Shown here one piece after another: positions 1 through 64,000 of a stretch of 64,000 nt of DNA. This stretch comes from Marivirga arenosa. Its GTDB lineage: Bacteria; Bacteroidota; Bacteroidia; Cytophagales; Cyclobacteriaceae. The notes beneath the pieces were generated by a model, which was not told the DNA's origin, searched no databases, and saw nothing but the letters and a program-made list of their open reading frames with translations. The DNA is taken from assembly GCF_030503895.2 (NCBI RefSeq), contig NZ_CP129970.2, positions 434,001-498,000 of the forward strand, given 5' to 3'. How positions within the stretch are numbered: the stretch's first letter is position 1; each line of letters begins with the position of its first letter. The position numbers were made by a program, and so were the translations under genes.

Positions 1-2324
1 TAGTAGCCACTCTGATCGGAAGAAAAAAAGGTTTCTGAAGCAATACTATCTTCAAATGTTAAATCTGGATTCCAGTGCAAAGTTGTTCGGTAATCAGGAA
101 CGCCATGCTGTTCCTCAACTATACTATAGTTTGGCTGGTAAAATTCTTTGGATTTGTGATAGCCTGGATTTAAAAATACTGATAATCCGTCTGATTTGGT
201 TTCTCTATTAGGGTAAACTTGCTTCCCCCTCCTCGTAAAAATTGCAACAACACCAGTAGCACCTCTTGTACCATAAATTGCCGCATCCGCTCCCTTCAAA
301 ACGTCTATTAGCAAGACATCTTCTATTTGTATTGAGTTGATTACATCAACATCTACAGGTATATTATCGAGAAAAAAAGCAGCTCCCTTTTCCGACCTAA
401 ATGAATTTAACCCTCTAATAATAACCAATTCACCACGAGGTCTACCAACAACAAATACTCCAGGCACTCGTCTTAAGTAATCAAATACTGTAAAACCTTG
501 CACTACTCCTACCGAATCCAACATTATTCTACTGCTCGGCTTTTCATATATAGTATTTATTCCCAGGCTGCTTTCTTCAAGTCTATTTCCTCTAGCAACA
601 ACTTCTTCAAGCATTATTGTCTGGTCTTGCAAAAAATAAGCCTCTGAAATTTGATTCAGCTTTTTCACCTTATCAATATATTTTCTATTAGCACCGTTAT
701 TATGTACTGAAAAAGCATTTATTTCGGGTCTTTTGCAGTATTGCTGTTCTACTTTGGCATCCTTATATTTCATAATTCTACCATTTTTTTCTTTATACAC
801 CTGCACAAACACCATTGTGCTATCCATTAATACAAGATCGCTAACCTGAAAGCTGCCATCATCACTGGTCAATAGAAGAGTATCAGTCATCAATCCTATT
901 GCAGGAATAGTTACAGTGATTGAAAGGTCTGTACTTATTTTACCTTTTTTGGAATCACTTACTTGCCCCCCTATTTTCAGTCCTTTTTCTGGCATAAACT
1001 GAGGAGAGTAATCAATTGAATCCAATAAAATATCCCAGTTGAATCTTGACCAGCCATGAGATAGCATCAAGAGGTCAAGTGATGCATATGCTTTTTTAGT
1101 ACCGGTAAAATAGTATTCAGGAGATTCAATTTTTCCTTTTAAGTCTGAATTCAATAGGAAATAGTTCTTAATATTCTCACCGTTTTTATCGTAGGAAGAT
1201 TCTTCCAAGGGATTAATGGTAAGTGAGGCAGTTCTTACCGAATCGTTGTTTGCAACTATTTCTATGTTCACTTCGGATCTTTTTTTATAAGTCTTTTGAT
1301 CAGTGCTTATTTCTATTTGAGGATCAAATAAATTAGGATTGGCAAAAAGCAAACGCTCTGAAAGCGGCACTTGATTCCGATCGAAAAAAGTAAAGTGAAC
1401 TATACCAGTTCCCAATTCTGATTTATCAATCTTTACAACCATAGATGAGCTATCCATACACTTCTTACTTATTAGAAGTTGCCCTCTTTTATGCACTACA
1501 AGTGTACCCTCTTTTAAATCTAATCGATTAGCTTGAACACCAACATGTAGCCCAGCAGAATTAGGGTAATGAATTATTTTAATTGCAGCTCCAGCTTTCT
1601 TTACACTAGGGAGCTTGAAAGTATCACCTTCAATTAATGCGAAATAGGATTTGCCATATTTTGGTACAATAAAGCTTAAACCGTAGCCTAAGACATCCGA
1701 TTCGAATTCTGTGATTTCTTCCCCCAAATCATCTATAATTACCCCCTCTACTTGCAAATCAAGAAGATTTTCGCGAGAAATTTTAATAGCAACCTTCGAG
1801 GGTATTTGATCGATAAAATCTCCGCCTTCAGGAAAAAAGTCTGCGATGATTTTATTTTTTTGTTTTTTTTGACTCTCGGTATTTGAAATATCTGATGTGA
1901 TAAGTGGATTGATTACAGGAAAGTAATGCTCATAAAAAAATTCTTGGTCAAGGTTTCGCATCCATTGCGTGTAAGCTCTTATTTTGTAATTCCCTGATTT
2001 TAAGTTAGGTTTTAAGTCGAAACTACCGTGTGCAGTACCACCTTCAATCAAAAGTGCTAATGAATCTACTATTATTTTTTCCTCAGAGATCAGTTCAACA
2101 TACAAGGTGCTACTCACATTTGTTGGAAGATGTGATACAGCATTGGTTACATAAGCCTTAAACCATACACTTTCACTGGCACCATATTGTGGTTTGTCAA
2201 AATGAAGATATACTTTCTCTTGCTGACTTTGGGAAATAAATTTGTCTAATGCCTGCTTATATACGGTTTGTGCATTAACAAAAGAAAAGCTAAAAAATAA
2301 ATAAAGAAAAGCAACTTTTTTCAT
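1..2324 (-). CDS. MG2-domain surface protein with TonB-receptor plug domain (3' end outside window)
   Basis: The reading frame opens at an ATG at 2324 and is still open at base 1, so 774 residues are visible and the C-terminus is missing. Residues 1-19 are a signal peptide ending VNAQ. Residues about 35-130 hold the KVYLHFDKPQY...VWFKAYV pattern of the macroglobulin-like MG2 domain found in many Bacteroidota exported proteins. Around residues 590-700 there is a TonB-dependent receptor plug-like domain, with RGLNS and AIYGTRGATGVV motifs. Members usually run to about 800-950 residues and do not carry a full 22-strand barrel, so this is probably a periplasmic or outer-membrane-associated protein rather than a classical receptor. 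The DUF5916 gene lies 75 bp upstream on the same strand. The substrate is unknown. Confidence 0.85.
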   Translation of the reverse strand, partial: MKKVAFLYLFFSFSFVNAQTVYKQALDKFISQSQQEKVYLHFDKPQYGASESVWFKAYVTNAVSHLPTNVSSTLYVELISEEKIIVDSLALLIEGGTAHGSFDLKPNLKSGNYKIRAYTQWMRNLDQEFFYEHYFPVINPLITSDISNTESQKKQKNKIIADFFPEGGDFIDQIPSKVAIKISRENLLDLQVEGVIIDDLGEEITEFESDVLGYGLSFIVPKYGKSYFALIEGDTFKLPSVKKAGAAIKIIHYPNSAGLHVGVQANRLDLKEGTLVVHKRGQLLISKKCMDSSSMVVKIDKSELGTGIVHFTFFDRNQVPLSERLLFANPNLFDPQIEISTDQKTYKKRSEVNIEIVANNDSVRTASLTINPLEESSYDKNGENIKNYFLLNSDLKGKIESPEYYFTGTKKAYASLDLLMLSHGWSRFNWDILLDSIDYSPQFMPEKGLKIGGQVSDSKKGKISTDLSITVTIPAIGLMTDTLLLTSDDGSFQVSDLVLMDSTMVFVQVYKEKNGRIMKYKDAKVEQQYCKRPEINAFSVHNNGANRKYIDKVKKLNQISEAYFLQDQTIMLEEVVARGNRLEESSLGINTIYEKPSSRIMLDSVGVVQGFTVFDYLRRVPGVFVVGRPRGELVIIRGLNSFRSEKGAAFFLDNIPVDVDVINSIQIEDVLLIDVLKGADAAIYGTRGATGVVAIFTRRGKQVYPNRETKSDGLSVFLNPGYHKSKEFYQPNYSIVEEQHGVPDYRTTLHWNPDLTFEDSIASETFFSSDQSGY

Positions 2325-2343
2325 TGAGTTCAATCTTGGATAA

Positions 2344-2364
2344 ACTAATATATACTCTATTAGT
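2344..2364. repeat. 7-bp perfect inverted repeat in the leader of the MG2/plug gene
   Basis: The arms ACTAATA (2344-2350) and TATTAGT (2358-2364) are separated by 7 bases, between the DUF5916 stop and the MG2/plug start. A further ACTAATA lies nearby at about 2376-2382. It is AT-rich, with no GC-rich stem and no T tract, so an operator or weak RNA hairpin is as likely as a terminator. Function is not known. Confidence 0.3.
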
Positions 2365-2399
2365 GTACTTTCCTAACTAATATTTTAAAAGTTGCATTT

Positions 2400-4862
2400 T
2401 TATAAAGCTCCCACAGTCATCTTCTTAGGCCTATTACTCAGCCTATTATCACTACTAGAGAACGCATTCCTGATTCTATTATAATCAAGAAAGTAACTTA
2501 ACCGAATTGAAAGGCTATTCATTTGGGGATGACTGAATAGGTAATCAAAATTTTCATTAAAACTCTGACCACTTTCTTCAAGATAGCTGTCTAAAGCATT
2601 TCTATAAAGGATAGTAATTTGACTACCTGGTGCAAACCACCATGAAAAGTTTAAATCCAGATTCCAGGTATTAAAGGTAACATCATAAATATTTTCTCTT
2701 TCTGTTTCTTCCGATAGTGCCCCATCATTTTCCAAACTATATAATTTAGAGTATAAAGCAGATGAATAATAATGTCTGAATATGAGATTAAGTGAGATTT
2801 TATTATTAAAAATGTAATTACCTCCAATCGAATTTTCTAATGTCACTCTATCCCTTTGTCCAAATATGATCTCTTCCTCATCCATATCCACAAAACCTTG
2901 CTCTTTAAATGATTCATTTACGAATAGGCCATAACGTAAACTGAATTTATTCGAAAAACGATATCTTGGATTTAAACTACTCACCAATGTACTTCTTCCT
3001 TCCTCAAAGAAATTGTACCAATCTACAAAACCATCAAAAGCAAAAGCTTTCCTAAAATCTGTATTCATCCACACCCATTGATCATGATAACCCGGGAACT
3101 CTACATAACGACCATTAACTCTTGGCTCGTAAAAATCATTGTTTTCAAAAGGCCTAAGTTCAAAACCTCCTCCAAAATTAAAGAAGTCTTTCGTGGTGAA
3201 ACTAGAATTAAAATTAAAGGTCACATGACTAAATAAATCTGGTTCTAGTCTTCTAAAATGGAAAAGGTTAAAGTTTAGAAACATATTATTCAGATTTCCT
3301 TTTGGCTGTAAATAACGATAGCCATAATACCCAATATATCTTACGTAATTAGTATTGGTAGAAAATCCCAAATCATTAATATTATAATCTAAGGTTCTTA
3401 AATCTATTTGGCCAGACATTCGGTGCTCGCCACTTATTTTATTCGCCCTGGCCTGAATTTCGGTTCCAAAAACAGTTTCATTATTTTCAAATACCCAACT
3501 CCCTTCAGTGCTGGCGCTATAATTCCATGTATTGGCTTTATTTGTATGATTAATATACAATCCTGTAGCATTCGCATCTCTAAAATCTCCCAACCTGGTG
3601 ACATTGGTATTCACTACAGATACAGAACTATTATCTCCGTATCTTTGATCCAAAACGGTTATATTATAATTAGTGTAGGGCTCAACTTTCTCCGATCTCA
3701 GCTCATTCGTTTCTATATTTCTGACACTTGCAAAAGCTTCGTTGGTAACGGCATTGAAAACGCCAATTCCCAATCCACTTTCTGTTCTGCCTGAAACTTT
3801 ACTAGCATTGATTAAATCAACCTTATCAGGCTGAAATTCTAACTCTTCATTGTCACCTGCCTCAACTTCAGAAGAAGGTCTACCTCCAATACGCCTAGAA
3901 TAGAATAAATCTCCTTTGGAGAATAGCTCGGTACCTTCCGTGAAAAATGGCCTTTGTTCAGCAAATTGTACTTCAAATGCGGATAAGTTTAATACATTAT
4001 TGTCAAATCGTGCTTGACCAAAGTCAGGGATAAGAATCATATCAAGAGTAAATGCATCTGAAATTCCATATTTTAAATCTAAGCCCCCATTGAAATTATA
4101 ATTGGTCTTGCCATCATAATTATTGGCATAAGCAGAAACATAGGGCTGGAAAGATAAGCGTGTTGGCGTATCAATATTTTTAATGCCGTGAATTTCTCCA
4201 TCATATAATGAAAATGCTCCTTTTTTATTATCGACATGGTTCCAACTGTATCGCGTTCGAGTTCTAAATACTTCCCTTTCCATATTTAAGCCCCATTCTT
4301 GAATTTGTTTCTTAGGAAATCTCAAAATAAAATACGGTATAAATACTTCTGCCACCCATCCCTCTTCAGTTATACTCACCTCACTATACCAAACTGCATC
4401 CCAAGAGTTATCTTCTTGTCCATTGGTCATTTTTGCATCATACTGAACGCCCGCAGCAGTTACTATAAATTGCATACTTTGCTGTCGGTCATTGTATCCG
4501 TTAAGAAGGATAAAAAAGAAGTCATCTGCACCTATATCATCTCTTTCCGTTAATTCAGTTGCAATTTTATGAGGCTCTGGATCCTTCATTTTTGCACCAA
4601 AATAGATGCCCAAATCATCATATATAATCTTTACTTCAGTGGAAAGGCTATCGGGGATTGATCTTCCATTATTGGGGTTTCGTTCTACAAAATCAGCAGC
4701 AATTGGTGCCTCTTCCCAAGCTTCATCGTCTAATAATCCATCAATTTTTGGAGCATCAGTAACTCTAGGGATATTGATATTCTTTCTGAATATAGAATCT
4801 ACCTCTTGAGAATAGCTACTAAAACTTAATAGAATCACGCTTAGTATTAGAAAATACTTCAT
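2400..4862 (-). CDS. DUF5916 outer-membrane protein with CBM9-like domain
   Basis: An 820-residue exported protein with a signal peptide at 1-19 (ends SYSQ). Residues about 30-230 form a carbohydrate-binding family 9-like domain (DGLLDDEAWEEAP opening, then a NMEREVFRTRTRYSW segment). The remainder is the DUF5916 region, rich in alternating aromatic strands and ending in repeated barrel-like segments. Such proteins are common in marine Bacteroidota and are thought to sit in the outer membrane; substrate and activity are undefined. A characteristic stretch is QRPFFTEGTELFSKGDLFYSRRIG near the middle of the protein, in pieces typical of the family. It faces a divergent S9 peptidase gene across 361 bp and may be co-transcribed with the MG2/plug gene downstream. 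The length is normal for the family. Confidence 0.88.
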   Translation of the reverse strand: MKYFLILSVILLSFSSYSQEVDSIFRKNINIPRVTDAPKIDGLLDDEAWEEAPIAADFVERNPNNGRSIPDSLSTEVKIIYDDLGIYFGAKMKDPEPHKIATELTERDDIGADDFFFILLNGYNDRQQSMQFIVTAAGVQYDAKMTNGQEDNSWDAVWYSEVSITEEGWVAEVFIPYFILRFPKKQIQEWGLNMEREVFRTRTRYSWNHVDNKKGAFSLYDGEIHGIKNIDTPTRLSFQPYVSAYANNYDGKTNYNFNGGLDLKYGISDAFTLDMILIPDFGQARFDNNVLNLSAFEVQFAEQRPFFTEGTELFSKGDLFYSRRIGGRPSSEVEAGDNEELEFQPDKVDLINASKVSGRTESGLGIGVFNAVTNEAFASVRNIETNELRSEKVEPYTNYNITVLDQRYGDNSSVSVVNTNVTRLGDFRDANATGLYINHTNKANTWNYSASTEGSWVFENNETVFGTEIQARANKISGEHRMSGQIDLRTLDYNINDLGFSTNTNYVRYIGYYGYRYLQPKGNLNNMFLNFNLFHFRRLEPDLFSHVTFNFNSSFTTKDFFNFGGGFELRPFENNDFYEPRVNGRYVEFPGYHDQWVWMNTDFRKAFAFDGFVDWYNFFEEGRSTLVSSLNPRYRFSNKFSLRYGLFVNESFKEQGFVDMDEEEIIFGQRDRVTLENSIGGNYIFNNKISLNLIFRHYYSSALYSKLYSLENDGALSEETERENIYDVTFNTWNLDLNFSWWFAPGSQITILYRNALDSYLEESGQSFNENFDYLFSHPQMNSLSIRLSYFLDYNRIRNAFSSSDNRLSNRPKKMTVGAL

Positions 4863-5223
4863 AGTACTGGATATTTTAGTCCCGTTGATTGCTGCTAGAA
4901 ATTATGCTACTGAGCCAGCTTATATAGAAGTGCTTCTAAATAGGTTGAATTAGTAGTTTGGTTTAGTGATGTTTTACAACCACAAATAGTTGCATTTATT
5001 GCAATCTTTTTCTGATGTTCAATTATTAAGCCAGTGGGAAAATCCCCATTTAAATAAAATTTACAGTGTATTCAATCATTCGATTGTTCAAAATGGAACA
5101 GTTGGTGTTCACTATTGAATTTAAATATTTCTTAATTTATAAGACATTTTAGTAGAATAAGAAGGTTCTACTTAATAAATAAATCAAATAATGTTAAATT
5201 GAAATACACTAAACCAACTGAAT
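4863..5223. other. 361-bp divergent intergenic region
   Basis: This non-coding stretch separates the DUF5916 gene (minus) from the S9 peptidase gene (plus), so it should hold promoters for both. I found no convincing full TTTG/TAnnTTTG promoter. There is a short inverted repeat, AGTAGAA (5151-5157) and TTCTACT (5166-5172), about 50 bp before the peptidase start. No RNA gene or small ORF could be supported. Confidence 0.5.
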
Positions 5224-7122
5224 ATGAAAGGACTACATTTTTTAAGTACGTTGCTTATAGCTTTATGCTTAGTAAGCTGCGAAAAAAAGCAACAAGCTGA
5301 AGATGAAAACGCATCATCTGAAATTGAAAAATACTCAATTGAAGAATTTTATAACAACATCAGTTATAGAGGTGGATACTTTTCTCATGATGAATCAAAA
5401 TTATTGATTTCAAGTAATGCAACCGGTATTTACAATCTCTATGCGCTGCATACGGATGGATCAGGGATGGATACTTTATCCCAAAACATTGAAGAATCAT
5501 GGTATGCCAATTCATACTTTCCAAATGACGATAGAATTCTTTTCTCAGCCGATAGAGGTGGAAATGAGATCAATCATATCTATTTATTAGACACGAATGG
5601 TGAAGTAACCGACTTAACTCCAACAGAAAACGAAAAGGCTTCATTTATGGGTTGGAGTAAAGACTTAAAACGCTTCAAATATACTTCTAATAAAAGAGAT
5701 CCTAACTTTTTTGATATCTATGAAATGGATATTGAAAATTTCGACAGCAAAATGATATTTGAAAATAATGCTGGTGGATATCCATCTGTAATTTCTGATG
5801 ATAATAATTTTGTGGCAATTGAAAAGCCTATCACTACCTCAATAAATGAATTAATGGTTGTTGAAGTTAGCAGTGGAAATAAGGTTATGGTGTCTCCGGT
5901 AAATCCAACAGCAAGTTATGGAGCACAAGAATTTAGCAAGGATAATCAATATTTATATTTCACAACAAATGATGAAAGTGAGTTTACCTATTTAAGCAAA
6001 TTTAACATGACCGATAAATCTTATGAAAAGGTATATGAAGCTGATTGGGATATTTGGTATGCTAATTTTTCATGGAATGAAACCTACCAAGTAATGGGAA
6101 TTAATGCGGATGCGCAAACAAAGGTTAGAATCACAAAAAATGGTGAAAAGGTAAGCCTACCTGAAATTAAAGGTGGGGATATAAATGGAGTAGATATTTC
6201 CAGAAGTGAAAATAAAATGAGATTATCCGTTGGCAGTTCAAAAATGCCTACTAACATATATGTATATGATTTTAAGACACAATCGCTTCAAAAATTAACT
6301 GAATCTTTAAATCCTAACATGAATTCAGAAGATTTAGTAGCTGGAGATGTGGTCCGCTATCCTTCATTTGATGATCTTCAAATACCTGCTATTTTATATA
6401 AACCTCATCAAGCTACAGCAGAGAATAAAACGCCTGTTTTAGTACTAGTTCATGGGGGGCCTGGTGGGCAAACAAGATTAAATTATAGTCCTTTAGTTCA
6501 ATACTTAGTGAATCATGGATATGGTGTAATTGGAGTAAATAACAGAGGAAGTAGTGGCTATGGAAAATCATTTAATCGAATGGATGATCAGAAACATGGT
6601 GAAGATGATTTGATGGACTGTGTATATGCTAAAGATTTTTTAGCAACCCTAGACTGGGCAGATACGAGCCGAGTAGGAATAATTGGTGGTTCATATGGGG
6701 GATATATGGTTATGGCTGCATTAGCATTTCAACCAGAAGCTTTTGATGTTGGTGTTAATATTTTTGGTGTGACGAACTGGTTACGAACTTTAAAATCAAT
6801 CCCAAGTTGGTGGGAAGCTCAAAGAACAGCTTTGTATGAAGAATTAGGTGATCCGTTTAGTGAAGATTCAGTACGGCTTAGAAGAATTTCACCTTTATTT
6901 CATGCGGGTAATATTACTAAGCCTGTAATGGTATTACAAGGAAGTAATGACCCTAGAGTTTTGCAGGTTGAGTCTGATGAAATGGTTGAAAATGTAAAAG
7001 CTAATGGAGTACCTGTAGAATATGTACTATTTCCAGATGAGGGGCATGGATTTAGAAAGAAAGAAAATGAAATTAAAGGCTATGGAAAAATTAAGGATTT
7101 CCTTGATCAATATTTGAAATAA
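5224..7122 (+). CDS. S9-family serine peptidase (prolyl oligopeptidase/acylaminoacyl type), lipoprotein
   Basis: A 632-residue exported peptidase. The N-terminus has a lipoprotein signal with lipobox LVSC. Residues about 40-370 are a beta-propeller of TolB/DPP-like blades (for example NEINHIYLLD). The C-terminal alpha/beta-hydrolase domain follows, with HGGPGG forming the oxyanion region. The catalytic triad is visible: Ser490 in GGSYGGY, Asp576 in GSNDPR and His608 in EGHGF. Such enzymes cleave short peptides, often after proline or from acylated N-termini. The lipobox suggests attachment to a membrane facing the periplasm or surface. The next gene, another serine hydrolase, begins 23 bp downstream, so the two probably form a peptide-scavenging operon. 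Exact specificity cannot be read from sequence. Confidence 0.93.
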   Translation: MKGLHFLSTLLIALCLVSCEKKQQAEDENASSEIEKYSIEEFYNNISYRGGYFSHDESKLLISSNATGIYNLYALHTDGSGMDTLSQNIEESWYANSYFPNDDRILFSADRGGNEINHIYLLDTNGEVTDLTPTENEKASFMGWSKDLKRFKYTSNKRDPNFFDIYEMDIENFDSKMIFENNAGGYPSVISDDNNFVAIEKPITTSINELMVVEVSSGNKVMVSPVNPTASYGAQEFSKDNQYLYFTTNDESEFTYLSKFNMTDKSYEKVYEADWDIWYANFSWNETYQVMGINADAQTKVRITKNGEKVSLPEIKGGDINGVDISRSENKMRLSVGSSKMPTNIYVYDFKTQSLQKLTESLNPNMNSEDLVAGDVVRYPSFDDLQIPAILYKPHQATAENKTPVLVLVHGGPGGQTRLNYSPLVQYLVNHGYGVIGVNNRGSSGYGKSFNRMDDQKHGEDDLMDCVYAKDFLATLDWADTSRVGIIGGSYGGYMVMAALAFQPEAFDVGVNIFGVTNWLRTLKSIPSWWEAQRTALYEELGDPFSEDSVRLRRISPLFHAGNITKPVMVLQGSNDPRVLQVESDEMVENVKANGVPVEYVLFPDEGHGFRKKENEIKGYGKIKDFLDQYLK

Positions 7123-7145
7123 AGTTTAACTCAAATCATATCAAA

Positions 7146-8192
7146 ATGAAAAATTTAATCTTAAGCCTTTTCATTATTGGTTTATTGATAAGCTGCAATC
7201 AAAAACCTTCTGAAAATGCTCAAAAAGTAAAATCTAATGATTATTTAGACTACTCTGAAAAGGATGATAAACTTTCTGGAGGTGTGAAAATGATTCCAGT
7301 TCAAACACCAGTAGGTGAATTCAATGTATGGACTAAGCGTGTTGGTAATAACCCTAAAATGAAAGTATTGCTTTTGCATGGCGGACCTGGCGCTACTCAT
7401 GAATATTTTGAATGTGCAGATTCCTATCTTCCAAATGCTGAAATTGAATATTATTACTATGATCAACTAGAATCTTTTTACAGCGACAAACCCTCTGATA
7501 GCAGTTTGTGGTCAGTTGATAGATTTGTGGATGAAGTAGAGCAAGTAAGAAAAGCTTTAGGCTTAAATAAAGATAACTTTTATTTATTAGGCCATTCTTG
7601 GGGTGGAATATTAGGAATCGAATATGCTTTAAAATATCAGAATAATTTGAAAGGTCTTATTATTTCAAATATGATGTCTTCCATTCCCGATTATATTAAA
7701 TATGCTGATGAAGTACTAGGCCCACAGTTAGATCCTGAAGTATTGGCTGAGATTAAACAATTAGAAGCCGGCAATGAGTTTACCAGTGAGCGATATGCTG
7801 AATTAACTTTTACTCATTTCTATCCAGAACATGTTTTAAGAATGCCGCTTGAGGAATGGCCTGACCCAGTCAATAGAGCTTTTGCTAATATAAATGGTGA
7901 TATGTATATCACTATGCAAGGCCCTAGTGAATTTGGAGTAGTAGGTGATGCTAAATTGAAGAACTGGGATAGAAGCGAGGACTTATCAAAAATTACTGTT
8001 CCCACTCTAACAATTGGTGGTGCTTATGATACCATGGATCCAAAACATAAAGAATGGATGGCAAATGAAGTTCAAAATGGAAGGTATTTACACTGTCCTG
8101 AAGGTTCTCACTTTGCGATGTATGATGATCAGGAAACCTATTTTAATGGACTGATTAAGTTTATAAAAGACGTGGACTCTGGAAATATGTAA
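7146..8192 (+). CDS. Proline-iminopeptidase-like alpha/beta hydrolase, lipoprotein
   Basis: A 348-residue protein with a lipoprotein signal (lipobox LISC). It has the HGGPG motif (His78 onward) typical of prolyl iminopeptidases of family S33, nucleophile Ser151 in GHSWGG, Asp295 in GGAYDTMDP and His322 in GSHFAMYDD. The family removes N-terminal proline from short peptides, although some relatives act on amides or esters. Most iminopeptidases are cytoplasmic; a lipobox places this one outside the inner membrane. It follows the S9 peptidase by 23 bp and is closed by a strong terminator, consistent with a two-gene unit for extracytoplasmic peptide breakdown. Confidence 0.9.
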   Translation: MKNLILSLFIIGLLISCNQKPSENAQKVKSNDYLDYSEKDDKLSGGVKMIPVQTPVGEFNVWTKRVGNNPKMKVLLLHGGPGATHEYFECADSYLPNAEIEYYYYDQLESFYSDKPSDSSLWSVDRFVDEVEQVRKALGLNKDNFYLLGHSWGGILGIEYALKYQNNLKGLIISNMMSSIPDYIKYADEVLGPQLDPEVLAEIKQLEAGNEFTSERYAELTFTHFYPEHVLRMPLEEWPDPVNRAFANINGDMYITMQGPSEFGVVGDAKLKNWDRSEDLSKITVPTLTIGGAYDTMDPKHKEWMANEVQNGRYLHCPEGSHFAMYDDQETYFNGLIKFIKDVDSGNM

Positions 8193-8197
8193 ATAAA

Positions 8198-8234
8198 AAA
8201 TCTCCTCAATGATGAATTGAGGAGATTTTCATTT
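8198..8234. terminator. Bidirectional terminator between the peptidase operon and the FecR-like gene
   Basis: A perfect 13-bp stem (AAATCTCCTCAAT at 8198-8210 pairing with 8216-8228) has a 5-base loop. T-rich DNA follows on the plus strand and A-rich DNA precedes it, so it can work for both converging genes. It lies between the stop codons at 8192 and 8236. Confidence 0.9.
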
Positions 8235-8235
8235 T

Positions 8236-8865
8236 TTAATTTGTAATTTTTTTAAGGCTTTTACCAATTTGCTTTCCAACATCCTCCAGTTCTTTCCCTA
8301 CTTTCTTCGCTTCTTTATCAGCTTCCTTACTTTTATCTTTTACGATTTTTTCGAGTTCCTTAATTTCTTTATTAAATTCCTGATCGAACTTTTTTAATTC
8401 AATAGTCATTTTTGACATCCATTTCTTGAAACTCATTGGAGCTTTCCCAGTTTTTATACTTTTATTCCCTTTGTCATAAGATGCCATCTGACCTCTAGCC
8501 ACCTTTTCAGATTTACTTTCAACAGAAAGGCTAACTTCTCCTTCTTCAACTTCAACCTCCATATTTTCACTATCCGACTTTAGATTGAATTCAGTACCTA
8601 ACACTTCAACTATTCCTAATTCACCTTGAACTGTAAACGGCTTATCAGATTCTACTATAGAAAAATAACACTCCCCTTTTATAGCTACTTTTCTTTCATT
8701 GAATGATTCAACATATTCTAATTCAGAATACTGATTTAAAAAAACAATACTACCATCTGGTAGATCTACCGCTTTATATTCATCTTCAGTTGTAATCGTT
8801 TGCTTTGAACAAGCTGAAACTAGAATGGTAAGAATTAAAAATGGAAATAAGTACTTTATATTCAT
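8236..8865 (-). CDS. FecR-domain lipoprotein with charged coiled-coil tail
   Basis: A 209-residue protein with lipobox VSAC at about residues 16-19. Residues 30-115 match the FecR periplasmic domain: LPDGSIVFLNQYSELEY, then IKGECYFSI, then VLGTEFNLKS. In normal FecR proteins this domain follows a transmembrane anti-sigma segment; here it follows a lipid anchor directly. The last 60 residues are almost entirely Lys/Glu/Asp with heptad spacing (KELEKIVKDKSKEADKEAK), predicting a helix or coiled coil. No sigma factor or TonB receptor gene is adjacent. It is therefore probably not a classical iron-signalling anti-sigma factor, and I cannot assign a function. Confidence 0.78.
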   Translation of the reverse strand: MNIKYLFPFLILTILVSACSKQTITTEDEYKAVDLPDGSIVFLNQYSELEYVESFNERKVAIKGECYFSIVESDKPFTVQGELGIVEVLGTEFNLKSDSENMEVEVEEGEVSLSVESKSEKVARGQMASYDKGNKSIKTGKAPMSFKKWMSKMTIELKKFDQEFNKEIKELEKIVKDKSKEADKEAKKVGKELEDVGKQIGKSLKKITN

Positions 8866-8939
8866 TAGATATTAATTTAATTGAAATGCAAATTTAACAA
8901 ATAGCCAATAATCAGTTCAAATTAATTATCCACTAGACG

Positions 8940-10928
8940 TTACTTCGCTTTTAATACAATAGCAGTTCTATTCACGCAGTAAATTTTAATAAAATCCCCT
9001 CCCTCTTTTTTAAAACTATGATGCACTGTATTTGAATCTAAACGATTATGTCCACCAAATTTTTCATCATCACTATTCAACAAGTACGAATAATTCCCTG
9101 CCTTAGGCACCCAAAATTCATAATCAGGAACAGAATTATTAGGATGAAAATTAAATACAAAAATTAAATTCGCTCTTTCAAATATTAAAACCTTATTAGT
9201 CTCATCTATATTTAAAAGCTTAGCAGGTGGAGCATTTAGTACATTTTCACTTTTTAATAAATGGAGCATATCACTCTCAAAATCATTTAGGTAGTGATAC
9301 TTTAATTCTTTATTGTCGACAAGTGACCATTGCCTCCTAGCATATTTATAACTCCAGTCATTTCCTTGTCTCGGAAAATCCATCCATTCAGGATGCCCAA
9401 ATTCATTACCAATAAAGTTTAGATATGCCTCTCCACCAGCTGCAGCTGTAACCATACGAATCATTTTATGTAAAGCTATGCCACGATCAATGATTAAATT
9501 ATCATCTCCTTTGCCCATATGCCAGTACATTTCCTTATCCATTAACCAAAAGGCCAAGGTTTTATCACCCACCATAGCCTGATCGTGCGACTCAGCATAT
9601 GCAACCGTTTTTTCTTTATATCTTCGATTACTTAATACATTCCAAATTTCCTGCACATTCCACTCTTCATCTTTTTTATGCTTTAACCATTTAATCCAAT
9701 TATCAGGAATTCCCATACCTAAACGATAATCAAAGCCTAGCCCTCCATTTCCGATAGGTTGGCACATTCCAGGCATACCGCTCATGTCTTCAGCTATTGT
9801 AATGGCTTTGGGTTTTATAGTATGCACTAATGTATTGGCTAATTGCAAATAGCGAACTGCATCCCAATCTACACCATCCTTAAAATATTTATCATAATGA
9901 TCAAAACTCACATGATCACCATGATGATGGTATAGCATGGAAGTCACTCCATCAAAACGAAATCCATCAAAATGAAACTCTTCTAACCAGTATCTCAAAT
10001 TGGATAATAAGAACCTTGATACTTCCTCCTTCCCATAATTAAACAATTTAGAATCCCAACCTGTGTGATATCCCTTACCTCCTTCATGGAAATATTGATT
10101 TTTAGTGCCATCAAAATCATTTAAGCCTTCTGCAAAGTTCTTTACTGAATGCGAATGTACAACATCCATAATAACTGCAATACCCATTTTATGCGCAGTA
10201 TTAACTAATGACTTTAAATCATCAGGCGTACCAAACCGAGATGAGGGCGCATAAAAATTGGCTACATGATAGCCAAAGGAACCATAGTAAGGATGCTCGG
10301 CCACAGCCATTAACTGAATGCAATTATATCCCAAGTCTTTAATTCTTGGTAAGATATTTTCTTGAAACTCTTCAAAAGTCCCCACCCCCTCTTTTTCTTG
10401 AGCCATTCCTGGGTGGCATTCATATATAACTGGATTCTGAACGGCATCTAAATCAAAATCTTGATCAGACCATTTATACTCACTGGAAGGTTGCCAGATT
10501 CTGCCAGTAAAATCATAACTCTCCTGATCTTGAGTAGCATATTTAATAAAGGCAGGAATTCTGTCATGAATACCATTAGCAGAGGTTATTCTTACCTTAA
10601 CTGCAGACAAGTGCTTAAGTCCAGAATCTTTTGAAATTTCAACTTCCCAAATACCATCCTCTTTTCTAATCATCTTATGAGAATCGCTATCCCAATTATT
10701 GAAGTCACCCACCAATGATAAAGCCTCTGCACCAGGTGCCCATTCTCTATAAATAAATCCATTTCTAATTTTATGAAATCCAAGTTGATCATCAAGGCTG
10801 GCATACTTTTTTAAGCCACCGTATTCCTTTTTAATTCTGTCAATCTCATCTTTATAATAATTAAACCTTGTTTGAATATCTGATTCATAAGGCTCTAACC
10901 AAGGGTCATCTTTTATTAATTGTAACAT
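8940..10928 (-). CDS. glgB: 1,4-alpha-glucan branching enzyme (GH13), eukaryotic-like type
   Basis: A 662-residue enzyme that forms alpha-1,6 branches in glycogen. The N-terminus (DPWLEPYE) and CBM48 domain (FIYREWAPGAEALSLVGDFNNWD) resemble the plant and animal branching enzymes more than the longer GlgB of Escherichia coli. The GH13 barrel shows Asp326 in GFRFDGVTS (nucleophile), Glu380 in IAEDMSG (acid/base) and Asp449 in ESHDQ (transition-state stabiliser). A C-terminal all-beta domain ends the protein. It is cytoplasmic with no signal peptide. No other glycogen gene is adjacent, so it stands alone. It diverges from osmC across 193 bp. Confidence 0.95.
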   Translation of the reverse strand: MLQLIKDDPWLEPYESDIQTRFNYYKDEIDRIKKEYGGLKKYASLDDQLGFHKIRNGFIYREWAPGAEALSLVGDFNNWDSDSHKMIRKEDGIWEVEISKDSGLKHLSAVKVRITSANGIHDRIPAFIKYATQDQESYDFTGRIWQPSSEYKWSDQDFDLDAVQNPVIYECHPGMAQEKEGVGTFEEFQENILPRIKDLGYNCIQLMAVAEHPYYGSFGYHVANFYAPSSRFGTPDDLKSLVNTAHKMGIAVIMDVVHSHSVKNFAEGLNDFDGTKNQYFHEGGKGYHTGWDSKLFNYGKEEVSRFLLSNLRYWLEEFHFDGFRFDGVTSMLYHHHGDHVSFDHYDKYFKDGVDWDAVRYLQLANTLVHTIKPKAITIAEDMSGMPGMCQPIGNGGLGFDYRLGMGIPDNWIKWLKHKKDEEWNVQEIWNVLSNRRYKEKTVAYAESHDQAMVGDKTLAFWLMDKEMYWHMGKGDDNLIIDRGIALHKMIRMVTAAAGGEAYLNFIGNEFGHPEWMDFPRQGNDWSYKYARRQWSLVDNKELKYHYLNDFESDMLHLLKSENVLNAPPAKLLNIDETNKVLIFERANLIFVFNFHPNNSVPDYEFWVPKAGNYSYLLNSDDEKFGGHNRLDSNTVHHSFKKEGGDFIKIYCVNRTAIVLKAK

Positions 10929-11028
10929 TCTGAAGGCTTTAGGCTTTCTCTAAAGTAGAAAAAGTTTATCGAATCTTACAGTAAATGAATTATTAAGTTA
11001 TTGACTTATTAATTTATAGATAAGATTG

Positions 11029-11036
11029 TAGATTTG
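11029..11036 (+). promoter_or_regulatory. Putative -7 element of the OsmC-family gene
   Basis: TAGATTTG matches the Bacteroidota TAnnTTTG -7 consensus exactly and lies about 85 bp before the OsmC start. No TTTG lies at the expected distance for the -33 element, so this is a candidate only. Confidence 0.4.
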
Positions 11037-11121
11037 CAGCCATTAAAAACCATAACAATTTGGGCAATCAATTAGTATATAGCTGATATTTTTAAACTTA
11101 AAATCAATTAAAAAAGAAGGA

Positions 11122-11526
11122 ATGCGAGTAATAACAAATATGCTAGCTCCGAAGGAGTATGAAAGCAAGAATGAATCGGGTAATATCTTAAATATTGATA
11201 TGTATGATTCTAAGGATAAAGACTACTTTGCCCCTATGGAGAGTCTTTTAGCTGCTTTAGCATCTTGTGCATGCGTTGATTTGGTAGAAATGATTAAGAA
11301 AAGAAGAAAGGAATTAATCGATCTTCAAGTTGAAACCATAGGAAAAAGAAGAGAAGAACATCCAAAAGCATACGAAAGCATTCATATGATTTTTACAGCT
11401 ACTTCAAATAATTTGAAAGAAAACGAATTACTTAAGTTGGTAGAGTTGGCAACAGGAAAGTATTGTTCCGTTTCAGGAACTTTGAATATAAAAGCTACTT
11501 ACGAGGTAATTATCAAAACCCTATGA
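11122..11526 (+). CDS. OsmC/Ohr-family peroxide-reducing protein
   Basis: A 134-residue cytoplasmic protein of the OsmC superfamily. The redox cysteines expected of active members are present: Cys49 (with an extra Cys51) in LAALASCACVD and Cys115 in TGKYCSVSGTL. The family uses these thiols to reduce organic hydroperoxides. The ATG at 11122 is preceded by AAGAAGGA, a good purine-rich ribosome binding site. It is monocistronic, transcribed away from glgB and closed by a long hairpin shared with the converging membrane-protein gene. It could be one of several OsmC subtypes (YhfA-like is likely from the short length). Confidence 0.9.
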   Translation: MRVITNMLAPKEYESKNESGNILNIDMYDSKDKDYFAPMESLLAALASCACVDLVEMIKKRRKELIDLQVETIGKRREEHPKAYESIHMIFTATSNNLKENELLKLVELATGKYCSVSGTLNIKATYEVIIKTL

Positions 11527-11568
11527 CTTGATAAAGAGGCTTTCAAATGAAAGCCTCTTTATCAAGTC
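11525..11568. terminator. 20-bp perfect hairpin that contains both converging stop codons
   Basis: Arms 11525-11544 and 11549-11568 are perfectly complementary, with loop AAAT. The OsmC TGA (11524-11526) overlaps the left base and the membrane-protein TGA (11562-11564) lies inside the right arm. The stem has a GC core and A/T flanks, so it should stop transcription in both directions. Confidence 0.85.
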
Positions 11569-12071
11569 AATAATCCTGTTTTATAATCAATTTTTTGATA
11601 TTCTTCTTTAGTAAGCTTCAATGCTTTTCTCGCATTTGGGAGTTCAGGTCTGAAAAATGAACTGTATAATAATAGCCCAGTAAATAATCCCATTAATCCA
11701 TTATGATAGGTCATACCGAAAACAATCACTGTTATGATCTGATATATCGCTAAACCAACATATTTAACCATAGTAGCACTTCTATATTTCTTCATTTTGA
11801 ACAAAAGATTTTCTCCTTTTGCAGCTTCCTTATAATTTCTAGCTGTTATATAATGAAGCGCTAAAATTTCTACTAAAGCTAAAACAGTTACTATTAATAC
11901 CACTGTATCTTCAATACTGGGAGAAATACTTAATATTTTAGAACTACCATTTTCGGCTCTAAGAAATACAATTGCAAACATAAATAATGGTACAGCCAAC
12001 AAACTATAATAAGTCATCTGCAATGATTGGAAAAACTTCTCCCAATATTTAAAATCTTCTTTAGTACTCAT
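11562..12071 (-). CDS. Four-helix membrane protein, function unknown
   Basis: A 169-residue protein not recognised as a named family. Four hydrophobic segments are visible: about residues 20-37 (YYSLLAVPLFMFAIVFL), 54-72 (TVVLIVTVLALVEILAL), 104-121 (VGLAIYQIITVIVFG) and 124-140 (NGLMGLFTGLLLYSS). The N-terminus (STKEDFKYWEKFFQSLQ) and C-terminus are soluble and charged. It starts 19 bp after the periplasmic binding-fold gene and ends in the shared terminator, so it is the last gene of a TPR-binding protein-membrane protein set and may act with them at the inner membrane. Confidence 0.7.
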   Translation of the reverse strand: MSTKEDFKYWEKFFQSLQMTYYSLLAVPLFMFAIVFLRAENGSSKILSISPSIEDTVVLIVTVLALVEILALHYITARNYKEAAKGENLLFKMKKYRSATMVKYVGLAIYQIITVIVFGMTYHNGLMGLFTGLLLYSSFFRPELPNARKALKLTKEEYQKIDYKTGLLT

Positions 12072-12090
12072 GAAATTTATATCTCCTAAA

Positions 12091-12954
12091 TTATTCGCTA
12101 GCAGAGTCTAACAATTTTACTGCTGATAAACCTAAATGATCTACTAAAATTTTCTTGTATTCTGTTGTGTTTTTATAACCTCCATTTGCATTGAAGAACT
12201 CTTCTATGATAGGCTGCCAATCACTTGATTTAGGCATTACAAATGCAAACTCTTCAGAACCTTCATCTCCTACCTGATGTCTTTTTAAAGGTTTTCTTTC
12301 TTTTACTGCAGCTAAATAAAAAGCTAAATCCAAGTATGATAATGACTTTTTATCAGATAAAATTTTATCCAAAACCGCAGGACTTGAATTCACATAGCTA
12401 ATCTTTAAGTCAGGATAGTAATCAGATTTTAAATTATTAATTCTTTTCTCATTTAAGGTTCCTTTAGCAGTATAAGCTGTAAACCCATTGAACTTTTGAG
12501 AAATCTCACTCATAGAGCCTAGAGTAGGCACACTACTATGGGTAACTAAAATCGCAAAGTTGGTAATAAATGAAGGGCTGAAAAGAATTTCACTCTTTCT
12601 TGCCTCAGTAACCGTGATATTTCCTAAACCAAAAACACCATTTTTAGCATTTTTAACACCATTATACATAGCACTGAAGCTACTTCCATTCCCAAGGAAA
12701 CGTGCATTTAAATTGATGCCGTGATTTTGCTTTACATATTGAATGAAATCATTCATGATATCAACACATACTCCTGTTAGTTTACCACTTTGATCTTTAT
12801 AGACAAAGCCAGGTGTTTCTACATAAGTAAAAGTAACGGTGCCATTTCCAGCTGCTTTTGCAGTAGCATAATTATCACCACTTAATCTTTGAGAAAAAAC
12901 GCTAATATTAGAAAGTAAGAAAATAAATAAAAGGGTAATTTTTAATAGCTTCAT
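12091..12954 (-). CDS. Extracellular solute-binding protein family 3 fold, exported
   Basis: A 287-residue protein with a signal peptide at 1-21 (ends SVFSQ). It carries the type-II periplasmic binding fold of SBP_bac_3 proteins: FVYKDQSGKLTGVCVDIMND near the first lobe, then ITVTEARKSEILFSPSFITN and a domain-crossing region, returning at SSDWQPIIEEFFNANGGYKN. This fold binds amino acids in ABC uptake or glutamate receptors. No permease or ATPase gene is nearby; the neighbours are a TPR protein (52 bp upstream) and a four-helix membrane protein (19 bp downstream). A sensory or enzyme-regulatory role is therefore as likely as transport. The ligand is unknown. Confidence 0.82.
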   Translation of the reverse strand: MKLLKITLLFIFLLSNISVFSQRLSGDNYATAKAAGNGTVTFTYVETPGFVYKDQSGKLTGVCVDIMNDFIQYVKQNHGINLNARFLGNGSSFSAMYNGVKNAKNGVFGLGNITVTEARKSEILFSPSFITNFAILVTHSSVPTLGSMSEISQKFNGFTAYTAKGTLNEKRINNLKSDYYPDLKISYVNSSPAVLDKILSDKKSLSYLDLAFYLAAVKERKPLKRHQVGDEGSEEFAFVMPKSSDWQPIIEEFFNANGGYKNTTEYKKILVDHLGLSAVKLLDSASE

Positions 12955-13006
12955 AATAAATTAATTTGGGTGATTCTTTATTTAAATCAATCTGTAAATA
13001 AATAAA

Positions 13007-13702
13007 TTAGTTACCAGTATTCAAATTTTCTTTAGCTAAAGCATAGTTAGGGGCTAGCTTTAATGCATTATTAAAATATTTTTTTGCAGATTCCTCATCT
13101 CCTTTAGCTTTTGCTATAGATCCTTGCATGTTAAAGATCACGGCTTTGAAGGGAACTTGTATTTCTTTTCCATCTGAATTATTAACGTATACCTCGCTTC
13201 CATCTACTATAGGTTTTCCTAAAAGCAATTCAATATTTAGCATTGCATCATCATATTTTTTTAAAGCATATTGTTTTTGAATCACTTCATATAATACAAA
13301 TGCATCATCTGTAATATTGTATAATCTTTGATAGGCTTTTAGAGATTGATCAAGAGCTCCCAGTTGGTTTAAACTTTGAGCACTGATTTGCAACATCATT
13401 TGATTATTAGGATTTACAGATAATGCATCTCTTGAAGCCAAAGCCGCAGAAGCATACTGATTAAATTTAAAATATATTAATGCTAATGAATCTAGATAAG
13501 AAGCATTATCCGGTTGTAAAGCCATCAAATCATACATAGCATTTTTAGCGGATTGAAAATCGTTATAACGAACTGATCTGTTGTATTTAAATTTTGCTCT
13601 TTTTATATCCTCCTCATCTTGAGCTTTTGTTTCAAAGCTAAAAGCAAACATTGACAAGGTTAACAACAATAAGAATACTTGAGTAAATCTTTTCATTTTC
13701 AT
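13007..13702 (-). CDS. Exported TPR-repeat protein
   Basis: A 231-residue protein with a signal peptide (LLLLTLSMFAFSFETKAQ, about residues 10-28). TPR-like helical pairs run through the rest: ASYLDSLALIYFKFNQYASA, SAQSLNQLGALDQSLKAYQR, and a well-formed terminal repeat AKKYFNNALKLAPNYALAKE. TPRs provide protein-protein contacts; this one should do so in the periplasm. It heads the set with the binding-fold and membrane genes. CCA-adding enzyme is 55 bp upstream on the same strand and could be co-transcribed. Confidence 0.8.
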   Translation of the reverse strand: MKMKRFTQVFLLLLTLSMFAFSFETKAQDEEDIKRAKFKYNRSVRYNDFQSAKNAMYDLMALQPDNASYLDSLALIYFKFNQYASAALASRDALSVNPNNQMMLQISAQSLNQLGALDQSLKAYQRLYNITDDAFVLYEVIQKQYALKKYDDAMLNIELLLGKPIVDGSEVYVNNSDGKEIQVPFKAVIFNMQGSIAKAKGDEESAKKYFNNALKLAPNYALAKENLNTGN

Positions 13703-13757
13703 ATCTAGTTAAATTTGAAGCGGCCAATTCTGTGCCAACTCTTTAAATATTAAATAT

Positions 13758-15173
13758 TTATAGTTTAATTAGGTTTAATTTTCGACCAACATCTAGCATA
13801 AACTGATAAGCCTCTTCCCTATTATTTTGAATCTTGCCATCTAAAATGGCTTCTTTGATCTCACTTTTGATAATTCCAATTTCTTTGCAAGGAGATAATC
13901 CAAAGGCCTTCATGATATCTTCACCTGAAACAGGCGGCTGAAAATTACGAACCTGATCTTTTTCCTCAACCTCTTTCATCTTCTGTTCAACCTTATCAAA
14001 ATTAGCTCTAAACTGCTTCACCTTATTCATGTTTTTAGAGGTAACATCAGCTCTGCATAGGGTCATCAAGTCCTCAATATCATCACCCGCTTCAAACAGC
14101 AACCTTCTTACTGCATTATCAGTAATATTATCTCTTACTAAAGGAATAGGTCTTAAATGAAGTAGTACTAACTTTTGTACGTACTTCATTTTTTCATTTA
14201 AGGGCAGTTTTAACCGCTTAAAAATTTTAGGCACCATTCTAGCTCCCCTATCTTCATGTCCGTGGAAGGTCCATCCTTGCTTAGGATTGAATCGTTTTGT
14301 CGCTGGTTTAGCGATATCATGCAGAATAGCTGCCCATCTTAACCATAGGTCTCCACCATATTCAGCAGTATTATCCAGCACTTGTAAAGTATGATAAAAA
14401 TTATCTTTGTGTTTAAAGCCATTTTTTTCCTCAACACCATGCAATTCTACCATCTCAGGAAAGAATTGCTCTAATAATTTTGAATGATAAAGTAATTTAA
14501 AGCCATATGAAGGCTTTTCTGCCATGATGATTTTATTCAATTCATCAATTATCCTTTCTGAAGAAATGATTTTTAATCGTTCTGCATTTTTTGTAATGCT
14601 ATCAAAGGTTTTTGGAGCGATATCAAAATTAAGCCGAGCTGCAAAACGAACTGCTCTCATCATTCTTAATGGATCATCAGAAAAAGTAACATCCGGCTCT
14701 AATGGTGTTTTGATAAGCTTTTTCTTTAAATCTTTAACCCCATCAAATGGATCAATTAATGCACCGTAATTCTCCTCATTAAGGCTAATTGCTAATGCAT
14801 TTATGGTAAAATCTCTTCTATTTTGATCATCTTCTAGGGTACCTTCTTCTACAATTGGCTTCCTACTATCCCTTTGATAGGATTCCTTTCTAGCTCCAAC
14901 AAATTCTAATTCTAAATCTTTGTAAAGTATGCTAGCAGTACCAAAGTTTTTGAAAATTTGAATTTTTTTATTCGGTCCTATATTCGAAGCTATTTCTTTA
15001 GCTAATTCAATTCCGCTACCTACGCAAACAAAATCAATATCCTTTGATGCTCTTTTCAAAATAAGGTCTCGAACATAACCTCCAACAATGTAGACCTCCA
15101 CACCTAAAGATTGGGCGCTTTTTTTAACTAGCTCAAAAACGGGATGTTGTGCAAGAAATGCAGAGAAATTCAT
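13758..15173 (-). CDS. cca: CCA tRNA nucleotidyltransferase with HD domain
   Basis: A 471-residue class-II tRNA nucleotidyltransferase or close poly(A)-polymerase relative that builds or repairs the 3' CCA end of tRNA. The nucleotidyltransferase head shows VGGYVRDL (about 31-38), metal-binding DIDF and RRDFTINALA. The flexible region has FSDDPLRMMRAVRFAARL. An HD phosphohydrolase domain follows (WAAILHDIAKP, about 280-290; HGHEDRGA). HD fusions are usual for Bacteroidota and many other bacteria. It is cytoplasmic. Whether it adds only A, only C, or both cannot be told from motifs alone; no second family member is seen in the window. Confidence 0.93.
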   Translation of the reverse strand: MNFSAFLAQHPVFELVKKSAQSLGVEVYIVGGYVRDLILKRASKDIDFVCVGSGIELAKEIASNIGPNKKIQIFKNFGTASILYKDLELEFVGARKESYQRDSRKPIVEEGTLEDDQNRRDFTINALAISLNEENYGALIDPFDGVKDLKKKLIKTPLEPDVTFSDDPLRMMRAVRFAARLNFDIAPKTFDSITKNAERLKIISSERIIDELNKIIMAEKPSYGFKLLYHSKLLEQFFPEMVELHGVEEKNGFKHKDNFYHTLQVLDNTAEYGGDLWLRWAAILHDIAKPATKRFNPKQGWTFHGHEDRGARMVPKIFKRLKLPLNEKMKYVQKLVLLHLRPIPLVRDNITDNAVRRLLFEAGDDIEDLMTLCRADVTSKNMNKVKQFRANFDKVEQKMKEVEEKDQVRNFQPPVSGEDIMKAFGLSPCKEIGIIKSEIKEAILDGKIQNNREEAYQFMLDVGRKLNLIKL

Positions 15174-15343
15174 TGTTACTACTTAGACTTTTATGATAGC
15201 TGAAAAGATCATCAAATAACTCAAAGATGCATCTTTTTAAGCGACCGTAAATTTAGTATAATTTGATGATAAGCGTATGAAATAAGAAAGTATTTTACTT
15301 TTAATTTATACTTTATCAGAATGAAGATTTAAATGAAAAATAT

Positions 15344-15384
15344 AAAAAAAGAGGTCTGATTTTTAGAAATCGAGACCTCTTTTC
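15344..15384 (-). terminator. Terminator of the etfB-etfA-nuclease operon
   Basis: Arms 15347-15357 and 15373-15383 (AAAAGAGGTCT and its complement) form an 11-bp stem that can extend inward through GATTT/AAATC. On the minus strand it is followed by seven T residues. It lies just beyond the stop at 15408. Confidence 0.88.
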
Positions 15385-15407
15385 ATTATTGCATAGAAGA
15401 TGAATTA

Positions 15408-16028
15408 TTAATTCCTTCTATTTATTTCATCTCTAATTTTAGCAGCTTTTTCATAATCCTCACTCTGAATCATTTTTTCCAACAATTCATTCAGCTTATC
15501 CATTGACATATTTTTCAATTTGTCAAAATCAGATTTTGATTGTGGTGTTGAAGTTGAAGGTGAGGAAGATTTTTCTACGGGTTTTTTCAACTCAGAAATA
15601 TCATCTTCATCTTTATCATCTGATAAAACAATTCCTGCTTCTGACATTATTTTCTCATACGTATAGATTGGAGCATCGAATCGAATTCCAATTGCAATGG
15701 CATCAGAAGGTCTACTATCAATCTCAACTGTTTCCATACCATTATCACAAACGATTTTCGCAAAAAACACTCCCTCTTTTAAATCCGATATCACTATTTC
15801 TTTAACCGAGTAGTTAAAGCTGTGAGCAAATGATTTAAAAAGATCATGTGTCATAGGTCGGTTAGGTACAATCTTTTCTATTTCGATAGCAATAGCCTGA
15901 GCTTCAAACATACCAATGATTATTGGTAATCTTCTGCTACCTTCAGATTCCCCTAAAACCAATGCAAATGAACCAGATTGTGACTGGCTAGATGATAAAC
16001 CTAATATTTCTAATTTGATTTTATCCAC
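15408..16028 (-). CDS. Bifunctional nuclease-family protein (DUF151) with C-terminal UVR motif
   Basis: A 206-residue protein. Residues 1-130 match the BFN/DUF151 domain: EGSRRLPIIIGMFEAQAIA, then PMTHDLF and EIDSRPSDAIAIGIRF, which are family hallmarks. A low-complexity Ser/Lys/Pro linker follows and the C-terminus has a UvrB/UvrC-type UVR helical pair (LNELLEKMIQSEDYEKAAKI). The domain has reported DNase/RNase activity in other organisms, and this two-domain form is common in Bacteroidota. The start is GTG (16028-16026), only 9 bp after etfA, with no ATG alternative nearby. Co-transcription with electron-transfer flavoprotein is clear, but the biological link is not. Confidence 0.9.
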   Translation of the reverse strand: MDKIKLEILGLSSSQSQSGSFALVLGESEGSRRLPIIIGMFEAQAIAIEIEKIVPNRPMTHDLFKSFAHSFNYSVKEIVISDLKEGVFFAKIVCDNGMETVEIDSRPSDAIAIGIRFDAPIYTYEKIMSEAGIVLSDDKDEDDISELKKPVEKSSSPSTSTPQSKSDFDKLKNMSMDKLNELLEKMIQSEDYEKAAKIRDEINRRN

Positions 16029-16037
16029 AAGTGAATT

Positions 16038-16994
16038 TTAGTTTTGTGCTGCTTTAATTGCTTCAGTTAATTTTGGCACTACCTCAAATGCATCTCCTAC
16101 TATACCGTAATCAGCTGCTGAGAAGAATGGTGCTTCTTCGTCTTTGTTGATTACTAATATATATTTAGAAGAATTAACACCCGCTAAGTGCTGAATTGCA
16201 CCTGAAATACCTACCGCAATATACAATTGAGGAGAAACTTTTACACCCGTTTGCCCTACGTGCTCATGGTGAGGTCTCCATCCGATATCAGAAACAGGCT
16301 TAGAACATCCTGTTGCGGCACCTAATGTTTTTGCTAAATCTTCAATCATACCCCAGTTTTCAGGACCTTTTAATCCTCTACCACCAGAAACAACTAATTC
16401 AGCTTCCGGCAATAAAATTTCACCAGTTTGCTTTTCTTGCGAGGTAATTTTCACACCGAAATCTGAATCCTCTAAAGTAGGCTCAAATGCCTCTACAGTA
16501 GCATCTCCACCATCCTGCTTCAATTCAACAGCATTCTTTTTGATACCAATAATTTTATACTCTGTAGTCATTTCTACATTTGCGAAAGCTTTACCTGTGT
16601 AAATACTTCTTTTAACCGTAAATCCGCCAGAAGTATCAGGTAAATCTGCAACATTTGATACAAAACCAGCTTTCAATTTTGCTGCAATTCTAGCTGCTAC
16701 AGGATCGCCTAAAGATGATTTTGCTAATACTAAAGTTTTAGCTCCTTCTTTTTCCATGGCCTGAGCAATAACCTTAGCATAAGGCTGAATTAATCCTTTT
16801 TCTAGTTTGTCGTCTGCTACGTGCAATACTTTTGAAGCACCAGCCGATCCAGCTGATTTTAAAACTGACTCGTCTATCGGGCCAATTGCTATTGCTGTTA
16901 CATCTTCTCCCATTGCTGCCGCATAGGATACAGCCTCTAATGATGATTTTTTAATTTCGCCTTCAGCGTGTTCTATAAATACTAATATTGACAT
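16038..16994 (-). CDS. etfA: Electron transfer flavoprotein subunit alpha
   Basis: A 318-residue FixB/EtfA protein. The N-terminal half is the adenine-nucleotide alpha-hydrolase-like fold. The C-terminal FAD-binding domain is marked by VVSGGRGLKGPENW, GCSKPVSD, GWRPHHEHVGQTG and the SGAIQHLAGVNSSKYILVINKDEEAPFF region, all family signatures. With EtfB it accepts electrons from acyl-CoA and other dehydrogenases and passes them to the respiratory quinone pool through ETF:quinone oxidoreductase. It lies 52 bp after etfB and 9 bp before the nuclease gene. It is soluble and cytoplasmic. Confidence 0.96.
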   Translation of the reverse strand: MSILVFIEHAEGEIKKSSLEAVSYAAAMGEDVTAIAIGPIDESVLKSAGSAGASKVLHVADDKLEKGLIQPYAKVIAQAMEKEGAKTLVLAKSSLGDPVAARIAAKLKAGFVSNVADLPDTSGGFTVKRSIYTGKAFANVEMTTEYKIIGIKKNAVELKQDGGDATVEAFEPTLEDSDFGVKITSQEKQTGEILLPEAELVVSGGRGLKGPENWGMIEDLAKTLGAATGCSKPVSDIGWRPHHEHVGQTGVKVSPQLYIAVGISGAIQHLAGVNSSKYILVINKDEEAPFFSAADYGIVGDAFEVVPKLTEAIKAAQN

Positions 16995-17046
16995 TTCTTT
17001 AATATAATTTCGTTCAACAATGATTAAATGAAAAATGAAAGATTGC

Positions 17047-17784
17047 TTAAATTACTTTAGCTTCATTCTTCAACAATTTCACCAACTCTTCCACATTGTC
17101 GGCATCAATCATTTTAACTTCACCTTTTTCTGGTGGCATCTCGTATTTCTGTAATTTAACAGCTTCGGAAGCATCAGAAGGAGCTATAACCTCTAATTTT
17201 TTACTTCTTGCAGACATAATTCCTCTCATGTTAGGAATTTTCCATTCTGCAATTGGCTCTTGACAACCTGCGATAAAAGGCAAATCTAATTCTAAATATT
17301 CTTTACCTCCTTCGATTTCTCTAGCAAGCTTAGCAGTTTGTCCTTCTATATCTAATTTCATAACTGGAGAAATTGCAGGTAATCCTAACAATTCGCCTAC
17401 CATGCCATGAACCATACCACCATTAAAATCGATAGACTCTCTACCCATCATAATTAAATCATAACCAGCATCTTTTGCATGATTAGCAATTTGTTCGGCC
17501 ACGAAGAATGAATCAGTTGGTTCAGCATCGATTCTAATAGCATCATCAGCACCAATAGCTAGAGCTTTTCTGATAGTTGGTTCAGTTTCTGAAGTTCCTA
17601 CATTTAATACTGTAACAGTACCTCCTGTTGCCTCTTTTAATTCAACAGCTCTTGCTAAAGCATAGTCATCATAAGGGCCTATGATATACTGTACACCATC
17701 TGAATTAAATTTTGTATTATCATCAGTAAATGAAATTTTAGCCGTAGTATCCGGCACATGCGTTATGCAAACTAATATTTTCAT
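17047..17784 (-). CDS. etfB: Electron transfer flavoprotein subunit beta
   Basis: A 245-residue FixA/EtfB protein. Diagnostic segments are KILVCITHVPDTTAKI at the N-terminus, GPYDDYALARAVELKE, LIMMGRESIDFNGGMVHGM (nucleotide-binding region) and EGGKEYLELDLPFIAG. It binds AMP and partners EtfA, its immediate downstream gene. Its 5' region faces the small TPR gene across 131 bp. On the minus strand CGAAGTTA at 17872-17879 reads TAACTTCG, one mismatch from the -7 consensus, so a promoter there is possible. First gene of the three-gene operon. Confidence 0.96.
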   Translation of the reverse strand: MKILVCITHVPDTTAKISFTDDNTKFNSDGVQYIIGPYDDYALARAVELKEATGGTVTVLNVGTSETEPTIRKALAIGADDAIRIDAEPTDSFFVAEQIANHAKDAGYDLIMMGRESIDFNGGMVHGMVGELLGLPAISPVMKLDIEGQTAKLAREIEGGKEYLELDLPFIAGCQEPIAEWKIPNMRGIMSARSKKLEVIAPSDASEAVKLQKYEMPPEKGEVKMIDADNVEELVKLLKNEAKVI

Positions 17785-17915
17785 AAAATATGTAAGTTTT
17801 TAGTTCTGAATCTTAAACAATTTTATTTAAGATAATTTGAAGATTTATTATGTATAACTGATATTAAGGCTCGAAGTTAAGTATAATTGAAAAAAATAAA
17901 AATTGATTTTATTGA

Positions 17916-18236
17916 ATGAATGAGGATAGAATAGCTCAGCTCTGTAAATTTCGTAAAGAATCACCTAATGATCCTTTTATTATTTATGCTTTAGCCACAG
18001 AATACAAAGAAGAAGCTCCTGAAAAAGCAAAAGAACTTTTTGATGAATTATTAAAAAAACATGAAGATTACATCGGCACCTATTATCATGCTGCAGCTTT
18101 ATATGCAGAATTTTTTGATAGAGATACAGCAGATGAAATTTATCAAAAAGGAATTTCAGTAGCACAGAAAAATGGTGAACACCATGCTTTAAGAGAATTA
18201 CAAAATGCTTACACAAATTTTCAGTTTGAGGAATAA
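17916..18236 (+). CDS. Small TPR-repeat protein
   Basis: A 106-residue soluble protein with no signal peptide. Its sequence, with FIYALATEYKEEAPEKAKELFDELLKKHEDYIGTYYHAAALYAEF in pieces, reads as about two TPR helical pairs, the second followed by DEIYQKGISVAQKNGEHHALREL. Short TPR proteins of this size next to housekeeping genes are common in Bacteroidota and have no assigned role. It is divergent from etfB and alone on its strand, with the MFS gene starting about 230 bp later. The ATG at 17916 has only AT-rich DNA upstream. Confidence 0.8.
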   Translation: MNEDRIAQLCKFRKESPNDPFIIYALATEYKEEAPEKAKELFDELLKKHEDYIGTYYHAAALYAEFFDRDTADEIYQKGISVAQKNGEHHALRELQNAYTNFQFEE

Positions 18237-18466
18237 AGAATTTAAAGGATAACAGAAATATTAATAAATGAGAACATTAACCTATTTTTATTTTTCTAAA
18301 GGATTACTTTATGAAATTCTCTTCCTACATACAATATGAATCTTTCATTATACTCTAGACAATCAATTTTTTTTTTAATCCTCTCTTAGCAGATTAATAA
18401 TGTCACATTGATTACAGATAATTATAAGAAGAAATTTAATCTTTGCCTGAAAAAGCCTCTTTCTCC

Positions 18467-19690
18467 ATGAATGATATACAGCTAGGTCTAAAACAAAATT
18501 GGAAACAATTCACATTATTAGTTATTGTGAATGCTTTTGTAGGAGGCATGGTTGGAATGGAGAGAAGCATTTTTCCTCAGTTTGCAGAATTGGAATTTGG
18601 TGTAGCCTCAAAAACTGCGATTCTTTCATTCATCACAGCTTTTGGAATTAGTAAAGCCATTGCCAATTATTATACGGGCAGACTAGCAAATAAAATTGGA
18701 AGAAGAAATTTATTACTCATTGGCTGGCTCATAGCTATACCAGTCCCTTTTATACTTATTTATGCTCCAAACTGGGCAATTGTTATTTTCGCTAATATCC
18801 TATTAGGAATAAGCCAAGGATTAACCTGGAGCAGCACTGTGGTCATGAAAATTGACCTAGTTGGCGAAAAAGACCGGGGCTTCGCTATGGGGTTAAATGA
18901 GTTTGCAGGCTATTTTGCGGTAGGTATAGTAGCATTTTTCACTGGCTATATTGCGAATAGTTATGGAGTTACTCCCTATCCTTTTTACATAGGAATATTC
19001 TTGTCCATTGTAGGTTTTATATTAACACTTATTTGGGTGAAGGACACCCGTGACTTTGTTCACAAAGAAAGTGGGACAGACAAAACCACAGAACTTAAAA
19101 ATATTTTCGTAGAAACAACTTTTAAAAACAAAACTCTGAGTTCAGTAACACAGGCAGGTTTAATAAATAATTTAAATGATGGTATGATATGGGGACTGCT
19201 ACCTATAATCCTTTTGAATCTAAGTTTTAATAATGAAAATATTGGGGTTATAACCGCTATTTATCCTACTGTATGGGGAATTGGTCAACTATTTACAGGA
19301 AAAATGTCCGACCATTATTCAAAAAAGGGAATGCTATTCTGGGGAATGTTAATGCAAGGCATTGCTATTTTTTTTATTCCTTATAGTAGTTCATTTTCGA
19401 TACTTGCTGGTTTATCAGCCATATTAGGATTAGGAACAGCCTTGGTTTACCCTACCTTTTTATCTACAATAGCTGAAGCCACAAGTCCTAAACAAAGAGC
19501 CGAAAGTGTTGGGACTTTTAGACTATGGAGAGACTTAGGTTATGCATTTGGTGCTATTATTTCTGGAATCACCGCAGATTTATTAGGGGTAGAATATGCT
19601 ATCATTTTAATAGCTATCTTAACCATTATATCCTCACTTATCATTCAATTCAGAATGCCCTCTGCAATCAAACAAATCGAAAATAACTAA
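18467..19690 (+). CDS. MFS transporter
   Basis: A major-facilitator permease with about 12 membrane segments. The ATG at 18467 (MNDIQLGLKQNWKQFT) is preferred; the frame also offers a TTG at 18443 that would add eight residues. Motif A-like loops are present: GRLANKIGRRNLLL after helix 2 and GKMSDHYSKKGMLFW in the second half. Helices are well separated by a charged central loop at about residues 195-225. The family moves small solutes by proton coupling, but the substrate cannot be read. It resembles permeases annotated simply as MFS in Cytophagales. It is not followed closely by another gene: the B12 promoter and riboswitch start just downstream, so read-through could matter. Confidence 0.85.
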   Translation: MNDIQLGLKQNWKQFTLLVIVNAFVGGMVGMERSIFPQFAELEFGVASKTAILSFITAFGISKAIANYYTGRLANKIGRRNLLLIGWLIAIPVPFILIYAPNWAIVIFANILLGISQGLTWSSTVVMKIDLVGEKDRGFAMGLNEFAGYFAVGIVAFFTGYIANSYGVTPYPFYIGIFLSIVGFILTLIWVKDTRDFVHKESGTDKTTELKNIFVETTFKNKTLSSVTQAGLINNLNDGMIWGLLPIILLNLSFNNENIGVITAIYPTVWGIGQLFTGKMSDHYSKKGMLFWGMLMQGIAIFFIPYSSSFSILAGLSAILGLGTALVYPTFLSTIAEATSPKQRAESVGTFRLWRDLGYAFGAIISGITADLLGVEYAIILIAILTIISSLIIQFRMPSAIKQIENN

Positions 19691-19713
19691 GACAGACAGG
19701 TTCAAGATAATCA

Positions 19714-19745
19714 TTTGTTAGTTCAAAGCCTTTTATCTACATTTG
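19714..19745 (+). promoter_or_regulatory. Consensus Bacteroidota promoter for the B12 operon
   Basis: TTTG at 19714-19717, a 20-base spacer and TACATTTG at 19738-19745 match the TTTG/TAnnTTTG consensus of the Bacteroidota primary sigma factor exactly. The predicted transcription start, about 5-8 bases on, coincides with the first paired base of the riboswitch. Confidence 0.8.
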
Positions 19746-19754
19746 CATTAGAAT

Positions 19755-19947
19755 TATGGTTTCTACATCATCAATATGCTGTAGAATTAAAAGGGAATTC
19801 GGTGATCAATCTTTAAAAATTGAAAGTCCGAAACTGTCCCCGCAACTGTAAGTCCAATTTTTATTAAAGTACAATCCCCTTGCCACTGTGCCGATTTTCG
19901 GTATGGGAAGGCCGCTACTTTAAGGACGAGTCAGGAGACCTGCCATA
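19755..19947 (+). ncRNA. Cobalamin (B12) riboswitch
   Basis: An adenosylcobalamin-type riboswitch aptamer. P1 can form between TATGG (19755-19759) and CCATA (19943-19947). The core includes AAGGGAATTCGGTG, then CCGAAACTGTCCCCGCAACTG in two overlapping pieces, GCCACTG, and the B12 box AGTCAGGAGACCTGCC at 19929-19944, which fits the published consensus. A hairpin at 19963-19981 (GACTTTC/GAAAGGTC) follows and may be part of the expression platform, although it has no T tract; control of translation or of a long leader is possible. It sits between a consensus promoter and a BtuB-like receptor gene, so B12 should repress the operon. Confidence 0.95.
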
Positions 19948-20053
19948 GCTCAAATTGATTTCGACTTTCGGGTGAAAGGTCAGGAATGTACTAAAGCTTA
20001 TAGAACACTTTTTTACATCTGATTTTGACCGTGGTCGCATTAAAAAAAATTAT

Positions 20054-21937
20054 ATGCGATTAGGTGTTTTATTAATTTTAGCCTGCATTACGAACGTATT
20101 GCAGGCACAGGAGAATGATAGTATTCCACTTTTGAATGAAATTTCCGTTAATGGTAATTTTGAAAAACAATTTTTAAGTGGGAATGCAATTATATTGCCT
20201 AAAATAGAAGCTACTTCATTTTACAATGGAAATAATATTAGTGAAGTATTAAAACAAAATAGTAGCATTTATTTTAAAGAATATGGCAATGGAATGCTTT
20301 CAACCATTGCTTTCCGTGGTACCAGTGCTAGCCAAACATCTGTTCTATGGAATAACTTCAACATCAATAACTATACTTTAGGACAAACTGATTTCTCCTT
20401 AATTCCTACTCAAGCAATTGAAGAGATTTCCATTATTCCGGGAAGTGGAAGCAGTATGGGAGGTAGTGGGGCATTTGGAGGTGCAGTATTATTAGAAAAC
20501 AATTTAAGCTATAAAGCTGCCAACCAGATTAAAATTAATCAGGAAGTTGGAAGCTTTGGATTTTCAAATAGTTATATCAATGCTTCAGGAAGTAATGGAA
20601 AATGGGCCTATTCAACCCGAACTTATTTTACCAATGCAAAAAATGATTTTGAAATACTTCAAACTGGTGAACTTCAAGAGAACGCTGCCTATAGTAAATG
20701 GGGGATAAATCAGAGCATTGGTTACAAAATAAGAAATACAGAGAGCATAAAGTTATCAATTTGGTATAATGACAACTTCAGAGAAATTCAAGCTCCTATT
20801 GGATCAAGTAGGGACGTAAATGAACAAAGTGATCATAACCTACGGACGCACCTTAATTATGAAAAGAATTTTAAAAATGGTTTCCTAAATGTCGGAACAG
20901 GCTATTTTATTGATGAATTAGATTATCGACTGAATGATGCGATTTCTTATTATAAAGTAAATAGATGGGAGAGCTTTTCAGATTATAAAATTCATTTTTT
21001 GAATTCTCATGAGCTAAAAATATCAGCTCGATATAATCATATTGAAGCTTTTAATCAGAATTATGAAAACGGTCAGGCGCTTGAGCAACGTTATAGTTTA
21101 AAAGCATTGCTTTCAGGGCAAATTAATCCGAAAATTAATTATGCAGTTCATTTAAGGCAACAATATATTCCAAAACAAAATATTCCAATTTCACCCTATG
21201 CAGGAATTTCATCAAAAATTATTGATCAAAGTAAGCATCAATTAGAATTAAAACTGAATTCATCTTACAACTACAGAGTACCCACATTAAATGATCGATT
21301 TTGGAATGAGTCAGATAACTCTAATCTAAAATCAGAAACAGCATGGAATAAAGAAGTTTCATTGAATTCTAATCATAAATTCACTGACCTAAAAGTAAAA
21401 TCTACAATTACAGCTTTTCATAATTTAGTTGATAATTGGATTCAATGGGTGCCGACAGTAAACAATATTTGGAGTCCTAGAAATATAAAGCAAGTACTTA
21501 CCGAAGGAATAGAAATTAGTACTGATTTTAAATGGGTATTTCCTTCTGATTTTGAAGTAAAATCAAACCTTCAATATAGTTATACTTCGTCCACCGTAAT
21601 GGATTCAGAGGTGAATCCCACTGAAATTGGAAAACAATTAATATATACACCTATAAATAAAGCGACAGCCTTTTTTTCTATTAGGAAACATAACTTTTCT
21701 TTTAATACTTTTCATCAACTAACCGGTAGAGTTTATACCACTAGTAATAACTCTGAAATATTTTCTTTATCCCCTTTTTATCTAACAGATATTGGTCTGA
21801 CATGGACTCCAAAAAATTGGGAAATATCCACAAAGATTAAAAATGTATTGGAACAGGAATATTTCCTGTATTCAGGCTTTGCCATGCCAGGAAGGAATTA
21901 CCAATTAAGCATCACTAAAACTTTTAATATTTATTAG
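20054..21937 (+). CDS. btuB: TonB-dependent receptor, BtuB-like, for cobalamin
   Basis: A 627-residue outer-membrane receptor with a signal peptide ending LQAQ at about residue 18. A plug domain occupies about 35-155 (IAFRGTSASQTSVLWNNFNINN; EEISIIPGSGSSMGGSGAFGGAV, both family-typical). A 22-strand barrel follows and the protein ends with an aromatic residue after GRNYQLSITKTFN, as outer-membrane barrels do. The B12 riboswitch directly upstream and the BtuG-like lipoprotein one base downstream make cobalamin or another corrinoid the likely substrate. It is at the short end of the family's length, as BtuB proteins are. Expression should rise when B12 is scarce. Confidence 0.9.
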   Translation: MRLGVLLILACITNVLQAQENDSIPLLNEISVNGNFEKQFLSGNAIILPKIEATSFYNGNNISEVLKQNSSIYFKEYGNGMLSTIAFRGTSASQTSVLWNNFNINNYTLGQTDFSLIPTQAIEEISIIPGSGSSMGGSGAFGGAVLLENNLSYKAANQIKINQEVGSFGFSNSYINASGSNGKWAYSTRTYFTNAKNDFEILQTGELQENAAYSKWGINQSIGYKIRNTESIKLSIWYNDNFREIQAPIGSSRDVNEQSDHNLRTHLNYEKNFKNGFLNVGTGYFIDELDYRLNDAISYYKVNRWESFSDYKIHFLNSHELKISARYNHIEAFNQNYENGQALEQRYSLKALLSGQINPKINYAVHLRQQYIPKQNIPISPYAGISSKIIDQSKHQLELKLNSSYNYRVPTLNDRFWNESDNSNLKSETAWNKEVSLNSNHKFTDLKVKSTITAFHNLVDNWIQWVPTVNNIWSPRNIKQVLTEGIEISTDFKWVFPSDFEVKSNLQYSYTSSTVMDSEVNPTEIGKQLIYTPINKATAFFSIRKHNFSFNTFHQLTGRVYTTSNNSEIFSLSPFYLTDIGLTWTPKNWEISTKIKNVLEQEYFLYSGFAMPGRNYQLSITKTFNIY

Positions 21938-21938
21938 A

Positions 21939-22985
21939 ATGAATCAAAAATACATTTACACTTTAGCTATTATTTCTCTTTCATTATTTCTGACAGCCTG
22001 TGGAGATCCAGAGGAAGTTCAATTAAAAACAGAAGGCGTTTACATTTATCATGAAGGGGGATTCGGAAGTAATAATGCTACAATAGGAACTTATAATCCT
22101 GAAAATTATGAGTACAATCCTGACCTATACAGAGGCCAAAATGGTGGATTTATTGGAGATGTACAGCAAAACATTTTGGTGGATGGCAATAATGACAGAA
22201 TTTATAGCGTACTGAATGGTAGTAATGCTATTGATCTCATGACTTTGAATTTAAAATCAGAGGATAAAATACGTTTTGCTCAATTAGACAAACCAAGAGA
22301 TATAGCAGTTAATGGAAATCTAGCTTTTATATCAAACTGGGGGCCATACAATGAAAATTTCACATTAACGAATAGCGAGATTTTTGTTGTGGATCTAAAT
22401 ACAAACGAACTGATTGAAAGTATACCAGTGCAAGAATATCCAGAGCATCTATATATTCAAAATAATAGGCTTATTGTTGGCCATTCTAATTTTGATGGCA
22501 GTATCAGTGAAATCTCCATTATCAATATTGATAATTTAGAAATAGAAAATACAATTGAAATGCCTGCTGGGCCAATGGAAATTATAGAGGATCAAAATAA
22601 TAATGTATGGATAGTTTGTACTAGTGGGAGCATTGTAAAGCTGAGTACTTCCCTATCAGGAATAGCAAATCAAATCGATCATGAAAATGGAATTTTAGGT
22701 GATATTGATTATTTTGAAGGGAGTATATACTTCTTTTCTAATGATGAAATTTTTTCTTTAAACACTTCTGACAATAATGTTTCTTCAACAGGAATCAATG
22801 TAGAAATGGAAACCCCTTATGCTTTTGCAGTTGATCCCGCTTCAGGAGATTTCTATTTAGGAGATGCTTTAGATTATGCCAGTGAAGGACTTGTGTTAAG
22901 ATATAGTTTTAATGGCGAATTAGAAGATACTTTCCAATCTGGAATCATCCCTACTCAATTTTCATTTAATGTGGGAAGAAAATAA
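21939..22985 (+). CDS. BtuG-like surface beta-propeller lipoprotein (YncE/DUF5074 type)
   Basis: A 348-residue lipoprotein (lipobox LTAC, residues 18-21). The rest is a series of short propeller-blade repeats with YncE-like wording: DRIYSVLNGSNAIDLM, KPRDIAVNGNLAFISN, PEHLYIQNNRLIVGHS, PMEIIEDQNNNVWIV. In gut Bacteroides, BtuG is a seven-bladed surface propeller that caps BtuB and binds B12 very tightly. The start lies one base after the btuB stop and the gene shares the riboswitch leader, so a BtuG-like role is well supported by context; direct homology needs a search. Related propellers (DUF5074) occur beside many BtuB genes in Bacteroidota. Confidence 0.8.
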   Translation: MNQKYIYTLAIISLSLFLTACGDPEEVQLKTEGVYIYHEGGFGSNNATIGTYNPENYEYNPDLYRGQNGGFIGDVQQNILVDGNNDRIYSVLNGSNAIDLMTLNLKSEDKIRFAQLDKPRDIAVNGNLAFISNWGPYNENFTLTNSEIFVVDLNTNELIESIPVQEYPEHLYIQNNRLIVGHSNFDGSISEISIINIDNLEIENTIEMPAGPMEIIEDQNNNVWIVCTSGSIVKLSTSLSGIANQIDHENGILGDIDYFEGSIYFFSNDEIFSLNTSDNNVSSTGINVEMETPYAFAVDPASGDFYLGDALDYASEGLVLRYSFNGELEDTFQSGIIPTQFSFNVGRK

Positions 22986-23374
22986 TGCTTAACTCGCAAA
23001 ATCAAAGAATGAGTAATTCAATTACAAAAGTAACAAAAGCTATATTTCCAAATACAACAAATCATTATGATACACTATTTGGAGGTACGGCTTTACAATG
23101 GATGGATGAAGCAGCATTTATTACTGCCACCCGATATTCCAGACAAAAAATGGTTACTGTTAGTAGTGATAAAATTGATTTTAATAAAGCAATTCCTGCT
23201 GGAACTATTGTAGAACTTGTAGGAGAAATAGTAAGAATTGGAAAAACGAGCTTAGAAGTCAGAGTTGATGTCTTTACTGAAGAGATGTATTCTGAAAACA
23301 GAGAAAAATCAATTTCTGGTAACTTTACTATGGTTGCAATTGATGAGAATAAGGATCCAATAACAATTAAATGA
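22985..23374 (+). CDS. Acyl-CoA thioesterase, hotdog fold (YciA/ACOT type)
   Basis: A 129-residue hotdog-fold protein. The signature NHYDTLFGGTALQWMDEAAFITA contains the catalytic Asp of acyl-CoA hydrolases of this family, in the usual FGG..L.WMDE context, followed by VTVSSDKIDFNKAIPAGTIVEL and RIGKTSLEVRVDV. It hydrolyses acyl-CoA thioesters; chain-length preference is unknown. Its ATG overlaps the BtuG-like stop (TAATG), and a second ATG at 23009 is a possible start. The DUF5522 gene overlaps its end. Membership of a B12-controlled, translationally coupled operon is unexpected for a housekeeping thioesterase. Confidence 0.9.
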   Translation: MLNSQNQRMSNSITKVTKAIFPNTTNHYDTLFGGTALQWMDEAAFITATRYSRQKMVTVSSDKIDFNKAIPAGTIVELVGEIVRIGKTSLEVRVDVFTEEMYSENREKSISGNFTMVAIDENKDPITIK

Positions 23375-23529
23375 ATAGTAAAAAAGTTAAATTAGAAGAT
23401 GGTGATTTCTACATGGAAAATGGATTTTTCGTTTTTACCGAAAAATATCATCTAAAACGTGGATATTGTTGTGGTAATAAGTGTAGGCATTGTCCTTACG
23501 ATCACAAGAATGTGAAATCAAAAAAATAA
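23371..23529 (+). CDS. DUF5522 small cysteine-rich protein, 52 residues
   Basis: A short gene starting with the ATG that overlaps the thioesterase stop (ATGA). The protein has a tail motif YHLKRGYCCGNKCRHCPY, the hallmark of the DUF5522 family, with four cysteines and a histidine in a compact CC-x3-C-x2-C layout that looks like a metal or cluster site. Residues 1-25 are a hydrophilic and aromatic lead. It has no signal peptide or membrane segment and should be cytoplasmic. The function is unknown. The family is widespread as a tiny stand-alone protein in Bacteroidota, and length here is normal. It is the fourth coupled gene after the B12 riboswitch. Confidence 0.85.
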   Translation: MNSKKVKLEDGDFYMENGFFVFTEKYHLKRGYCCGNKCRHCPYDHKNVKSKK

Positions 23530-23571
23530 AGAACACTTTATAATTATTTTTTTACTTTCGTATTAACCTAA

Positions 23572-24594
23572 TTGAAAGTAAAATTGAAAGAGAACCATAA
23601 GTGTTTAAACTGTGGTGAAGAACTAGATTCATCGCAAAACTTTTGCCCAAATTGTGGGCAGGAAAATTCAGATAAAAAATTACCTATAGGTGAGTTTTTA
23701 AAAGACTTTTTCTCGAATACCTTAAGTTTTGATACTATTTTATTTAAAACGATAAATCCCTTCTTATTTAGACCGGGCAAGCTAACAAGAGCTTTTAATG
23801 AAGGGAAAAGAAGAAGATATATTAATCCTATAAGATTGTACCTAATCTTTTCCCTTTTTTACTTTTTCATGATCAGTTTAACGGTACCTAAGGACTTTAT
23901 TGATTCTAATATTCGATCAGGTTTAAATCAAAAAGAAATACTAGACTCCGCCAGAATCGGTAATTTAGACAGTGCTGGAATTCAAGCTATTATTCAGAAA
24001 ACTAAAACTCCAGATAGCCTAGTTAAAGAAATAGAAAAAGCCAGTAAAAAAGTTAAAGATTCAACTGACCGATGGGCAACATTAAAATATTGGGCAGATG
24101 ACAACACTTTAAATGATCAAGAATTTGAAGCAAATTTAGACTCTATTGGGTTTGATCAAGATCTGTTTGAAACTAAAATAATCAGATCATTCATCAATAA
24201 TTCCTCAATTTTTACTTATCAAGCAGTTCGGAACCTTCCTTTGATGATGTTTATCTTTTTACCGATTTTCGCACTCATATTAAAGTTACTTTTTTTCAAA
24301 AAGCGGTATTATTATATCGAGCACCTAATTCACGGTTTACATTTGCATGCTTTCGCCTATTTCATATACGGATTGGGAATATTAATCATTAGTCTTTACC
24401 CCACAATCGATGGCACGGTTATTTTTGTAAGCTTTATATGGGTTAGTACATACGCATTATTTTCCATTAAAAAACTCTATAATAACGGATGGTTTAAGTC
24501 CTTTTTAAAGTTTATCATTCTAGGAGTATTCTATGGCTCATTATTAGTCTTTGGTTTTTTACTAGAACTCTATATATCTCTTATTAGCCTATAA
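23572..24594 (+). CDS. DUF3667 membrane protein with N-terminal zinc ribbon
   Basis: A 340-residue protein. Residues 11-30 form a double-CxxC zinc ribbon (KCLNCGEEL, FCPNCGQEN), followed by a conserved amphipathic segment and the GKRRRYINPIRLYLIFSLFY run typical of DUF3667. A charged periplasmic or cytoplasmic loop of about 120 residues comes next, then four or more hydrophobic helices (for example LMMFIFLPIFALILKLLFF; LGILIISLYP). An in-frame TAA (23569-23571) sits immediately upstream and the zinc ribbon needs the early part, so a TTG start at 23572 (or 23584) is required. It lies 42 bp after the DUF5522 gene and may be part of the same transcript. Function unknown. Confidence 0.82.
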   Translation: MKVKLKENHKCLNCGEELDSSQNFCPNCGQENSDKKLPIGEFLKDFFSNTLSFDTILFKTINPFLFRPGKLTRAFNEGKRRRYINPIRLYLIFSLFYFFMISLTVPKDFIDSNIRSGLNQKEILDSARIGNLDSAGIQAIIQKTKTPDSLVKEIEKASKKVKDSTDRWATLKYWADDNTLNDQEFEANLDSIGFDQDLFETKIIRSFINNSSIFTYQAVRNLPLMMFIFLPIFALILKLLFFKKRYYYIEHLIHGLHLHAFAYFIYGLGILIISLYPTIDGTVIFVSFIWVSTYALFSIKKLYNNGWFKSFLKFIILGVFYGSLLVFGFLLELYISLISL

Positions 24595-24602
24595 TGATTG
24601 AA

Positions 24603-26576
24603 TCATTGCTTCACAATCTTTTTAACTGAGTACTCGCCTGATTTTGTAGTGATGACAAAAAAGTAAATTCCAGTTGGCCAATTAGAAACAGGAATAGATG
24701 AAGTTTCTAATTGGTTTTTTTTATACATCGTTTTCCCTGTTGAAGAGATTATTCGATACTCTTGAATAGTACTTTTAGAATTGAATTCGACATTCAAAAC
24801 ATCAATTACCGGATTAGGAAAAATATTAAGTTTTTCATTCAATTCATTCTGATTACTCAATATGGAAGCATCAATTATCATAGTGGTAGATTTAGTTCCA
24901 CAGTCATTGAAAGCTGTTAAAGTTACAGTATAATTCCCCTTCTCTGCATAAGTATGGGTTGGATTTTCTTCTGTGGAAACAGCAGATCCATCCCCAAAAT
25001 CCCAAACTACACTATCTGCATTATCCGATTGATTAATAAAGCGAATTTCTCTCTCCCTTCCCGCCTCAAAGGAGAACGATACAAAGGGTACACCTGAAGG
25101 AGTATTTGAAAAAAAAGTATAAGCCACTTCACCTGTATTTAAACTAATTTTACATCGGAATTTTAAATTTAACACATCCTCAGATAGCTCACTAATGGTT
25201 AATTCAGCACTATTTACTCCAGAATAAAGAGCATTATTACTCAAATCTTGTGGCGCACCATTCTCAACAGCCTGCCATTGATAGCTTTCTACTTCATATA
25301 AAGGGTTTACAAGTGTATTAATAATTTGTTCACCCTCTCCACATCCAGTAAATTGCGGATGCTCTTCAACTATACTCTTAATATCAGCTTTTAGCAAAAA
25401 CAAACCATTATTAATGTCGCTAACAGCAATTACACCACTCTCGAAAAAAGGATAATTACTCCAACTCCCATTAAAACTTGTATTTTCGCTTTGCGGAAAA
25501 GTATCGAAGAAAGCTAGCTCTCTCAAATTGGCTGCAGCTACCTTAGAGGCATCTAAAATCACTAATCCATTGGTATAATTTGATTGAAAAATCATATCAT
25601 CTTTCAAATACAAATTATGGTCTATTGCACTTCGTTCGGAATAATATTGTTTAATAAGAACAGGATTATCTAAATCTGTAACATCCCAAATTAATGTTCG
25701 AGTATTTATACCGCTATTATTTTCATCCAATTCATCATTAGAGATGAAGTACTTATGATCTTCAGTAAGCCAACCTTGATGCGAATAAGCAGATTGTGGA
25801 TAGCCCTGCTTAGCGATTAATGAGGTATTAGTTTTGTCATCCACATCAGCAATAGTGATAGTGTTCTCATTAGCATTGAAACAAATCTCTTTACCTTGGT
25901 AATCAACGTCAGGGCCTTGATAAATTACGCACTGAGCATCGTGAGTATAGCCATCAGCATCAAAACAACCTGCGAACTTTGGATCTTTAGGATCACGTAT
26001 GTCTACAATATGCAAACCACCCTGTCCGCAATTATTTGAGGCATTTCTTGCTCCTACTATATAAGCAAAACCCGTTAACTCATTGATTACAACATTATGG
26101 GCACTGGAAACTCCATCATAATGTGCATCTTCGTCAAAGACCTTTGGTAAATTTTTAGTATCTCTTAATCTAGTTAAATCAAAAACTTGCATGCCGTGCC
26201 CTGCATTATTATCTGCTACTACAAAGGCATGATCTTTATATACTTTAATATCTCTCCATGAACTTGAATTACCCGTATGACTTGCCAACCTTCCTACAAT
26301 TATGGGTTCAATAGGATCAGAAATATCAACGAATACTACCCCATTCACTTGCCCCATTAAAACATATTCTTTAGCCGTTTCAGGATCAGTCCATCCCCAG
26401 ATATCATTACTTTCAATACCTGATGAAGCCGATAATTCTTCATTTGAAATATTAGCTAATAAGTCAATCTGATTACATGCATAACCACCAGCACTCCCAT
26501 TTTCACATGGGGTTTGACCGAATGAATTAATTGTAATAATTAAAAATGCTATTGCGGATAATAAACATTTAATCAT
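24603..26576 (-). CDS. LVIVD-repeat, PKD-domain surface protein with T9SS sorting domain
   Basis: A 657-residue exported protein (signal peptide 1-20, INSFGQ). Residues about 30-390 carry LVIVD/choice-of-anchor-B propeller repeats (VNGVVFVDISDPIEPIIVGRL; GGLHIVDIRDPKDPKFAGC; NGLVILDASK). A PKD domain follows near 495-565 (SVVWDFGDGSAVSTEENPTH). The C-terminal 75 residues are a type-A T9SS sorting domain (LNIFPNPVIDVLNVEF ... GIYFFVITTKSGEYSVKKIV). It should be secreted through T9SS and anchored or released at the cell surface. Its start lies 6 bp after the meaB stop, an odd partner for co-transcription. The substrate or role is unknown. Confidence 0.92.
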   Translation of the reverse strand: MIKCLLSAIAFLIITINSFGQTPCENGSAGGYACNQIDLLANISNEELSASSGIESNDIWGWTDPETAKEYVLMGQVNGVVFVDISDPIEPIIVGRLASHTGNSSSWRDIKVYKDHAFVVADNNAGHGMQVFDLTRLRDTKNLPKVFDEDAHYDGVSSAHNVVINELTGFAYIVGARNASNNCGQGGLHIVDIRDPKDPKFAGCFDADGYTHDAQCVIYQGPDVDYQGKEICFNANENTITIADVDDKTNTSLIAKQGYPQSAYSHQGWLTEDHKYFISNDELDENNSGINTRTLIWDVTDLDNPVLIKQYYSERSAIDHNLYLKDDMIFQSNYTNGLVILDASKVAAANLRELAFFDTFPQSENTSFNGSWSNYPFFESGVIAVSDINNGLFLLKADIKSIVEEHPQFTGCGEGEQIINTLVNPLYEVESYQWQAVENGAPQDLSNNALYSGVNSAELTISELSEDVLNLKFRCKISLNTGEVAYTFFSNTPSGVPFVSFSFEAGREREIRFINQSDNADSVVWDFGDGSAVSTEENPTHTYAEKGNYTVTLTAFNDCGTKSTTMIIDASILSNQNELNEKLNIFPNPVIDVLNVEFNSKSTIQEYRIISSTGKTMYKKNQLETSSIPVSNWPTGIYFFVITTKSGEYSVKKIVKQ

Positions 26577-26582
26577 GATAGT

Positions 26583-27572
26583 TCAATTATAATATTGGTT
26601 CAATAAGGTTCTTGCAGCTTGAACGGAATGTTTGGTTCCATTTCTAACTTCAGCTTCAAATTTGCTTAATTTTTCCAGTATTTCGGGACTTTTGTAGAAG
26701 TTTCTTTTCAGAAAATGATGAATCGTCTGATGCATCCAATGTATGGCCTGATCTTTTCTGTTTTCATCAAAAAAGCCAGTCTCATTTTGTTCTTTATGAA
26801 ACTGCTCAAGCAGCTCTAAAATCTCACTTAAGCCGTCATCTTTTATGGCAGAACAAGTCTTTACCTTAGGATTCCATCCATTTTCGTTAGCGGGAAATAA
26901 ATGAAGTGCATTCTGATATTCTTTTTTTGCTTTTTTAGCAGGTTCTACATTTTCGCCATCAGCTTTATTAATAGCAATAGCATCGGCCATTTCCATTATT
27001 CCTTTTTTAATACCCTGTAATTCATCGCCAGCACCAGCAAGCATCAAAAGTAGGAAGAAATCTACCATGTTTTTCACTGCAGTTTCTGATTGCCCCACTC
27101 CTACCGTCTCAATAATAATAAAATCATAACCTGCTGCTTCACAAAGCAACATTGTTTCTCGAGTTTTATGAGCTACTCCCCCGAGTGCATCACCAGATGG
27201 CGAAGGTCGGATAAAAGCATTTGATGACCTGCTTAAGGTTTCCATTCTCGTTTTATCACCTAAGATACTTCCTCCTGTTTTCTGGCTGGAAGGATCAATA
27301 GTTAACACTGCTAATTTCTTTCCTGAATCAATTACATGTTTTCCAAAAGATTCAATAAAGGTGCTTTTCCCTACTCCAGGGACTCCAGTTATCCCTACTC
27401 TGAAAGAATTACCAGTATGCTCATATATTTCATCTATTAACTGAGCCGCTAATTCATTATCACTATCTAAAGTGCTCTCAACTAAGGTTATAGCCCTGCT
27501 TAACCCAACACGATCACCTGATAAAATCCCTGATTTATATTCTTCTAATGAAAGTCGCTTTCTTCTTTTCAA
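26583..27572 (-). CDS. meaB: Methylmalonyl-CoA mutase-associated GTPase MeaB
   Basis: A 329-residue G3E-type GTPase that protects and loads B12-dependent methylmalonyl-CoA mutase. The Walker A loop is GITGVPGVGKSTFIESFG, followed by LTIDPSSQKTGGSILGDKTRM, FIRPSPSGDALGGVAHKT, ETVGVGQSE (Walker B/G3) and INKADGEN (NKxD). The C-terminal helical dimerisation region is present. The start is TTG (27572-27570, MKRRKRLS); no ATG is available upstream or before the conserved segment. The mutase genes are not in the window. It heads a two-gene unit with the T9SS propeller protein. Confidence 0.95.
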   Translation of the reverse strand: MKRRKRLSLEEYKSGILSGDRVGLSRAITLVESTLDSDNELAAQLIDEIYEHTGNSFRVGITGVPGVGKSTFIESFGKHVIDSGKKLAVLTIDPSSQKTGGSILGDKTRMETLSRSSNAFIRPSPSGDALGGVAHKTRETMLLCEAAGYDFIIIETVGVGQSETAVKNMVDFFLLLMLAGAGDELQGIKKGIMEMADAIAINKADGENVEPAKKAKKEYQNALHLFPANENGWNPKVKTCSAIKDDGLSEILELLEQFHKEQNETGFFDENRKDQAIHWMHQTIHHFLKRNFYKSPEILEKLSKFEAEVRNGTKHSVQAARTLLNQYYN

Positions 27573-27627
27573 GACATCAATAAGTTTAAAAGCTAAAAGT
27601 TAATATGCAAAATGTCCAAATAACAAT

Positions 27628-27635
27628 AATTTTGT
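27628..27635 (+). promoter_or_regulatory. Putative -7 element for the CHASE2/FecR-like pair
   Basis: TAATTTTG matches TAnnTTTG in the region that diverges from meaB, 74 bp before the CHASE2 start. No -33 TTTG is seen at the usual spacing. Confidence 0.3.
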
Positions 27636-27708
27636 ATATAATTGTTAAATTCAATAAATTATTATAATTTTACTATTCTTGTAAAAAGTTTAATTATTTC
27701 AATACTAG

Positions 27709-28983
27709 ATGAATCGTAACATTTTACAAAATCGCTGGATTGATTCTCTTTTAGCTACTATTTTTATTTTTGTAGTAATTAGAGGATTATCGTCATTTCT
27801 AGCCATTTTTGAAGCGATTGATGTAGTAGGAGAAGCACTAGATGATGTTGAATTCACGGATGTTGTCTATTCAAATTTACGAGAAGCCCCTCCAGCTGAA
27901 GATGATATTGTATTAGTTAACATTGGAAGATTACCTAGACCAGCCATCGCCAAACAAATTGAAATCATTAATAAATACAAGCCCAAAGTAGTAGGTTTGG
28001 ATACTTTCTTCCCTTATCCAAAAGGACCCGATCAAGATACAGCATTAGCCAGAGTTTTAACAGAAGTAGAAAACTTAGTAATGGCTTCAAAAATGTTGAA
28101 TTTCAATGAAGAAACTGCAAGTTTTGATTCATTGAGGATCTCTGCCCCTGCCTTCCGGTTTAATGCAGATTTTGCCTTCGCAAATTTAATCACAAGCGAA
28201 GGTGTTCAGCAAGAAGACGTTAAAACCTGTAGATCATTTAATCCATTACTTCCTATTCAGGATACTACGCAAATGTCAATTGCTGTTCGAATGGCTTATT
28301 ATTATGCACCTGAAAAGGTTGAAAAGTTGTTAGCAAGAAATAATGAAATAGAAACCATAAACTATAAAGGCAACTCTTTAGGATCTTTGTCAAATTTTGC
28401 AACTACTTTCTTTGCTTTAGATTGGTATGACGTTTTAGATGAAAATTTTGTACCTGAAATGATTGAAGATAAAATAGTAATCTTTGGTTTTTTAGGGGAG
28501 CAGTTTGGAGATCGATATAATATTGAGGATAAGTATTACACACCATTAAATCAAAAATATGCAGGTAGAGGTGAGCCCGATATGTATGGGGCAGTTATTC
28601 ATGCAAATATTATTTCAATGATCTTAGATGAAGATTATGTGTATAAATTAGATGAATCTACCCAATTTATAATTGCATTTATTTTATGTTATTTAAATGT
28701 ATTTCTATTTATGTGGGTATATTACGCATTGAAAAACTGGTATGATGGCATTACGAAAGTTGTACAGCTATTAGAATTATTATTAATAATTGGTGTTATG
28801 ATATATAGTTATCATTTATTCAATTGGAATTTAGAGCTGACACTTGCCATGGGAACAGTAGCAGTAGTGGGTGACTCCTTAGAGGTTTATAATGGAGTAA
28901 TCAAAAATATGTTTACTAGGGAGGGTCGTAAGGAACTTTTTAGTGTTGGAAAAAGAAATAAGGACGAGATAGAAATCAATTAA
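27709..28983 (+). CDS. CHASE2-domain membrane sensor without an output domain
   Basis: A 424-residue protein. An N-terminal membrane helix (SLLATIFIFVVIRGLSSFLAIF) is followed by a large extracytoplasmic CHASE2 domain (about 40-310) with DDIVLVNIGRLPRPAIAKQI, KPKVVGLDTFFPYPKGPDQDTALA and IEDKIVIFGFLGEQFGDRYNIEDKYYTP cut into family motifs. Three C-terminal helices (about 318-395) close it. CHASE2 is an extracellular sensory domain normally fused to kinases or nucleotide cyclases; here only about 30 charged residues follow the last helix, so no enzyme output is present. It is paired with a FecR-like exported protein 10 bp downstream. Signal and partner are unknown. Confidence 0.85.
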   Translation: MNRNILQNRWIDSLLATIFIFVVIRGLSSFLAIFEAIDVVGEALDDVEFTDVVYSNLREAPPAEDDIVLVNIGRLPRPAIAKQIEIINKYKPKVVGLDTFFPYPKGPDQDTALARVLTEVENLVMASKMLNFNEETASFDSLRISAPAFRFNADFAFANLITSEGVQQEDVKTCRSFNPLLPIQDTTQMSIAVRMAYYYAPEKVEKLLARNNEIETINYKGNSLGSLSNFATTFFALDWYDVLDENFVPEMIEDKIVIFGFLGEQFGDRYNIEDKYYTPLNQKYAGRGEPDMYGAVIHANIISMILDEDYVYKLDESTQFIIAFILCYLNVFLFMWVYYALKNWYDGITKVVQLLELLLIIGVMIYSYHLFNWNLELTLAMGTVAVVGDSLEVYNGVIKNMFTREGRKELFSVGKRNKDEIEIN

Positions 28984-28993
28984 ATTAATTATT

Positions 28994-29920
28994 ATGAAAT
29001 CTTTTATCAAAATTTTAGTCGTAGCACTATGGCTAGGTAATTATGCTGCTAACGCACAGAATTATGTTTTTAAAGTATTAGCAAATAAAGGAGACAACTC
29101 AGTAAAAGTGGAAGGTGCAGAATGGACCAAATTAAAAACAGGTCAATCACTTAATGCTGGAGATGAATTAAAATTATCTGAGGAAGCCTATTTAGGCTTA
29201 ATGCATAATTCTGGTAAAACACTAGAAGTAAAAACGCCAGGTTCTCATACAGTATCTGGCTTAGCAGCAAACCTAAAAAGTAAGAACTCAAGTGTTGCAA
29301 GTAAATATGCTGATTTTGTAATGAATAAAATGAGCGATGACGGTAGCAGCGGAGACTACAGAAAAAGTTTAGGGGCTACTGGAGCGGTTGATAGAGCTTT
29401 AGCAAGTGGTGCTTCTATAAAAATAATGGCTCAAAGCTCAAGTGAAATTATAAATGATAAAGTGATTTTAAGATGGAATGAGCCTAAACAAGAAGGAGAA
29501 GTTGAAAAGTTAGCATATGAATTAACTTTCACTAACTTATTTGATGAAACGATTGCAACTGAAACAGTTGATAAAACATCATATCTCTTAGATAAGACTA
29601 AAGCACCTTTTAAAGGACAAAACTTTATCAAGGTAAAGGTTAAAGTAAAAGGCGAAGATTTGAAATCTGATGATTATGCTATAACAGAAAAACCAGAGGA
29701 AGAAACTGCTGAAATAAAATCTACATTAAGTCAATTAAAAAGTGAAATAGAGGGAGAATCTGCTATGGATAAATTAGTAATGGCAGCTTTTTATGAAGAT
29801 AATGACTTATTATTAGATGCACTAACCGCTTATGAAGAAGCTATTCAAATGGCTCCAAATGTACCCATATTTGAAAAAGCCTATGAGGATTTCTTAATCA
29901 GAAATGGTTTTACAAACTGA
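28994..29920 (+). CDS. FecR-like exported protein with C-terminal helical/TPR tail
   Basis: A 308-residue protein with a signal peptide ending NAQN near residue 22. Residues 25-95 resemble a FecR beta domain (VKVEGAEWTKLKTGQSLNAGDELKLSE; YLGLMHNSGKTLEVKTPGSH). A second beta-rich region runs from about 140 to 235 (KVILRWNEPKQEGEVEKLAYEL), Fn3-like. The C-terminus has a single TPR-like pair (FYEDNDLLLDALTAYEEAIQMAPNVPIFEKAYED). It follows the CHASE2 gene by 10 bp. CHASE2 and FecR domains co-occur in sensor proteins elsewhere, so these two may form a split version. A terminator closes the unit. Confidence 0.72.
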   Translation: MKSFIKILVVALWLGNYAANAQNYVFKVLANKGDNSVKVEGAEWTKLKTGQSLNAGDELKLSEEAYLGLMHNSGKTLEVKTPGSHTVSGLAANLKSKNSSVASKYADFVMNKMSDDGSSGDYRKSLGATGAVDRALASGASIKIMAQSSSEIINDKVILRWNEPKQEGEVEKLAYELTFTNLFDETIATETVDKTSYLLDKTKAPFKGQNFIKVKVKVKGEDLKSDDYAITEKPEEETAEIKSTLSQLKSEIEGESAMDKLVMAAFYEDNDLLLDALTAYEEAIQMAPNVPIFEKAYEDFLIRNGFTN

Positions 29921-29939
29921 TAAAAACTAACTCCTAATT

Positions 29940-29970
29940 AAAAAGGAAGCATTTTCATGCTTCCTTTTTT
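29940..29970. terminator. Bidirectional terminator between the FecR-like gene and the Crp/Fnr gene
   Basis: A 13-bp perfect stem (29940-29952 with 29957-29969) has loop TTTC, an A-run on the left and a T-run on the right. It serves both converging genes. Confidence 0.92.
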
Positions 29971-30650
29971 TATGCTAATAATTCAAGATCTCGAATTAAG
30001 ATCTTTCTTCTGTCAAAATTAATAATATTCTTATCTCTTAATTCATTTAATACTGTGGTAACAGTTTGGCGTGATGTACCTGTTAAAGCGGCAATATCTT
30101 TATGCGTCAAATGACTTTTAATCATGGTTTCAAACCCAACTTTCTTTCCTTTTTCATCAGCCTCGTCTTTTAAAAATTCAATAATTCTAGTTCTGGCATC
30201 TTTAAAAACTAATGACTCTAATCTTCTCTCGGTTTTTCTTAATCTTAACCCAATAAGCTTTAGCATTTTAAAGCTTAAAGGTTTATTGTTAGCCATCAAA
30301 TTTTGCATATCCTCTAAAGTCATAGGACACACTGTGGTACTTGCGTCTAGTGCTTGCGCATAATCTTGTCTTTTTTCTTCTCCTGTCAATGCTAATTCTC
30401 CAAATATCTCTCCTTTAGTTAAAATTGCTTTAACTGATTCTTTACCGTCTTCTAAATATGACCCAATTTTTACCCTCCCATCAGCAATCATATATATAGT
30501 ATTCGATGCATCTTCAGGAAAATAAATAAACTGATTCTTTTTAAAATGAGTCATTGGATGCTCATCTTCCATACCTTTTACCTTGTGAGGACATAAAACA
30601 TTAAAAAGATCTACATTTTCAAAAAACCATAATTCGCTAGAATCAGCCAT
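29970..30650 (-). CDS. Crp/Fnr-family transcriptional regulator
   Basis: The ATG at 30650 (MADSSELWFFENVDLF, 226 residues) is preferred; the frame also opens at a TTG two codons earlier. Residues about 10-125 form a cyclic-nucleotide-type effector domain (FIYFPEDASNTIYMIADGRVKIG; LTKGEIFGELAL). The C-terminal winged helix is the Crp_2 type, with HLTHKDIAALTGTSRQTVTTVLNELRDK as the recognition segment, in two overlapping pieces. The four-cysteine iron-sulfur pattern of true Fnr is missing, so oxygen sensing by a cluster is unlikely. The ligand is unknown. It is divergent from the hemJ-SCO-cytochrome operon across 141 bp and may regulate it. Confidence 0.92.
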   Translation of the reverse strand: MADSSELWFFENVDLFNVLCPHKVKGMEDEHPMTHFKKNQFIYFPEDASNTIYMIADGRVKIGSYLEDGKESVKAILTKGEIFGELALTGEEKRQDYAQALDASTTVCPMTLEDMQNLMANNKPLSFKMLKLIGLRLRKTERRLESLVFKDARTRIIEFLKDEADEKGKKVGFETMIKSHLTHKDIAALTGTSRQTVTTVLNELRDKNIINFDRRKILIRDLELLA

Positions 30651-30716
30651 AAACAAAGAAAATTACTAAATGTGATTTTTGTTACCAATAAGAACTTTAT
30701 ACTTTACGATTACAAA

Positions 30717-30724
30717 CAAAAATA
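30717..30724 (-). promoter_or_regulatory. Putative -7 element of the Crp/Fnr gene
   Basis: Read on the minus strand the bases are TATTTTTG, a full match to TAnnTTTG, about 67 bp before the start at 30650. No matching -33 element was found. Confidence 0.35.
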
Positions 30725-30737
30725 TGTTCATATTCAT

Positions 30738-30745
30738 TACTTTTG
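30738..30745 (+). promoter_or_regulatory. Putative -7 element of the hemJ operon
   Basis: TACTTTTG matches TAnnTTTG, 46 bp before the hemJ ATG. The expected -33 position has no TTTG, which is compatible with an activator-dependent promoter but does not prove it. Confidence 0.4.
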
Positions 30746-30791
30746 CAGCATAGTCAATTATAAGCAAATGGCATTTTAACTTACATTTATA

Positions 30792-31328
30792 ATGTACCTC
30801 TATATAAAATCTTTACATATCATCTTTGTAGTCACTTGGTTTGCTGGTCTATTTTATATTGTACGACTATTCATCTATCAAACTGAAGCACTTCAAAAAA
30901 AAGAACCAGAAAGAAGCATATTACATGAACAGTTAAGTAAAATGTCACGATTATTATGGTTTGTAATCACTTGGCCATCAGCAATTATTACTTTAATTTT
31001 AGCCACTTCCCTTTTAGTATTACAGCCCTTTTGGCTTCAACAGCCTTTCATGCATATTAAGTTAAGTTTTGTATTTCTGCTATATCTTTACCACATTTCA
31101 TGTCATTATATTTATAAAAAGTTACAAAAAGGAGTGGTGAAATTTTCTTCAACTCAACTGAGAATATGGAATGAAGTCGCAACACTTTTTCTAGTTGCCG
31201 TTGTATTCTTAATAGTATTAAAAAACGAATTGAATTGGATATGGGGAACAATTGGCTTCATTGGGTTTGGAGTATTATTGATGGTTGCCATAAAAATCTA
31301 TAAAGCTTTAAGAGAAAAAAAGAATTAA
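30792..31328 (+). CDS. hemJ: HemJ-type protoporphyrinogen IX oxidase (CopD/UPF0093 family)
   Basis: A 178-residue membrane protein with four to five helices. The opening YLYIKSLHIIFVVTWFAGLFYIVRLFIYQTEA (in overlapping parts) carries the conserved His9 and the Arg of HemJ proteins, and HIKLSF after the third helix has the conserved His/Lys pair. HemJ oxidises protoporphyrinogen IX to protoporphyrin IX in haem synthesis and is widespread in bacteria lacking HemG and HemY. Its stop is 2 bp before the SCO gene, so haem production and cytochrome assembly are linked in one operon. The family name CopD is a misnomer for this group. Confidence 0.88.
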   Translation: MYLYIKSLHIIFVVTWFAGLFYIVRLFIYQTEALQKKEPERSILHEQLSKMSRLLWFVITWPSAIITLILATSLLVLQPFWLQQPFMHIKLSFVFLLYLYHISCHYIYKKLQKGVVKFSSTQLRIWNEVATLFLVAVVFLIVLKNELNWIWGTIGFIGFGVLLMVAIKIYKALREKKN

Positions 31329-31330
31329 TA

Positions 31331-31996
31331 ATGATGAAAATGATTAAATCCGTTATTGCATTATCAGCAGCAAGCCTTATCCTATTTGCTTGTGGATTTG
31401 AAAACCAAAAAAATAAAAAAGCTGAATTCCCTGTTTTGGGAAGAAAAGAATATGTTGAAAAGATTGTAGATGGGCAAAAAGTAATTGATACGGTTGATCA
31501 TACAATTCCAGACTTTAAGCTGGTAAACCAAGATAGTAATTGGGTGACTCCTGAATCATTTGAAGGCCAAGTATATGTGGCTGATTTTTTCTTTACCTCC
31601 TGCCCTACCATTTGCCCAACTATGAAGAAGGAAATGCTAAGAGTTTATGAAGCCTATAAAGATAACCCTGAAGTAGGAATCATCTCACATTCAATAGACC
31701 CAGAATATGATACAGTAGCCTTATTACATGACTTTGCGGAAAAATTAGGCGTAGAAGCACCAAAATGGCATTTCGTTACTGGAAATAAAGAGGATATCTA
31801 CGAATTAGGTCAAAAAGGATATATGGTAACTGCCATGGAAGATGAAAATGAAGCTGGTGGTTACATCCATAGCGGTGCTTTTGTATTAGTTGATAAAGAA
31901 AGAAAGATCAGAGGTGTTTATGATGGCACAAAATCAGAAGAAGTAGATAAATTAATTACGGATATCGATTTACTCCTAAAAACCTATGAGAAATAA
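31331..31996 (+). CDS. SCO1/SenC-family copper chaperone lipoprotein
   Basis: A 221-residue protein with a lipobox near residue 21 (LFAC). The thioredoxin-like SCO domain has the copper-binding FFTSCPTICPTMKKEM (CxxxC) and a conserved histidine in GGYIHSGAFVLVD. SCO proteins deliver copper to the CuA centre of cytochrome c oxidase or keep its thiols reduced in the periplasm. It lies between hemJ and a c-type cytochrome gene, which fits respiratory-chain assembly. The cytochrome gene starts 11 bp before its stop. Confidence 0.93.
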   Translation: MMKMIKSVIALSAASLILFACGFENQKNKKAEFPVLGRKEYVEKIVDGQKVIDTVDHTIPDFKLVNQDSNWVTPESFEGQVYVADFFFTSCPTICPTMKKEMLRVYEAYKDNPEVGIISHSIDPEYDTVALLHDFAEKLGVEAPKWHFVTGNKEDIYELGQKGYMVTAMEDENEAGGYIHSGAFVLVDKERKIRGVYDGTKSEEVDKLITDIDLLLKTYEK

Positions 31997-32444
31997 ATTC
32001 TATTTAGCAATTGCCTTTATAATATTATTGTCTGCTTGCGGCAGTTATGAAGAGTTTGAAAACTCTGCAACAGCAAATTATTCTGATGCTAAAATGCAGA
32101 AATTTGCTAAATATATGATTCAAGGCAAACAGCTGTATACAACACATTGCAGTAACTGCCACCAAGATAAAGGAGAGGGTTTAGGAAAACTTTTCCCTCC
32201 TCTGGCTAACTCAGATTATATGCTTGAAAATATTCCAAGAACTATATGCGGAATTAAAAATGGAATAAAAGGAGAAATTAAAGTAAATGGTAAAACGTAT
32301 AATCAAGCAATGCCGGCTTTAAATAGACTTACAAATCTGGAAATAGCTGAAATATCTACTTATGTTTACAACAGTTGGGGAAATGAGAAAGGTATGGTAG
32401 AAATAGAAACAGTTGAAAAGGTTCTTTCCAACTGTTCTAATTAA
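31986..32444 (+). CDS. Mono-haem c-type cytochrome lipoprotein
   Basis: A 152-residue lipoprotein (lipobox LSAC, about residues 15-18). A class I cytochrome c domain follows: haem-binding HCSNCHQDKGEGLGKLFPPLA (CxxCH), and a methionine ligand candidate in NQAMPALNRLT. An extra pair of cysteines occurs (TICGIKNG and the C-terminal NCSN). It should sit on a membrane face in the periplasm and pass electrons, perhaps to the oxidase served by the SCO protein. It overlaps the SCO gene by 11 bp and converges with the next gene 1 bp apart, with no clear terminator between. Confidence 0.9.
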   Translation: MRNKFYLAIAFIILLSACGSYEEFENSATANYSDAKMQKFAKYMIQGKQLYTTHCSNCHQDKGEGLGKLFPPLANSDYMLENIPRTICGIKNGIKGEIKVNGKTYNQAMPALNRLTNLEIAEISTYVYNSWGNEKGMVEIETVEKVLSNCSN

Positions 32445-32445
32445 A

Positions 32446-32868
32446 TTATTTTAAATACTCTTCTGCTTCAGAAATACTTTTATTCATTTTTTTGCTCACT
32501 TCCGAAATTGATAACTTTTGTTCGTTTAGATATTCGATCTTTTCTTCTTCTGTCATATTCTCCATTCTAGGATCATAATTACGCATCCAGTTCATCATGG
32601 CTTTATCAGCCTCCTCCAGTGAAATAATTAATCGCTGAATTTCTTCATTAGATTGGGTGCTATCCATTTCATTTCTTAGTGATTTTTTAAGTTTCATGAT
32701 ATCATCCATTTTAGGCATTACTTCATCATGAATCGCAATGGTTTCAGATTTCAACTTTTCAATATCTGCTTCCTTAGAACCACAAGCTACAATAAAAAAG
32801 GCACTCAATAGGATCAGACTAAATTTTACAAGAATTAATTTCATTTTCAATTTAATTTTAAAGTTCAT
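32446..32868 (-). CDS. Helical lipoprotein, function unknown
   Basis: A 140-residue protein whose lipobox (FIVAC, near residue 29) follows a signal peptide; the ATG at 32844 (MKLILVKFSLILL) would give a cleaner signal than the ATG at 32868. The mature part is nearly all charged helix (EADIEKLKSETIAIHDEVMPK, and MENMTEEEKIEYLNEQKL), suggesting a coiled coil. Similar lipoproteins next to SCO/cytochrome genes in Bacteroidota are often given the uninformative name viral A-type inclusion protein. I do not assign a function. The neighbour on the same strand upstream starts 38 bp earlier. Confidence 0.7.
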   Translation of the reverse strand: MNFKIKLKMKLILVKFSLILLSAFFIVACGSKEADIEKLKSETIAIHDEVMPKMDDIMKLKKSLRNEMDSTQSNEEIQRLIISLEEADKAMMNWMRNYDPRMENMTEEEKIEYLNEQKLSISEVSKKMNKSISEAEEYLK

Positions 32869-32905
32869 TCTGAGAACGATTAAAATTAAATCAGGGTTGG
32901 TAAAA

Positions 32906-33520
32906 TCATTCTATATTCTTGTAAAAAACGGCACGCTCATCCTGACCAATATGTAAATAACTATTGTGATGTTTATATAAATAAGAACAAACCGCTAAAT
33001 CTTTTAATGCATAAAAAGAGTGAAAAATAGATAAAGACTGTAAAAGCAAAAAAAGAACATTGTTAAAGAAAAATGATAATGCAAATGGGGTGACTGAAAA
33101 TAATAGAAATGCGACTAAACTAATTACATAATAATTTTTCTTGCTTAATACAAAATCAGATGAATAGATGTTAAACCTTAATAACCTTTTACTCCACTTA
33201 AACACTACCTTTTTCGCTCCTAGCAATTTGTAAAAAAATGAATGTATAAACTCATGCAATATAGGAGTAACTAAAAGAGAAAGAAGTAAGCCTCCGATAA
33301 TTCCAATTATCCAAATTCTAGAATTTAGTAGCATTAAATTGAAGGCAAAAATCGAAATTAGAAAAGCTACTAATAAAGAGCCTAAATAAAGCCAAAATAT
33401 TATAGTAACAGGATTAATTCTTCTAACAAAAGTAGCCATAAACAAAAGCCAATCGTTCCCATTCAAAACGGTTAAGATACTTTTATATTGACTATTCTTC
33501 TTAATTAACTCTGTATTCAT
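32906..33520 (-). CDS. DUF3267 membrane protein with HExxH zincin motif
   Basis: A 204-residue membrane protein with about four helices (39-62, 68-87, 130-150, 152-170). The motif HEFIH (residues 89-93) is an HExxH metalloprotease signature at the end of the second helix, followed by SFFYKLLGAKKVVFKWSK, as in the DUF3267 putative zincin family. Such proteins resemble site-2 proteases in layout but are shorter, and no substrate is known. A third ligand cannot be placed with confidence. It follows recA by about 130 bp, separated by the recA terminator, so it is likely its own unit. Confidence 0.78.
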   Translation of the reverse strand: MNTELIKKNSQYKSILTVLNGNDWLLFMATFVRRINPVTIIFWLYLGSLLVAFLISIFAFNLMLLNSRIWIIGIIGGLLLSLLVTPILHEFIHSFFYKLLGAKKVVFKWSKRLLRFNIYSSDFVLSKKNYYVISLVAFLLFSVTPFALSFFFNNVLFLLLQSLSIFHSFYALKDLAVCSYLYKHHNSYLHIGQDERAVFYKNIE

Positions 33521-33589
33521 TTACTTATAAATGTAAAATAAATTTTAAAAGAATATTCAATATCTATGTTAAGCTTTAGTGAACTTTAC

Positions 33590-33622
33590 AAAAAAAAGCA
33601 GCTGCATAATGCAGCTGCTTTT
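33590..33622 (-). terminator. recA terminator
   Basis: Stem AAAAGCAGCTGCA (33594-33606) with its complement at 33610-33622 and a 3-base loop; on the minus strand it ends in a run of seven T. It sits just past the recA stop at 33651. Confidence 0.92.
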
Positions 33623-33650
33623 GATTCCATTTTTTAAATTATTTCTTTTT

Positions 33651-34685
33651 CTATTTCTTTTTTGTTTTTGGTTCTGCTTCTTCTAAATCTTCACCGTTTA
33701 TTTTAGCTCTAATTTTTGTCTCTAATTCTTCCATCAATTCAGGATTATCTAAAATTAAAGATTTAACAGCATCTCTACCTTGCCCTAACTTATTATCCAT
33801 ATAAGAGAACCATGAACCTGCCTTTTTAATCACATCTAATTCAACCCCTAAATCAATGATCTCACCAACCTTAGAAATTCCCTCACCATACATAATATCA
33901 AACTCAACCACTTTAAAAGGAGGAGCTACTTTATTTTTCACAACCTTAACCTTAACTCTGTTTCCTGTAATATTATCTGGCCCCTCTTTTATACTCCCAA
34001 TTCTTCTAATATCTAATCTTACAGAAGCATAAAATTTCAATGCATTACCACCGGTTGTAGTTTCAGGATTACCGAACATAACCCCAATTTTCTCTCTTAA
34101 CTGGTTAATAAAAATACATGCACAGCCTGTTTTACTAATAGCACCCGTTAATTTTCTTAAAGCCTGAGACATCAATCTGGCTTGAAGTCCCATTTTGCTA
34201 TCCCCCATCTCGCCTTCAAGCTCACCTTTAGGTACTAAAGCTGCTACGGAATCTACTACTACAATATCTAATGCTCCGGAGCGAATCAAATGTTCAGCAA
34301 TTTCTAATGCTTGCTCACCACTATCAGGTTGGGAAATCAATAAATTCTCAGTATCAATCCCTAATTTTTCAGCATACGATTTATCAAAAGCATGCTCAGC
34401 ATCAATTATTGCTGCCATTCCTCCCTTCTTCTGAGCTTCAGCAATACAATGCATAGCTAAGGTCGTTTTACCCGATGATTCAGGACCATATACCTCAATC
34501 ACTCTACCTCTAGGAATTCCACCAATACCTAAGGCTATATCTAAACCTAAAGAACCTGTTGGGATTGCAGGAACATCGACTACTTTCTCATCACTCAACT
34601 TCATTACAGAACCTTTCCCGTAAGTTTTATCGAGTTTATCAATTGTTAATTGTAATGCTTTTAATTTTTCGCTTTTTTCGCTCAT
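33651..34685 (-). CDS. recA: Recombinase RecA
   Basis: A 344-residue standard-length RecA, the DNA-dependent ATPase for homologous recombination and SOS signalling. It has Walker [10 protein letters not shown], the IDAEHAFD segment, [11 protein letters not shown] (Walker B), loop L1 with [21 protein letters not shown] and loop L2 region [21 protein letters not shown] (both quoted in part), and a Lys/Glu-rich C-terminal tail ending in several lysines. It is monocistronic with its own promoter and terminator. No LexA-type operator was recognised upstream. Confidence 0.98.
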
Positions 34686-34726
34686 CTTTTATTAATTGTA
34701 TAGGGCTAATGTGTAAATTGCTGCAT

Positions 34727-34758
34727 CGAATTTAGCAGGAAAAGAAACAATTGCCAAA
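34727..34758 (-). promoter_or_regulatory. Probable recA promoter
   Basis: On the minus strand TTTG (34758-34755), a 20-base spacer and TAAATTCG (34734-34727) give a perfect -33 and a -7 with one mismatch. The leader to the recA ATG would be about 35 bases. The -33 box overlaps the ATG at 34758 of the divergent frame, favouring the later start for that gene. Confidence 0.65.
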
Positions 34759-34787
34759 TGCTATCTAGTCGCTTTAGAACTAAATTT

Positions 34788-35915
34788 ATGCAATTCAAAT
34801 TTATTAATGTTTCTCTTATTATTATAGTTATTTGTATTAATCCTTTATTAGCACAATTAGACAATTCTGGATTTGAGCAAAAAATAGAAATTGACAGTAC
34901 ATTAGATGATCCTTTCAGTTTTAATTTAAGAGTGCTAGCCTTCAACAAAAACAATGAGTATTTTAATGAAATTGTAAAAGGATATACGCTATTCGGCACT
35001 CGATTTATACCTAGTATTGGATACCAATTGCATGAACAAGTAAATCTTCAGGCAGGTATTTTTTTACAGAAAGATTTTGGAAATAATAATTTAACCTATT
35101 CCATACCCTATATCAGCATTCTTTACAATTGGAATAATAGTCAACTTATATTCGGGAATTATAACGGATCAATACATCATAAAATGTTAGAACCGCTTGA
35201 AGATTTTGAACGGCTAATGGTTGATCCTCTTGAAAATGGTCTTCAGTATTTATATAATACTGATAAAATATTTTTTGATGCATGGATTAACTGGGAGAAA
35301 ATGATTTATCAAGATTCTCCTTTCAAAGAAGAAGTATCAGGAGGAGTTGTAGGTAGATATGATTTCTATCAAAAACATAACAACACTTTAAGTTTTCATT
35401 ATCAATTCAGAGGTTATCATAGAGCAGGACAAATTGATGCACTCAGAGGGCAACCGTTGGTTACACGTTTCAACAATGCATTTGGATTTTCTTACGAAAG
35501 GAAAAATAAATTTGATTTTTTTGAGGGTCATAAACTGGAAGGATATTTTCTCCATTATATAGATGACAGTAGAGAATTTAGACTTCCGTTTATTCAAGGA
35601 TATGGCTATTATCTAAATGGTACAATAGAAACTAAAGTAGGTGATTTTATGCTGAGTTATTGGAAAGGAGATCACTTTTATTCCTATAAAGGCGGTAGGA
35701 TTTACCAATCATATTCCACTGATCCAAACTCTAGATTTTTTGAAGATCAACGGGAACTATTGATTCTTAGAGTTATGAATGAATTTCAAATCGGTGAATC
35801 TTCTACTTTGCTACTTCGTTTTGAACCCTATTGGGATTTCGGGAATCAAATATTTGAATTTTCTCACGCAGTTTACTTTAATATTTTCAAAACCTTGCCC
35901 ATAACGAACAAATAA
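34788..35915 (+). CDS. Outer-membrane protein, function unknown
   Basis: An exported protein of about 375 residues. I prefer the ATG at 34788 (MQFKFINVSLIIIVICINPLLAQ, a clean signal peptide); the frame also has an ATG at 34758, but that overlaps the recA promoter. The mature part alternates short aromatic strands and turns (NYNGSIHHKM, LSFHYQFRGYHRAG, LEGYFLHYID) and ends on a barrel-like strand, which suggests a beta-barrel of 12-16 strands. No family was recognised. It is immediately followed by an aminopeptidase gene that starts on the next base after its stop. Confidence 0.65.
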   Translation: MQFKFINVSLIIIVICINPLLAQLDNSGFEQKIEIDSTLDDPFSFNLRVLAFNKNNEYFNEIVKGYTLFGTRFIPSIGYQLHEQVNLQAGIFLQKDFGNNNLTYSIPYISILYNWNNSQLIFGNYNGSIHHKMLEPLEDFERLMVDPLENGLQYLYNTDKIFFDAWINWEKMIYQDSPFKEEVSGGVVGRYDFYQKHNNTLSFHYQFRGYHRAGQIDALRGQPLVTRFNNAFGFSYERKNKFDFFEGHKLEGYFLHYIDDSREFRLPFIQGYGYYLNGTIETKVGDFMLSYWKGDHFYSYKGGRIYQSYSTDPNSRFFEDQRELLILRVMNEFQIGESSTLLLRFEPYWDFGNQIFEFSHAVYFNIFKTLPITNK

Positions 35916-36950
35916 TTGAAATCAGTTTTCAGAAAAATTATTCTAATAACTTTCATCATTATATCCATTTTCTTGATTTGGAAATGGAAACTTGTGGTTT
36001 ACGGTTATCATCAAGCAAAAGGACAGCTGTCAATCATGTATTACGCTGAACCCCTTGATAATTATTTAACTGATAAATCTTACCCTGATTCTTTAAAATC
36101 AAAAATACAGCTCGTAAAAAAAGTAAAAGAATTCGCTCAAAACAGTTTGGGTTTTGAAGCTAATGGCCAATATGAAAAGATGTATGACCAAAAGGGCAAA
36201 GAATTAATGTGGGTAGTTACTGCAGCATTACCTTATCAATTAGAAAATTACGAGTGGAAGTTCCCTGTTTTAGGAAAAGTTGCTTATAAAGGCTTTTTCA
36301 TAAAAGAAGAAGCTGAAAAATTAGAGAAGGATTTAAGGCACAAAGGCTATGATACTCGATTAAGAACTGCAGGAGCCTGGTCAACATTAGGATGGTTAAA
36401 TGACCCATTGTTAAGTAATGTTTTGAATAATACTGATGGCAGATTGATTGAATTGATTTTACATGAACTTACGCATGATGAGGTTTTTATAAGAGATAGC
36501 ATTGATTTTAATGAAAACTTAGCCTCTTTTTTCGGTCAGGAATTTACCAAGCTATATTTTAAAGAAGCGAACTTAACTCACAGTGAAGAATACAAAAATT
36601 ACCTAGATCAACTAGAAGACAGACATCTTTTCAATCGATTCATAAATAATTACTTAAATAGATTCGAAAACTTTTACAGAAAAATTGAAGGATATAGCAT
36701 TGTACAAAAAGAGAATCTCAAATATCAATTTATTGAAAAATTCAAAAAAGAACTATCTGAACAGCCTTTTAAAAATGTGGAATACAAAAATTATGTACAA
36801 ACTGAATTGGATGTGAACAATGCTTTTTTACTGTCATATAAAAGGTATAGTGGAAATTACTATACATTGAAAAAGCAATTAGAAGAAAGTTTTAATGGCG
36901 ACATTCTTAAAATGTTGAATTATTATCAGAATAATTTTAATTCTTTATAA
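35916..36950 (+). CDS. COG4324-type aminopeptidase-family membrane-anchored metallopeptidase
   Basis: A 344-residue protein with an N-terminal membrane helix (KIILITFIIISIFLIW) and a globular domain of the predicted aminopeptidase family PF10023/COG4324. Family features are YGYHQAKGQLSIMY near the start, GAWSTLGWLNDPLL, and HELTHDEVF at residues 183-191, an HExxH zinc site followed by FNENLASFFGQE, the likely third ligand region. The start is TTG at 35916, directly after the stop of the barrel gene, so translation is probably coupled. The active site faces the periplasm. Substrate is not known. Confidence 0.88.
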   Translation: MKSVFRKIILITFIIISIFLIWKWKLVVYGYHQAKGQLSIMYYAEPLDNYLTDKSYPDSLKSKIQLVKKVKEFAQNSLGFEANGQYEKMYDQKGKELMWVVTAALPYQLENYEWKFPVLGKVAYKGFFIKEEAEKLEKDLRHKGYDTRLRTAGAWSTLGWLNDPLLSNVLNNTDGRLIELILHELTHDEVFIRDSIDFNENLASFFGQEFTKLYFKEANLTHSEEYKNYLDQLEDRHLFNRFINNYLNRFENFYRKIEGYSIVQKENLKYQFIEKFKKELSEQPFKNVEYKNYVQTELDVNNAFLLSYKRYSGNYYTLKKQLEESFNGDILKMLNYYQNNFNSL

Positions 36951-37062
36951 CAAATGTATCTTAAAGTTTAATTAGATATTAAGAAATTGTTATTACCACA
37001 TTTATCGCTTAATTTATAGATATTTTTAGCGAATTTAGCCTAAAACAAAATCTTAAATAACC

Positions 37063-37752
37063 ATGGGAAACAAGCAAAACCATAGAGTGCTTGTCGTTGA
37101 CGATGAATCAGACATCTTAGAATTACTAGATTATAACCTTACAAAAGAAGGCTATGAAGTAAAAACTGCAACTGATGGTAAGTCTGCAATTGAAAAAGCA
37201 AAGAAATTTCAACCACAGCTTATACTATTAGATATTATGATGCCTAATCAGGATGGTGTTGAAACTTGTAGGCAATTAAGAGAAATCCCAGAAGCTGCAA
37301 ATGCTTTTATCATTTTTTTAACGGCTCGTTCAGAAGAGTATTCGGAAGTAGCGGCCTTTGAAAATGGCGCTGATGATTATATTACAAAACCCATCAAGCC
37401 AAGGGCTCTAATGAGTAGAATTAACGCTTATTTCAGAAGAGATGTTAAAAAGCAAAAAGATAGCAATAAAATCAACATAGGAGGATTGTCCATTGACCGC
37501 ACAAGTTATACCGTAACAGTTGATGGCAAACAAGTTTCCCTGCCTAAAAAAGAGTTTGAATTACTTTACTTCCTTGCTCAAAATCCTAATAAAGTATTTA
37601 ATAGAGATGATTTATTGCAAAATATTTGGGGTTCAGACGTATATGTTTTAGCGAGAACAGTGGACGTACACGTTCGTAAAGTAAGGGAAAAAGTAGGTGA
37701 AGGCTACATTTCAACTGTAAAAGGTGTGGGCTATAAATTTGATATGGATTAA
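37063..37752 (+). CDS. OmpR-family response regulator
   Basis: A 229-residue regulator. The receiver domain (1-125) has acidic residues VVDDESD, the phospho-acceptor Asp57 in LILLDIMMP, Thr in FLTAR and Lys in DDYITKP. The winged-helix DNA-binding domain (about 135-227) shows LPKKEFELLYFLAQNPNKVFNR and TVDVHVRKVREKVG. The kinase gene starts 3 bp downstream, so the two form a standard two-component pair. It resembles PhoB/PhoP regulators, but no phosphate gene is nearby to confirm that. Confidence 0.95.
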   Translation: MGNKQNHRVLVVDDESDILELLDYNLTKEGYEVKTATDGKSAIEKAKKFQPQLILLDIMMPNQDGVETCRQLREIPEAANAFIIFLTARSEEYSEVAAFENGADDYITKPIKPRALMSRINAYFRRDVKKQKDSNKINIGGLSIDRTSYTVTVDGKQVSLPKKEFELLYFLAQNPNKVFNRDDLLQNIWGSDVYVLARTVDVHVRKVREKVGEGYISTVKGVGYKFDMD

Positions 37753-37755
37753 AAT

Positions 37756-38841
37756 ATGCTTTTTAATTCTAGAGGTGTTTCAATTTTGTTGGCAATATCA
37801 ATTGCCATTGTAACTACTGCTTTTCTAAGTTTATTGGAAGGAGTAAGTAATATAGCATTAATACTTACTTTCATATTATCCTCCTCCTCAGCTTATTTAC
37901 TAATTAGTATAGTATTAGAATTTCTTTTCTTTAAAGAGATTAACAAGCTTTATGAGGTTTTCAATAAACTAGGAGAAAAAAATTACTCTTTCGTGAATGA
38001 CATGAATGATCAAAAGTCATTAAATCCACTTCGTAAAATTAATCAGGAAATCTTTAGCTATGCAGCTAATAAACAACAAGAAATTGATGAGCTAAAACGA
38101 ATGGCTACCTACAGAAGAGAATTTTTAGCAGATGTTTCACACGAACTTAAAACACCAATTTTTGCGGCACAGGGCTTTGTTTATACACTTTTAGATGGAG
38201 CCGTTAGTGATAAAAAAGTGAGAGGTAAATTTTTAAAAAAAGCAGCCAAAAGTTTAGATGGTCTTGAAATGTTGGTGAATGATTTGCTAACACTTTCTCA
38301 TATCGAAGCCGGTGAAATAAAAATGCATTTTGAAGAAATTGATATCTATGCTTTAGTTCAAGATGTATTTGATCAATTTGAAGGGAAAGTAGATAAGAAA
38401 AATATTATTCTTCAATTTGACAAGGATTATCAATCCCCTATTCACGTCATAGCCGATTATCAACGTATTTATCAGGTAATCGTAAATTTGATCTCCAATG
38501 CGATCAAATATTCGGATGAAAATACCGAAATTGTGGTCGGTTTTGAAATCAGTGATAAAGATGTAACGGTTGCGATTCAGGATCATGGAGCAGGAATTTC
38601 ACCTGAACATATCAAGAGGATCTTTGAACGCTTTTACAGAATTGATAAAAGTAGATCAAAAGAAAGAGGTGGTACAGGTTTAGGCTTGGCAATTGTTAAG
38701 CACATAATTGAAGCTCATGGCTCATCTGTATCTGTTACTAGTACATTGGGCAAGGGCTCTCTGTTTAGTTTTAAACTTCCTGTTAAAAAAGCTCCAGAGC
38801 CTTACGTTCCTATTGCTGAAGAAGAATCGGAAACCGATTAA
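37756..38841 (+). CDS. Membrane sensor histidine kinase (PhoR-like)
   Basis: A 361-residue kinase. Two N-terminal helices (about 5-26 and 32-54) enclose almost no periplasmic loop, so sensing is probably within the membrane or through a partner. A short HAMP-like linker is followed by HisKA with His129 in ADVSHELKTPI, and an HATPase domain with N-box LISNAIKYS, G1 DHGAGI, F-box FERFYRID and G2 GGTGLGLAIV. It is encoded 3 bp after its response regulator. The lack of a sensory loop is typical of PhoR homologues. An RluA gene follows 14 bp later. Confidence 0.94.
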   Translation: MLFNSRGVSILLAISIAIVTTAFLSLLEGVSNIALILTFILSSSSAYLLISIVLEFLFFKEINKLYEVFNKLGEKNYSFVNDMNDQKSLNPLRKINQEIFSYAANKQQEIDELKRMATYRREFLADVSHELKTPIFAAQGFVYTLLDGAVSDKKVRGKFLKKAAKSLDGLEMLVNDLLTLSHIEAGEIKMHFEEIDIYALVQDVFDQFEGKVDKKNIILQFDKDYQSPIHVIADYQRIYQVIVNLISNAIKYSDENTEIVVGFEISDKDVTVAIQDHGAGISPEHIKRIFERFYRIDKSRSKERGGTGLGLAIVKHIIEAHGSSVSVTSTLGKGSLFSFKLPVKKAPEPYVPIAEEESETD

Positions 38842-38855
38842 ATTTATTTCTCAAA

Positions 38856-39569
38856 ATGTATTACAAATCTATAAAGCCTCTCATCATTGATGAGTCCGAT
38901 GATTATATATTTATTAATAAACCGCCATTCATTTCAACTTTAGCTGACAGAAATGACACAGTAACTATTTTATCCTTAGTTAAAGATTACAATGATGATT
39001 ATCAGATTTGCCACAGATTAGATAAAGAAACATCAGGGGTTTTATTAATAGCTAAAAATGCTGAAGCTTATAGAAATGCATCAATACAATTTGAGCACCG
39101 ACAAGTAGATAAAACCTATCATGCAATTGTTGATGGTTTGCATCAATTTAAAGATGAAATAATTGATTTACCGCTGCATACTACTGCTTCAGGCTATGTG
39201 AAAATATCACACAGGCAAGGTAAAAATGCGAAAACCATTTTCAATACTATTGAGAGTTATAAAAAACATAGCCTAGTAGCTTGCAAACCAGAAACAGGTA
39301 GAATGCACCAAATAAGAGTTCATTTAGCTTCTCTAAAGGCTTCCATTACGGCTGATGAAACCTATGGAGGTAACCCATTGTTTTTATCTGCAATAAAAAG
39401 AAATTACCATGCCGCTAAAGAAACTGAAGAACAATCAATTATTAAAAGATTTGCCTTGCATGCTAAAAGCCTAATTTTAACTGATTTGCATGGAAAAAAG
39501 ATAAATGCAGAAGCTCCATATCCTAAAGATTTTGAAGTGGCTATAAAGCAATTGAGAAAGAATAGTTAA
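38856..39569 (+). CDS. RluA-family pseudouridine synthase
   Basis: A 237-residue RNA-modifying enzyme. It has catalytic Asp56 in CHRLDKETSGVLLIAKN and the further family motifs FEHRQVDKTYHAIVDG and ETGRMHQIRVHLAS, followed by DETYGGNPLFL. The S4 RNA-binding domain found in some members is absent. The target uridine in rRNA or tRNA cannot be deduced. It lies 14 bp after the kinase gene and may be co-transcribed. It converges with the MutS-like gene, which ends 7 bp away. Confidence 0.94.
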   Translation: MYYKSIKPLIIDESDDYIFINKPPFISTLADRNDTVTILSLVKDYNDDYQICHRLDKETSGVLLIAKNAEAYRNASIQFEHRQVDKTYHAIVDGLHQFKDEIIDLPLHTTASGYVKISHRQGKNAKTIFNTIESYKKHSLVACKPETGRMHQIRVHLASLKASITADETYGGNPLFLSAIKRNYHAAKETEEQSIIKRFALHAKSLILTDLHGKKINAEAPYPKDFEVAIKQLRKNS

Positions 39570-39576
39570 GCTTTTA

Positions 39577-41151
39577 TTAAAACTTACTTTCCATGCTCTT
39601 TACAGTGCTAAACGCATCTTTAATTATTTCGTCAGGATAATCTGAAAGTTTCAAAATATTGATAGCATTTCTGGTTTTAACCTTTCCTTGCTTTAATTTA
39701 TAGTCAAAAGAAACTTTATCGTTTTCTATTGACTCATTAAAATGGAATAAATTAAACTCATTCTTTAAAAGATCTGCTAATTCAATATCATGAGTCGATA
39801 CAAATATTAAATTATTCTTTTTACTTAGATAAGATAAAACAGCTTTTCCTGCAGATATTCTTTCAACAGTATTAGTACCCTTAAATATCTCATCTAATAA
39901 AATTAAACTATAGCTTTCATTATGGGAGTTTTCAATAATATTTTTGATTGTAGCAACCTCCTCAAAATAATAACTTTTATCATTCATTAAATCATCACTA
40001 ATTCTAATGGCTGATAATAAATTCATAAAAGGTAGTTGAATTGAATCAGCAAAACATGTATTTAAATTCAAAGCAGTGATTAGGTTTATCCCAATTGTTC
40101 TGATAAAAGTTGTTTTACCCGACATATTCGACCCTGTTAACAAAACAGATTTACCAGATGTATTGATATCATTTTTAATACAATCTGGAATTAACGGATG
40201 ATAAATTCCTTTAGCTATGAGATTAAACTCTTGATTGTGAAAATCAGGTTTACTGTAAGTATTTAAACCTGATCTTAATGAACTAACCGAATAAAGCATG
40301 TCTAATTTACCAATAAAAGAATGCAGGTTCTTTATATCAAGCTTATTAGTATTGAGTTTACTAATAAGTTTTCTAAAAAGGATAGGCTCTAGTAGTAGTG
40401 AAATTTTAAACAGTTCTAATAATCCCCATAAGATAGTAGTAACGTCTCCCTGCAATCTATTTTCCATCTGGAATAAATAGAAATGTTTTTTCATTTTCTT
40501 AATCTCATGCAGTGATTTGGAAATATCTTGTTTAGCGAAATAATTGGGATACTTTTTAGTGAAAAAATGACTTACCTTATAAAGTTTCACTAATTCTGGT
40601 AAAGCAGAAATATAATAATCTAAATTATTCTTATTCCTGTAGTGAATCCACATATTAGCTATTAGCAGAAATGGAATAATATAAATTAAATCAGGAAATA
40701 TAAGGAGCCCTATTAAGGAAAATAATGTCATTAATGTTAAAATCGGAAGTAACTTATACCACCTAGGTACTTCAAATGACTTTTCTTGAAAGAGTTTAGA
40801 GATGTAATATGCTTCAGTGCTATTTAAGGATCGAAGCTTATCCTCCACGGTTTTTCTAAAATCAAGATTATTAGCGATCTCATCAATAATGACCTCGTCC
40901 TCAGATTTTATAGTTGCGTCCTTAGAAATTGTTCTGAGTTGATAATAAAAATATTGTTGCCCAACACTAGAATTCGTTCTATCTAAGAACATAAAAAGCT
41001 CTTCAAAATCTAAATCATCGCAAGTTTGGTCACTTAATTTATTTGATTCTTTGATGTTAGACTTATGAAAGAACTCTGAAATCCAATGAAAATAAAATGG
41101 TACCTCCTTTATTTTACCGAATAAGAACTGTTGTTTATTAGAAGACCTCAA
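39577..41151 (-). CDS. Membrane-anchored MutS-like ATPase
   Basis: A 524-residue protein with the ATPase domain of MutS proteins at its C-terminal end: Walker A LTGSNMSGKTTFIRTIG, the ST-motif FEEVATIK, Walker B LILLDEIFKGTN and FVSTHDIEL. The lever and clamp region before it is shortened and the mismatch-recognition domain I is missing. Between about residues 140 and 185 there are two hydrophobic helices (LLPILTLMTLFSLIGLLIF; LIYIIPFLLIANMWI), which no classical MutS has. The likely start is TTG at 41151. Bacteroidota encode several such proteins in the MutS-like family. A role in mismatch repair is doubtful and a membrane-linked DNA or nucleotide role is open. Confidence 0.85.
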   Translation of the reverse strand: MRSSNKQQFLFGKIKEVPFYFHWISEFFHKSNIKESNKLSDQTCDDLDFEELFMFLDRTNSSVGQQYFYYQLRTISKDATIKSEDEVIIDEIANNLDFRKTVEDKLRSLNSTEAYYISKLFQEKSFEVPRWYKLLPILTLMTLFSLIGLLIFPDLIYIIPFLLIANMWIHYRNKNNLDYYISALPELVKLYKVSHFFTKKYPNYFAKQDISKSLHEIKKMKKHFYLFQMENRLQGDVTTILWGLLELFKISLLLEPILFRKLISKLNTNKLDIKNLHSFIGKLDMLYSVSSLRSGLNTYSKPDFHNQEFNLIAKGIYHPLIPDCIKNDINTSGKSVLLTGSNMSGKTTFIRTIGINLITALNLNTCFADSIQLPFMNLLSAIRISDDLMNDKSYYFEEVATIKNIIENSHNESYSLILLDEIFKGTNTVERISAGKAVLSYLSKKNNLIFVSTHDIELADLLKNEFNLFHFNESIENDKVSFDYKLKQGKVKTRNAINILKLSDYPDEIIKDAFSTVKSMESKF

Positions 41152-41196
41152 TTTGTAATTTATGATTGTATAATTTGCTAAAATACAATTCCAGAT

Positions 41197-42381
41197 TTAT
41201 AAAATATCCAAAACCTGCTGCTTATTAATTCTTTGCAGATAAATTCTTTCAAATCTTCCAGCTAAAAAAGTGGTTCCAGTAATGGCAATCCCACCATCAT
41301 CCAATGCTATAATATCTGATAATGTAAATGGATTTAAAGTCCCTAGGTAATAAGTAGCTTCTAGTTGCCCTGAATTAATATTATAAAAATAAAGTACTAC
41401 TTGTCTCCCTTCTGTTTCAGAAGCTATTACAGTGTAATCGGTAGTGCTAGAAGAATAGGCTGTAATTCTGCATATTGCCTTTTCCGATATCTCAGGTATA
41501 TTTCTATCAAATAAATTTACTGATGAGTTAATTTCGTTAATTGGCAATGTAGTTTTAGCATTCATAAAATGATCCGCAAATTGATAGCCAACAATGGCAA
41601 AGTCTGAACCTGTTGTTGGAAATGCAGCTTTTAAGCCTGCGTCTGTTCCTTGTCCTTGTAAAACACCCGTTGGATTATCACTAAAGTCAGTAAATACTAA
41701 AGAAAGTGTATAATTGAAAAAGCCATTAAAATAATATCTATTCCCTGCAGTTTGTCCACAGAAAAATGGCAAGCGAGCACTTCTCTTTGTAAAATGATCC
41801 ACTATAGGGTCTTGAACATCGCTTCCCGGCCCAATAGAATATGCAGCCTGTTGTAAAATCTGTCCTTCGCGACTGACTTCAGTAAGAATTGTATTTAAAC
41901 CATCTGGATCATAGGACAGTAATAACAAATTATTATTTGAAGTAGTATTAGCCGCTAATGGATAAGAAGCTGTCGTATTTAAAGCTGTAGTGGATAATTC
42001 GCCATTTTCGCTAATACTTGCCAAATATGGCCTCAAAGTATTTCGATCCATACAGAAAAAATAAAGTGTATTCCCAATTTTCTGTAAAGATTTAGTAGGT
42101 GCCACAAGGTTTTCTTCTAGCGGCTGTTCGTTGATAAAATTACCAATGGAATCAGTAGTCACTATATTTATTCCTGAAAAATCGCTAGATCTTAAACTTC
42201 TTTCAGATAATATATAAAAGTTATCTAGATTTTTTTGTAAACCTACCGGACTGTAAGCAGCATTATAATTTGCATCATCATATATCTTCAGGAAAGATTG
42301 TTGGGGGGAAACTTCCTCTTCAGAACAGGCAGAAAAAATAATTAAGCTTAATAAAATTAATTTCAGATTGATAATTTTCAT
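41197..42381 (-). CDS. Lipoprotein, probable beta-propeller, last gene of the DUF1800 operon
   Basis: A 394-residue lipoprotein (lipobox FSAC, about residues 16-19). The mature chain has repeated short motifs of propeller kind, for example KSLQKIGNTLYFFCMD, SNNNLLLLSYDPDGLNTILTE and DDGGIAITGTTFLAGR, but I could not assign a family. It overlaps the beta-barrel gene upstream by 4 bp (ATGA), and is the last of four genes that begin with DUF1800. Its product may sit on the outer membrane with them. Confidence 0.65.
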   Translation of the reverse strand: MKIINLKLILLSLIIFSACSEEEVSPQQSFLKIYDDANYNAAYSPVGLQKNLDNFYILSERSLRSSDFSGINIVTTDSIGNFINEQPLEENLVAPTKSLQKIGNTLYFFCMDRNTLRPYLASISENGELSTTALNTTASYPLAANTTSNNNLLLLSYDPDGLNTILTEVSREGQILQQAAYSIGPGSDVQDPIVDHFTKRSARLPFFCGQTAGNRYYFNGFFNYTLSLVFTDFSDNPTGVLQGQGTDAGLKAAFPTTGSDFAIVGYQFADHFMNAKTTLPINEINSSVNLFDRNIPEISEKAICRITAYSSSTTDYTVIASETEGRQVVLYFYNINSGQLEATYYLGTLNPFTLSDIIALDDGGIAITGTTFLAGRFERIYLQRINKQQVLDIL

Positions 42382-43250
42382 AATGCTTTAAACTGAGAAT
42401 CAATAAATCGAAGTGGAAAAACAAAACTTACTGAGGCGCTATAATTTTGTAGACTGTAGTCATCTTGCACCTCACCAAATGATGAAAAAGTATTCTCATC
42501 AAATCGGGTTTGATCATTTACAATTGACTGAAAACTATGTCGATACTGAACATCAATAATTGACCTAATATTCCAAAAGTCAAAACTCACACCTATTCCA
42601 CCCAATACTCCATAATTGTTTAATACTTCTTCCCTATTATTTAATTTGATATTGGCTCTTTCAAATTCTACGGCTTCACCGGATGCATAATCGGTTTCAA
42701 ATACATTAACTTCTTTATTAGCATCAAAAGCAAAAGCATAAAATGCTCCAGCCATCACAAACGGTCTAATTTTTTCTCCCAGAATATCATATTTAACAGC
42801 AATTGGAAGCTCTAAAAAAGTAATGCTTTGTCTTACCTGATAACTGGTTTCATACTGATCTCTATCCGTTTCTCCTGACCAAGCGAGCTCACTATTGTAG
42901 TTGATATTATTTCTAAAAAAAGTTGGGTAAGTCATTACAGAAAATCCCTTGTGATAAAAAGTGACATCCAACCCAATATGAAAGGCTGGATCAACAAAAT
43001 CTTCGTATTCTTTTACTAGCTTATCTTCATTATAATTGATAGGATTTAACCCTGAAAAGCTTTCAATCAATGTAGTTTGTGTAATATTAGTCCCTCCTCT
43101 AATTCCTAACCACCATTGTGTTTGTAAGAATTCTTGCGCTTGATTACCTGGTTTAGGCTTTTGCTTCCTCAACTGACTATAAGCAGGATTTAAAGCTAAA
43201 GCAAACAATATCAGAGCTACAAATACTCTGAATAATTTAATATTCAACAT
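42378..43250 (-). CDS. Outer-membrane beta-barrel protein (porin/OmpW-like)
   Basis: A 290-residue exported protein with signal peptide about 1-25 (ALNPAYSQ). The mature part shows the eight-stranded barrel pattern of Bacteroidota porin-family proteins: WWLGIRGGTNITQ at the start, HIGLDVTFYHKGFS, TFLELPIAVKYDI, PFVMAGAFYAF, YGVLGGIGVSFDF and SASVSFVFPLRF near the end. Precise role is unknown. It follows DUF1501 by 3 bp and overlaps the lipoprotein gene. Confidence 0.85.
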   Translation of the reverse strand: MLNIKLFRVFVALILFALALNPAYSQLRKQKPKPGNQAQEFLQTQWWLGIRGGTNITQTTLIESFSGLNPINYNEDKLVKEYEDFVDPAFHIGLDVTFYHKGFSVMTYPTFFRNNINYNSELAWSGETDRDQYETSYQVRQSITFLELPIAVKYDILGEKIRPFVMAGAFYAFAFDANKEVNVFETDYASGEAVEFERANIKLNNREEVLNNYGVLGGIGVSFDFWNIRSIIDVQYRHSFQSIVNDQTRFDENTFSSFGEVQDDYSLQNYSASVSFVFPLRFIDSQFKAL

Positions 43251-43253
43251 AAA

Positions 43254-44954
43254 TCAGTTCTTGATTAATTTTTTAGAGTCATTTATATTTTTGGCATTAA
43301 TTCTGATTTGGTAAATACCGGATTTTAATCCACTTAAGTCCAATTTGATATCATTACTACCTTGCATTAAAGGCTTCATCATCACACCTATTGATTGTCC
43401 CGTTATGCTAATAATTTCAATTCTTACCTTTCCAGCCTCATTTGATTGAATCTTTAAATTGGTTGAATCTGCTGCGGGGTTTGGAAATGGATTAGCCACA
43501 TTATAATGCTTACCTAACCAAGAATTTGTTCCTGTAATGCTATTAGAAATCATTTCTACATCAGGTAATGGATTCCCATTTTCATCAGATGCGTTGAAAA
43601 AATCTTTAAAAAAGATATCGTTATTTATGCTGGCTTGATCTACTCCCAACCATTCATGAAGAATACTAGCATAGAGCTGTCTATAGTCAAATTGTAATCC
43701 TATATTACTTTGAGTTAAATCCGGATTAGTACCAAATACTCCAGGATTCACTCGATTTCCAAATACCATTACCGCTCCACCTTTTCCATGATCGGTACCG
43801 TAACTTCCGTTTGATGGAATTCTTCTACCGAATTCACTCATACTAATAGTCAAGACTCTATCTTGTAAACCACGAGCTTTTAAATCCTCATGAAATGCTT
43901 TCATTGCAGCCGAAATATGATACATTTTAGTAGCATGAACCCCCATGGTAGTATTACTTCCTTCCACCTGTCCTGCATGAGTATCAAATCCTCCAATTTT
44001 CACTAGAAAAACCTTGGTTTTTATATCACCGCCTAATAAACGAGCTACTAATTGAAGCTGCCCGCTTAGAGGATTTCGTAAGCTGCCTGATGGCGCATTA
44101 AACGGATATATTTCAGGATAATCTACTTTAGTTTCATTAGAAGATTGATAAATCTCTCCTAGTCTTTTAATGTAAGTTTCAGATTTATCTTCTAATCCTA
44201 ATATCCAATCCATTTCCTTTTTATAAGGAGAGCCTGCTAAATGTTCTGGTGGCAAACCTCTTGGATCTATCCCTTCATCTGCAAATCCTTCTAAATTTTC
44301 AATTTGATTCAGCAGTTGCCCAGGGCTATTTCCTAATGAAATAGATGTTGGAATATTCCCTTCCTGATGAAATAATAATGAAGTATCATTTCCCATTTCT
44401 AAAGCTAATGGGTCTGGCATGCCTGCGTTTGGGAAATCATCAGGATACTCAGATGGAGCATAAATATGATTGAGATATCTCCCTACCCATCCAGAAGAAT
44501 AATAATCATCATAATCTCCACCCATGAACCAAATGTCTCTTCCTCTAAAATGAGACCCATTATTTTTAGGATAAGAAACCCCCTGATACACTGCTGCTTG
44601 CCCCCTATCATACATGCTTTTAAAATCAATCATGTCAGGATGAAGACCGACTTGATCGGCAGGGTTTAAAGTACTATCTAAAGGAATTAAGGTCCGATTG
44701 CCACTTTTATATGGAATGGCAATATTGGCTCTCCTACTGTAATAAAGATCATAATTATCAATCGGAATAAAACTATTTGTACTATCATTCCCTCCATGTA
44801 GTTGAAGTATTACCAATACCTTGTCGTTGTCACTTTTCGGCAATAGACTTTTTAATGGCTGATGAGAAGACAATAATTTTATAGGGATACCATTAAAAGC
44901 AACAGCACCACCAGCAGCAAATCCTAATCTTTTTATAAATTTTCTTCTATCCAT
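43254..44954 (-). CDS. DUF1501 protein with Tat-type signal and T9SS sorting domain
   Basis: A 566-residue protein. The N-terminus MDRRKFIKRLGFAAGGAVAF is a twin-arginine-type signal. DUF1501, a sulfatase/alkaline phosphatase-like fold, follows: VLQLHGGNDSTNSFIPID, LHPDMIDFKSMYDRG, GSHFRGRDIWF, GGFDTHAGQ, SMSEFGRRIPSNGSYGTDHGKGG (quoted in part). The C-terminal 75 residues are a type-A T9SS sorting domain (NPFPNPAADSTNLKI ... LSGLKSGIYQIRIN). So it may be folded in the cytoplasm, exported by Tat, then secreted by T9SS. Its gene follows DUF1800 by 3 bp, the usual pairing; the enzymatic activity is unknown. Confidence 0.92.
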   Translation of the reverse strand: MDRRKFIKRLGFAAGGAVAFNGIPIKLLSSHQPLKSLLPKSDNDKVLVILQLHGGNDSTNSFIPIDNYDLYYSRRANIAIPYKSGNRTLIPLDSTLNPADQVGLHPDMIDFKSMYDRGQAAVYQGVSYPKNNGSHFRGRDIWFMGGDYDDYYSSGWVGRYLNHIYAPSEYPDDFPNAGMPDPLALEMGNDTSLLFHQEGNIPTSISLGNSPGQLLNQIENLEGFADEGIDPRGLPPEHLAGSPYKKEMDWILGLEDKSETYIKRLGEIYQSSNETKVDYPEIYPFNAPSGSLRNPLSGQLQLVARLLGGDIKTKVFLVKIGGFDTHAGQVEGSNTTMGVHATKMYHISAAMKAFHEDLKARGLQDRVLTISMSEFGRRIPSNGSYGTDHGKGGAVMVFGNRVNPGVFGTNPDLTQSNIGLQFDYRQLYASILHEWLGVDQASINNDIFFKDFFNASDENGNPLPDVEMISNSITGTNSWLGKHYNVANPFPNPAADSTNLKIQSNEAGKVRIEIISITGQSIGVMMKPLMQGSNDIKLDLSGLKSGIYQIRINAKNINDSKKLIKN

Positions 44955-44957
44955 AAC

Positions 44958-46721
44958 CTACATCAATTGATATTCTGGTGATTGTAAAATAGCATTAAAT
45001 AAATCTTGAAGTTGTCTTTCAACCGTTTCGCGATCAACACCCTGTGTCCATCTGAAAGTCCATGCTTCTTCAGGGTTTTCATCTATCTGAAAAGTTTTCA
45101 AAAATGCATTGAGAAAATAATTCAACCTTTCTTCTGTAAGCGGACTACTTCCTTCATTTTGAAAACCTAAATTCTCCGTTAGGGCTAAAAACTGATTTGC
45201 CACTTCAACTACAAGTTCTCTAGCATTCGCAGCGATAGCATTATCTACATATTTTTCCACATATTGTATTGGTGTAGAAATAGCAACAGACATTTCCATC
45301 ATATCAGCTCTACTCACTCTTTGAACGTAAGCGTATCTTTGAGTTAAATAAGAGGTAGTAATCCATCCTCGGTGATAAATTGGAAACTGATGATAGGCTG
45401 GATAACCCGCTACTTCAAATGGCTCATAAAAATTAAGGCCCATTATTCTCATAGTATTGAGCCACTCATTTGTGAATTCGTAAAATGTAGTGGCATCTGT
45501 AAGATAATCTGGTAATTGAAGTTCGAAATTTCTTGCATGGCCAATAATTAAATCAATTGGGCTTTTAATAATACTACCAAAATTATCATCCGTTAAGCCA
45601 TCACCTCCTTCATAAAACTCTCTGCTTTGGAATAGTGATGTCAGGACAGCTTGTAAACTAAAACCACTTTCTACAAAGACAGTTGCCATATCTTTTATGA
45701 CACCATTTTGAGTTTCCTCTTTAATTTCATGATACACAAAAAATCTATACAATTTTCTGCAGATATGAATTGCTGTTTCCTCTTGCTGGAAAATTACATC
45801 AACAAATTGTTTAATTTCATCAACAGCACTTTCGTAAGTAGCTTGACCATTTAATTGTAACTCAGGATTTGGAGATATTACAGCCTCGCCAAACCTAAAA
45901 CTTAATTTTTTGCTCGCATTATCATGCAGACTTGCAGTCAAACCATCTCCTTTAGCTATCGCTGTTGGCAAAGAGGTTTGTTCATCTATGAAACTAAAAT
46001 TTTGATCAGTATTAAAACCTGACAAAACTCGAGCTCCTTCCTGTACATCCAGCTCTGTAAAAGTACCATAATCTCCTACTTCACTACTTCCTTTATCGGT
46101 TCCCTCAAGACCACGTCCAATTGTGTAGAGTTCTAAAAGTTCACGAGCAAAATTTTCATTAGGACTTCCTTTAACATTTAGTCTTCCATCGAGAAACCTT
46201 AACATGGCATTATCTAAAGAAACCTTCAATACTAAATCTTTAAAGTTCAAAGGCTCTAGCGAATCTTCTATCGTGAAGAATTGATCAAATGCAAATTTTC
46301 TAAAAAGCTGATTCTGAAAATATAAGGCTCTACTGCTTCCTACAACTGATCTTTTAGTTGTAAAATGTGTATGAAGAAAATAGACAAGCCTTTCTCTAAA
46401 AATATAGGGTAATTTCTGATTCTCTTCTACATTTGGTGCTAAAAACTGCCCCATCTGCCAACCTAAAAAGTATTGTTCTAACTCAAAGCCCTCACTATTA
46501 GCATCTGTAGTTCCAGTTAGCATCCACTCTTGACCTGTTGCAGGGTCTATTGGAGGCTCTGGCAATGGAAGGTCTGGTATAAAAAGTCTTTCGATTGCCT
46601 GTTGAGGTGTGAGTTGAGAAAATTCCTGAACTAAATCTGGAGTTGCACCAAATACAGTTCTTCTTAGAAGATGAGAAGCTCTTTGATTTCCTAATGGCTC
46701 AGTAAGTGGAGTTAATGGCAT
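44958..46721 (-). CDS. DUF1800 protein
   Basis: A 587-residue protein of the DUF1800 family, which is nearly always encoded next to DUF1501. Recognisable segments are ASHLLRRTVFGATPD at the start, LVYFLHTHFTTKRS, DNAMLRFLDGRLNVKGSPNENFARELLELYTIG (quoted in part), VQEGARVLSGF, ICRKLYRFFVYHEI and the terminal ILQSPEYQLM. No signal peptide is visible at the annotated ATG, so export, if any, would be unusual. It heads a tight four-gene operon (gaps of 3, 3 and a 4-bp overlap). No biochemical function is established for the family. Confidence 0.92.
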   Translation of the reverse strand: MPLTPLTEPLGNQRASHLLRRTVFGATPDLVQEFSQLTPQQAIERLFIPDLPLPEPPIDPATGQEWMLTGTTDANSEGFELEQYFLGWQMGQFLAPNVEENQKLPYIFRERLVYFLHTHFTTKRSVVGSSRALYFQNQLFRKFAFDQFFTIEDSLEPLNFKDLVLKVSLDNAMLRFLDGRLNVKGSPNENFARELLELYTIGRGLEGTDKGSSEVGDYGTFTELDVQEGARVLSGFNTDQNFSFIDEQTSLPTAIAKGDGLTASLHDNASKKLSFRFGEAVISPNPELQLNGQATYESAVDEIKQFVDVIFQQEETAIHICRKLYRFFVYHEIKEETQNGVIKDMATVFVESGFSLQAVLTSLFQSREFYEGGDGLTDDNFGSIIKSPIDLIIGHARNFELQLPDYLTDATTFYEFTNEWLNTMRIMGLNFYEPFEVAGYPAYHQFPIYHRGWITTSYLTQRYAYVQRVSRADMMEMSVAISTPIQYVEKYVDNAIAANARELVVEVANQFLALTENLGFQNEGSSPLTEERLNYFLNAFLKTFQIDENPEEAWTFRWTQGVDRETVERQLQDLFNAILQSPEYQLM

Positions 46722-46771
46722 AATATTAATTTACTTCAATATCAAAAATATAAAAAAAACTTTAAAAATAA

Positions 46772-46806
46772 TTTTATCGACTATTTTTGAAGCCTTATCG
46801 ATAAAA
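46772..46806. promoter_or_regulatory. Inverted repeat flanking a -7 element in front of the MbnP/MbnH-type cluster
   Basis: TTTTATCGA (46772-46780) and TCGATAAAA (46798-46806) are perfect 9-bp inverted arms 17 bases apart. The space between them contains TATTTTTG (46782-46789), a full TAnnTTTG match on the plus strand. A repressor or activator binding here could control the copper-type genes starting at 46909, and perhaps the divergent DUF1800 operon. The -33 element is unclear. Confidence 0.4.
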
Positions 46807-46908
46807 AAGAATCATCCAAAGAAGTAAGATTTAAGTAACATTTGTAACGAACAATCTAATTTTTTTTACATTCTACACCTTAAACGTTATGATTTAACGA
46901 ACTATTTT

Positions 46909-47331
46909 TTGTTGCAATTGATTAAAGATAAAATAACACCTACTTTTGTAAACGTGAAGCAAAAAGTCATCACCATAACGCTATTACTATTTTTTCTCTG
47001 CCATACCTTCATGTTCATGGTCATCAGACTTAATTTTGAAGTAAATAGAGACAGATTAGCGGAATTGTTTTGTGTGAACAAAGACGAACCCATGACGATG
47101 TGTTATGGAAGTTGTTATTTAAATGACCAATTGAAAAAAGAAGCTGAAAAAAAGAGTTCAGAAAAAAACACTTTAACAGAGCAGATTCAGCTTGATAATA
47201 GTCCAAAAACACTTAGCATTAAAGTATTTAACGCAGATATTCCAAATACTCACTTTTACCCTGATTACTCGAATATATACAAATTCTTATTTGAATTTGA
47301 AATTACCCATCCCCCTCGTTTATTAGCCTAA
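46909..47331 (+). CDS. Small membrane-anchored cysteine-motif protein
   Basis: A 140-residue protein with one N-terminal hydrophobic helix (KVITITLLLFFLCHTFMFMVI, about 19-40, quoted whole as signal-anchor) and a short periplasmic part. The conserved-looking motif is LAELFCVNKDEPMTMCYGSCYL, with Cys55, Cys65 and Cys69, followed by a charged helix. Similar proteins with the C-x(9)-C-x(3)-C pattern are found in Bacteroidota near metal and TonB genes; I know of no assigned function. No ATG precedes the helix, so a TTG (46909) start is required. It leads the MbnH/MbnP-type cluster, 43 bp before the first di-haem gene, which suggests metal handling. Confidence 0.62.
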   Translation: MLQLIKDKITPTFVNVKQKVITITLLLFFLCHTFMFMVIRLNFEVNRDRLAELFCVNKDEPMTMCYGSCYLNDQLKKEAEKKSSEKNTLTEQIQLDNSPKTLSIKVFNADIPNTHFYPDYSNIYKFLFEFEITHPPRLLA

Positions 47332-47374
47332 TTCTTATTAATCACAAGTTTTAACTAATTGACGATACTCTATA

Positions 47375-48478
47375 ATGAAAAGTAGAATTTTATTTCTGCT
47401 TTCCTTATATCCTTGGTTAATAGCGTGCAATCCTGAAGAATACTCTCCAGTTGTAGAAGACGGTTATCAAATAAACCCACCAGTTTATTTTGGAGACTAC
47501 AAGGAACGCATACCTAGTGACAACCCCATCACAAAAAATGGATTTGAACTAGGAAGAAAGCTATTTTATGAAAAAGCTTTATCAGCGGATAATAGCATTT
47601 CTTGCGGTACATGTCACCAACAAAAATTGGCATTTACTGACGGAAAGGCGAAAAGCGAAGGATTTGAAGGAAGGCTAGGAAAAGTAAGCGCAATGTCGCT
47701 AAGTAATTTGCTGTGGACAGAAAATTTCACATGGTCGGGAAAATTCGATCGCTTAAAAGATCAGTCGCTTGATCCAATTCAAAATCCAATAGAAATGCAT
47801 TTGCCTTTAGAGCAGGCAGTTAAAAAGTTGGAAGAGAAAGGGTATGCTGCTGATTTTCAAAAAGCTTTTGGTTCTTATGACATCAATGTGGAAAGAATCG
47901 GGAACGCACTTGCACAGTTTCAAAGGGCATTAATATCATCGGATTCTCGATATGACCAATACTTGAGAGGCGAAATTGAGCCTACTCAATCGGAATTAAA
48001 CGGGATGAACCTTTTTTTCACACATCCAATTCCAGGTCAATTGAGAGGTGCTAATTGTGGAGATTGCCACTTGGGACCGCTTACTTCAGGCGATATTGAT
48101 GGATTTCAAGGGTTTCATAACAATGGGTTAGATAATGATGAGACAATGGATGATGGCTTAATGGCAGTTACAGGCAAGCCTCAAGACAAAGGGCGATTTA
48201 AAACCCCAACCTTAAGGAATATTGCTGTAACGGCTCCTTATATGCACGATGGACGATTTGAAACTCTGGAAGAAGTATTAGATCATTACAATTCGGGCAT
48301 TAAAAAAAGTGAAACCTTGGATATTTTAATCATCGAAGGTAGCAACGAGCCTATAAATGTTCATGATGAAATTCGGCTACACTTAACTGAAAAAGAAAAG
48401 AAAGACGTGATCGCTTTTTTACACATGTTGACAGACGAATCATTCTTAAATAATCCGGATTTCTCTAACCCTCACTAA
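47375..48478 (+). CDS. Di-haem MauG/cytochrome c peroxidase-family lipoprotein, MbnH-like (copy 1)
   Basis: A 367-residue lipoprotein (lipobox Cys18, LIAC). It has two c-type haem sites: CGTCH (77-81) and CGDCH (228-232). The family motif APYMHDGRFETL begins at residue 287 and GRKLFYEKALS and LDPIQNPIEM are typical of bacterial di-haem peroxidases. The neighbouring MbnP-type gene makes MbnH the closest functional model: MbnH oxidises a tryptophan of MbnP to kynurenine using a high-valent haem. Whether this enzyme does so or is an ordinary peroxidase is not shown by sequence alone. It starts the four-gene heart of the cluster and lies 43 bp before MbnP copy 1. Confidence 0.85.
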   Translation: MKSRILFLLSLYPWLIACNPEEYSPVVEDGYQINPPVYFGDYKERIPSDNPITKNGFELGRKLFYEKALSADNSISCGTCHQQKLAFTDGKAKSEGFEGRLGKVSAMSLSNLLWTENFTWSGKFDRLKDQSLDPIQNPIEMHLPLEQAVKKLEEKGYAADFQKAFGSYDINVERIGNALAQFQRALISSDSRYDQYLRGEIEPTQSELNGMNLFFTHPIPGQLRGANCGDCHLGPLTSGDIDGFQGFHNNGLDNDETMDDGLMAVTGKPQDKGRFKTPTLRNIAVTAPYMHDGRFETLEEVLDHYNSGIKKSETLDILIIEGSNEPINVHDEIRLHLTEKEKKDVIAFLHMLTDESFLNNPDFSNPH

Positions 48479-48521
48479 CTGCGTGATTTAGATATGAATT
48501 TTTTAACAATTGAAGAAAAAT

Positions 48522-49265
48522 ATGAAAACAATAAAAAACAAATTTATATATGCCTTGCCACTTTTTGTGGCGCTAACCTTCACTTCTTGTACTGAGAATG
48601 AAGAAATTGATAAAGGCACTTTAAAAATTGAATTTGAAAATCTGTTAAATGGCGAACCATTGCAGTTTGAAGGCTTTCGGTATAACAGAGACGAAGTGGA
48701 TTTTAATATTGCGGTATTAAAATATTACATCTCCAATATAAAGTTTTTAGATGAAGAGGGGCAAGTCATCTTCACCGAACCAGAAAGCTATCATTTGTTG
48801 GAAGAAACGAGCACAAGAAAGGATTTGACTATTGAAATTCCTGATCTAGAGCTACAAGAAATTTCTTCCATAGAATTTTCCATTGGAATTGATCCTGAAA
48901 AAAATCTAAGCTTAGATAATACAGGTGACCTCGACCCTAGCAATGAAATGGCTTGGAACTGGGATACGGGCTATAAATTCCTGCTGATGGAAGGAGAAAT
49001 ATTCGAATCTGATGGTAACAGAAAAGGAATGGTTTATCACATTGGCGGAAATGAAAATTATAAGACAATAAAAAAAGAAGTTAAGGCCGAAATAAAAGCA
49101 AATACAACCACTACTATAGAAATCAAGGCAGAAGTCTTATCTCTATTTGATGCTCCACACTACATCAACATTAATGAAGTAAATGTGGCGATGGGCGGAG
49201 ATAACGCTAGCAAAATAGCAGAGAATTATGCTAACAATTTCTTTTCAATTAACACTTCAAATTAA
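48522..49265 (+). CDS. MbnP-type putative copper-binding lipoprotein (copy 1)
   Basis: The ATG at 48522 (MKTIKNKFIYALPLFVALTF, lipobox TSC with Cys23) is preferred to a TTG 12 bp earlier. The 247-residue product matches the MbnP domain: LKIEFENLLNGEPLQFEGF, IAVLKYYISNIKFLDEEG, SIEFSIGIDPEKN, then MAWNWDTGYKFLLMEGE with Trp145 and Trp147, and YHIGG with His173. In characterised MbnP a tryptophan is turned into kynurenine by MbnH and forms part of a copper site. The four-cysteine motif of the best known subfamily is absent: the lipobox Cys is the only one. The first strand also lacks the histidines seen in copy 2, so metal binding is not certain. Confidence 0.82.
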   Translation: MKTIKNKFIYALPLFVALTFTSCTENEEIDKGTLKIEFENLLNGEPLQFEGFRYNRDEVDFNIAVLKYYISNIKFLDEEGQVIFTEPESYHLLEETSTRKDLTIEIPDLELQEISSIEFSIGIDPEKNLSLDNTGDLDPSNEMAWNWDTGYKFLLMEGEIFESDGNRKGMVYHIGGNENYKTIKKEVKAEIKANTTTTIEIKAEVLSLFDAPHYININEVNVAMGGDNASKIAENYANNFFSINTSN

Positions 49266-49289
49266 TTCTAAAATTAAAAATATAATAAA

Positions 49290-50045
49290 ATGAAAAATCT
49301 ATATATTCTATTAATAGCAAGCATCCTAATGTTTTCTTGTAATGACGATATGAACGAAAACATCATCCAAGAAGATGTATCCTTTAATTTCCACTTTCAT
49401 CCTACCGTAGGTGATCAGGAATTTTCTACAGATCAAGTTTATAGCATTAACAATCACGAAGTAGTCTTTTCTACAGTATCATTTTACGTTTCAAACTTAA
49501 GCTTACAGCAAAAAGACGGACAAAAAGTAGCACTTGATAATGCCACTGAAGAGAAAGAGGATGATTTATTTTTATTAGTTTCTGCCGATAAAATGATTTA
49601 TGAAGGCGTTACTGTTCCCGGTGGAGAATACGGTAATATATCTTTCCAAATTGGGGTAGATACCCTTGTGAATAGCACCATAGAACCTTCTGCTTGGCCT
49701 TCTGATCATGCTTTATCTGAAGATTATCCTGGTTTTGCTTACTGGAGCTGGAATTCAGGCTACAAATTTATTGTGGCAGAAGGAACTGTTGATGGCGAAG
49801 CTTTCAAATATCATATTGGGACTAATGCTCTTATAAAGGATATCAATTTATCAGCCGATTTTATGCTATTGGAAGATGGAAATGAAATCATGATTAGCTA
49901 TGACATTGCGGAGTTTTTCTCTGGAATTGATTTAGGCAATCCTGATAACTTAGTTAATATGACTTTTAAAAACCCAGAGCAAGCTAATAAAATAGCAGAT
50001 AATGTTAGTAAGTCGGTTAAAATAATGGGTAATCAAAGCATGTAA
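49290..50045 (+). CDS. MbnP-type putative copper-binding lipoprotein (copy 2)
   Basis: A 251-residue lipoprotein (lipobox Cys17, MFSC). It has the same architecture as copy 1 with low identity: VSFNFHFHPTVGDQEF with His35 and His37, STVSFYVSNLSLQQKDG, NISFQIGVDT, then FAYWSWNSGYKFIVAEG with Trp152 and Trp154, and FKYHIGTNA with His175. The extra histidines in the first strand and the conserved WxW-x-GYKF block make a metal site more plausible than in copy 1. No cysteines occur beyond the lipobox. It follows copy 1 by 24 bp and is separated from the second di-haem gene by 160 bp holding a long inverted repeat. The pair is old rather than a recent duplication. Confidence 0.85.
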   Translation: MKNLYILLIASILMFSCNDDMNENIIQEDVSFNFHFHPTVGDQEFSTDQVYSINNHEVVFSTVSFYVSNLSLQQKDGQKVALDNATEEKEDDLFLLVSADKMIYEGVTVPGGEYGNISFQIGVDTLVNSTIEPSAWPSDHALSEDYPGFAYWSWNSGYKFIVAEGTVDGEAFKYHIGTNALIKDINLSADFMLLEDGNEIMISYDIAEFFSGIDLGNPDNLVNMTFKNPEQANKIADNVSKSVKIMGNQSM

Positions 50046-50100
50046 CTAGCAGCAAAACAGAAGAAAAGATTTTAAATGTGATTCTTTCTTCTAGCAAATT

Positions 50101-50177
50101 GGCGCACAAATAATCAATCTTAAAATATTCAACTTTAATAGCTGATTTTGTAATACTTAAGAGAGTATTTGTGCGCC
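50101..50177. repeat. Nested inverted repeat between the MbnP-type and second MbnH-type genes
   Basis: GGCGCACAAATA (50101-50112) and TATTTGTGCGCC (50166-50177) are perfect 12-bp arms; inside, TCTTAA (50118-50123) pairs with TTAAGA (50157-50162). The outer arms are much richer in G+C than the local DNA. No T tract follows, and the ATG of the next gene is 29 bp downstream. It could be an operator pair, an RNA structure that modulates the second half of the cluster, or a terminator-like element. Confidence 0.6.
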
Positions 50178-50205
50178 TATTAAAATCTTTTATCAATTAT
50201 GCGAT

Positions 50206-51249
50206 ATGCCAAAATTACATAAGCAATATATTTCTATAGCTTTATTTCTCTTGGGAATGATAGTGAGCGCTTGTGATGATACGGAATTTGTACCAGAATA
50301 TGCAATAGAGGTTCCGGAGAATCTAGGTGATTTTCTACCACAAAATGAGCGCAATTTAATAACAGAAAAAGGAGTGCTGCTTGGAGAAAAAATCTTTTTC
50401 GATCAGCGATTTTCATCCAATGGAAAAGTCTCCTGTGCAAGCTGCCATAAGCCCGAAAAAGCCTTTACTGATGGTGTAGCGCTGTCGAACTTAGGAGTTT
50501 CAGGGAAGGCCTTGCATAGGAATTCACCTACTCTAGCCAATATTGCCTGGGCAGATGGTCTTTTTTGGGATGGAGGAGCACTTAATTTAGAATCTTTAAG
50601 TTTTGGACCTCTTACGCATGTAGATGAAATGAATAATGATTTGGATAGCCTTGTTGGCTGGTTGTCTGATGATCCAGATTACTATCCCTTATTCATGGAG
50701 GTATTTCCTAATTTAGGGGTTTCTTCTGCTTCCATTTCCAGAGCCTTGGCACAATTTCAGCGTAGCCTGATCTCTGCAAATTCAAAATACGACCAATACG
50801 CCAGAGCTGATAAAAATATATTTTCATCGGCTGAAAAAAGAGGACTTCAATTATTCACTCAGCATTGTAGCAGCTGCCACCAATCAGATCACTTTACAGA
50901 TTACAGCTATCATAATAACGGACTTGATTCCGTTTTTACCGACACCTCTTTTGAAGAGGTATTTAAAGGAAGATATCGAATCACTAGAGATCCTGAGGAT
51001 CTGGGAAAATATAAGACTCCGACTTTGCGAAATATAGCTTTAACAGCGCCTTACATGCATGATGGCAGATTTCCAACTTTAGAAAGTGTGCTATTGCATT
51101 ATGCAGAGGGAGTTCAAAAATCCGAAACTTTATCACCGCTTCTAAAAGAAGGCGGGAAAGTCGGAATTAAACTGAGTCATCAAGAGCAAAGTGATATTAT
51201 CGAGTTTCTGCACACGTTAACTGACAAAGAATTTATAAACAAATATTGA
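50206..51249 (+). CDS. Di-haem MauG/cytochrome c peroxidase-family lipoprotein, MbnH-like (copy 2)
   Basis: A 347-residue lipoprotein (lipobox SAC, Cys23). Two haem sites are present: CASCH (77-81) and CSSCH (221-225). GEKIFFDQRFSSNGKVSC, LANIAWADGLFWDGGA, LESLSFGPLTHVDEM, RALAQFQRSLISANSKYDQY and APYMHDGRFPTL are family landmarks. It is clearly homologous to copy 1 in overall layout but diverged. Its start follows the inverted repeat at 50101-50177 and its stop is 1 bp before the outer-membrane gene. By position it would pair with MbnP copy 2. Distinguishing an MbnH-type tryptophan oxidase from a peroxidase needs experiment. Confidence 0.85.
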   Translation: MPKLHKQYISIALFLLGMIVSACDDTEFVPEYAIEVPENLGDFLPQNERNLITEKGVLLGEKIFFDQRFSSNGKVSCASCHKPEKAFTDGVALSNLGVSGKALHRNSPTLANIAWADGLFWDGGALNLESLSFGPLTHVDEMNNDLDSLVGWLSDDPDYYPLFMEVFPNLGVSSASISRALAQFQRSLISANSKYDQYARADKNIFSSAEKRGLQLFTQHCSSCHQSDHFTDYSYHNNGLDSVFTDTSFEEVFKGRYRITRDPEDLGKYKTPTLRNIALTAPYMHDGRFPTLESVLLHYAEGVQKSETLSPLLKEGGKVGIKLSHQEQSDIIEFLHTLTDKEFINKY

Positions 51250-51250
51250 A

Positions 51251-52222
51251 ATGAATAAAAAGTTAATTTTACTATTAATTTTAGTAGGTATAAAAACCAG
51301 ATTATTGGCATGTGACGTTTGCAATATATTTGAGTTTAAGACTGTTGACCAGAAAAATTATATTGGTGTATTCTATCATTATATGTCTTTCAATGGCTAC
51401 AGTCATCTCAATCAAGAGCACCGCATGTTTTCAAGATCGCCACAAATGCATGAATTAGATGGCTCTAATCTATTCTTTGAAAAAAAACAGCAAGATTTTG
51501 AAAAATATTCAACCTTAGCTTTAAGAACTAATTTAAATCTTTTTAAAAACTTCAGGTTAAATGTATTGCTACCATACGAACGCACGGTTGTTTATTATAA
51601 TAAAGTATGGTCTACTGTAGATCCTGTTTCGGACACTACCATGACCTTATCTGGGTTGGGCGATGCTATTGTGGGAATAGATAAAAATATTAGATTCACA
51701 ACTGATCAATTCACTCACTATCTAATCCCTGGGCTTAGCTTAAAATTACCTACCGGGATTACCAATATAAAAGATAATGCAGGCGAGGTATTTGACCCTG
51801 AAATACAACCAGGAACAGGAACTTTAGATCTGCTCTTGAGATTAAATCATACCATGACGAATGGTAAATGGGGTTTATTTTCTGCATCTAGTTATAAAAT
51901 AAACAGTACTCACAATAACTACAGATTTGCGAATAGCTTTAATTTTCAATCTGATGTATTTTTGGTGCTTGGGAACCCTAAAAAACAATTTATACCTCAA
52001 GCTGGCTTTTATATGGAAAGTGCCGGAAAAAACATAGATGAGGGGAATAGTATAGATTTTACAGGAGGCACTACCGTATTTTTCGATAGTGGCATGGAGT
52101 TAAGAATAAATAACTCGATTAGTTTCCAACTATCAGCTCAACTACCAGTATACGACCAAAGAAACAATACTCAAATTGGTAATGCAGGAAGGTTAAATGT
52201 AGGTTTAGTTAAAATTATGTAA
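51251..52222 (+). CDS. Outer-membrane barrel protein with N-terminal CxxC, last gene of the MbnP/MbnH-type cluster
   Basis: A 323-residue exported protein. The signal peptide ends in LLA just before CDVCN, so the mature protein starts with a CxxC pair (Cys21, Cys24), a possible metal site or, if the first Cys is lipidated, a lipoprotein. The rest has a barrel pattern: NYIGVFYHYMSFNGY, LALRTNLNLFKNFRLNVLLPYERT (quoted in part), GLGDAIVGI, LIPGLSLKLPTGI and a final ISFQLSAQLPVYDQR. It resembles barrel proteins in copper and other metal clusters that share the ACDxC opening. A role in passage or sensing of the metal handled by the MbnP proteins is an inference. Confidence 0.7.
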   Translation: MNKKLILLLILVGIKTRLLACDVCNIFEFKTVDQKNYIGVFYHYMSFNGYSHLNQEHRMFSRSPQMHELDGSNLFFEKKQQDFEKYSTLALRTNLNLFKNFRLNVLLPYERTVVYYNKVWSTVDPVSDTTMTLSGLGDAIVGIDKNIRFTTDQFTHYLIPGLSLKLPTGITNIKDNAGEVFDPEIQPGTGTLDLLLRLNHTMTNGKWGLFSASSYKINSTHNNYRFANSFNFQSDVFLVLGNPKKQFIPQAGFYMESAGKNIDEGNSIDFTGGTTVFFDSGMELRINNSISFQLSAQLPVYDQRNNTQIGNAGRLNVGLVKIM

Positions 52223-52256
52223 ATATGAAATAGCCTGATTAATCAAAGAAATAAAG

Positions 52257-52294
52257 AGACCCTTTAGTACGCTATCTGCTTTACTAAAGGGTCT
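52257..52294. terminator. Bidirectional terminator between the MbnP/MbnH-type cluster and icd
   Basis: Arms AGACCCTTTAGTA (52257-52269) and its complement (52282-52294) give a 13-bp perfect stem with a 12-base loop, in the gap between two converging genes. Confidence 0.85.
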
Positions 52295-52302
52295 TGATAT
52301 TA

Positions 52303-54537
<2,235 letters not shown>

Positions 54538-54712
54538 TTATTTTTTTATTATTTAATAATTATGAAGTGTAACGGTCATTTCTAGACCATGTTCCAAAAA
54601 TTAGAATGCGAAATTAATTAAAAGAAAGACTAGATGAAATTATTTCATACCGCTTTCTTTTAGATGACTTAAACATTATGACATACATAAAGTTTATGGT
54701 CTAAAAATTTTT

Positions 54713-54799
54713 ATGGAATTTGTAATTGCAGGAGGAACCGTATTAATAGCTATTGGAGTAATATATTTCTCACTTAAAAGAGTGTTTCGAGAACCTTAA
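54713..54799 (+). CDS. Candidate 28-residue membrane microprotein
   Basis: An ATG at 54713 opens a 28-codon frame whose product is MEFVIAGGTVLIAIGVIYFS followed by LKRVFREP: one hydrophobic helix of about 17 residues and then a basic tail, the classic layout of small membrane proteins. It lies in a 298-bp gap between icd and panB, both on the other strand, so it would be independently transcribed. The codons are ordinary for this genome. The signal is suggestive only; chance ORFs of this size are frequent, and a Shine-Dalgarno site is not obvious. Confidence 0.4.
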   Translation: MEFVIAGGTVLIAIGVIYFSLKRVFREP

Positions 54800-54832
54800 C
54801 CCTAAATCTAAAACATATCAACTCAGTTTCTA

Positions 54833-55651
54833 TTAATACATTTCATCTTGGTTAGGAAAGTCTACATTTTTAACATCTTCTACATATTTACCAATAGCCT
54901 CTGTTATTGTAGTATCTAATTTAGCGTAGTGTCTTAAAAATCTTGGTTTAAATTCAGTAGTAATTCCCAATAAGTCATGTAATACTAAAACTTGGCCATC
55001 CACATATGGTCCCGCACCAATACCAATTATTGGAATGTTTACTTCTTTTGCTACTCTTTTAGCAAGTTCAGCAGGTATTTTCTCTAAAACAATGCTAAAG
55101 CATCCACATTCTTCTAAAATTTTGGCATCCTCAATTAGCTTTTCTGCTTCCGCTTCTTCCTTTGCTCGAACGGTATAGGTTCCAAATTTATAAATAGATT
55201 GAGGTGTTAAACCTAAATGCCCCATTACAGGAATTCCTGCACTTAAAATTCTTTTGATAGATTCTTGAATCTCAGCCCCACCTTCCATTTTAACTGCATG
55301 TCCACCTGATTCTTTCATAATCCTGATAGAGGACCTTAAAGCTTCAGAAGAATTGCCTTGATATGATCCGAAAGGAATATCGACAACTACCAATGCTCTT
55401 TCAACCGCTCTTACTACTGCAGCTGCATGATAAATCATCTGATCTAGAGTAATAGGAAGTGTAGTTTCATGCCCGGCCATTACATTTGATGCTGAATCAC
55501 CAACCAGAATCACATCAACACCCGCAGCATCTACAAGCTTAGCCATTGAAAAATCATAAGCCGTTAACATAGAGATTTTTTCACCTCTATTTTTCATTTC
55601 ATGCAATTGATGAGTAGTGATTTTTTTGATTGAGTTTTTATGAACTGACAT
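54833..55651 (-). CDS. panB: 3-methyl-2-oxobutanoate hydroxymethyltransferase
   Basis: A 272-residue enzyme that transfers a hydroxymethyl group from methylene-tetrahydrofolate to ketoisovalerate, the first committed step in pantothenate and CoA synthesis. The TIM-barrel family motifs are [40 protein letters not shown] (quoted in part), [45 protein letters not shown] and HDLLGI. It follows a sensor kinase by only 6 bp. No other pan gene is nearby. Confidence 0.96.
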
Positions 55652-55657
55652 GCAATT

Positions 55658-57184
55658 TTATTTAAAGTTTTCTATGTTGTATCTGTTTGGAATTACGATT
55701 TCGAATTTTGTCCCCTCTCCTTCTTCTGAATCTACTTTAATTTCAGCATCAAGTTTTTGAATCACATTTTTAACGATATACATTCCTAAACCACTTCCCT
55801 CACTATTTTCAGAAGCACGGTAGAACATATCGAAAATTTTCCCTAGTTTATCATGAGGAATTCCTTCTCCATTATCCTCAATTATTAACTTTGCTTCCTT
55901 ATCTGATGTTTCTATTTCAATATTAATAAATGAAAAACCTTCATCTAAATTCTTTCGATATTTAATTGAATTAGAAATTAAATTATTAAGAATAATACGA
56001 ATTTTAGTAAGATCCGAATGGAAAGGATACCACTGAATAATTTTGGTTCTTATTTCAAGATTTTTGGTAGTATATACATGATGAAAATTAGTAATGCTAT
56101 TGTTTACTTCCACCATAAAATTGATAGGAACTGCCTCTGGTTCTTCCATTCTGTGATCACGAGACATTGCTAATAAATCAACCACAAATTTATCAAGTCG
56201 ATTAATACTACCCGTGACCATCTCTATAATTTTTCGAATTTCGGCAGGACGCGATTCAGTTTTTAATATTTCTATCAATCCCATCAAGGATCGCAACGGA
56301 GAGCGAATATCATGAGAAGCATGATAAACAAAATTATCTAATTCAAAATTTAAGCGTTGCAGTTCTAACAAATTCTCTTTGAATTCACTGATGTCTCTAA
56401 AAACAACATCATAAAAATTCTGCTTATTAATTTCAATTTCAGAAGCAGAAATAGAAACCCAAGTTTCTGATTCATCCCATCTTTGAAATTTAGCTTCATA
56501 TTCTTCGAGAGATTCTTTTTCTGACAATAATTCCATAAATCGATCTCTCTCTGCTTTATCAACAAACAAATCGGTTAATTTCAAATGTCGGGTTAAATGT
56601 GGAAGTGCCAAAATACTCATGCCCTTTTGGTTAATTTCCATAACCTCTAAATCATCTTTTCGAACCCTCATGATTCCGATAAGTGAATTTTTGAAAAAGT
56701 TTTTATACTTCTCCTCACTTAACTTTATGATTTCTTCACTTCTCTTTTTTTCCGTTATATCACGATGTGAACCTGAAACTCGGATAGGTATATTATTTTC
56801 ATCTACTGTAAGCTTAGCAGTAGATTGCACCCAAATATAATGACCATTTTTATGTCTTAATCGAAATTGAACATTGTAATCATCTTTTATTCCTGCAATA
56901 AAATCATCTAGAGCTTTCACGGTTATTTGGTGATCTTCCGGATGCATTAATTCTTCCCATAAAGAAAAGTATTCTTTAATCTCTTTAGGATCATAACCAA
57001 GCATTGTAAGCCAGGGTGGAGAAATAAATACCTCGCCAGATATTAAATCCCTATCCCACAAACCTTCATTTGCACCGGCAGCGGCAAATTGGTATTGAGC
57101 TAGCTTCTTTTTAACAGCCTCCAACTCTACTTGTAAATGGGTGTTCTCCTTTCCCATTGAGATATTTTCTTTACTGATGCTCAT
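55658..57184 (-). CDS. Cytoplasmic PAS-domain histidine kinase
   Basis: A 508-residue kinase without membrane helices. It has an N-terminal coiled coil (about 5-30), PAS1 (about 32-155; GLWDRDLISGEVFISPPWLTMLGYD and GSHRDITEKKR), PAS2 (about 165-275; LIGIMRVRKDDLEVMEIN and VVFRDISEFKE), HisKA with the phospho-acceptor His in YHASHDIRSPLRS, and an HATPase domain (NLISNSIKYR, IEDNGEGIP, GSGLGMYIV). Only the kinase half of a two-component system is present: no response regulator is adjacent. panB begins 6 bp after its stop. Stimulus is probably intracellular, such as redox or energy state. Confidence 0.93.
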   Translation of the reverse strand: MSISKENISMGKENTHLQVELEAVKKKLAQYQFAAAGANEGLWDRDLISGEVFISPPWLTMLGYDPKEIKEYFSLWEELMHPEDHQITVKALDDFIAGIKDDYNVQFRLRHKNGHYIWVQSTAKLTVDENNIPIRVSGSHRDITEKKRSEEIIKLSEEKYKNFFKNSLIGIMRVRKDDLEVMEINQKGMSILALPHLTRHLKLTDLFVDKAERDRFMELLSEKESLEEYEAKFQRWDESETWVSISASEIEINKQNFYDVVFRDISEFKENLLELQRLNFELDNFVYHASHDIRSPLRSLMGLIEILKTESRPAEIRKIIEMVTGSINRLDKFVVDLLAMSRDHRMEEPEAVPINFMVEVNNSITNFHHVYTTKNLEIRTKIIQWYPFHSDLTKIRIILNNLISNSIKYRKNLDEGFSFINIEIETSDKEAKLIIEDNGEGIPHDKLGKIFDMFYRASENSEGSGLGMYIVKNVIQKLDAEIKVDSEEGEGTKFEIVIPNRYNIENFK

Positions 57185-57348
57185 TCAAAATTCATGGACA
57201 CATGAATATTAAATCTTAAATATAAAACAATCTTTATTGAAGCTCATTATAAAAACTAGCTTAAGTTGTAAAAAACCACTGGAAGCCCCAATTGAATTCC
57301 TATCAATTCGATGACATGCCTATATCCTTCGAAGAATAAAAAATGGAT

Positions 57349-58197
57349 TTAACGGTTCACTTTTGATAATTTATTTTTGAACCATACATTGAGAATTACG
57401 CCAGTTAATATTAGTCCTATCCCAGAAAACACAATCCAATTGTAGGTTTCATCAAAAAATACATATCCAAAGCCAATGGCATAAATTATAGTAAGATATT
57501 TCAAGCTAGCCACTTTTGATAAATCTTCGGATTGATAAGACATAGTCATGAAATATTGAGCAAACTGTGTTAAAACGCCAATAGCCAGTAAAATCAACCA
57601 TTCAGAACCTACTGGCATCACCCAATTAAAAGCAGAATACAAGCCGGTTAAAGGGGTGGTTACCAAAGGGAAATAAAAAACAATAACTAGCGGATGTTCT
57701 GTTTTATTGATTTTACGAATAATATTATAGGCCAAGCCGGCAAATATTGAAGAACTAATCCCGATTATAAACATTTGAATGGATATTCTTGGATCAAAAC
57801 CTTGTATGATGATTAAGCCGGCAAAAGCCATTACATAAAAGATCCATTGTTTTGGATGAACCTTCTCCCGAACAATAAAAACACCTAAAATTGAGGTGAA
57901 AATGGGGGATAAAAATTGCATGGTTACTGCACTTGCCAGAGGAATATTTTGCAGTGTGTAAAAATACATGGTTAAGGCTACTGCCCCTACGGCTCCTCTT
58001 GCTATTAATAGCTTTTTATTGTTTCCTAAAACTGGAACCCCAACGTATTTCAAATAGGCAAAACTCATGATGAATGAGATCAATGATCGAAAAAATACGA
58101 TCTCAACAGCCGGAATATTAGGAAGCATTTTCACAAACACATTCATGCTTGCGAACAAAAAACCCGCTATTATCATGTAAAGAATTCCTTTATTCAT
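57349..58197 (-). CDS. EamA/DMT-family transporter
   Basis: A 282-residue membrane protein with ten helices in two EamA repeats. The first helix MNKGILYMIIAGFLFASMNVFVKML, the loop PAVEIVFFRSLISF, LTMYFYTLQNIPLASAVTMQFLSPIF (in part) and the second-repeat FAGLAYNIIRKIN and SLKYLTIIYAIGFGYVFF are typical of drug/metabolite exporters. Substrates of such proteins vary (amino acids, nucleotide sugars, drugs). It is not closely linked to a partner: topA is 114 bp downstream on the same strand. Confidence 0.9.
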   Translation of the reverse strand: MNKGILYMIIAGFLFASMNVFVKMLPNIPAVEIVFFRSLISFIMSFAYLKYVGVPVLGNNKKLLIARGAVGAVALTMYFYTLQNIPLASAVTMQFLSPIFTSILGVFIVREKVHPKQWIFYVMAFAGLIIIQGFDPRISIQMFIIGISSSIFAGLAYNIIRKINKTEHPLVIVFYFPLVTTPLTGLYSAFNWVMPVGSEWLILLAIGVLTQFAQYFMTMSYQSEDLSKVASLKYLTIIYAIGFGYVFFDETYNWIVFSGIGLILTGVILNVWFKNKLSKVNR

Positions 58198-58285
58198 AGA
58201 TTAAAATTGAAGTATAATTAATCAAGACAATTAATTCGTAAATCAACAGCTATAAAGTTCAATTGTCAAACTTAATTGAAAAGAA

Positions 58286-58307
58286 AAAGCCCTTTTAAAA
58301 GGGCTTT
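58286..58307 (-). terminator. topA terminator
   Basis: A 22-base perfect palindrome AAAGCCCTTTTAAAAGGGCT plus TT forms an 11-bp self-complementary hairpin, followed on the minus strand by T residues, 4 bp after the topA stop. Confidence 0.85.
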
Positions 58308-58311
58308 AATT

Positions 58312-60669
58312 CTATTTTTTCTTAGTAGACTTTTTCTTGGCAGCAGCTTTTTTTCCACCCTTTTTATCTGGTGTTTTTTCAGCTAATTCCACACAATCCT
58401 GATAAGTCAATTCCGTAGGCTCTTTATCTTTTGGAATTTTAACATTTTTCTTGCCAAACTTGATGTAAGGACCCCATCTACCGTTCAGAACCTGAACATT
58501 TTCATCTTCCTCGAATCCCTTTATAAATTTCTCACGGTCCGCTTTTCGTTTAGCTTCAATTAACTCAATAGCTCTATCTGCAGTAATATCCAATGGGTCT
58601 TCACCTTTTGGGATACTAACAAATTTACCATCGTGGCGAACATAAGGACCAAATCTACCAATGGCCGCCACCATCTTTTTATCTTCATATTCACCTAAAT
58701 CTCTAGGAAGTTTAAATAATTCCAAGGCATCTTCCAGAGTAATGCTTTCAATAAATTGCCCTTTTCTTAAACTTGCAAATTGAGGTTTTTCAGCATTTTC
58801 GTCCTCTGCATCAGGCGTTTCACCTAGTTGAACCAGCGGACCAAATTTCCCTAAACGAACAATAACTTTTTTTCCTGTTTTCGGGTCAATACCTAATTCT
58901 CTCCCAGTATTTATATCTTTTCTTTCAATACTTTCCGCTTCATCAACTTTTTCATGGAATTCACCATAGAATTTATTGATCATATTATTCCAGATCTTTT
59001 CTCCTTTGGCAATCTCATCAAATTCCTGCTCTACTTTAGCAGTAAAGTTGTAATCCGTAACATTAGGAAAATGATCTACTAAGAAATCATTTACCACCAT
59101 GGCCAAATTACTTGGGAATAATTTATTCTTTTCAGTACCTGTGATTTCGGTTTTTTCAGTTCTTTCAACCTTAGCATTTTCGAGTACCATTTCTACATAC
59201 TTTCTTTCCTTCCCATCTCTATATTCTTTATTTACATAGCCTCTTTTTTGGATAGTAGAAATAGTTGGCGCATAAGTAGAAGGTCTTCCAATACCCATTT
59301 CTTCAAGTTTTTTAACTAGGGCAGCTTCATTATATCTTGCTGGTGGACGAGTGAATCCTTCTCTTGATTGCATTCTCTTCAAATCCAATTCCTGACCTAC
59401 TTGCAAAGGCGGTAACATACCTTTGGTTACATTATTCTCTCCTTCTTCCTCATCATCAGTAGATTCGATATAAACTTTCAAAAATCCTTCAAACTTCACT
59501 ACTTCACCACTTGCGCTTAAAGTTTGATCCGTATTGGAAATATCAATGCTGACGTTAGTCTTTTCAATTTGAGCATCTGACATTTGAGAAGCAATCGCTC
59601 TCTTCCATATTAGATCATATAATCGTTGCTCATTATAATCCGAACTAGCTTCCTTATTCGCAAAATTTGTTGGTCTTATGGCTTCGTGAGCTTCTTGTGC
59701 TCCAGCAGATTTTGTTTTGAAAGTTCTGGTGTGCGAATACTCATCTCCAAACTCAGATTTAATTTCTTTAGCCGCTCCTTGTTTCGCCTCATCAGAAAGA
59801 TTTAATGAGTCAGTTCTCATATAGGATATTTTACCTGCTTCATAAAGGCGCTGAGCCAATGTCATGGTTTGAGAAACAGAAAACCCTAGTTTTCGAGATG
59901 CTTCTTGCTGTAATGTAGAAGTAGTAAAGGGTGGCGCAGGAGATTTTTTACCTGGCTTTTTCTCTAATTTACCAATTGAGAATTCTGCCTCTAAGCAATT
60001 TTCCAAGAAAGACATTGCTTCTTCCTCAGTTTTAAATCTACCCGGAAGCTCTGCTTTTAGTTCTTTTCCTTCTACATTAAAAAAGGCTTGTACTTTATAA
60101 AATGACTCTGGCTTAAACTTTTCAATCTCACGCTCTCTTTCTACCACTATTCTTACCGCTACAGATTGTACTCTACCAGCCGACAATCCTGTTTTAATCT
60201 TTTTCCATAAAATAGGTGAAAGCTCAAAACCTACTAGCCTATCTAAAATTCTTCTCGCTTGCTGAGCATTTACTAAATCAACATCAATTCCCTTTGGCGA
60301 CTTTATGGCATTTTGAATCGCAGATTTAGTGATTTCTCTAAATACGATTCTTTTGGTTCTTGCATCATCTAACTTTAAAGCTTCTTTTAAATGCCATGAA
60401 ATGGCTTCTCCTTCACGGTCATCATCAGTCGCGAGATAGATCATTTCTGCTAATTTCGCTTCTTTTGTTAAAGCTTTAATTACCTCCTTTTTATCCTTAG
60501 AGATTTCATAAGTAGGTGTAAAACCATTTTCTATGTCGATGGCATTATTCCCCTTCGGTAAATCCCTTACGTGGCCATAACTGGAAAGTACTTTATAATC
60601 TTTTCCTAAGTAACCTTCAATCGTTTTGGCTTTGGCGGGTGACTCCACTATCACTAAATTTTTCGACAT
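58312..60669 (-). CDS. topA: DNA topoisomerase I
   Basis: A 785-residue type IA topoisomerase that relaxes negative supercoils. The TOPRIM domain opens with NLVIVESPAKAKTIEGYLG and includes TDDDREGEAISWHL. The active-site tyrosine is Tyr283 in GKISYMRTDSLNLS. Other hallmarks are VGFELSPILWKKIKTGLSAGRVQS (in part) and ALVKKLEEMGIGRPSTYAP. The C-terminus holds non-cysteine repeat motifs (GKKVIVRLGKFGPLVQLG; AAIGRFGPYVRHDGKFVSI; NGRWGPYIKFGKKN), which replace zinc fingers, and ends in a Lys-rich tail. It is transcribed divergently from sixA. Confidence 0.98.
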   Translation of the reverse strand: MSKNLVIVESPAKAKTIEGYLGKDYKVLSSYGHVRDLPKGNNAIDIENGFTPTYEISKDKKEVIKALTKEAKLAEMIYLATDDDREGEAISWHLKEALKLDDARTKRIVFREITKSAIQNAIKSPKGIDVDLVNAQQARRILDRLVGFELSPILWKKIKTGLSAGRVQSVAVRIVVEREREIEKFKPESFYKVQAFFNVEGKELKAELPGRFKTEEEAMSFLENCLEAEFSIGKLEKKPGKKSPAPPFTTSTLQQEASRKLGFSVSQTMTLAQRLYEAGKISYMRTDSLNLSDEAKQGAAKEIKSEFGDEYSHTRTFKTKSAGAQEAHEAIRPTNFANKEASSDYNEQRLYDLIWKRAIASQMSDAQIEKTNVSIDISNTDQTLSASGEVVKFEGFLKVYIESTDDEEEGENNVTKGMLPPLQVGQELDLKRMQSREGFTRPPARYNEAALVKKLEEMGIGRPSTYAPTISTIQKRGYVNKEYRDGKERKYVEMVLENAKVERTEKTEITGTEKNKLFPSNLAMVVNDFLVDHFPNVTDYNFTAKVEQEFDEIAKGEKIWNNMINKFYGEFHEKVDEAESIERKDINTGRELGIDPKTGKKVIVRLGKFGPLVQLGETPDAEDENAEKPQFASLRKGQFIESITLEDALELFKLPRDLGEYEDKKMVAAIGRFGPYVRHDGKFVSIPKGEDPLDITADRAIELIEAKRKADREKFIKGFEEDENVQVLNGRWGPYIKFGKKNVKIPKDKEPTELTYQDCVELAEKTPDKKGGKKAAAKKKSTKKK

Positions 60670-60805
60670 ATCTTTAGGTTAATTTTATTTTAAAATTCAA
60701 ATATCAATATTTTTTTTTAGAAAAAAAGAATTTAGGTTTTTACTCGTTTATTGAGATAGTTTAATGAATAATCCTAATTTTACTTACAAACAGCTATTCA
60801 ATCAA

Positions 60806-61303
60806 ATGGTTAAAGATCTATATTTAATACGCCATGGCGAAGCAGAAGAAGCAACTTCAGGCCTGAAAGATGTGGAACGCCAATTAACCGCAAAGGGTTT
60901 GCAAGATGCTTCCAAAGTGGGCATGTATTTAAAACAGAAAGAGTTCCATCCAGACATTATGCTGCATAGTATAGCGCAAAGAACCACTGAAACTATGTAC
61001 CGAATCAACGAACAGCTAGGAGTGAAAAAAGATCATATTGAAGCATCTGAAGACATTTATGAAGCATCAGCCCGAATAATGTTGAGAGTAATTTCTGAGA
61101 TTCCTGCTGAAATGAGATCTGCGATTATAATTTGCCACAACCCCGCAATCACCTACATTTCGGAATATATAACGGGTTCTGAAGTAGGTTATGTACAAGC
61201 TGCAGGAATGGTGCATATCCAAATTCCGTTTTCATCTTGGTCTGAAGTTTCAGAAAAAAATTGTGACTTTATAGAATACATCAGTCCAGACGACATTCAA
61301 TAA
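60806..61303 (+). CDS. sixA: SixA-like phosphohistidine phosphatase
   Basis: A histidine phosphatase of about 165 residues from the ATG at 60806 (MVKDLYLIRHGEAEEAT); the frame also opens at an ATG at 60764, which would add 14 residues before the conserved start and is less likely. RHG gives the catalytic His; LHSIAQRTTET and IIICHNPAITYIS hold the remaining conserved residues of the SixA group. In other bacteria SixA dephosphorylates histidine phosphotransfer proteins. The arginase-family gene follows 5 bp later. Confidence 0.85.
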   Translation: MVKDLYLIRHGEAEEATSGLKDVERQLTAKGLQDASKVGMYLKQKEFHPDIMLHSIAQRTTETMYRINEQLGVKKDHIEASEDIYEASARIMLRVISEIPAEMRSAIIICHNPAITYISEYITGSEVGYVQAAGMVHIQIPFSSWSEVSEKNCDFIEYISPDDIQ

Positions 61304-61308
61304 TATAT

Positions 61309-62382
61309 ATGAGTAAAAAAAATCAAATTATTAAAAACTTTGACCCAAATGGATTGGGTAATATTGACCATATTTTTGCACTACCATTCGATAAAGATAC
61401 TGCAGATTTAATCTTATTGCCAGTTCCTTGGGAAGTGACGGTATCCTATGAAGCAGGAACCGCTAAAGGACCAGAGCATATAAAAAATGCATCTGTTCAG
61501 GTCGATCTGTATCAAAAAGATATAATTGATGCTTGGAAAATGGGGATTCATATGCTTCCTATTCATGAAGATTTATTTTCAAAAAGCGAAGAGAATAGAA
61601 CTAAAGCTGAGCAATACATAAGTTTATTAGAAGAAGGAAAAGAAGATAGTAAAGAAGGATCCGATTTATCAAAGGCAATCAATACGGCTTGTACAGAAAT
61701 GGTAGAGTGGGTAAAAAAAGAATCACTTGAAATTCTCAATAAGGGAAAATTATTGGGCTTAGTAGGTGGTGACCATAGTACCCCTTTAGGAGCAGTTCAT
61801 GCTCTCGCTTCTCAAAATGAATCTTTTGGTGTACTTCAATTAGATGCGCATATGGATTTCAGAAAAGCTTATGAAAATTTCACTTATTCACATGCTTCTA
61901 TTTCATATAATATGTTGCAGGAAGTCCCACAGATTGAAAAACTCGTTCAAGTAGGAATTAGAGATTTTTGTGAGGAAGAAGTAAAGTTTGCAGAAAGTCA
62001 GGGAGACAGAGTAAGTATTTTCTATGATGAAGACATTAAAGTAGGAATGTTTGAAGGAGAATCATGGACTATCATCTGCGATAGAATTATAAAAGAGCTA
62101 CCTGATAAGGTATATATATCATTCGATATTGATGGCCTTAGACCAGAATTATGTCCCAATACTGGAACGCCAGTCCCAGGAGGATTAAGTTACTCTGAGG
62201 TGATATACTTATTAACTAAACTGGTAAAAAACGGTAAAAAAATTATCGGTTTTGACTTAAATGAAGTTGCTCCAGGTGAAAATACAGACTGGAACGGAAA
62301 TGTAGGAGCCAGAATTTTGTATCGCCTATGCAACTTAATGGGCGTGTCTCAAGGGAGATTAGAATGGGATGAGAGTCTTTAA
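61309..62382 (+). CDS. Arginase/agmatinase-family ureohydrolase
   Basis: A 357-residue protein of the arginase fold. Manganese-binding motifs are GLVGGDHSTPLGAVHAL, LQLDAHMDFRKAYENF and SFDIDGLRPELCPNTGTPVPGG. The DIDG-x-RP loop differs slightly from the usual DIDxxDP. Relatives include arginase, agmatinase and formimidoylglutamase, and the sequence does not settle which amidine is cleaved. It is cytoplasmic and follows sixA by 5 bp. An AT-rich hairpin lies downstream. Confidence 0.9.
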   Translation: MSKKNQIIKNFDPNGLGNIDHIFALPFDKDTADLILLPVPWEVTVSYEAGTAKGPEHIKNASVQVDLYQKDIIDAWKMGIHMLPIHEDLFSKSEENRTKAEQYISLLEEGKEDSKEGSDLSKAINTACTEMVEWVKKESLEILNKGKLLGLVGGDHSTPLGAVHALASQNESFGVLQLDAHMDFRKAYENFTYSHASISYNMLQEVPQIEKLVQVGIRDFCEEEVKFAESQGDRVSIFYDEDIKVGMFEGESWTIICDRIIKELPDKVYISFDIDGLRPELCPNTGTPVPGGLSYSEVIYLLTKLVKNGKKIIGFDLNEVAPGENTDWNGNVGARILYRLCNLMGVSQGRLEWDESL

Positions 62383-62416
62383 GGCTCCCAATTTCAAATA
62401 CATTACTTCCCAAAAT

Positions 62417-62455
62417 AAACTACTATTATTTTTATTTAAAAAATAATAGTAGTTT
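62417..62455. terminator. AT-rich hairpin after the arginase-family gene
   Basis: AAACTACTATTATTTT (62417-62432) and its exact complement (62440-62455) make a 16-bp stem with a 7-base loop, 34 bp after the stop. The low GC content makes it a weak terminator; it might instead be a regulatory hairpin in front of the BspA-like gene. Confidence 0.5.
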
Positions 62456-62507
62456 AGCACTTTCTATATACATTAAACTTTTATCTAATTATTTTTAATC
62501 CCCTTTT

Positions 62508-64000
62508 ATGTACATTTTAACTCCCCTGATCAACTTTTCAAAAGTTAGCAAAATACTCTTGTCTTTAGTAACCCTATTAATCTTTCAAAGTAGTTTCCTT
62601 ATTGCTCAAGACCGACCATTTATTACCGTTTGGCAAACGGATAATCCTGGAAGCAGTAACGACAACCAGATCACTATACCCGGCACAGGTACTGATTATT
62701 TAATTGAATGGGAAGAAGTAGGCAATGAAGCCAATAATAACGGTAGCGAAACCGGTACAGATACTCATACCATTACCTTTCCTTCTGCTGGTACTTATAG
62801 AGTGAAGATAAATGGAGATTTTAACCGAATCAATTTCAATAATCAAGGCGATGTACAAAAGATAACTGACATCGAGCAGTGGGGCGATATCAGCTGGTCA
62901 AGTTTTGAAAACGCTTTCTTTAACTGTGACAATCTACTTTATAGTGCTACGGATGCTCCCGATCTTAGCGGGGTAACCAACATGAGTCGTATGTTCGAAA
63001 ACACTAACCAATTCAATGGTGATATTGACAATTGGGATGTTTCCACTATCACCAACATGAATTACATGTTTCGATATGCCTACGCTTTCAATCAAAGTCT
63101 CAATAACTGGGATGTTTCATCGGTTGAATTAGCTTTTCATATGTTTGATGGAGCTGATCAATTTAACGGTGATATCACCGCATGGAATACTTCAAACATT
63201 AGAAGCTTCAGTAAAATGTTCCGTAATGCTTCCTCTTTTAATCAAGATATAAGCGGATGGTCAACCACTAGCGCCTTGTATATGATTTCTATGTTCGAAG
63301 GTGCTGAATCATTCAATGCAGATATTAGCAACTGGCAAACAGCAAATGTTCAAGAGATGACTCTTATGTTTTCTGGAGCTACTGCATTTGATGCCAATTT
63401 AGGAAATTGGGATATATCAAGCATCACGAACATGAGCAACATGCTAGATAATTCAGGTTTATCTACTGCAAACTATGATGCCATAATTACCGGATGGGCG
63501 GAAAATCAAGAAACACCGCAAGGAATCACATTAGGAGCTGCTAACTTAAACTATTGTAATTCTGCAGCAAGCAGAAATGACTTGATTAATACTTACGGAT
63601 GGACTATTCAGGATGGCACTAACGAGTGTAGCACAAACCTACCTTTTATTACCGTTTGGCAAACGGATAATCCTGGAAGCAGTAACGACAACCAGATCAC
63701 TATACCCGGCACAGGTACTGATTATTTAATTGAATGGGAAGAAGTAGGCAATGAAGCCAATAATAACGGTAGCGAAACCGGTACAGATACTCATACCATT
63801 ACCTTTCCTTCTGCTGGTACTTATAGAGTGAAGATAAATGGAGATTTTAACCGAATCAATTTCAATAATCAAGGCGATGTACAAAAGATAACTGACATCG
63901 AGCAGTGGGGCGATATCAGCTGGTCAAGTTTTGAAAACGCTTTCTTTAACTGTGACAATCTACTTTATAGTGCTACGGATGCTCCCGATCTTAGCGGGGT
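62508..64000 (+). CDS. BspA-like leucine-rich-repeat surface protein (3' end outside window)
   Basis: The frame begins at ATG 62508 and is still open at base 64000, giving 497 residues so far. A signal peptide ends near FLIAQ. Then comes a beta-rich segment (about 38-115; FITVWQTDNPGSSNDNQ, TITFPSAGTYRVKINGDFNR), followed by BspA/DUF285 repeats of about 25 residues: MSRMFENTNQFNGDIDNWDV, MNYMFRYAYAFNQSLNNWDV, MFRNASSFNQDISGWST and more. The repeat block ends with LSTANYDAIITGWAEN and a short cysteine-containing cap, then the whole unit starts again at about residue 379. It is likely a large surface or secreted protein of adhesin type; a T9SS sorting signal would lie beyond the window. Confidence 0.88.
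   Translation, partial: MYILTPLINFSKVSKILLSLVTLLIFQSSFLIAQDRPFITVWQTDNPGSSNDNQITIPGTGTDYLIEWEEVGNEANNNGSETGTDTHTITFPSAGTYRVKINGDFNRINFNNQGDVQKITDIEQWGDISWSSFENAFFNCDNLLYSATDAPDLSGVTNMSRMFENTNQFNGDIDNWDVSTITNMNYMFRYAYAFNQSLNNWDVSSVELAFHMFDGADQFNGDITAWNTSNIRSFSKMFRNASSFNQDISGWSTTSALYMISMFEGAESFNADISNWQTANVQEMTLMFSGATAFDANLGNWDISSITNMSNMLDNSGLSTANYDAIITGWAENQETPQGITLGAANLNYCNSAASRNDLINTYGWTIQDGTNECSTNLPFITVWQTDNPGSSNDNQITIPGTGTDYLIEWEEVGNEANNNGSETGTDTHTITFPSAGTYRVKINGDFNRINFNNQGDVQKITDIEQWGDISWSSFENAFFNCDNLLYSATDAPDLSG
62619..62974 (+). repeat. Direct repeat, copy A (BspA-like gene)
   Basis: Bases 62619-62974 are identical to 63645-64000 in my base-by-base reading. The period is 1026 bp, exactly 342 codons, so the frame is kept. 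It covers the beta-rich segment and the beginning of the leucine-rich repeats. Confidence 0.95.
63645..64000 (+). repeat. Direct repeat, copy B (continues past the window)
   Basis: Identical to copy A over all 356 visible bases. The identity starts at the conserved FITVWQ-coding region and has not ended at the window edge. Confidence 0.95.

Follow-up and report, generated by a model that had tools for sequence, protein, structure and literature searches.

Why would an acyl-CoA thioesterase and a small cysteine-rich protein be encoded behind a vitamin B12 riboswitch, in one operon with a btuB-like and a BtuG-like gene? That question is raised by positions 19714 to 23529 of the window, the 64,000-nucleotide stretch of Marivirga arenosa DNA analyzed here (assembly GCF_030503895.2, contig NZ_CP129970.2, positions 434,001 to 498,000, forward strand). 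All coordinates are positions within the window, all features lie on its plus strand, and papers given by PMC number are represented by excerpts. The thioesterase (TE) is probably a backup for B12 shortage, because its relatives share the same kind of switch beside known B12-free backup enzymes.

Riboswitch leader and operon layout

A Bacteroidota-type promoter was read in the sequence at 19714 to 19745, with a -33 element TTTG (19714 to 19717) and a -7 box TACATTTG (19738 to 19745). The -7 box (TAnnTTTG) and an upstream TTG, 19 to 20 nucleotides apart, are common to all eight aligned genus members, and the surrounding sequence diverges; in one member (G008) the box is TACCTTTG. In Flavobacterium psychrophilum the TAnnTTTG motif is placed at -12 to -5 (PMC9723704), and with that placement transcription would start at about position 19750, in the first helix of the aptamer. 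A scan for sigma-70-like promoters returned 24 matches against a shuffle mean of 22.9, which is no excess.

The aptamer itself (RF00174, 19740 to 19961) matched the complete model, positions 1 to 189, at 111 bits by cmscan (gathering score, 31.5; E = 5.8e-27) and is the single RF00174 match in the 3.94-Mb genome. Cobalamin binding and repression are expected by analogy with Bacteroides thetaiotaomicron, in which B12 represses about 70-fold through such a riboswitch (PMC6143338). An inverted repeat, TCGCAT ... ATGCGA (20035 to 20059), was seen in the genus alignment and can pair across the btuB start codon. The stem formed in five of six folded fragments, with G008 folding differently, and on folding of the whole leader it was present in the centroid and absent from the minimum-energy structure; we regard it as a possible candidate for the expression platform, as a hypothesis only.

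Four tightly coupled genes follow 3' of the riboswitch. The first (20054 to 21937) encodes a 627-residue TonB-dependent receptor with Pfam barrel and plug domains, which scored 85.7 bits against the BtuB equivalog TIGR01779 (TonB-B12), far below the cutoff of 599.7. That model was still its top NCBIfam match, and we call the gene btuB-like because of the riboswitch and the BtuG-like neighbor. That neighbor (21939 to 22985) encodes a 348-residue beta-propeller surface lipoprotein that is kin to BtuG, matching the solved BtuG structure 8p97_B by phmmer at 3.5e-18 and also 8okv, 8bmx, and 8bmy (deposition codes from PMC10404256). By eye only, its translation reads as an LTAC lipobox followed by GDPEE; in BtuG, the lipobox cysteine is followed by an export signal (PMC6143338). 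The TE (22985 to 23374, 129 residues) and a 52-residue DUF5522 microprotein (23371 to 23529) complete the set.

The preliminary description of a B12 riboswitch and promoter ahead of four coupled genes was borne out, including the junctions, which by direct reading are a 1-base gap between btuB-like and BtuG-like genes (TAG A ATG), a TAATG overlap between the BtuG-like gene and the TE, and an ATGA overlap between the TE and DUF5522. When the genes were scanned for the pattern TTG-N17..23-TAnnTTTG, the BtuG-like gene held no complete promoter, only a lone -7-like box at 22487. One full match, a candidate only, lies within btuB at 20132, and a weak internal promoter within the operon is conceivable. 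Close relatives keep the arrangement: the riboswitch and all four genes are present in eight of the nine genus members (G000 and G002 to G008), and the ninth, G001, an assembly that is 86% complete and in 460 contigs, gave no match for the riboswitch, DUF5522, or the B12-linked TE.

The BtuB-BtuG riboswitch loci of Bacteroides (PMC6143338 and PMC10404256) likewise combine a B12 riboswitch, a BtuB receptor, and an adjoining BtuG-type surface lipoprotein. The window operon differs in having no ABC transporter gene between the riboswitch and the DUF5522 gene, and the word "thioesterase" is absent from the main text of both papers.

A thioesterase subfamily linked to B12 riboswitches

The TE is a member of the 4HBT (hotdog) family, scoring 68.2 bits against PF03061 (cutoff, 20.6), and it fell below the cutoff of the YciA equivalog NF007970 (45 versus 162 bits). 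The nearest solved structures are 2gvh and 2eis (TTHB207). These YciA/BH1999-type thioesterases share its fold family and a conserved aspartate after GG..L, and Asp41 (codon 23105 to 23107) is the likely catalytic residue. However, the tree separates the B12-linked subfamily of the window TE (69 rows) from 14 paralogs of the same relatives (100/99), a split whose bootstrap is not fully settled.

To follow this subfamily, we used 39 nearer relatives (at least 201.8 bits, the next paralog scoring 90) and a class sample of 296 genomes (E ≤ 1e-45). A TE was counted as linked when it lay within 7 kb downstream of an RF00174 match on the same strand. Over the class as a whole, 54 of 332 genomes carried the subfamily, and in 34 of these the gene was linked. 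Among the nearer relatives, 16 of 39 carried it and 14 of the 16 were linked, whereas the same genomes had 56 other paralogs of the 4HBT family (E ≤ 1e-15), none of them linked. In the class sample, 20 of the 38 carriers other than the window genome were linked, against an expectation of 0.053.

The 34 linked genes were found in six kinds of context: btu genes (12), metE (7), class I nrd (7), TE first without a named partner (4), a PAS protein followed by TE (3), and a CWC protein followed by TE (1). Three TE genes with no detected riboswitch nearby (G286, G258, and G245) still adjoin metE-like, BtuG-like, or cob genes, and four unlinked loci (L271, L278, L280, and L284) showed no B12 riboswitch in a full Rfam scan. 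In G212 the TE adjoins an HmuY-type gene, but a heme link was dropped because this was seen in a single genome.

Thioesterase loci outside the Bacteroidota

Among the examples retrieved, the TE subfamily keeps similar company in three phyla. In Thermus thermophilus HB27 the order is riboswitch (33.2 bits), TE, nrdB, nrdA, and Thermus brockianus has the same order behind an AdoCbl riboswitch (52.6 bits). The six Deinococcota loci came from a plasmid collection and are not a random sample; the Deinococcus loci with TE and nrdIEF gave only sub-threshold AdoCbl-II matches, in two of three cases, and the Deinococcus proteolyticus TE had neither nrd neighbors nor a riboswitch match. In Sphingomonas, a riboswitch (121 bits) lies immediately 5' of the TE, and Novosphingobium has a riboswitch, DUF1852, a methionine synthase, TE, acnD, and prpF. 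Paracoccaceae join the TE to prpDCB of the methylcitrate cycle. In all, prp genes adjoin the TE in seven of the eight alphaproteobacterial loci retrieved from among 12 records. In the six Rhodobacterales loci of this TE-prp type, a riboswitch was found upstream of the TE in none and elsewhere in the stretch in two. A ninth alphaproteobacterial locus, from Ensifer, has a riboswitch (117.5 bits), metE, and TE, then a riboswitch and nrd, with no prp. Proteus mirabilis H63 has a TE of 60% identity, with no riboswitch.

A candidate answer to a stalled mutase

Bacteria short of B12 replace MetH and NrdJ with B12-free enzymes, and B12 riboswitches control metE and nrd genes in bacteria beyond Chlorobium. 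We are aware of no comparable general response to B12 shortage for methylmalonyl-CoA mutase. The TE, which recurs beside MetE, NrdAB, and methylcitrate genes and in many cases lies under a B12 riboswitch, is an easily tested candidate for one. We favor, with a probability of roughly 0.6, the reading that the operon serves B12 scarcity and that the B12-repressed TE acts on propionyl-CoA or methylmalonyl-CoA when the mutase lacks its cofactor.

With ample cobalamin, we infer, the riboswitch switches OFF all four genes in Marivirga arenosa. When cobalamin is scarce, BtuB and BtuG would be made for scavenging, and the TE would be made from the same message. Without adenosylcobalamin, methylmalonyl-CoA mutase would stall, propionyl- and methylmalonyl-CoA would accumulate, and CoA would be trapped. 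The TE would most likely hydrolyze propionyl-CoA, methylmalonyl-CoA, or both, so that CoA is freed and the acids leave. It would join MetE, which stands in for MetH, and class I NrdAB, which stands in for NrdJ, as a third backup that needs no B12. The preliminary description had linked work on acyl-CoA to a B12-dependent mutase. The B12 regulation of the TE is well supported by the linkage and its six contexts, while the substrate is a part that we infer; the mutase suggestion fits best because the partners include MetE, NrdAB, and, in alphaproteobacteria, methylcitrate genes, which handle propionyl-CoA. None of the 39 nearer relatives has a prpB above the cutoff, and MetE is missing from the window genome.

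A close known parallel is found where B12 riboswitches regulate metE and nrd, as in Chlorobium (PMC8620254), with the same riboswitch class and the same logic of a B12-free substitute at low B12; in 14 genomes the TE lies within the same operons as metE or nrd. The TE differs in being no isozyme of a B12-dependent enzyme; it would relieve a block, not replace a reaction. The propionate shunt of Caenorhabditis elegans, induced under B12 limitation (PMC11408853), is similar in that B12-limited cells induce an alternative handling of propionyl-CoA, by a beta-oxidation-like route that includes a CoA-ester hydrolase step. It differs in using unrelated proteins, control by nuclear hormone receptors, and a full oxidation route.

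If the favored role is true, a generic "acyl-CoA thioesterase" annotation would gain a specific meaning, the solved structure 2eis, whose deposition names only a hypothetical protein, would gain a function, and B12-starved members of TE-carrying groups would be predicted to shed propionate or methylmalonate. The broader proposal, that in at least three phyla a dedicated riboswitch-repressed TE is a relief valve for the starved mutase and a third B12-sparing arm, helped in some Bacteroidota by DUF5522 or CWC proteins, we hold at about even odds. Among the papers that we searched, there was no report of a B12-riboswitch-linked TE; the 2003 surveys of B12 elements, which reportedly cover the control of metE and nrd and include hypothetical proteins in their lists, may contain an earlier mention. 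In papers naming both a cobalamin riboswitch and a thioesterase, the excerpted passages were unrelated to such a TE, and excerpts of PMC2667541 and PMC8307300 contain nothing on one.

Other roles and the DUF5522 protein

The TE might instead be a B12-scarcity gene for another acyl-CoA, or for general CoA sparing alongside the MetE/NrdAB switch, with no stalled mutase involved. The NrdAB and MetE contexts by themselves do not specify an acyl-CoA, and YciA-like enzymes have a broad substrate range. The mutase is also missing from three TE-carrying class genomes (G076, G227, and G262), which likewise lack any RF00174 match. As a test, co-occurrence with the mutase was powerless: PF01642 was found in 36 of 39 class genomes with the TE and in 246 of 257 without it, and the comparison is uninformative because 282 of the 296 genomes have the domain. 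Against another substrate stand the B12 dependence of the mutase route of propionyl-CoA and the methylcitrate genes adjoining the TE in alphaproteobacteria, and we consider this alternative rather unlikely.

The DUF5522 protein scored 79.8 bits against PF17653 (cutoff, 25), and its four cysteines (Cys33, Cys34, Cys38, and Cys41) are invariant in all 19 aligned sequences. Our literature search found no paper naming DUF5522, and the AlphaFold model (pLDDT, 64; pTM, 0.38) was not interpretable. In relatives, 12 of 30 places lie downstream of a riboswitch. The protein is B12-associated to this extent; the metal or cofactor handling suggested in the preliminary description is possible, and the protein may be a cysteine-rich accessory of B12 salvage, metal binding being a supposition.

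It is improbable that the TE itself acts within B12 salvage, for instance on an acylated intermediate of cobamide assembly, together with the DUF5522 or CWC protein. The order DUF5522-TE upstream of a cobT-type gene in G245, and CWC-TE pairs in G304 and G286, would suit such a role, but the Thermus and Ensifer loci have no salvage genes beside the TE, and we know of no acyl-CoA step in cobamide salvage. That the TE and DUF5522 genes are mere passengers unrelated to B12 is highly improbable and already disfavored: 20 of the 54 TE genes have no detected riboswitch nearby and 18 of the 30 DUF5522 places are unlinked, but the linked TE genes have several unrelated partners, the company recurs in three phyla among the examples retrieved, the paralogs show no linkage, and in five genomes the TE stands directly behind the riboswitch, 64 to 189 bp away.

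Layout and conservation of the operon

The window, G000:C1:434001-498000, lies in a one-contig genome of 3.94 Mb, and a search of that whole genome returned a single cobalamin riboswitch (RF00174), at 19740-19961 on the forward strand (111 bits). It is followed on the same strand by genes for a btuB-like receptor (20054-21937), a BtuG-like protein (21939-22985), a 4HBT thioesterase (TE; 22985-23374), and a DUF5522 protein (23371-23529). The junctions, one 1-base gap and two overlaps, bear out the coupling of four genes proposed in the preliminary description. The promoter, from which it had transcription start at the first base pair of the aptamer, precedes the riboswitch and is of the Bacteroidota type, with TTTG at 19714-19717 and TACATTTG at 19738-19745 on the forward strand, and this pair of elements is kept in 8 of 8 aligned genus members, at a spacing of 19 to 20 nt and within diverged flanking sequence. 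The BtuG-like protein matches solved BtuG propellers in sequence (structure codes are given in PMC10404256) and, by eye, has a lipobox. The riboswitch-BtuB-BtuG part is already known. No report of the TE as a recurrent B12 riboswitch gene was found in the literature searched, the 2003 B12-element surveys lying outside it.

Translation control by the btuB leader is predicted and likely. TCGCAT (20035-20040), 3' of the aptamer, can form a stem with the ATGCGA (20054-20059) that opens btuB, and no terminator-like site was found on the forward strand between 19300 and 24000. The stem formed in five of six folded fragments, that of the genus member G008 taking another fold; folding of the complete leader gave it in the centroid and not in the minimum-energy structure.

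A survey of relatives confirmed the arrangement. The full riboswitch-btuB-btuG-TE-DUF5522 set is present in the window genome and in G002 to G008, with TE 3.0 to 3.2 kb and DUF5522 3.4 to 3.6 kb behind the riboswitch (in G002, both were absent from the gene calls and were placed by sequence search), and it recurs behind a riboswitch box in Fulvivirga sediminis (contig L137). The genus member G001 (86% complete, 460 contigs) gave no riboswitch, DUF5522, or TE match.

A thioesterase subfamily linked to B12 riboswitches

The TE query was an alignment of eight TE proteins, all from riboswitch loci, and subfamily membership was set by score, not linkage. Among the window genome and 38 relatives (39 in all), 16 scored 201.8 to 272.3 bits, separated by a clean gap from paralogs at ≤90 bits. 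In 14 of the 16, RF00174 lies on the same strand and ≤7 kb upstream of TE (expected, 0.016; the expected counts for TE are Poisson values that take genomes, actually related, as independent), an arrangement seen for 0 of the 56 lower-scoring 4HBT paralogs listed in the same genomes. Of 296 genomes sampled across the class, each ≥90% complete, 39 carry a TE at E ≤ 1e-45, the window's own included; without that genome, 20 of 38 TE genes are linked (expected, 0.053). The combined figure is 34 of 54 over 332 different genomes, the linked cases covering 24 genera and 19 families.

Three of the 20 unlinked TE genes stand beside B12-type genes anyway: metE-like and CWC genes in G286, a BtuG-like gene in G258, and DUF5522 and cobT-type genes in G245. 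Full Rfam scans of four unlinked loci (L271, L278, L280, and L284) found no B12 riboswitch. In a tree of 83 rows and 125 columns, the 69 subfamily rows, which include alphaproteobacterial and Deinococcota TEs, stand apart from 14 paralogs with support of 100/99; support is weak at many internal nodes, and the bootstrap had not fully converged. Linked and unlinked rows are intermixed, so linkage has probably been gained or lost repeatedly. Asp41, behind the GG..L motif, is invariant in TE alignments of 8 and 9 sequences and aligns with an Asp in the first domain of 2gvh but not the second; from work on YciA, it is probably the catalytic residue. A TE from Proteus mirabilis H63 (L293:5965-6387), 60% identical to that of the window, falls in the Bacteroidota part of the tree, has no riboswitch match, and is possibly a transferred gene.

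Partner genes of the thioesterase

Partner families, named by scanning one or two members of each BLAST cluster against profiles rather than all of them, were Btu-type uptake for 12 of the 34 linked TEs, metE for seven, and class I nrd for seven. The uptake operons are those of eight genus members, G026, G027, G032, and G211, the G026 TonB-dependent receptor sharing the btuB BLAST cluster. The order riboswitch-metE-TE occurs in G017, G038, G049, G220, G280, G296, and G330. The ribonucleotide reductase loci are arranged nrdB-TE-nrdA (G040, G109, G202, G223, and G315), nrdB-nrdA-TE (G050), or TE-nrdB-nrdA (G266). In the remainder, TE comes first and lacks a named partner (four; G058, G075, G206, and G290) or follows a PAS-domain protein (three; G010, G236, and G302) or a CWC protein (one; G304). 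The small PAS-domain gene precedes TE at L201:8010-8645, L255:7402-8025, L256:7416-7988, and L269:5171-5698, three of the four pairs lying behind a B12 riboswitch; its product looks LOV-like by eye, with an altered Cys motif.

Loci outside Bacteroidota were picked from plasmid hits and are not a random sample. A riboswitch precedes TE-nrdB-nrdA in Thermus thermophilus HB27 (33.2 bits) and T. brockianus (AdoCbl riboswitch, 52.6 bits); judged from names and alignment, the HB27 TE is apparently this strain's version of the solved 2eis/TTHB207. The order TE-nrdI-nrdE-nrdF-thioredoxin is found in D. radiodurans, D. ficus (with a small hypothetical gene directly behind TE), and Deinococcus sp. AJ005. 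AdoCbl-II matches close upstream of TE in D. radiodurans (25.2 bits) and D. ficus (24.6 bits) are below the Rfam threshold of 36.5, and none was found in AJ005; the D. proteolyticus TE had no nrd neighbor or riboswitch match.

Methylcitrate-cycle genes adjoin TE in seven of eight fetched loci (from 12 records). Novosphingobium has riboswitch-DUF1852-methionine synthase-TE-acnD-prpF; Thioclava, Cereibacter, Paracoccus aminophilus, P. aminovorans, and P. ferrooxidans have TE-prpD-prpC-prpB; and P. yeei has TE and prpB with an unannotated gap. No such genes lie beside TE in Sphingomonas NY01, where a riboswitch directly precedes TE and a divergent one precedes DUF1852-methionine synthase, or in Ensifer adhaerens, which came from a separate search outside the eight. 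The latter, an unannotated record with its other genes named by similarity, has riboswitch-metE-TE, the TE being one frame with two 4HBT stretches, and then a second riboswitch with nrdE/nrdF-like genes. No riboswitch stands directly before TE in any of the six Rhodobacterales loci; two of them have one elsewhere, behind prpB in Cereibacter and before cbtB in P. aminophilus.

Proposed role

The TE partners match the needs of a B12-short cell: increased uptake, MetE, and NrdAB, to which alphaproteobacteria add a B12-free propionyl-CoA route. Methylmalonyl-CoA mutase is the B12 enzyme that is not known to have an isozyme. Under B12 shortage, a stalled mutase would let propionyl- and/or methylmalonyl-CoA accumulate, and the TE may hydrolyze one or both behind it. 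Such a role fits with prpB above the curated cutoff in 0 of 39 genomes, the absence of MetE from the window genome (it was found in 3 of 18 genomes searched, within the genus in G007), three PF01642 mutase matches in the window genome, and a gene for the mutase chaperone MeaB on the opposite strand (26583-27572), 3 kb downstream of the operon. Mutase co-occurrence is uninformative, since PF01642 is found in 282 of 296 class genomes, 36 of 39 with TE versus 246 of 257 without. Given this lack of power and the three TE-bearing genomes without mutase, we therefore propose propionyl-/methylmalonyl-CoA as substrate at roughly even odds. The preliminary description had suggested work on acyl-CoA tied to a B12-dependent mutase; the B12 link stands, the acyl-CoA part is the best-fitting but hypothetical reading, and that the TE is a B12-controlled gene is far firmer than its substrate.

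DUF5522 and other genes of B12 loci

DUF5522 occurs at 30 places in 28 of 39 genomes, and 12 of the 30, in eight genus members, G010, G017, G027, and G035, have a riboswitch ≤7 kb upstream (expected, 0.030). Its four Cys are invariant (19 of 19 aligned), and some longer versions have an N-terminal Cys_rich_CWC domain (by profile in L055, by alignment in others). It adjoins cobU, cobT, and cobS in L287 and cobT and cobS in Meiothermus contig L111. Among the best 80 of at least 573 named DUF5522 loci, six, the F. sediminis locus L137 included, have an upstream match to a B12-box pattern that recovered 28 of 29 known riboswitches. In a separate set of 29 DUF5522 loci, a class-III aminotransferase gene lies nearby in 10 and an L28 gene in 6; the B12 association thus holds for only some members of the family.

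By BLAST to window genes, the B12 operon is closely followed by meaB and a CHASE2-type gene, ordered as in the window, also in L092, L125, L137, and L152, contigs of Fulvivirga/Cyclobacteriaceae type. A PP-loop ATPase gene (PF01902, Dph6-like; four members profile scanned) recurs in Bacteroidota B12 riboswitch or cob loci (L044, L206, L212, L287, L090, L125, L137, and L033:3236-3943); it follows DUF3667 in six genus members, but the window lacks it between 24594 and 24603. Six B12 loci (L206, L211, L213, L214, L262, and L268) share a gene for a DUF6580 membrane protein (PF20221, from scans of two members); five of the six contain a riboswitch and a btuB-type receptor. Finally, a secreted protein family (L268:4846-5850, L262:7345-8343, L207:7480-8454, and L251:6160-7149), whose single scanned member has a T9SS tail and which recurs in B12 loci, once directly behind a riboswitch-TE pair, is a possible candidate for a B12-binding protein.
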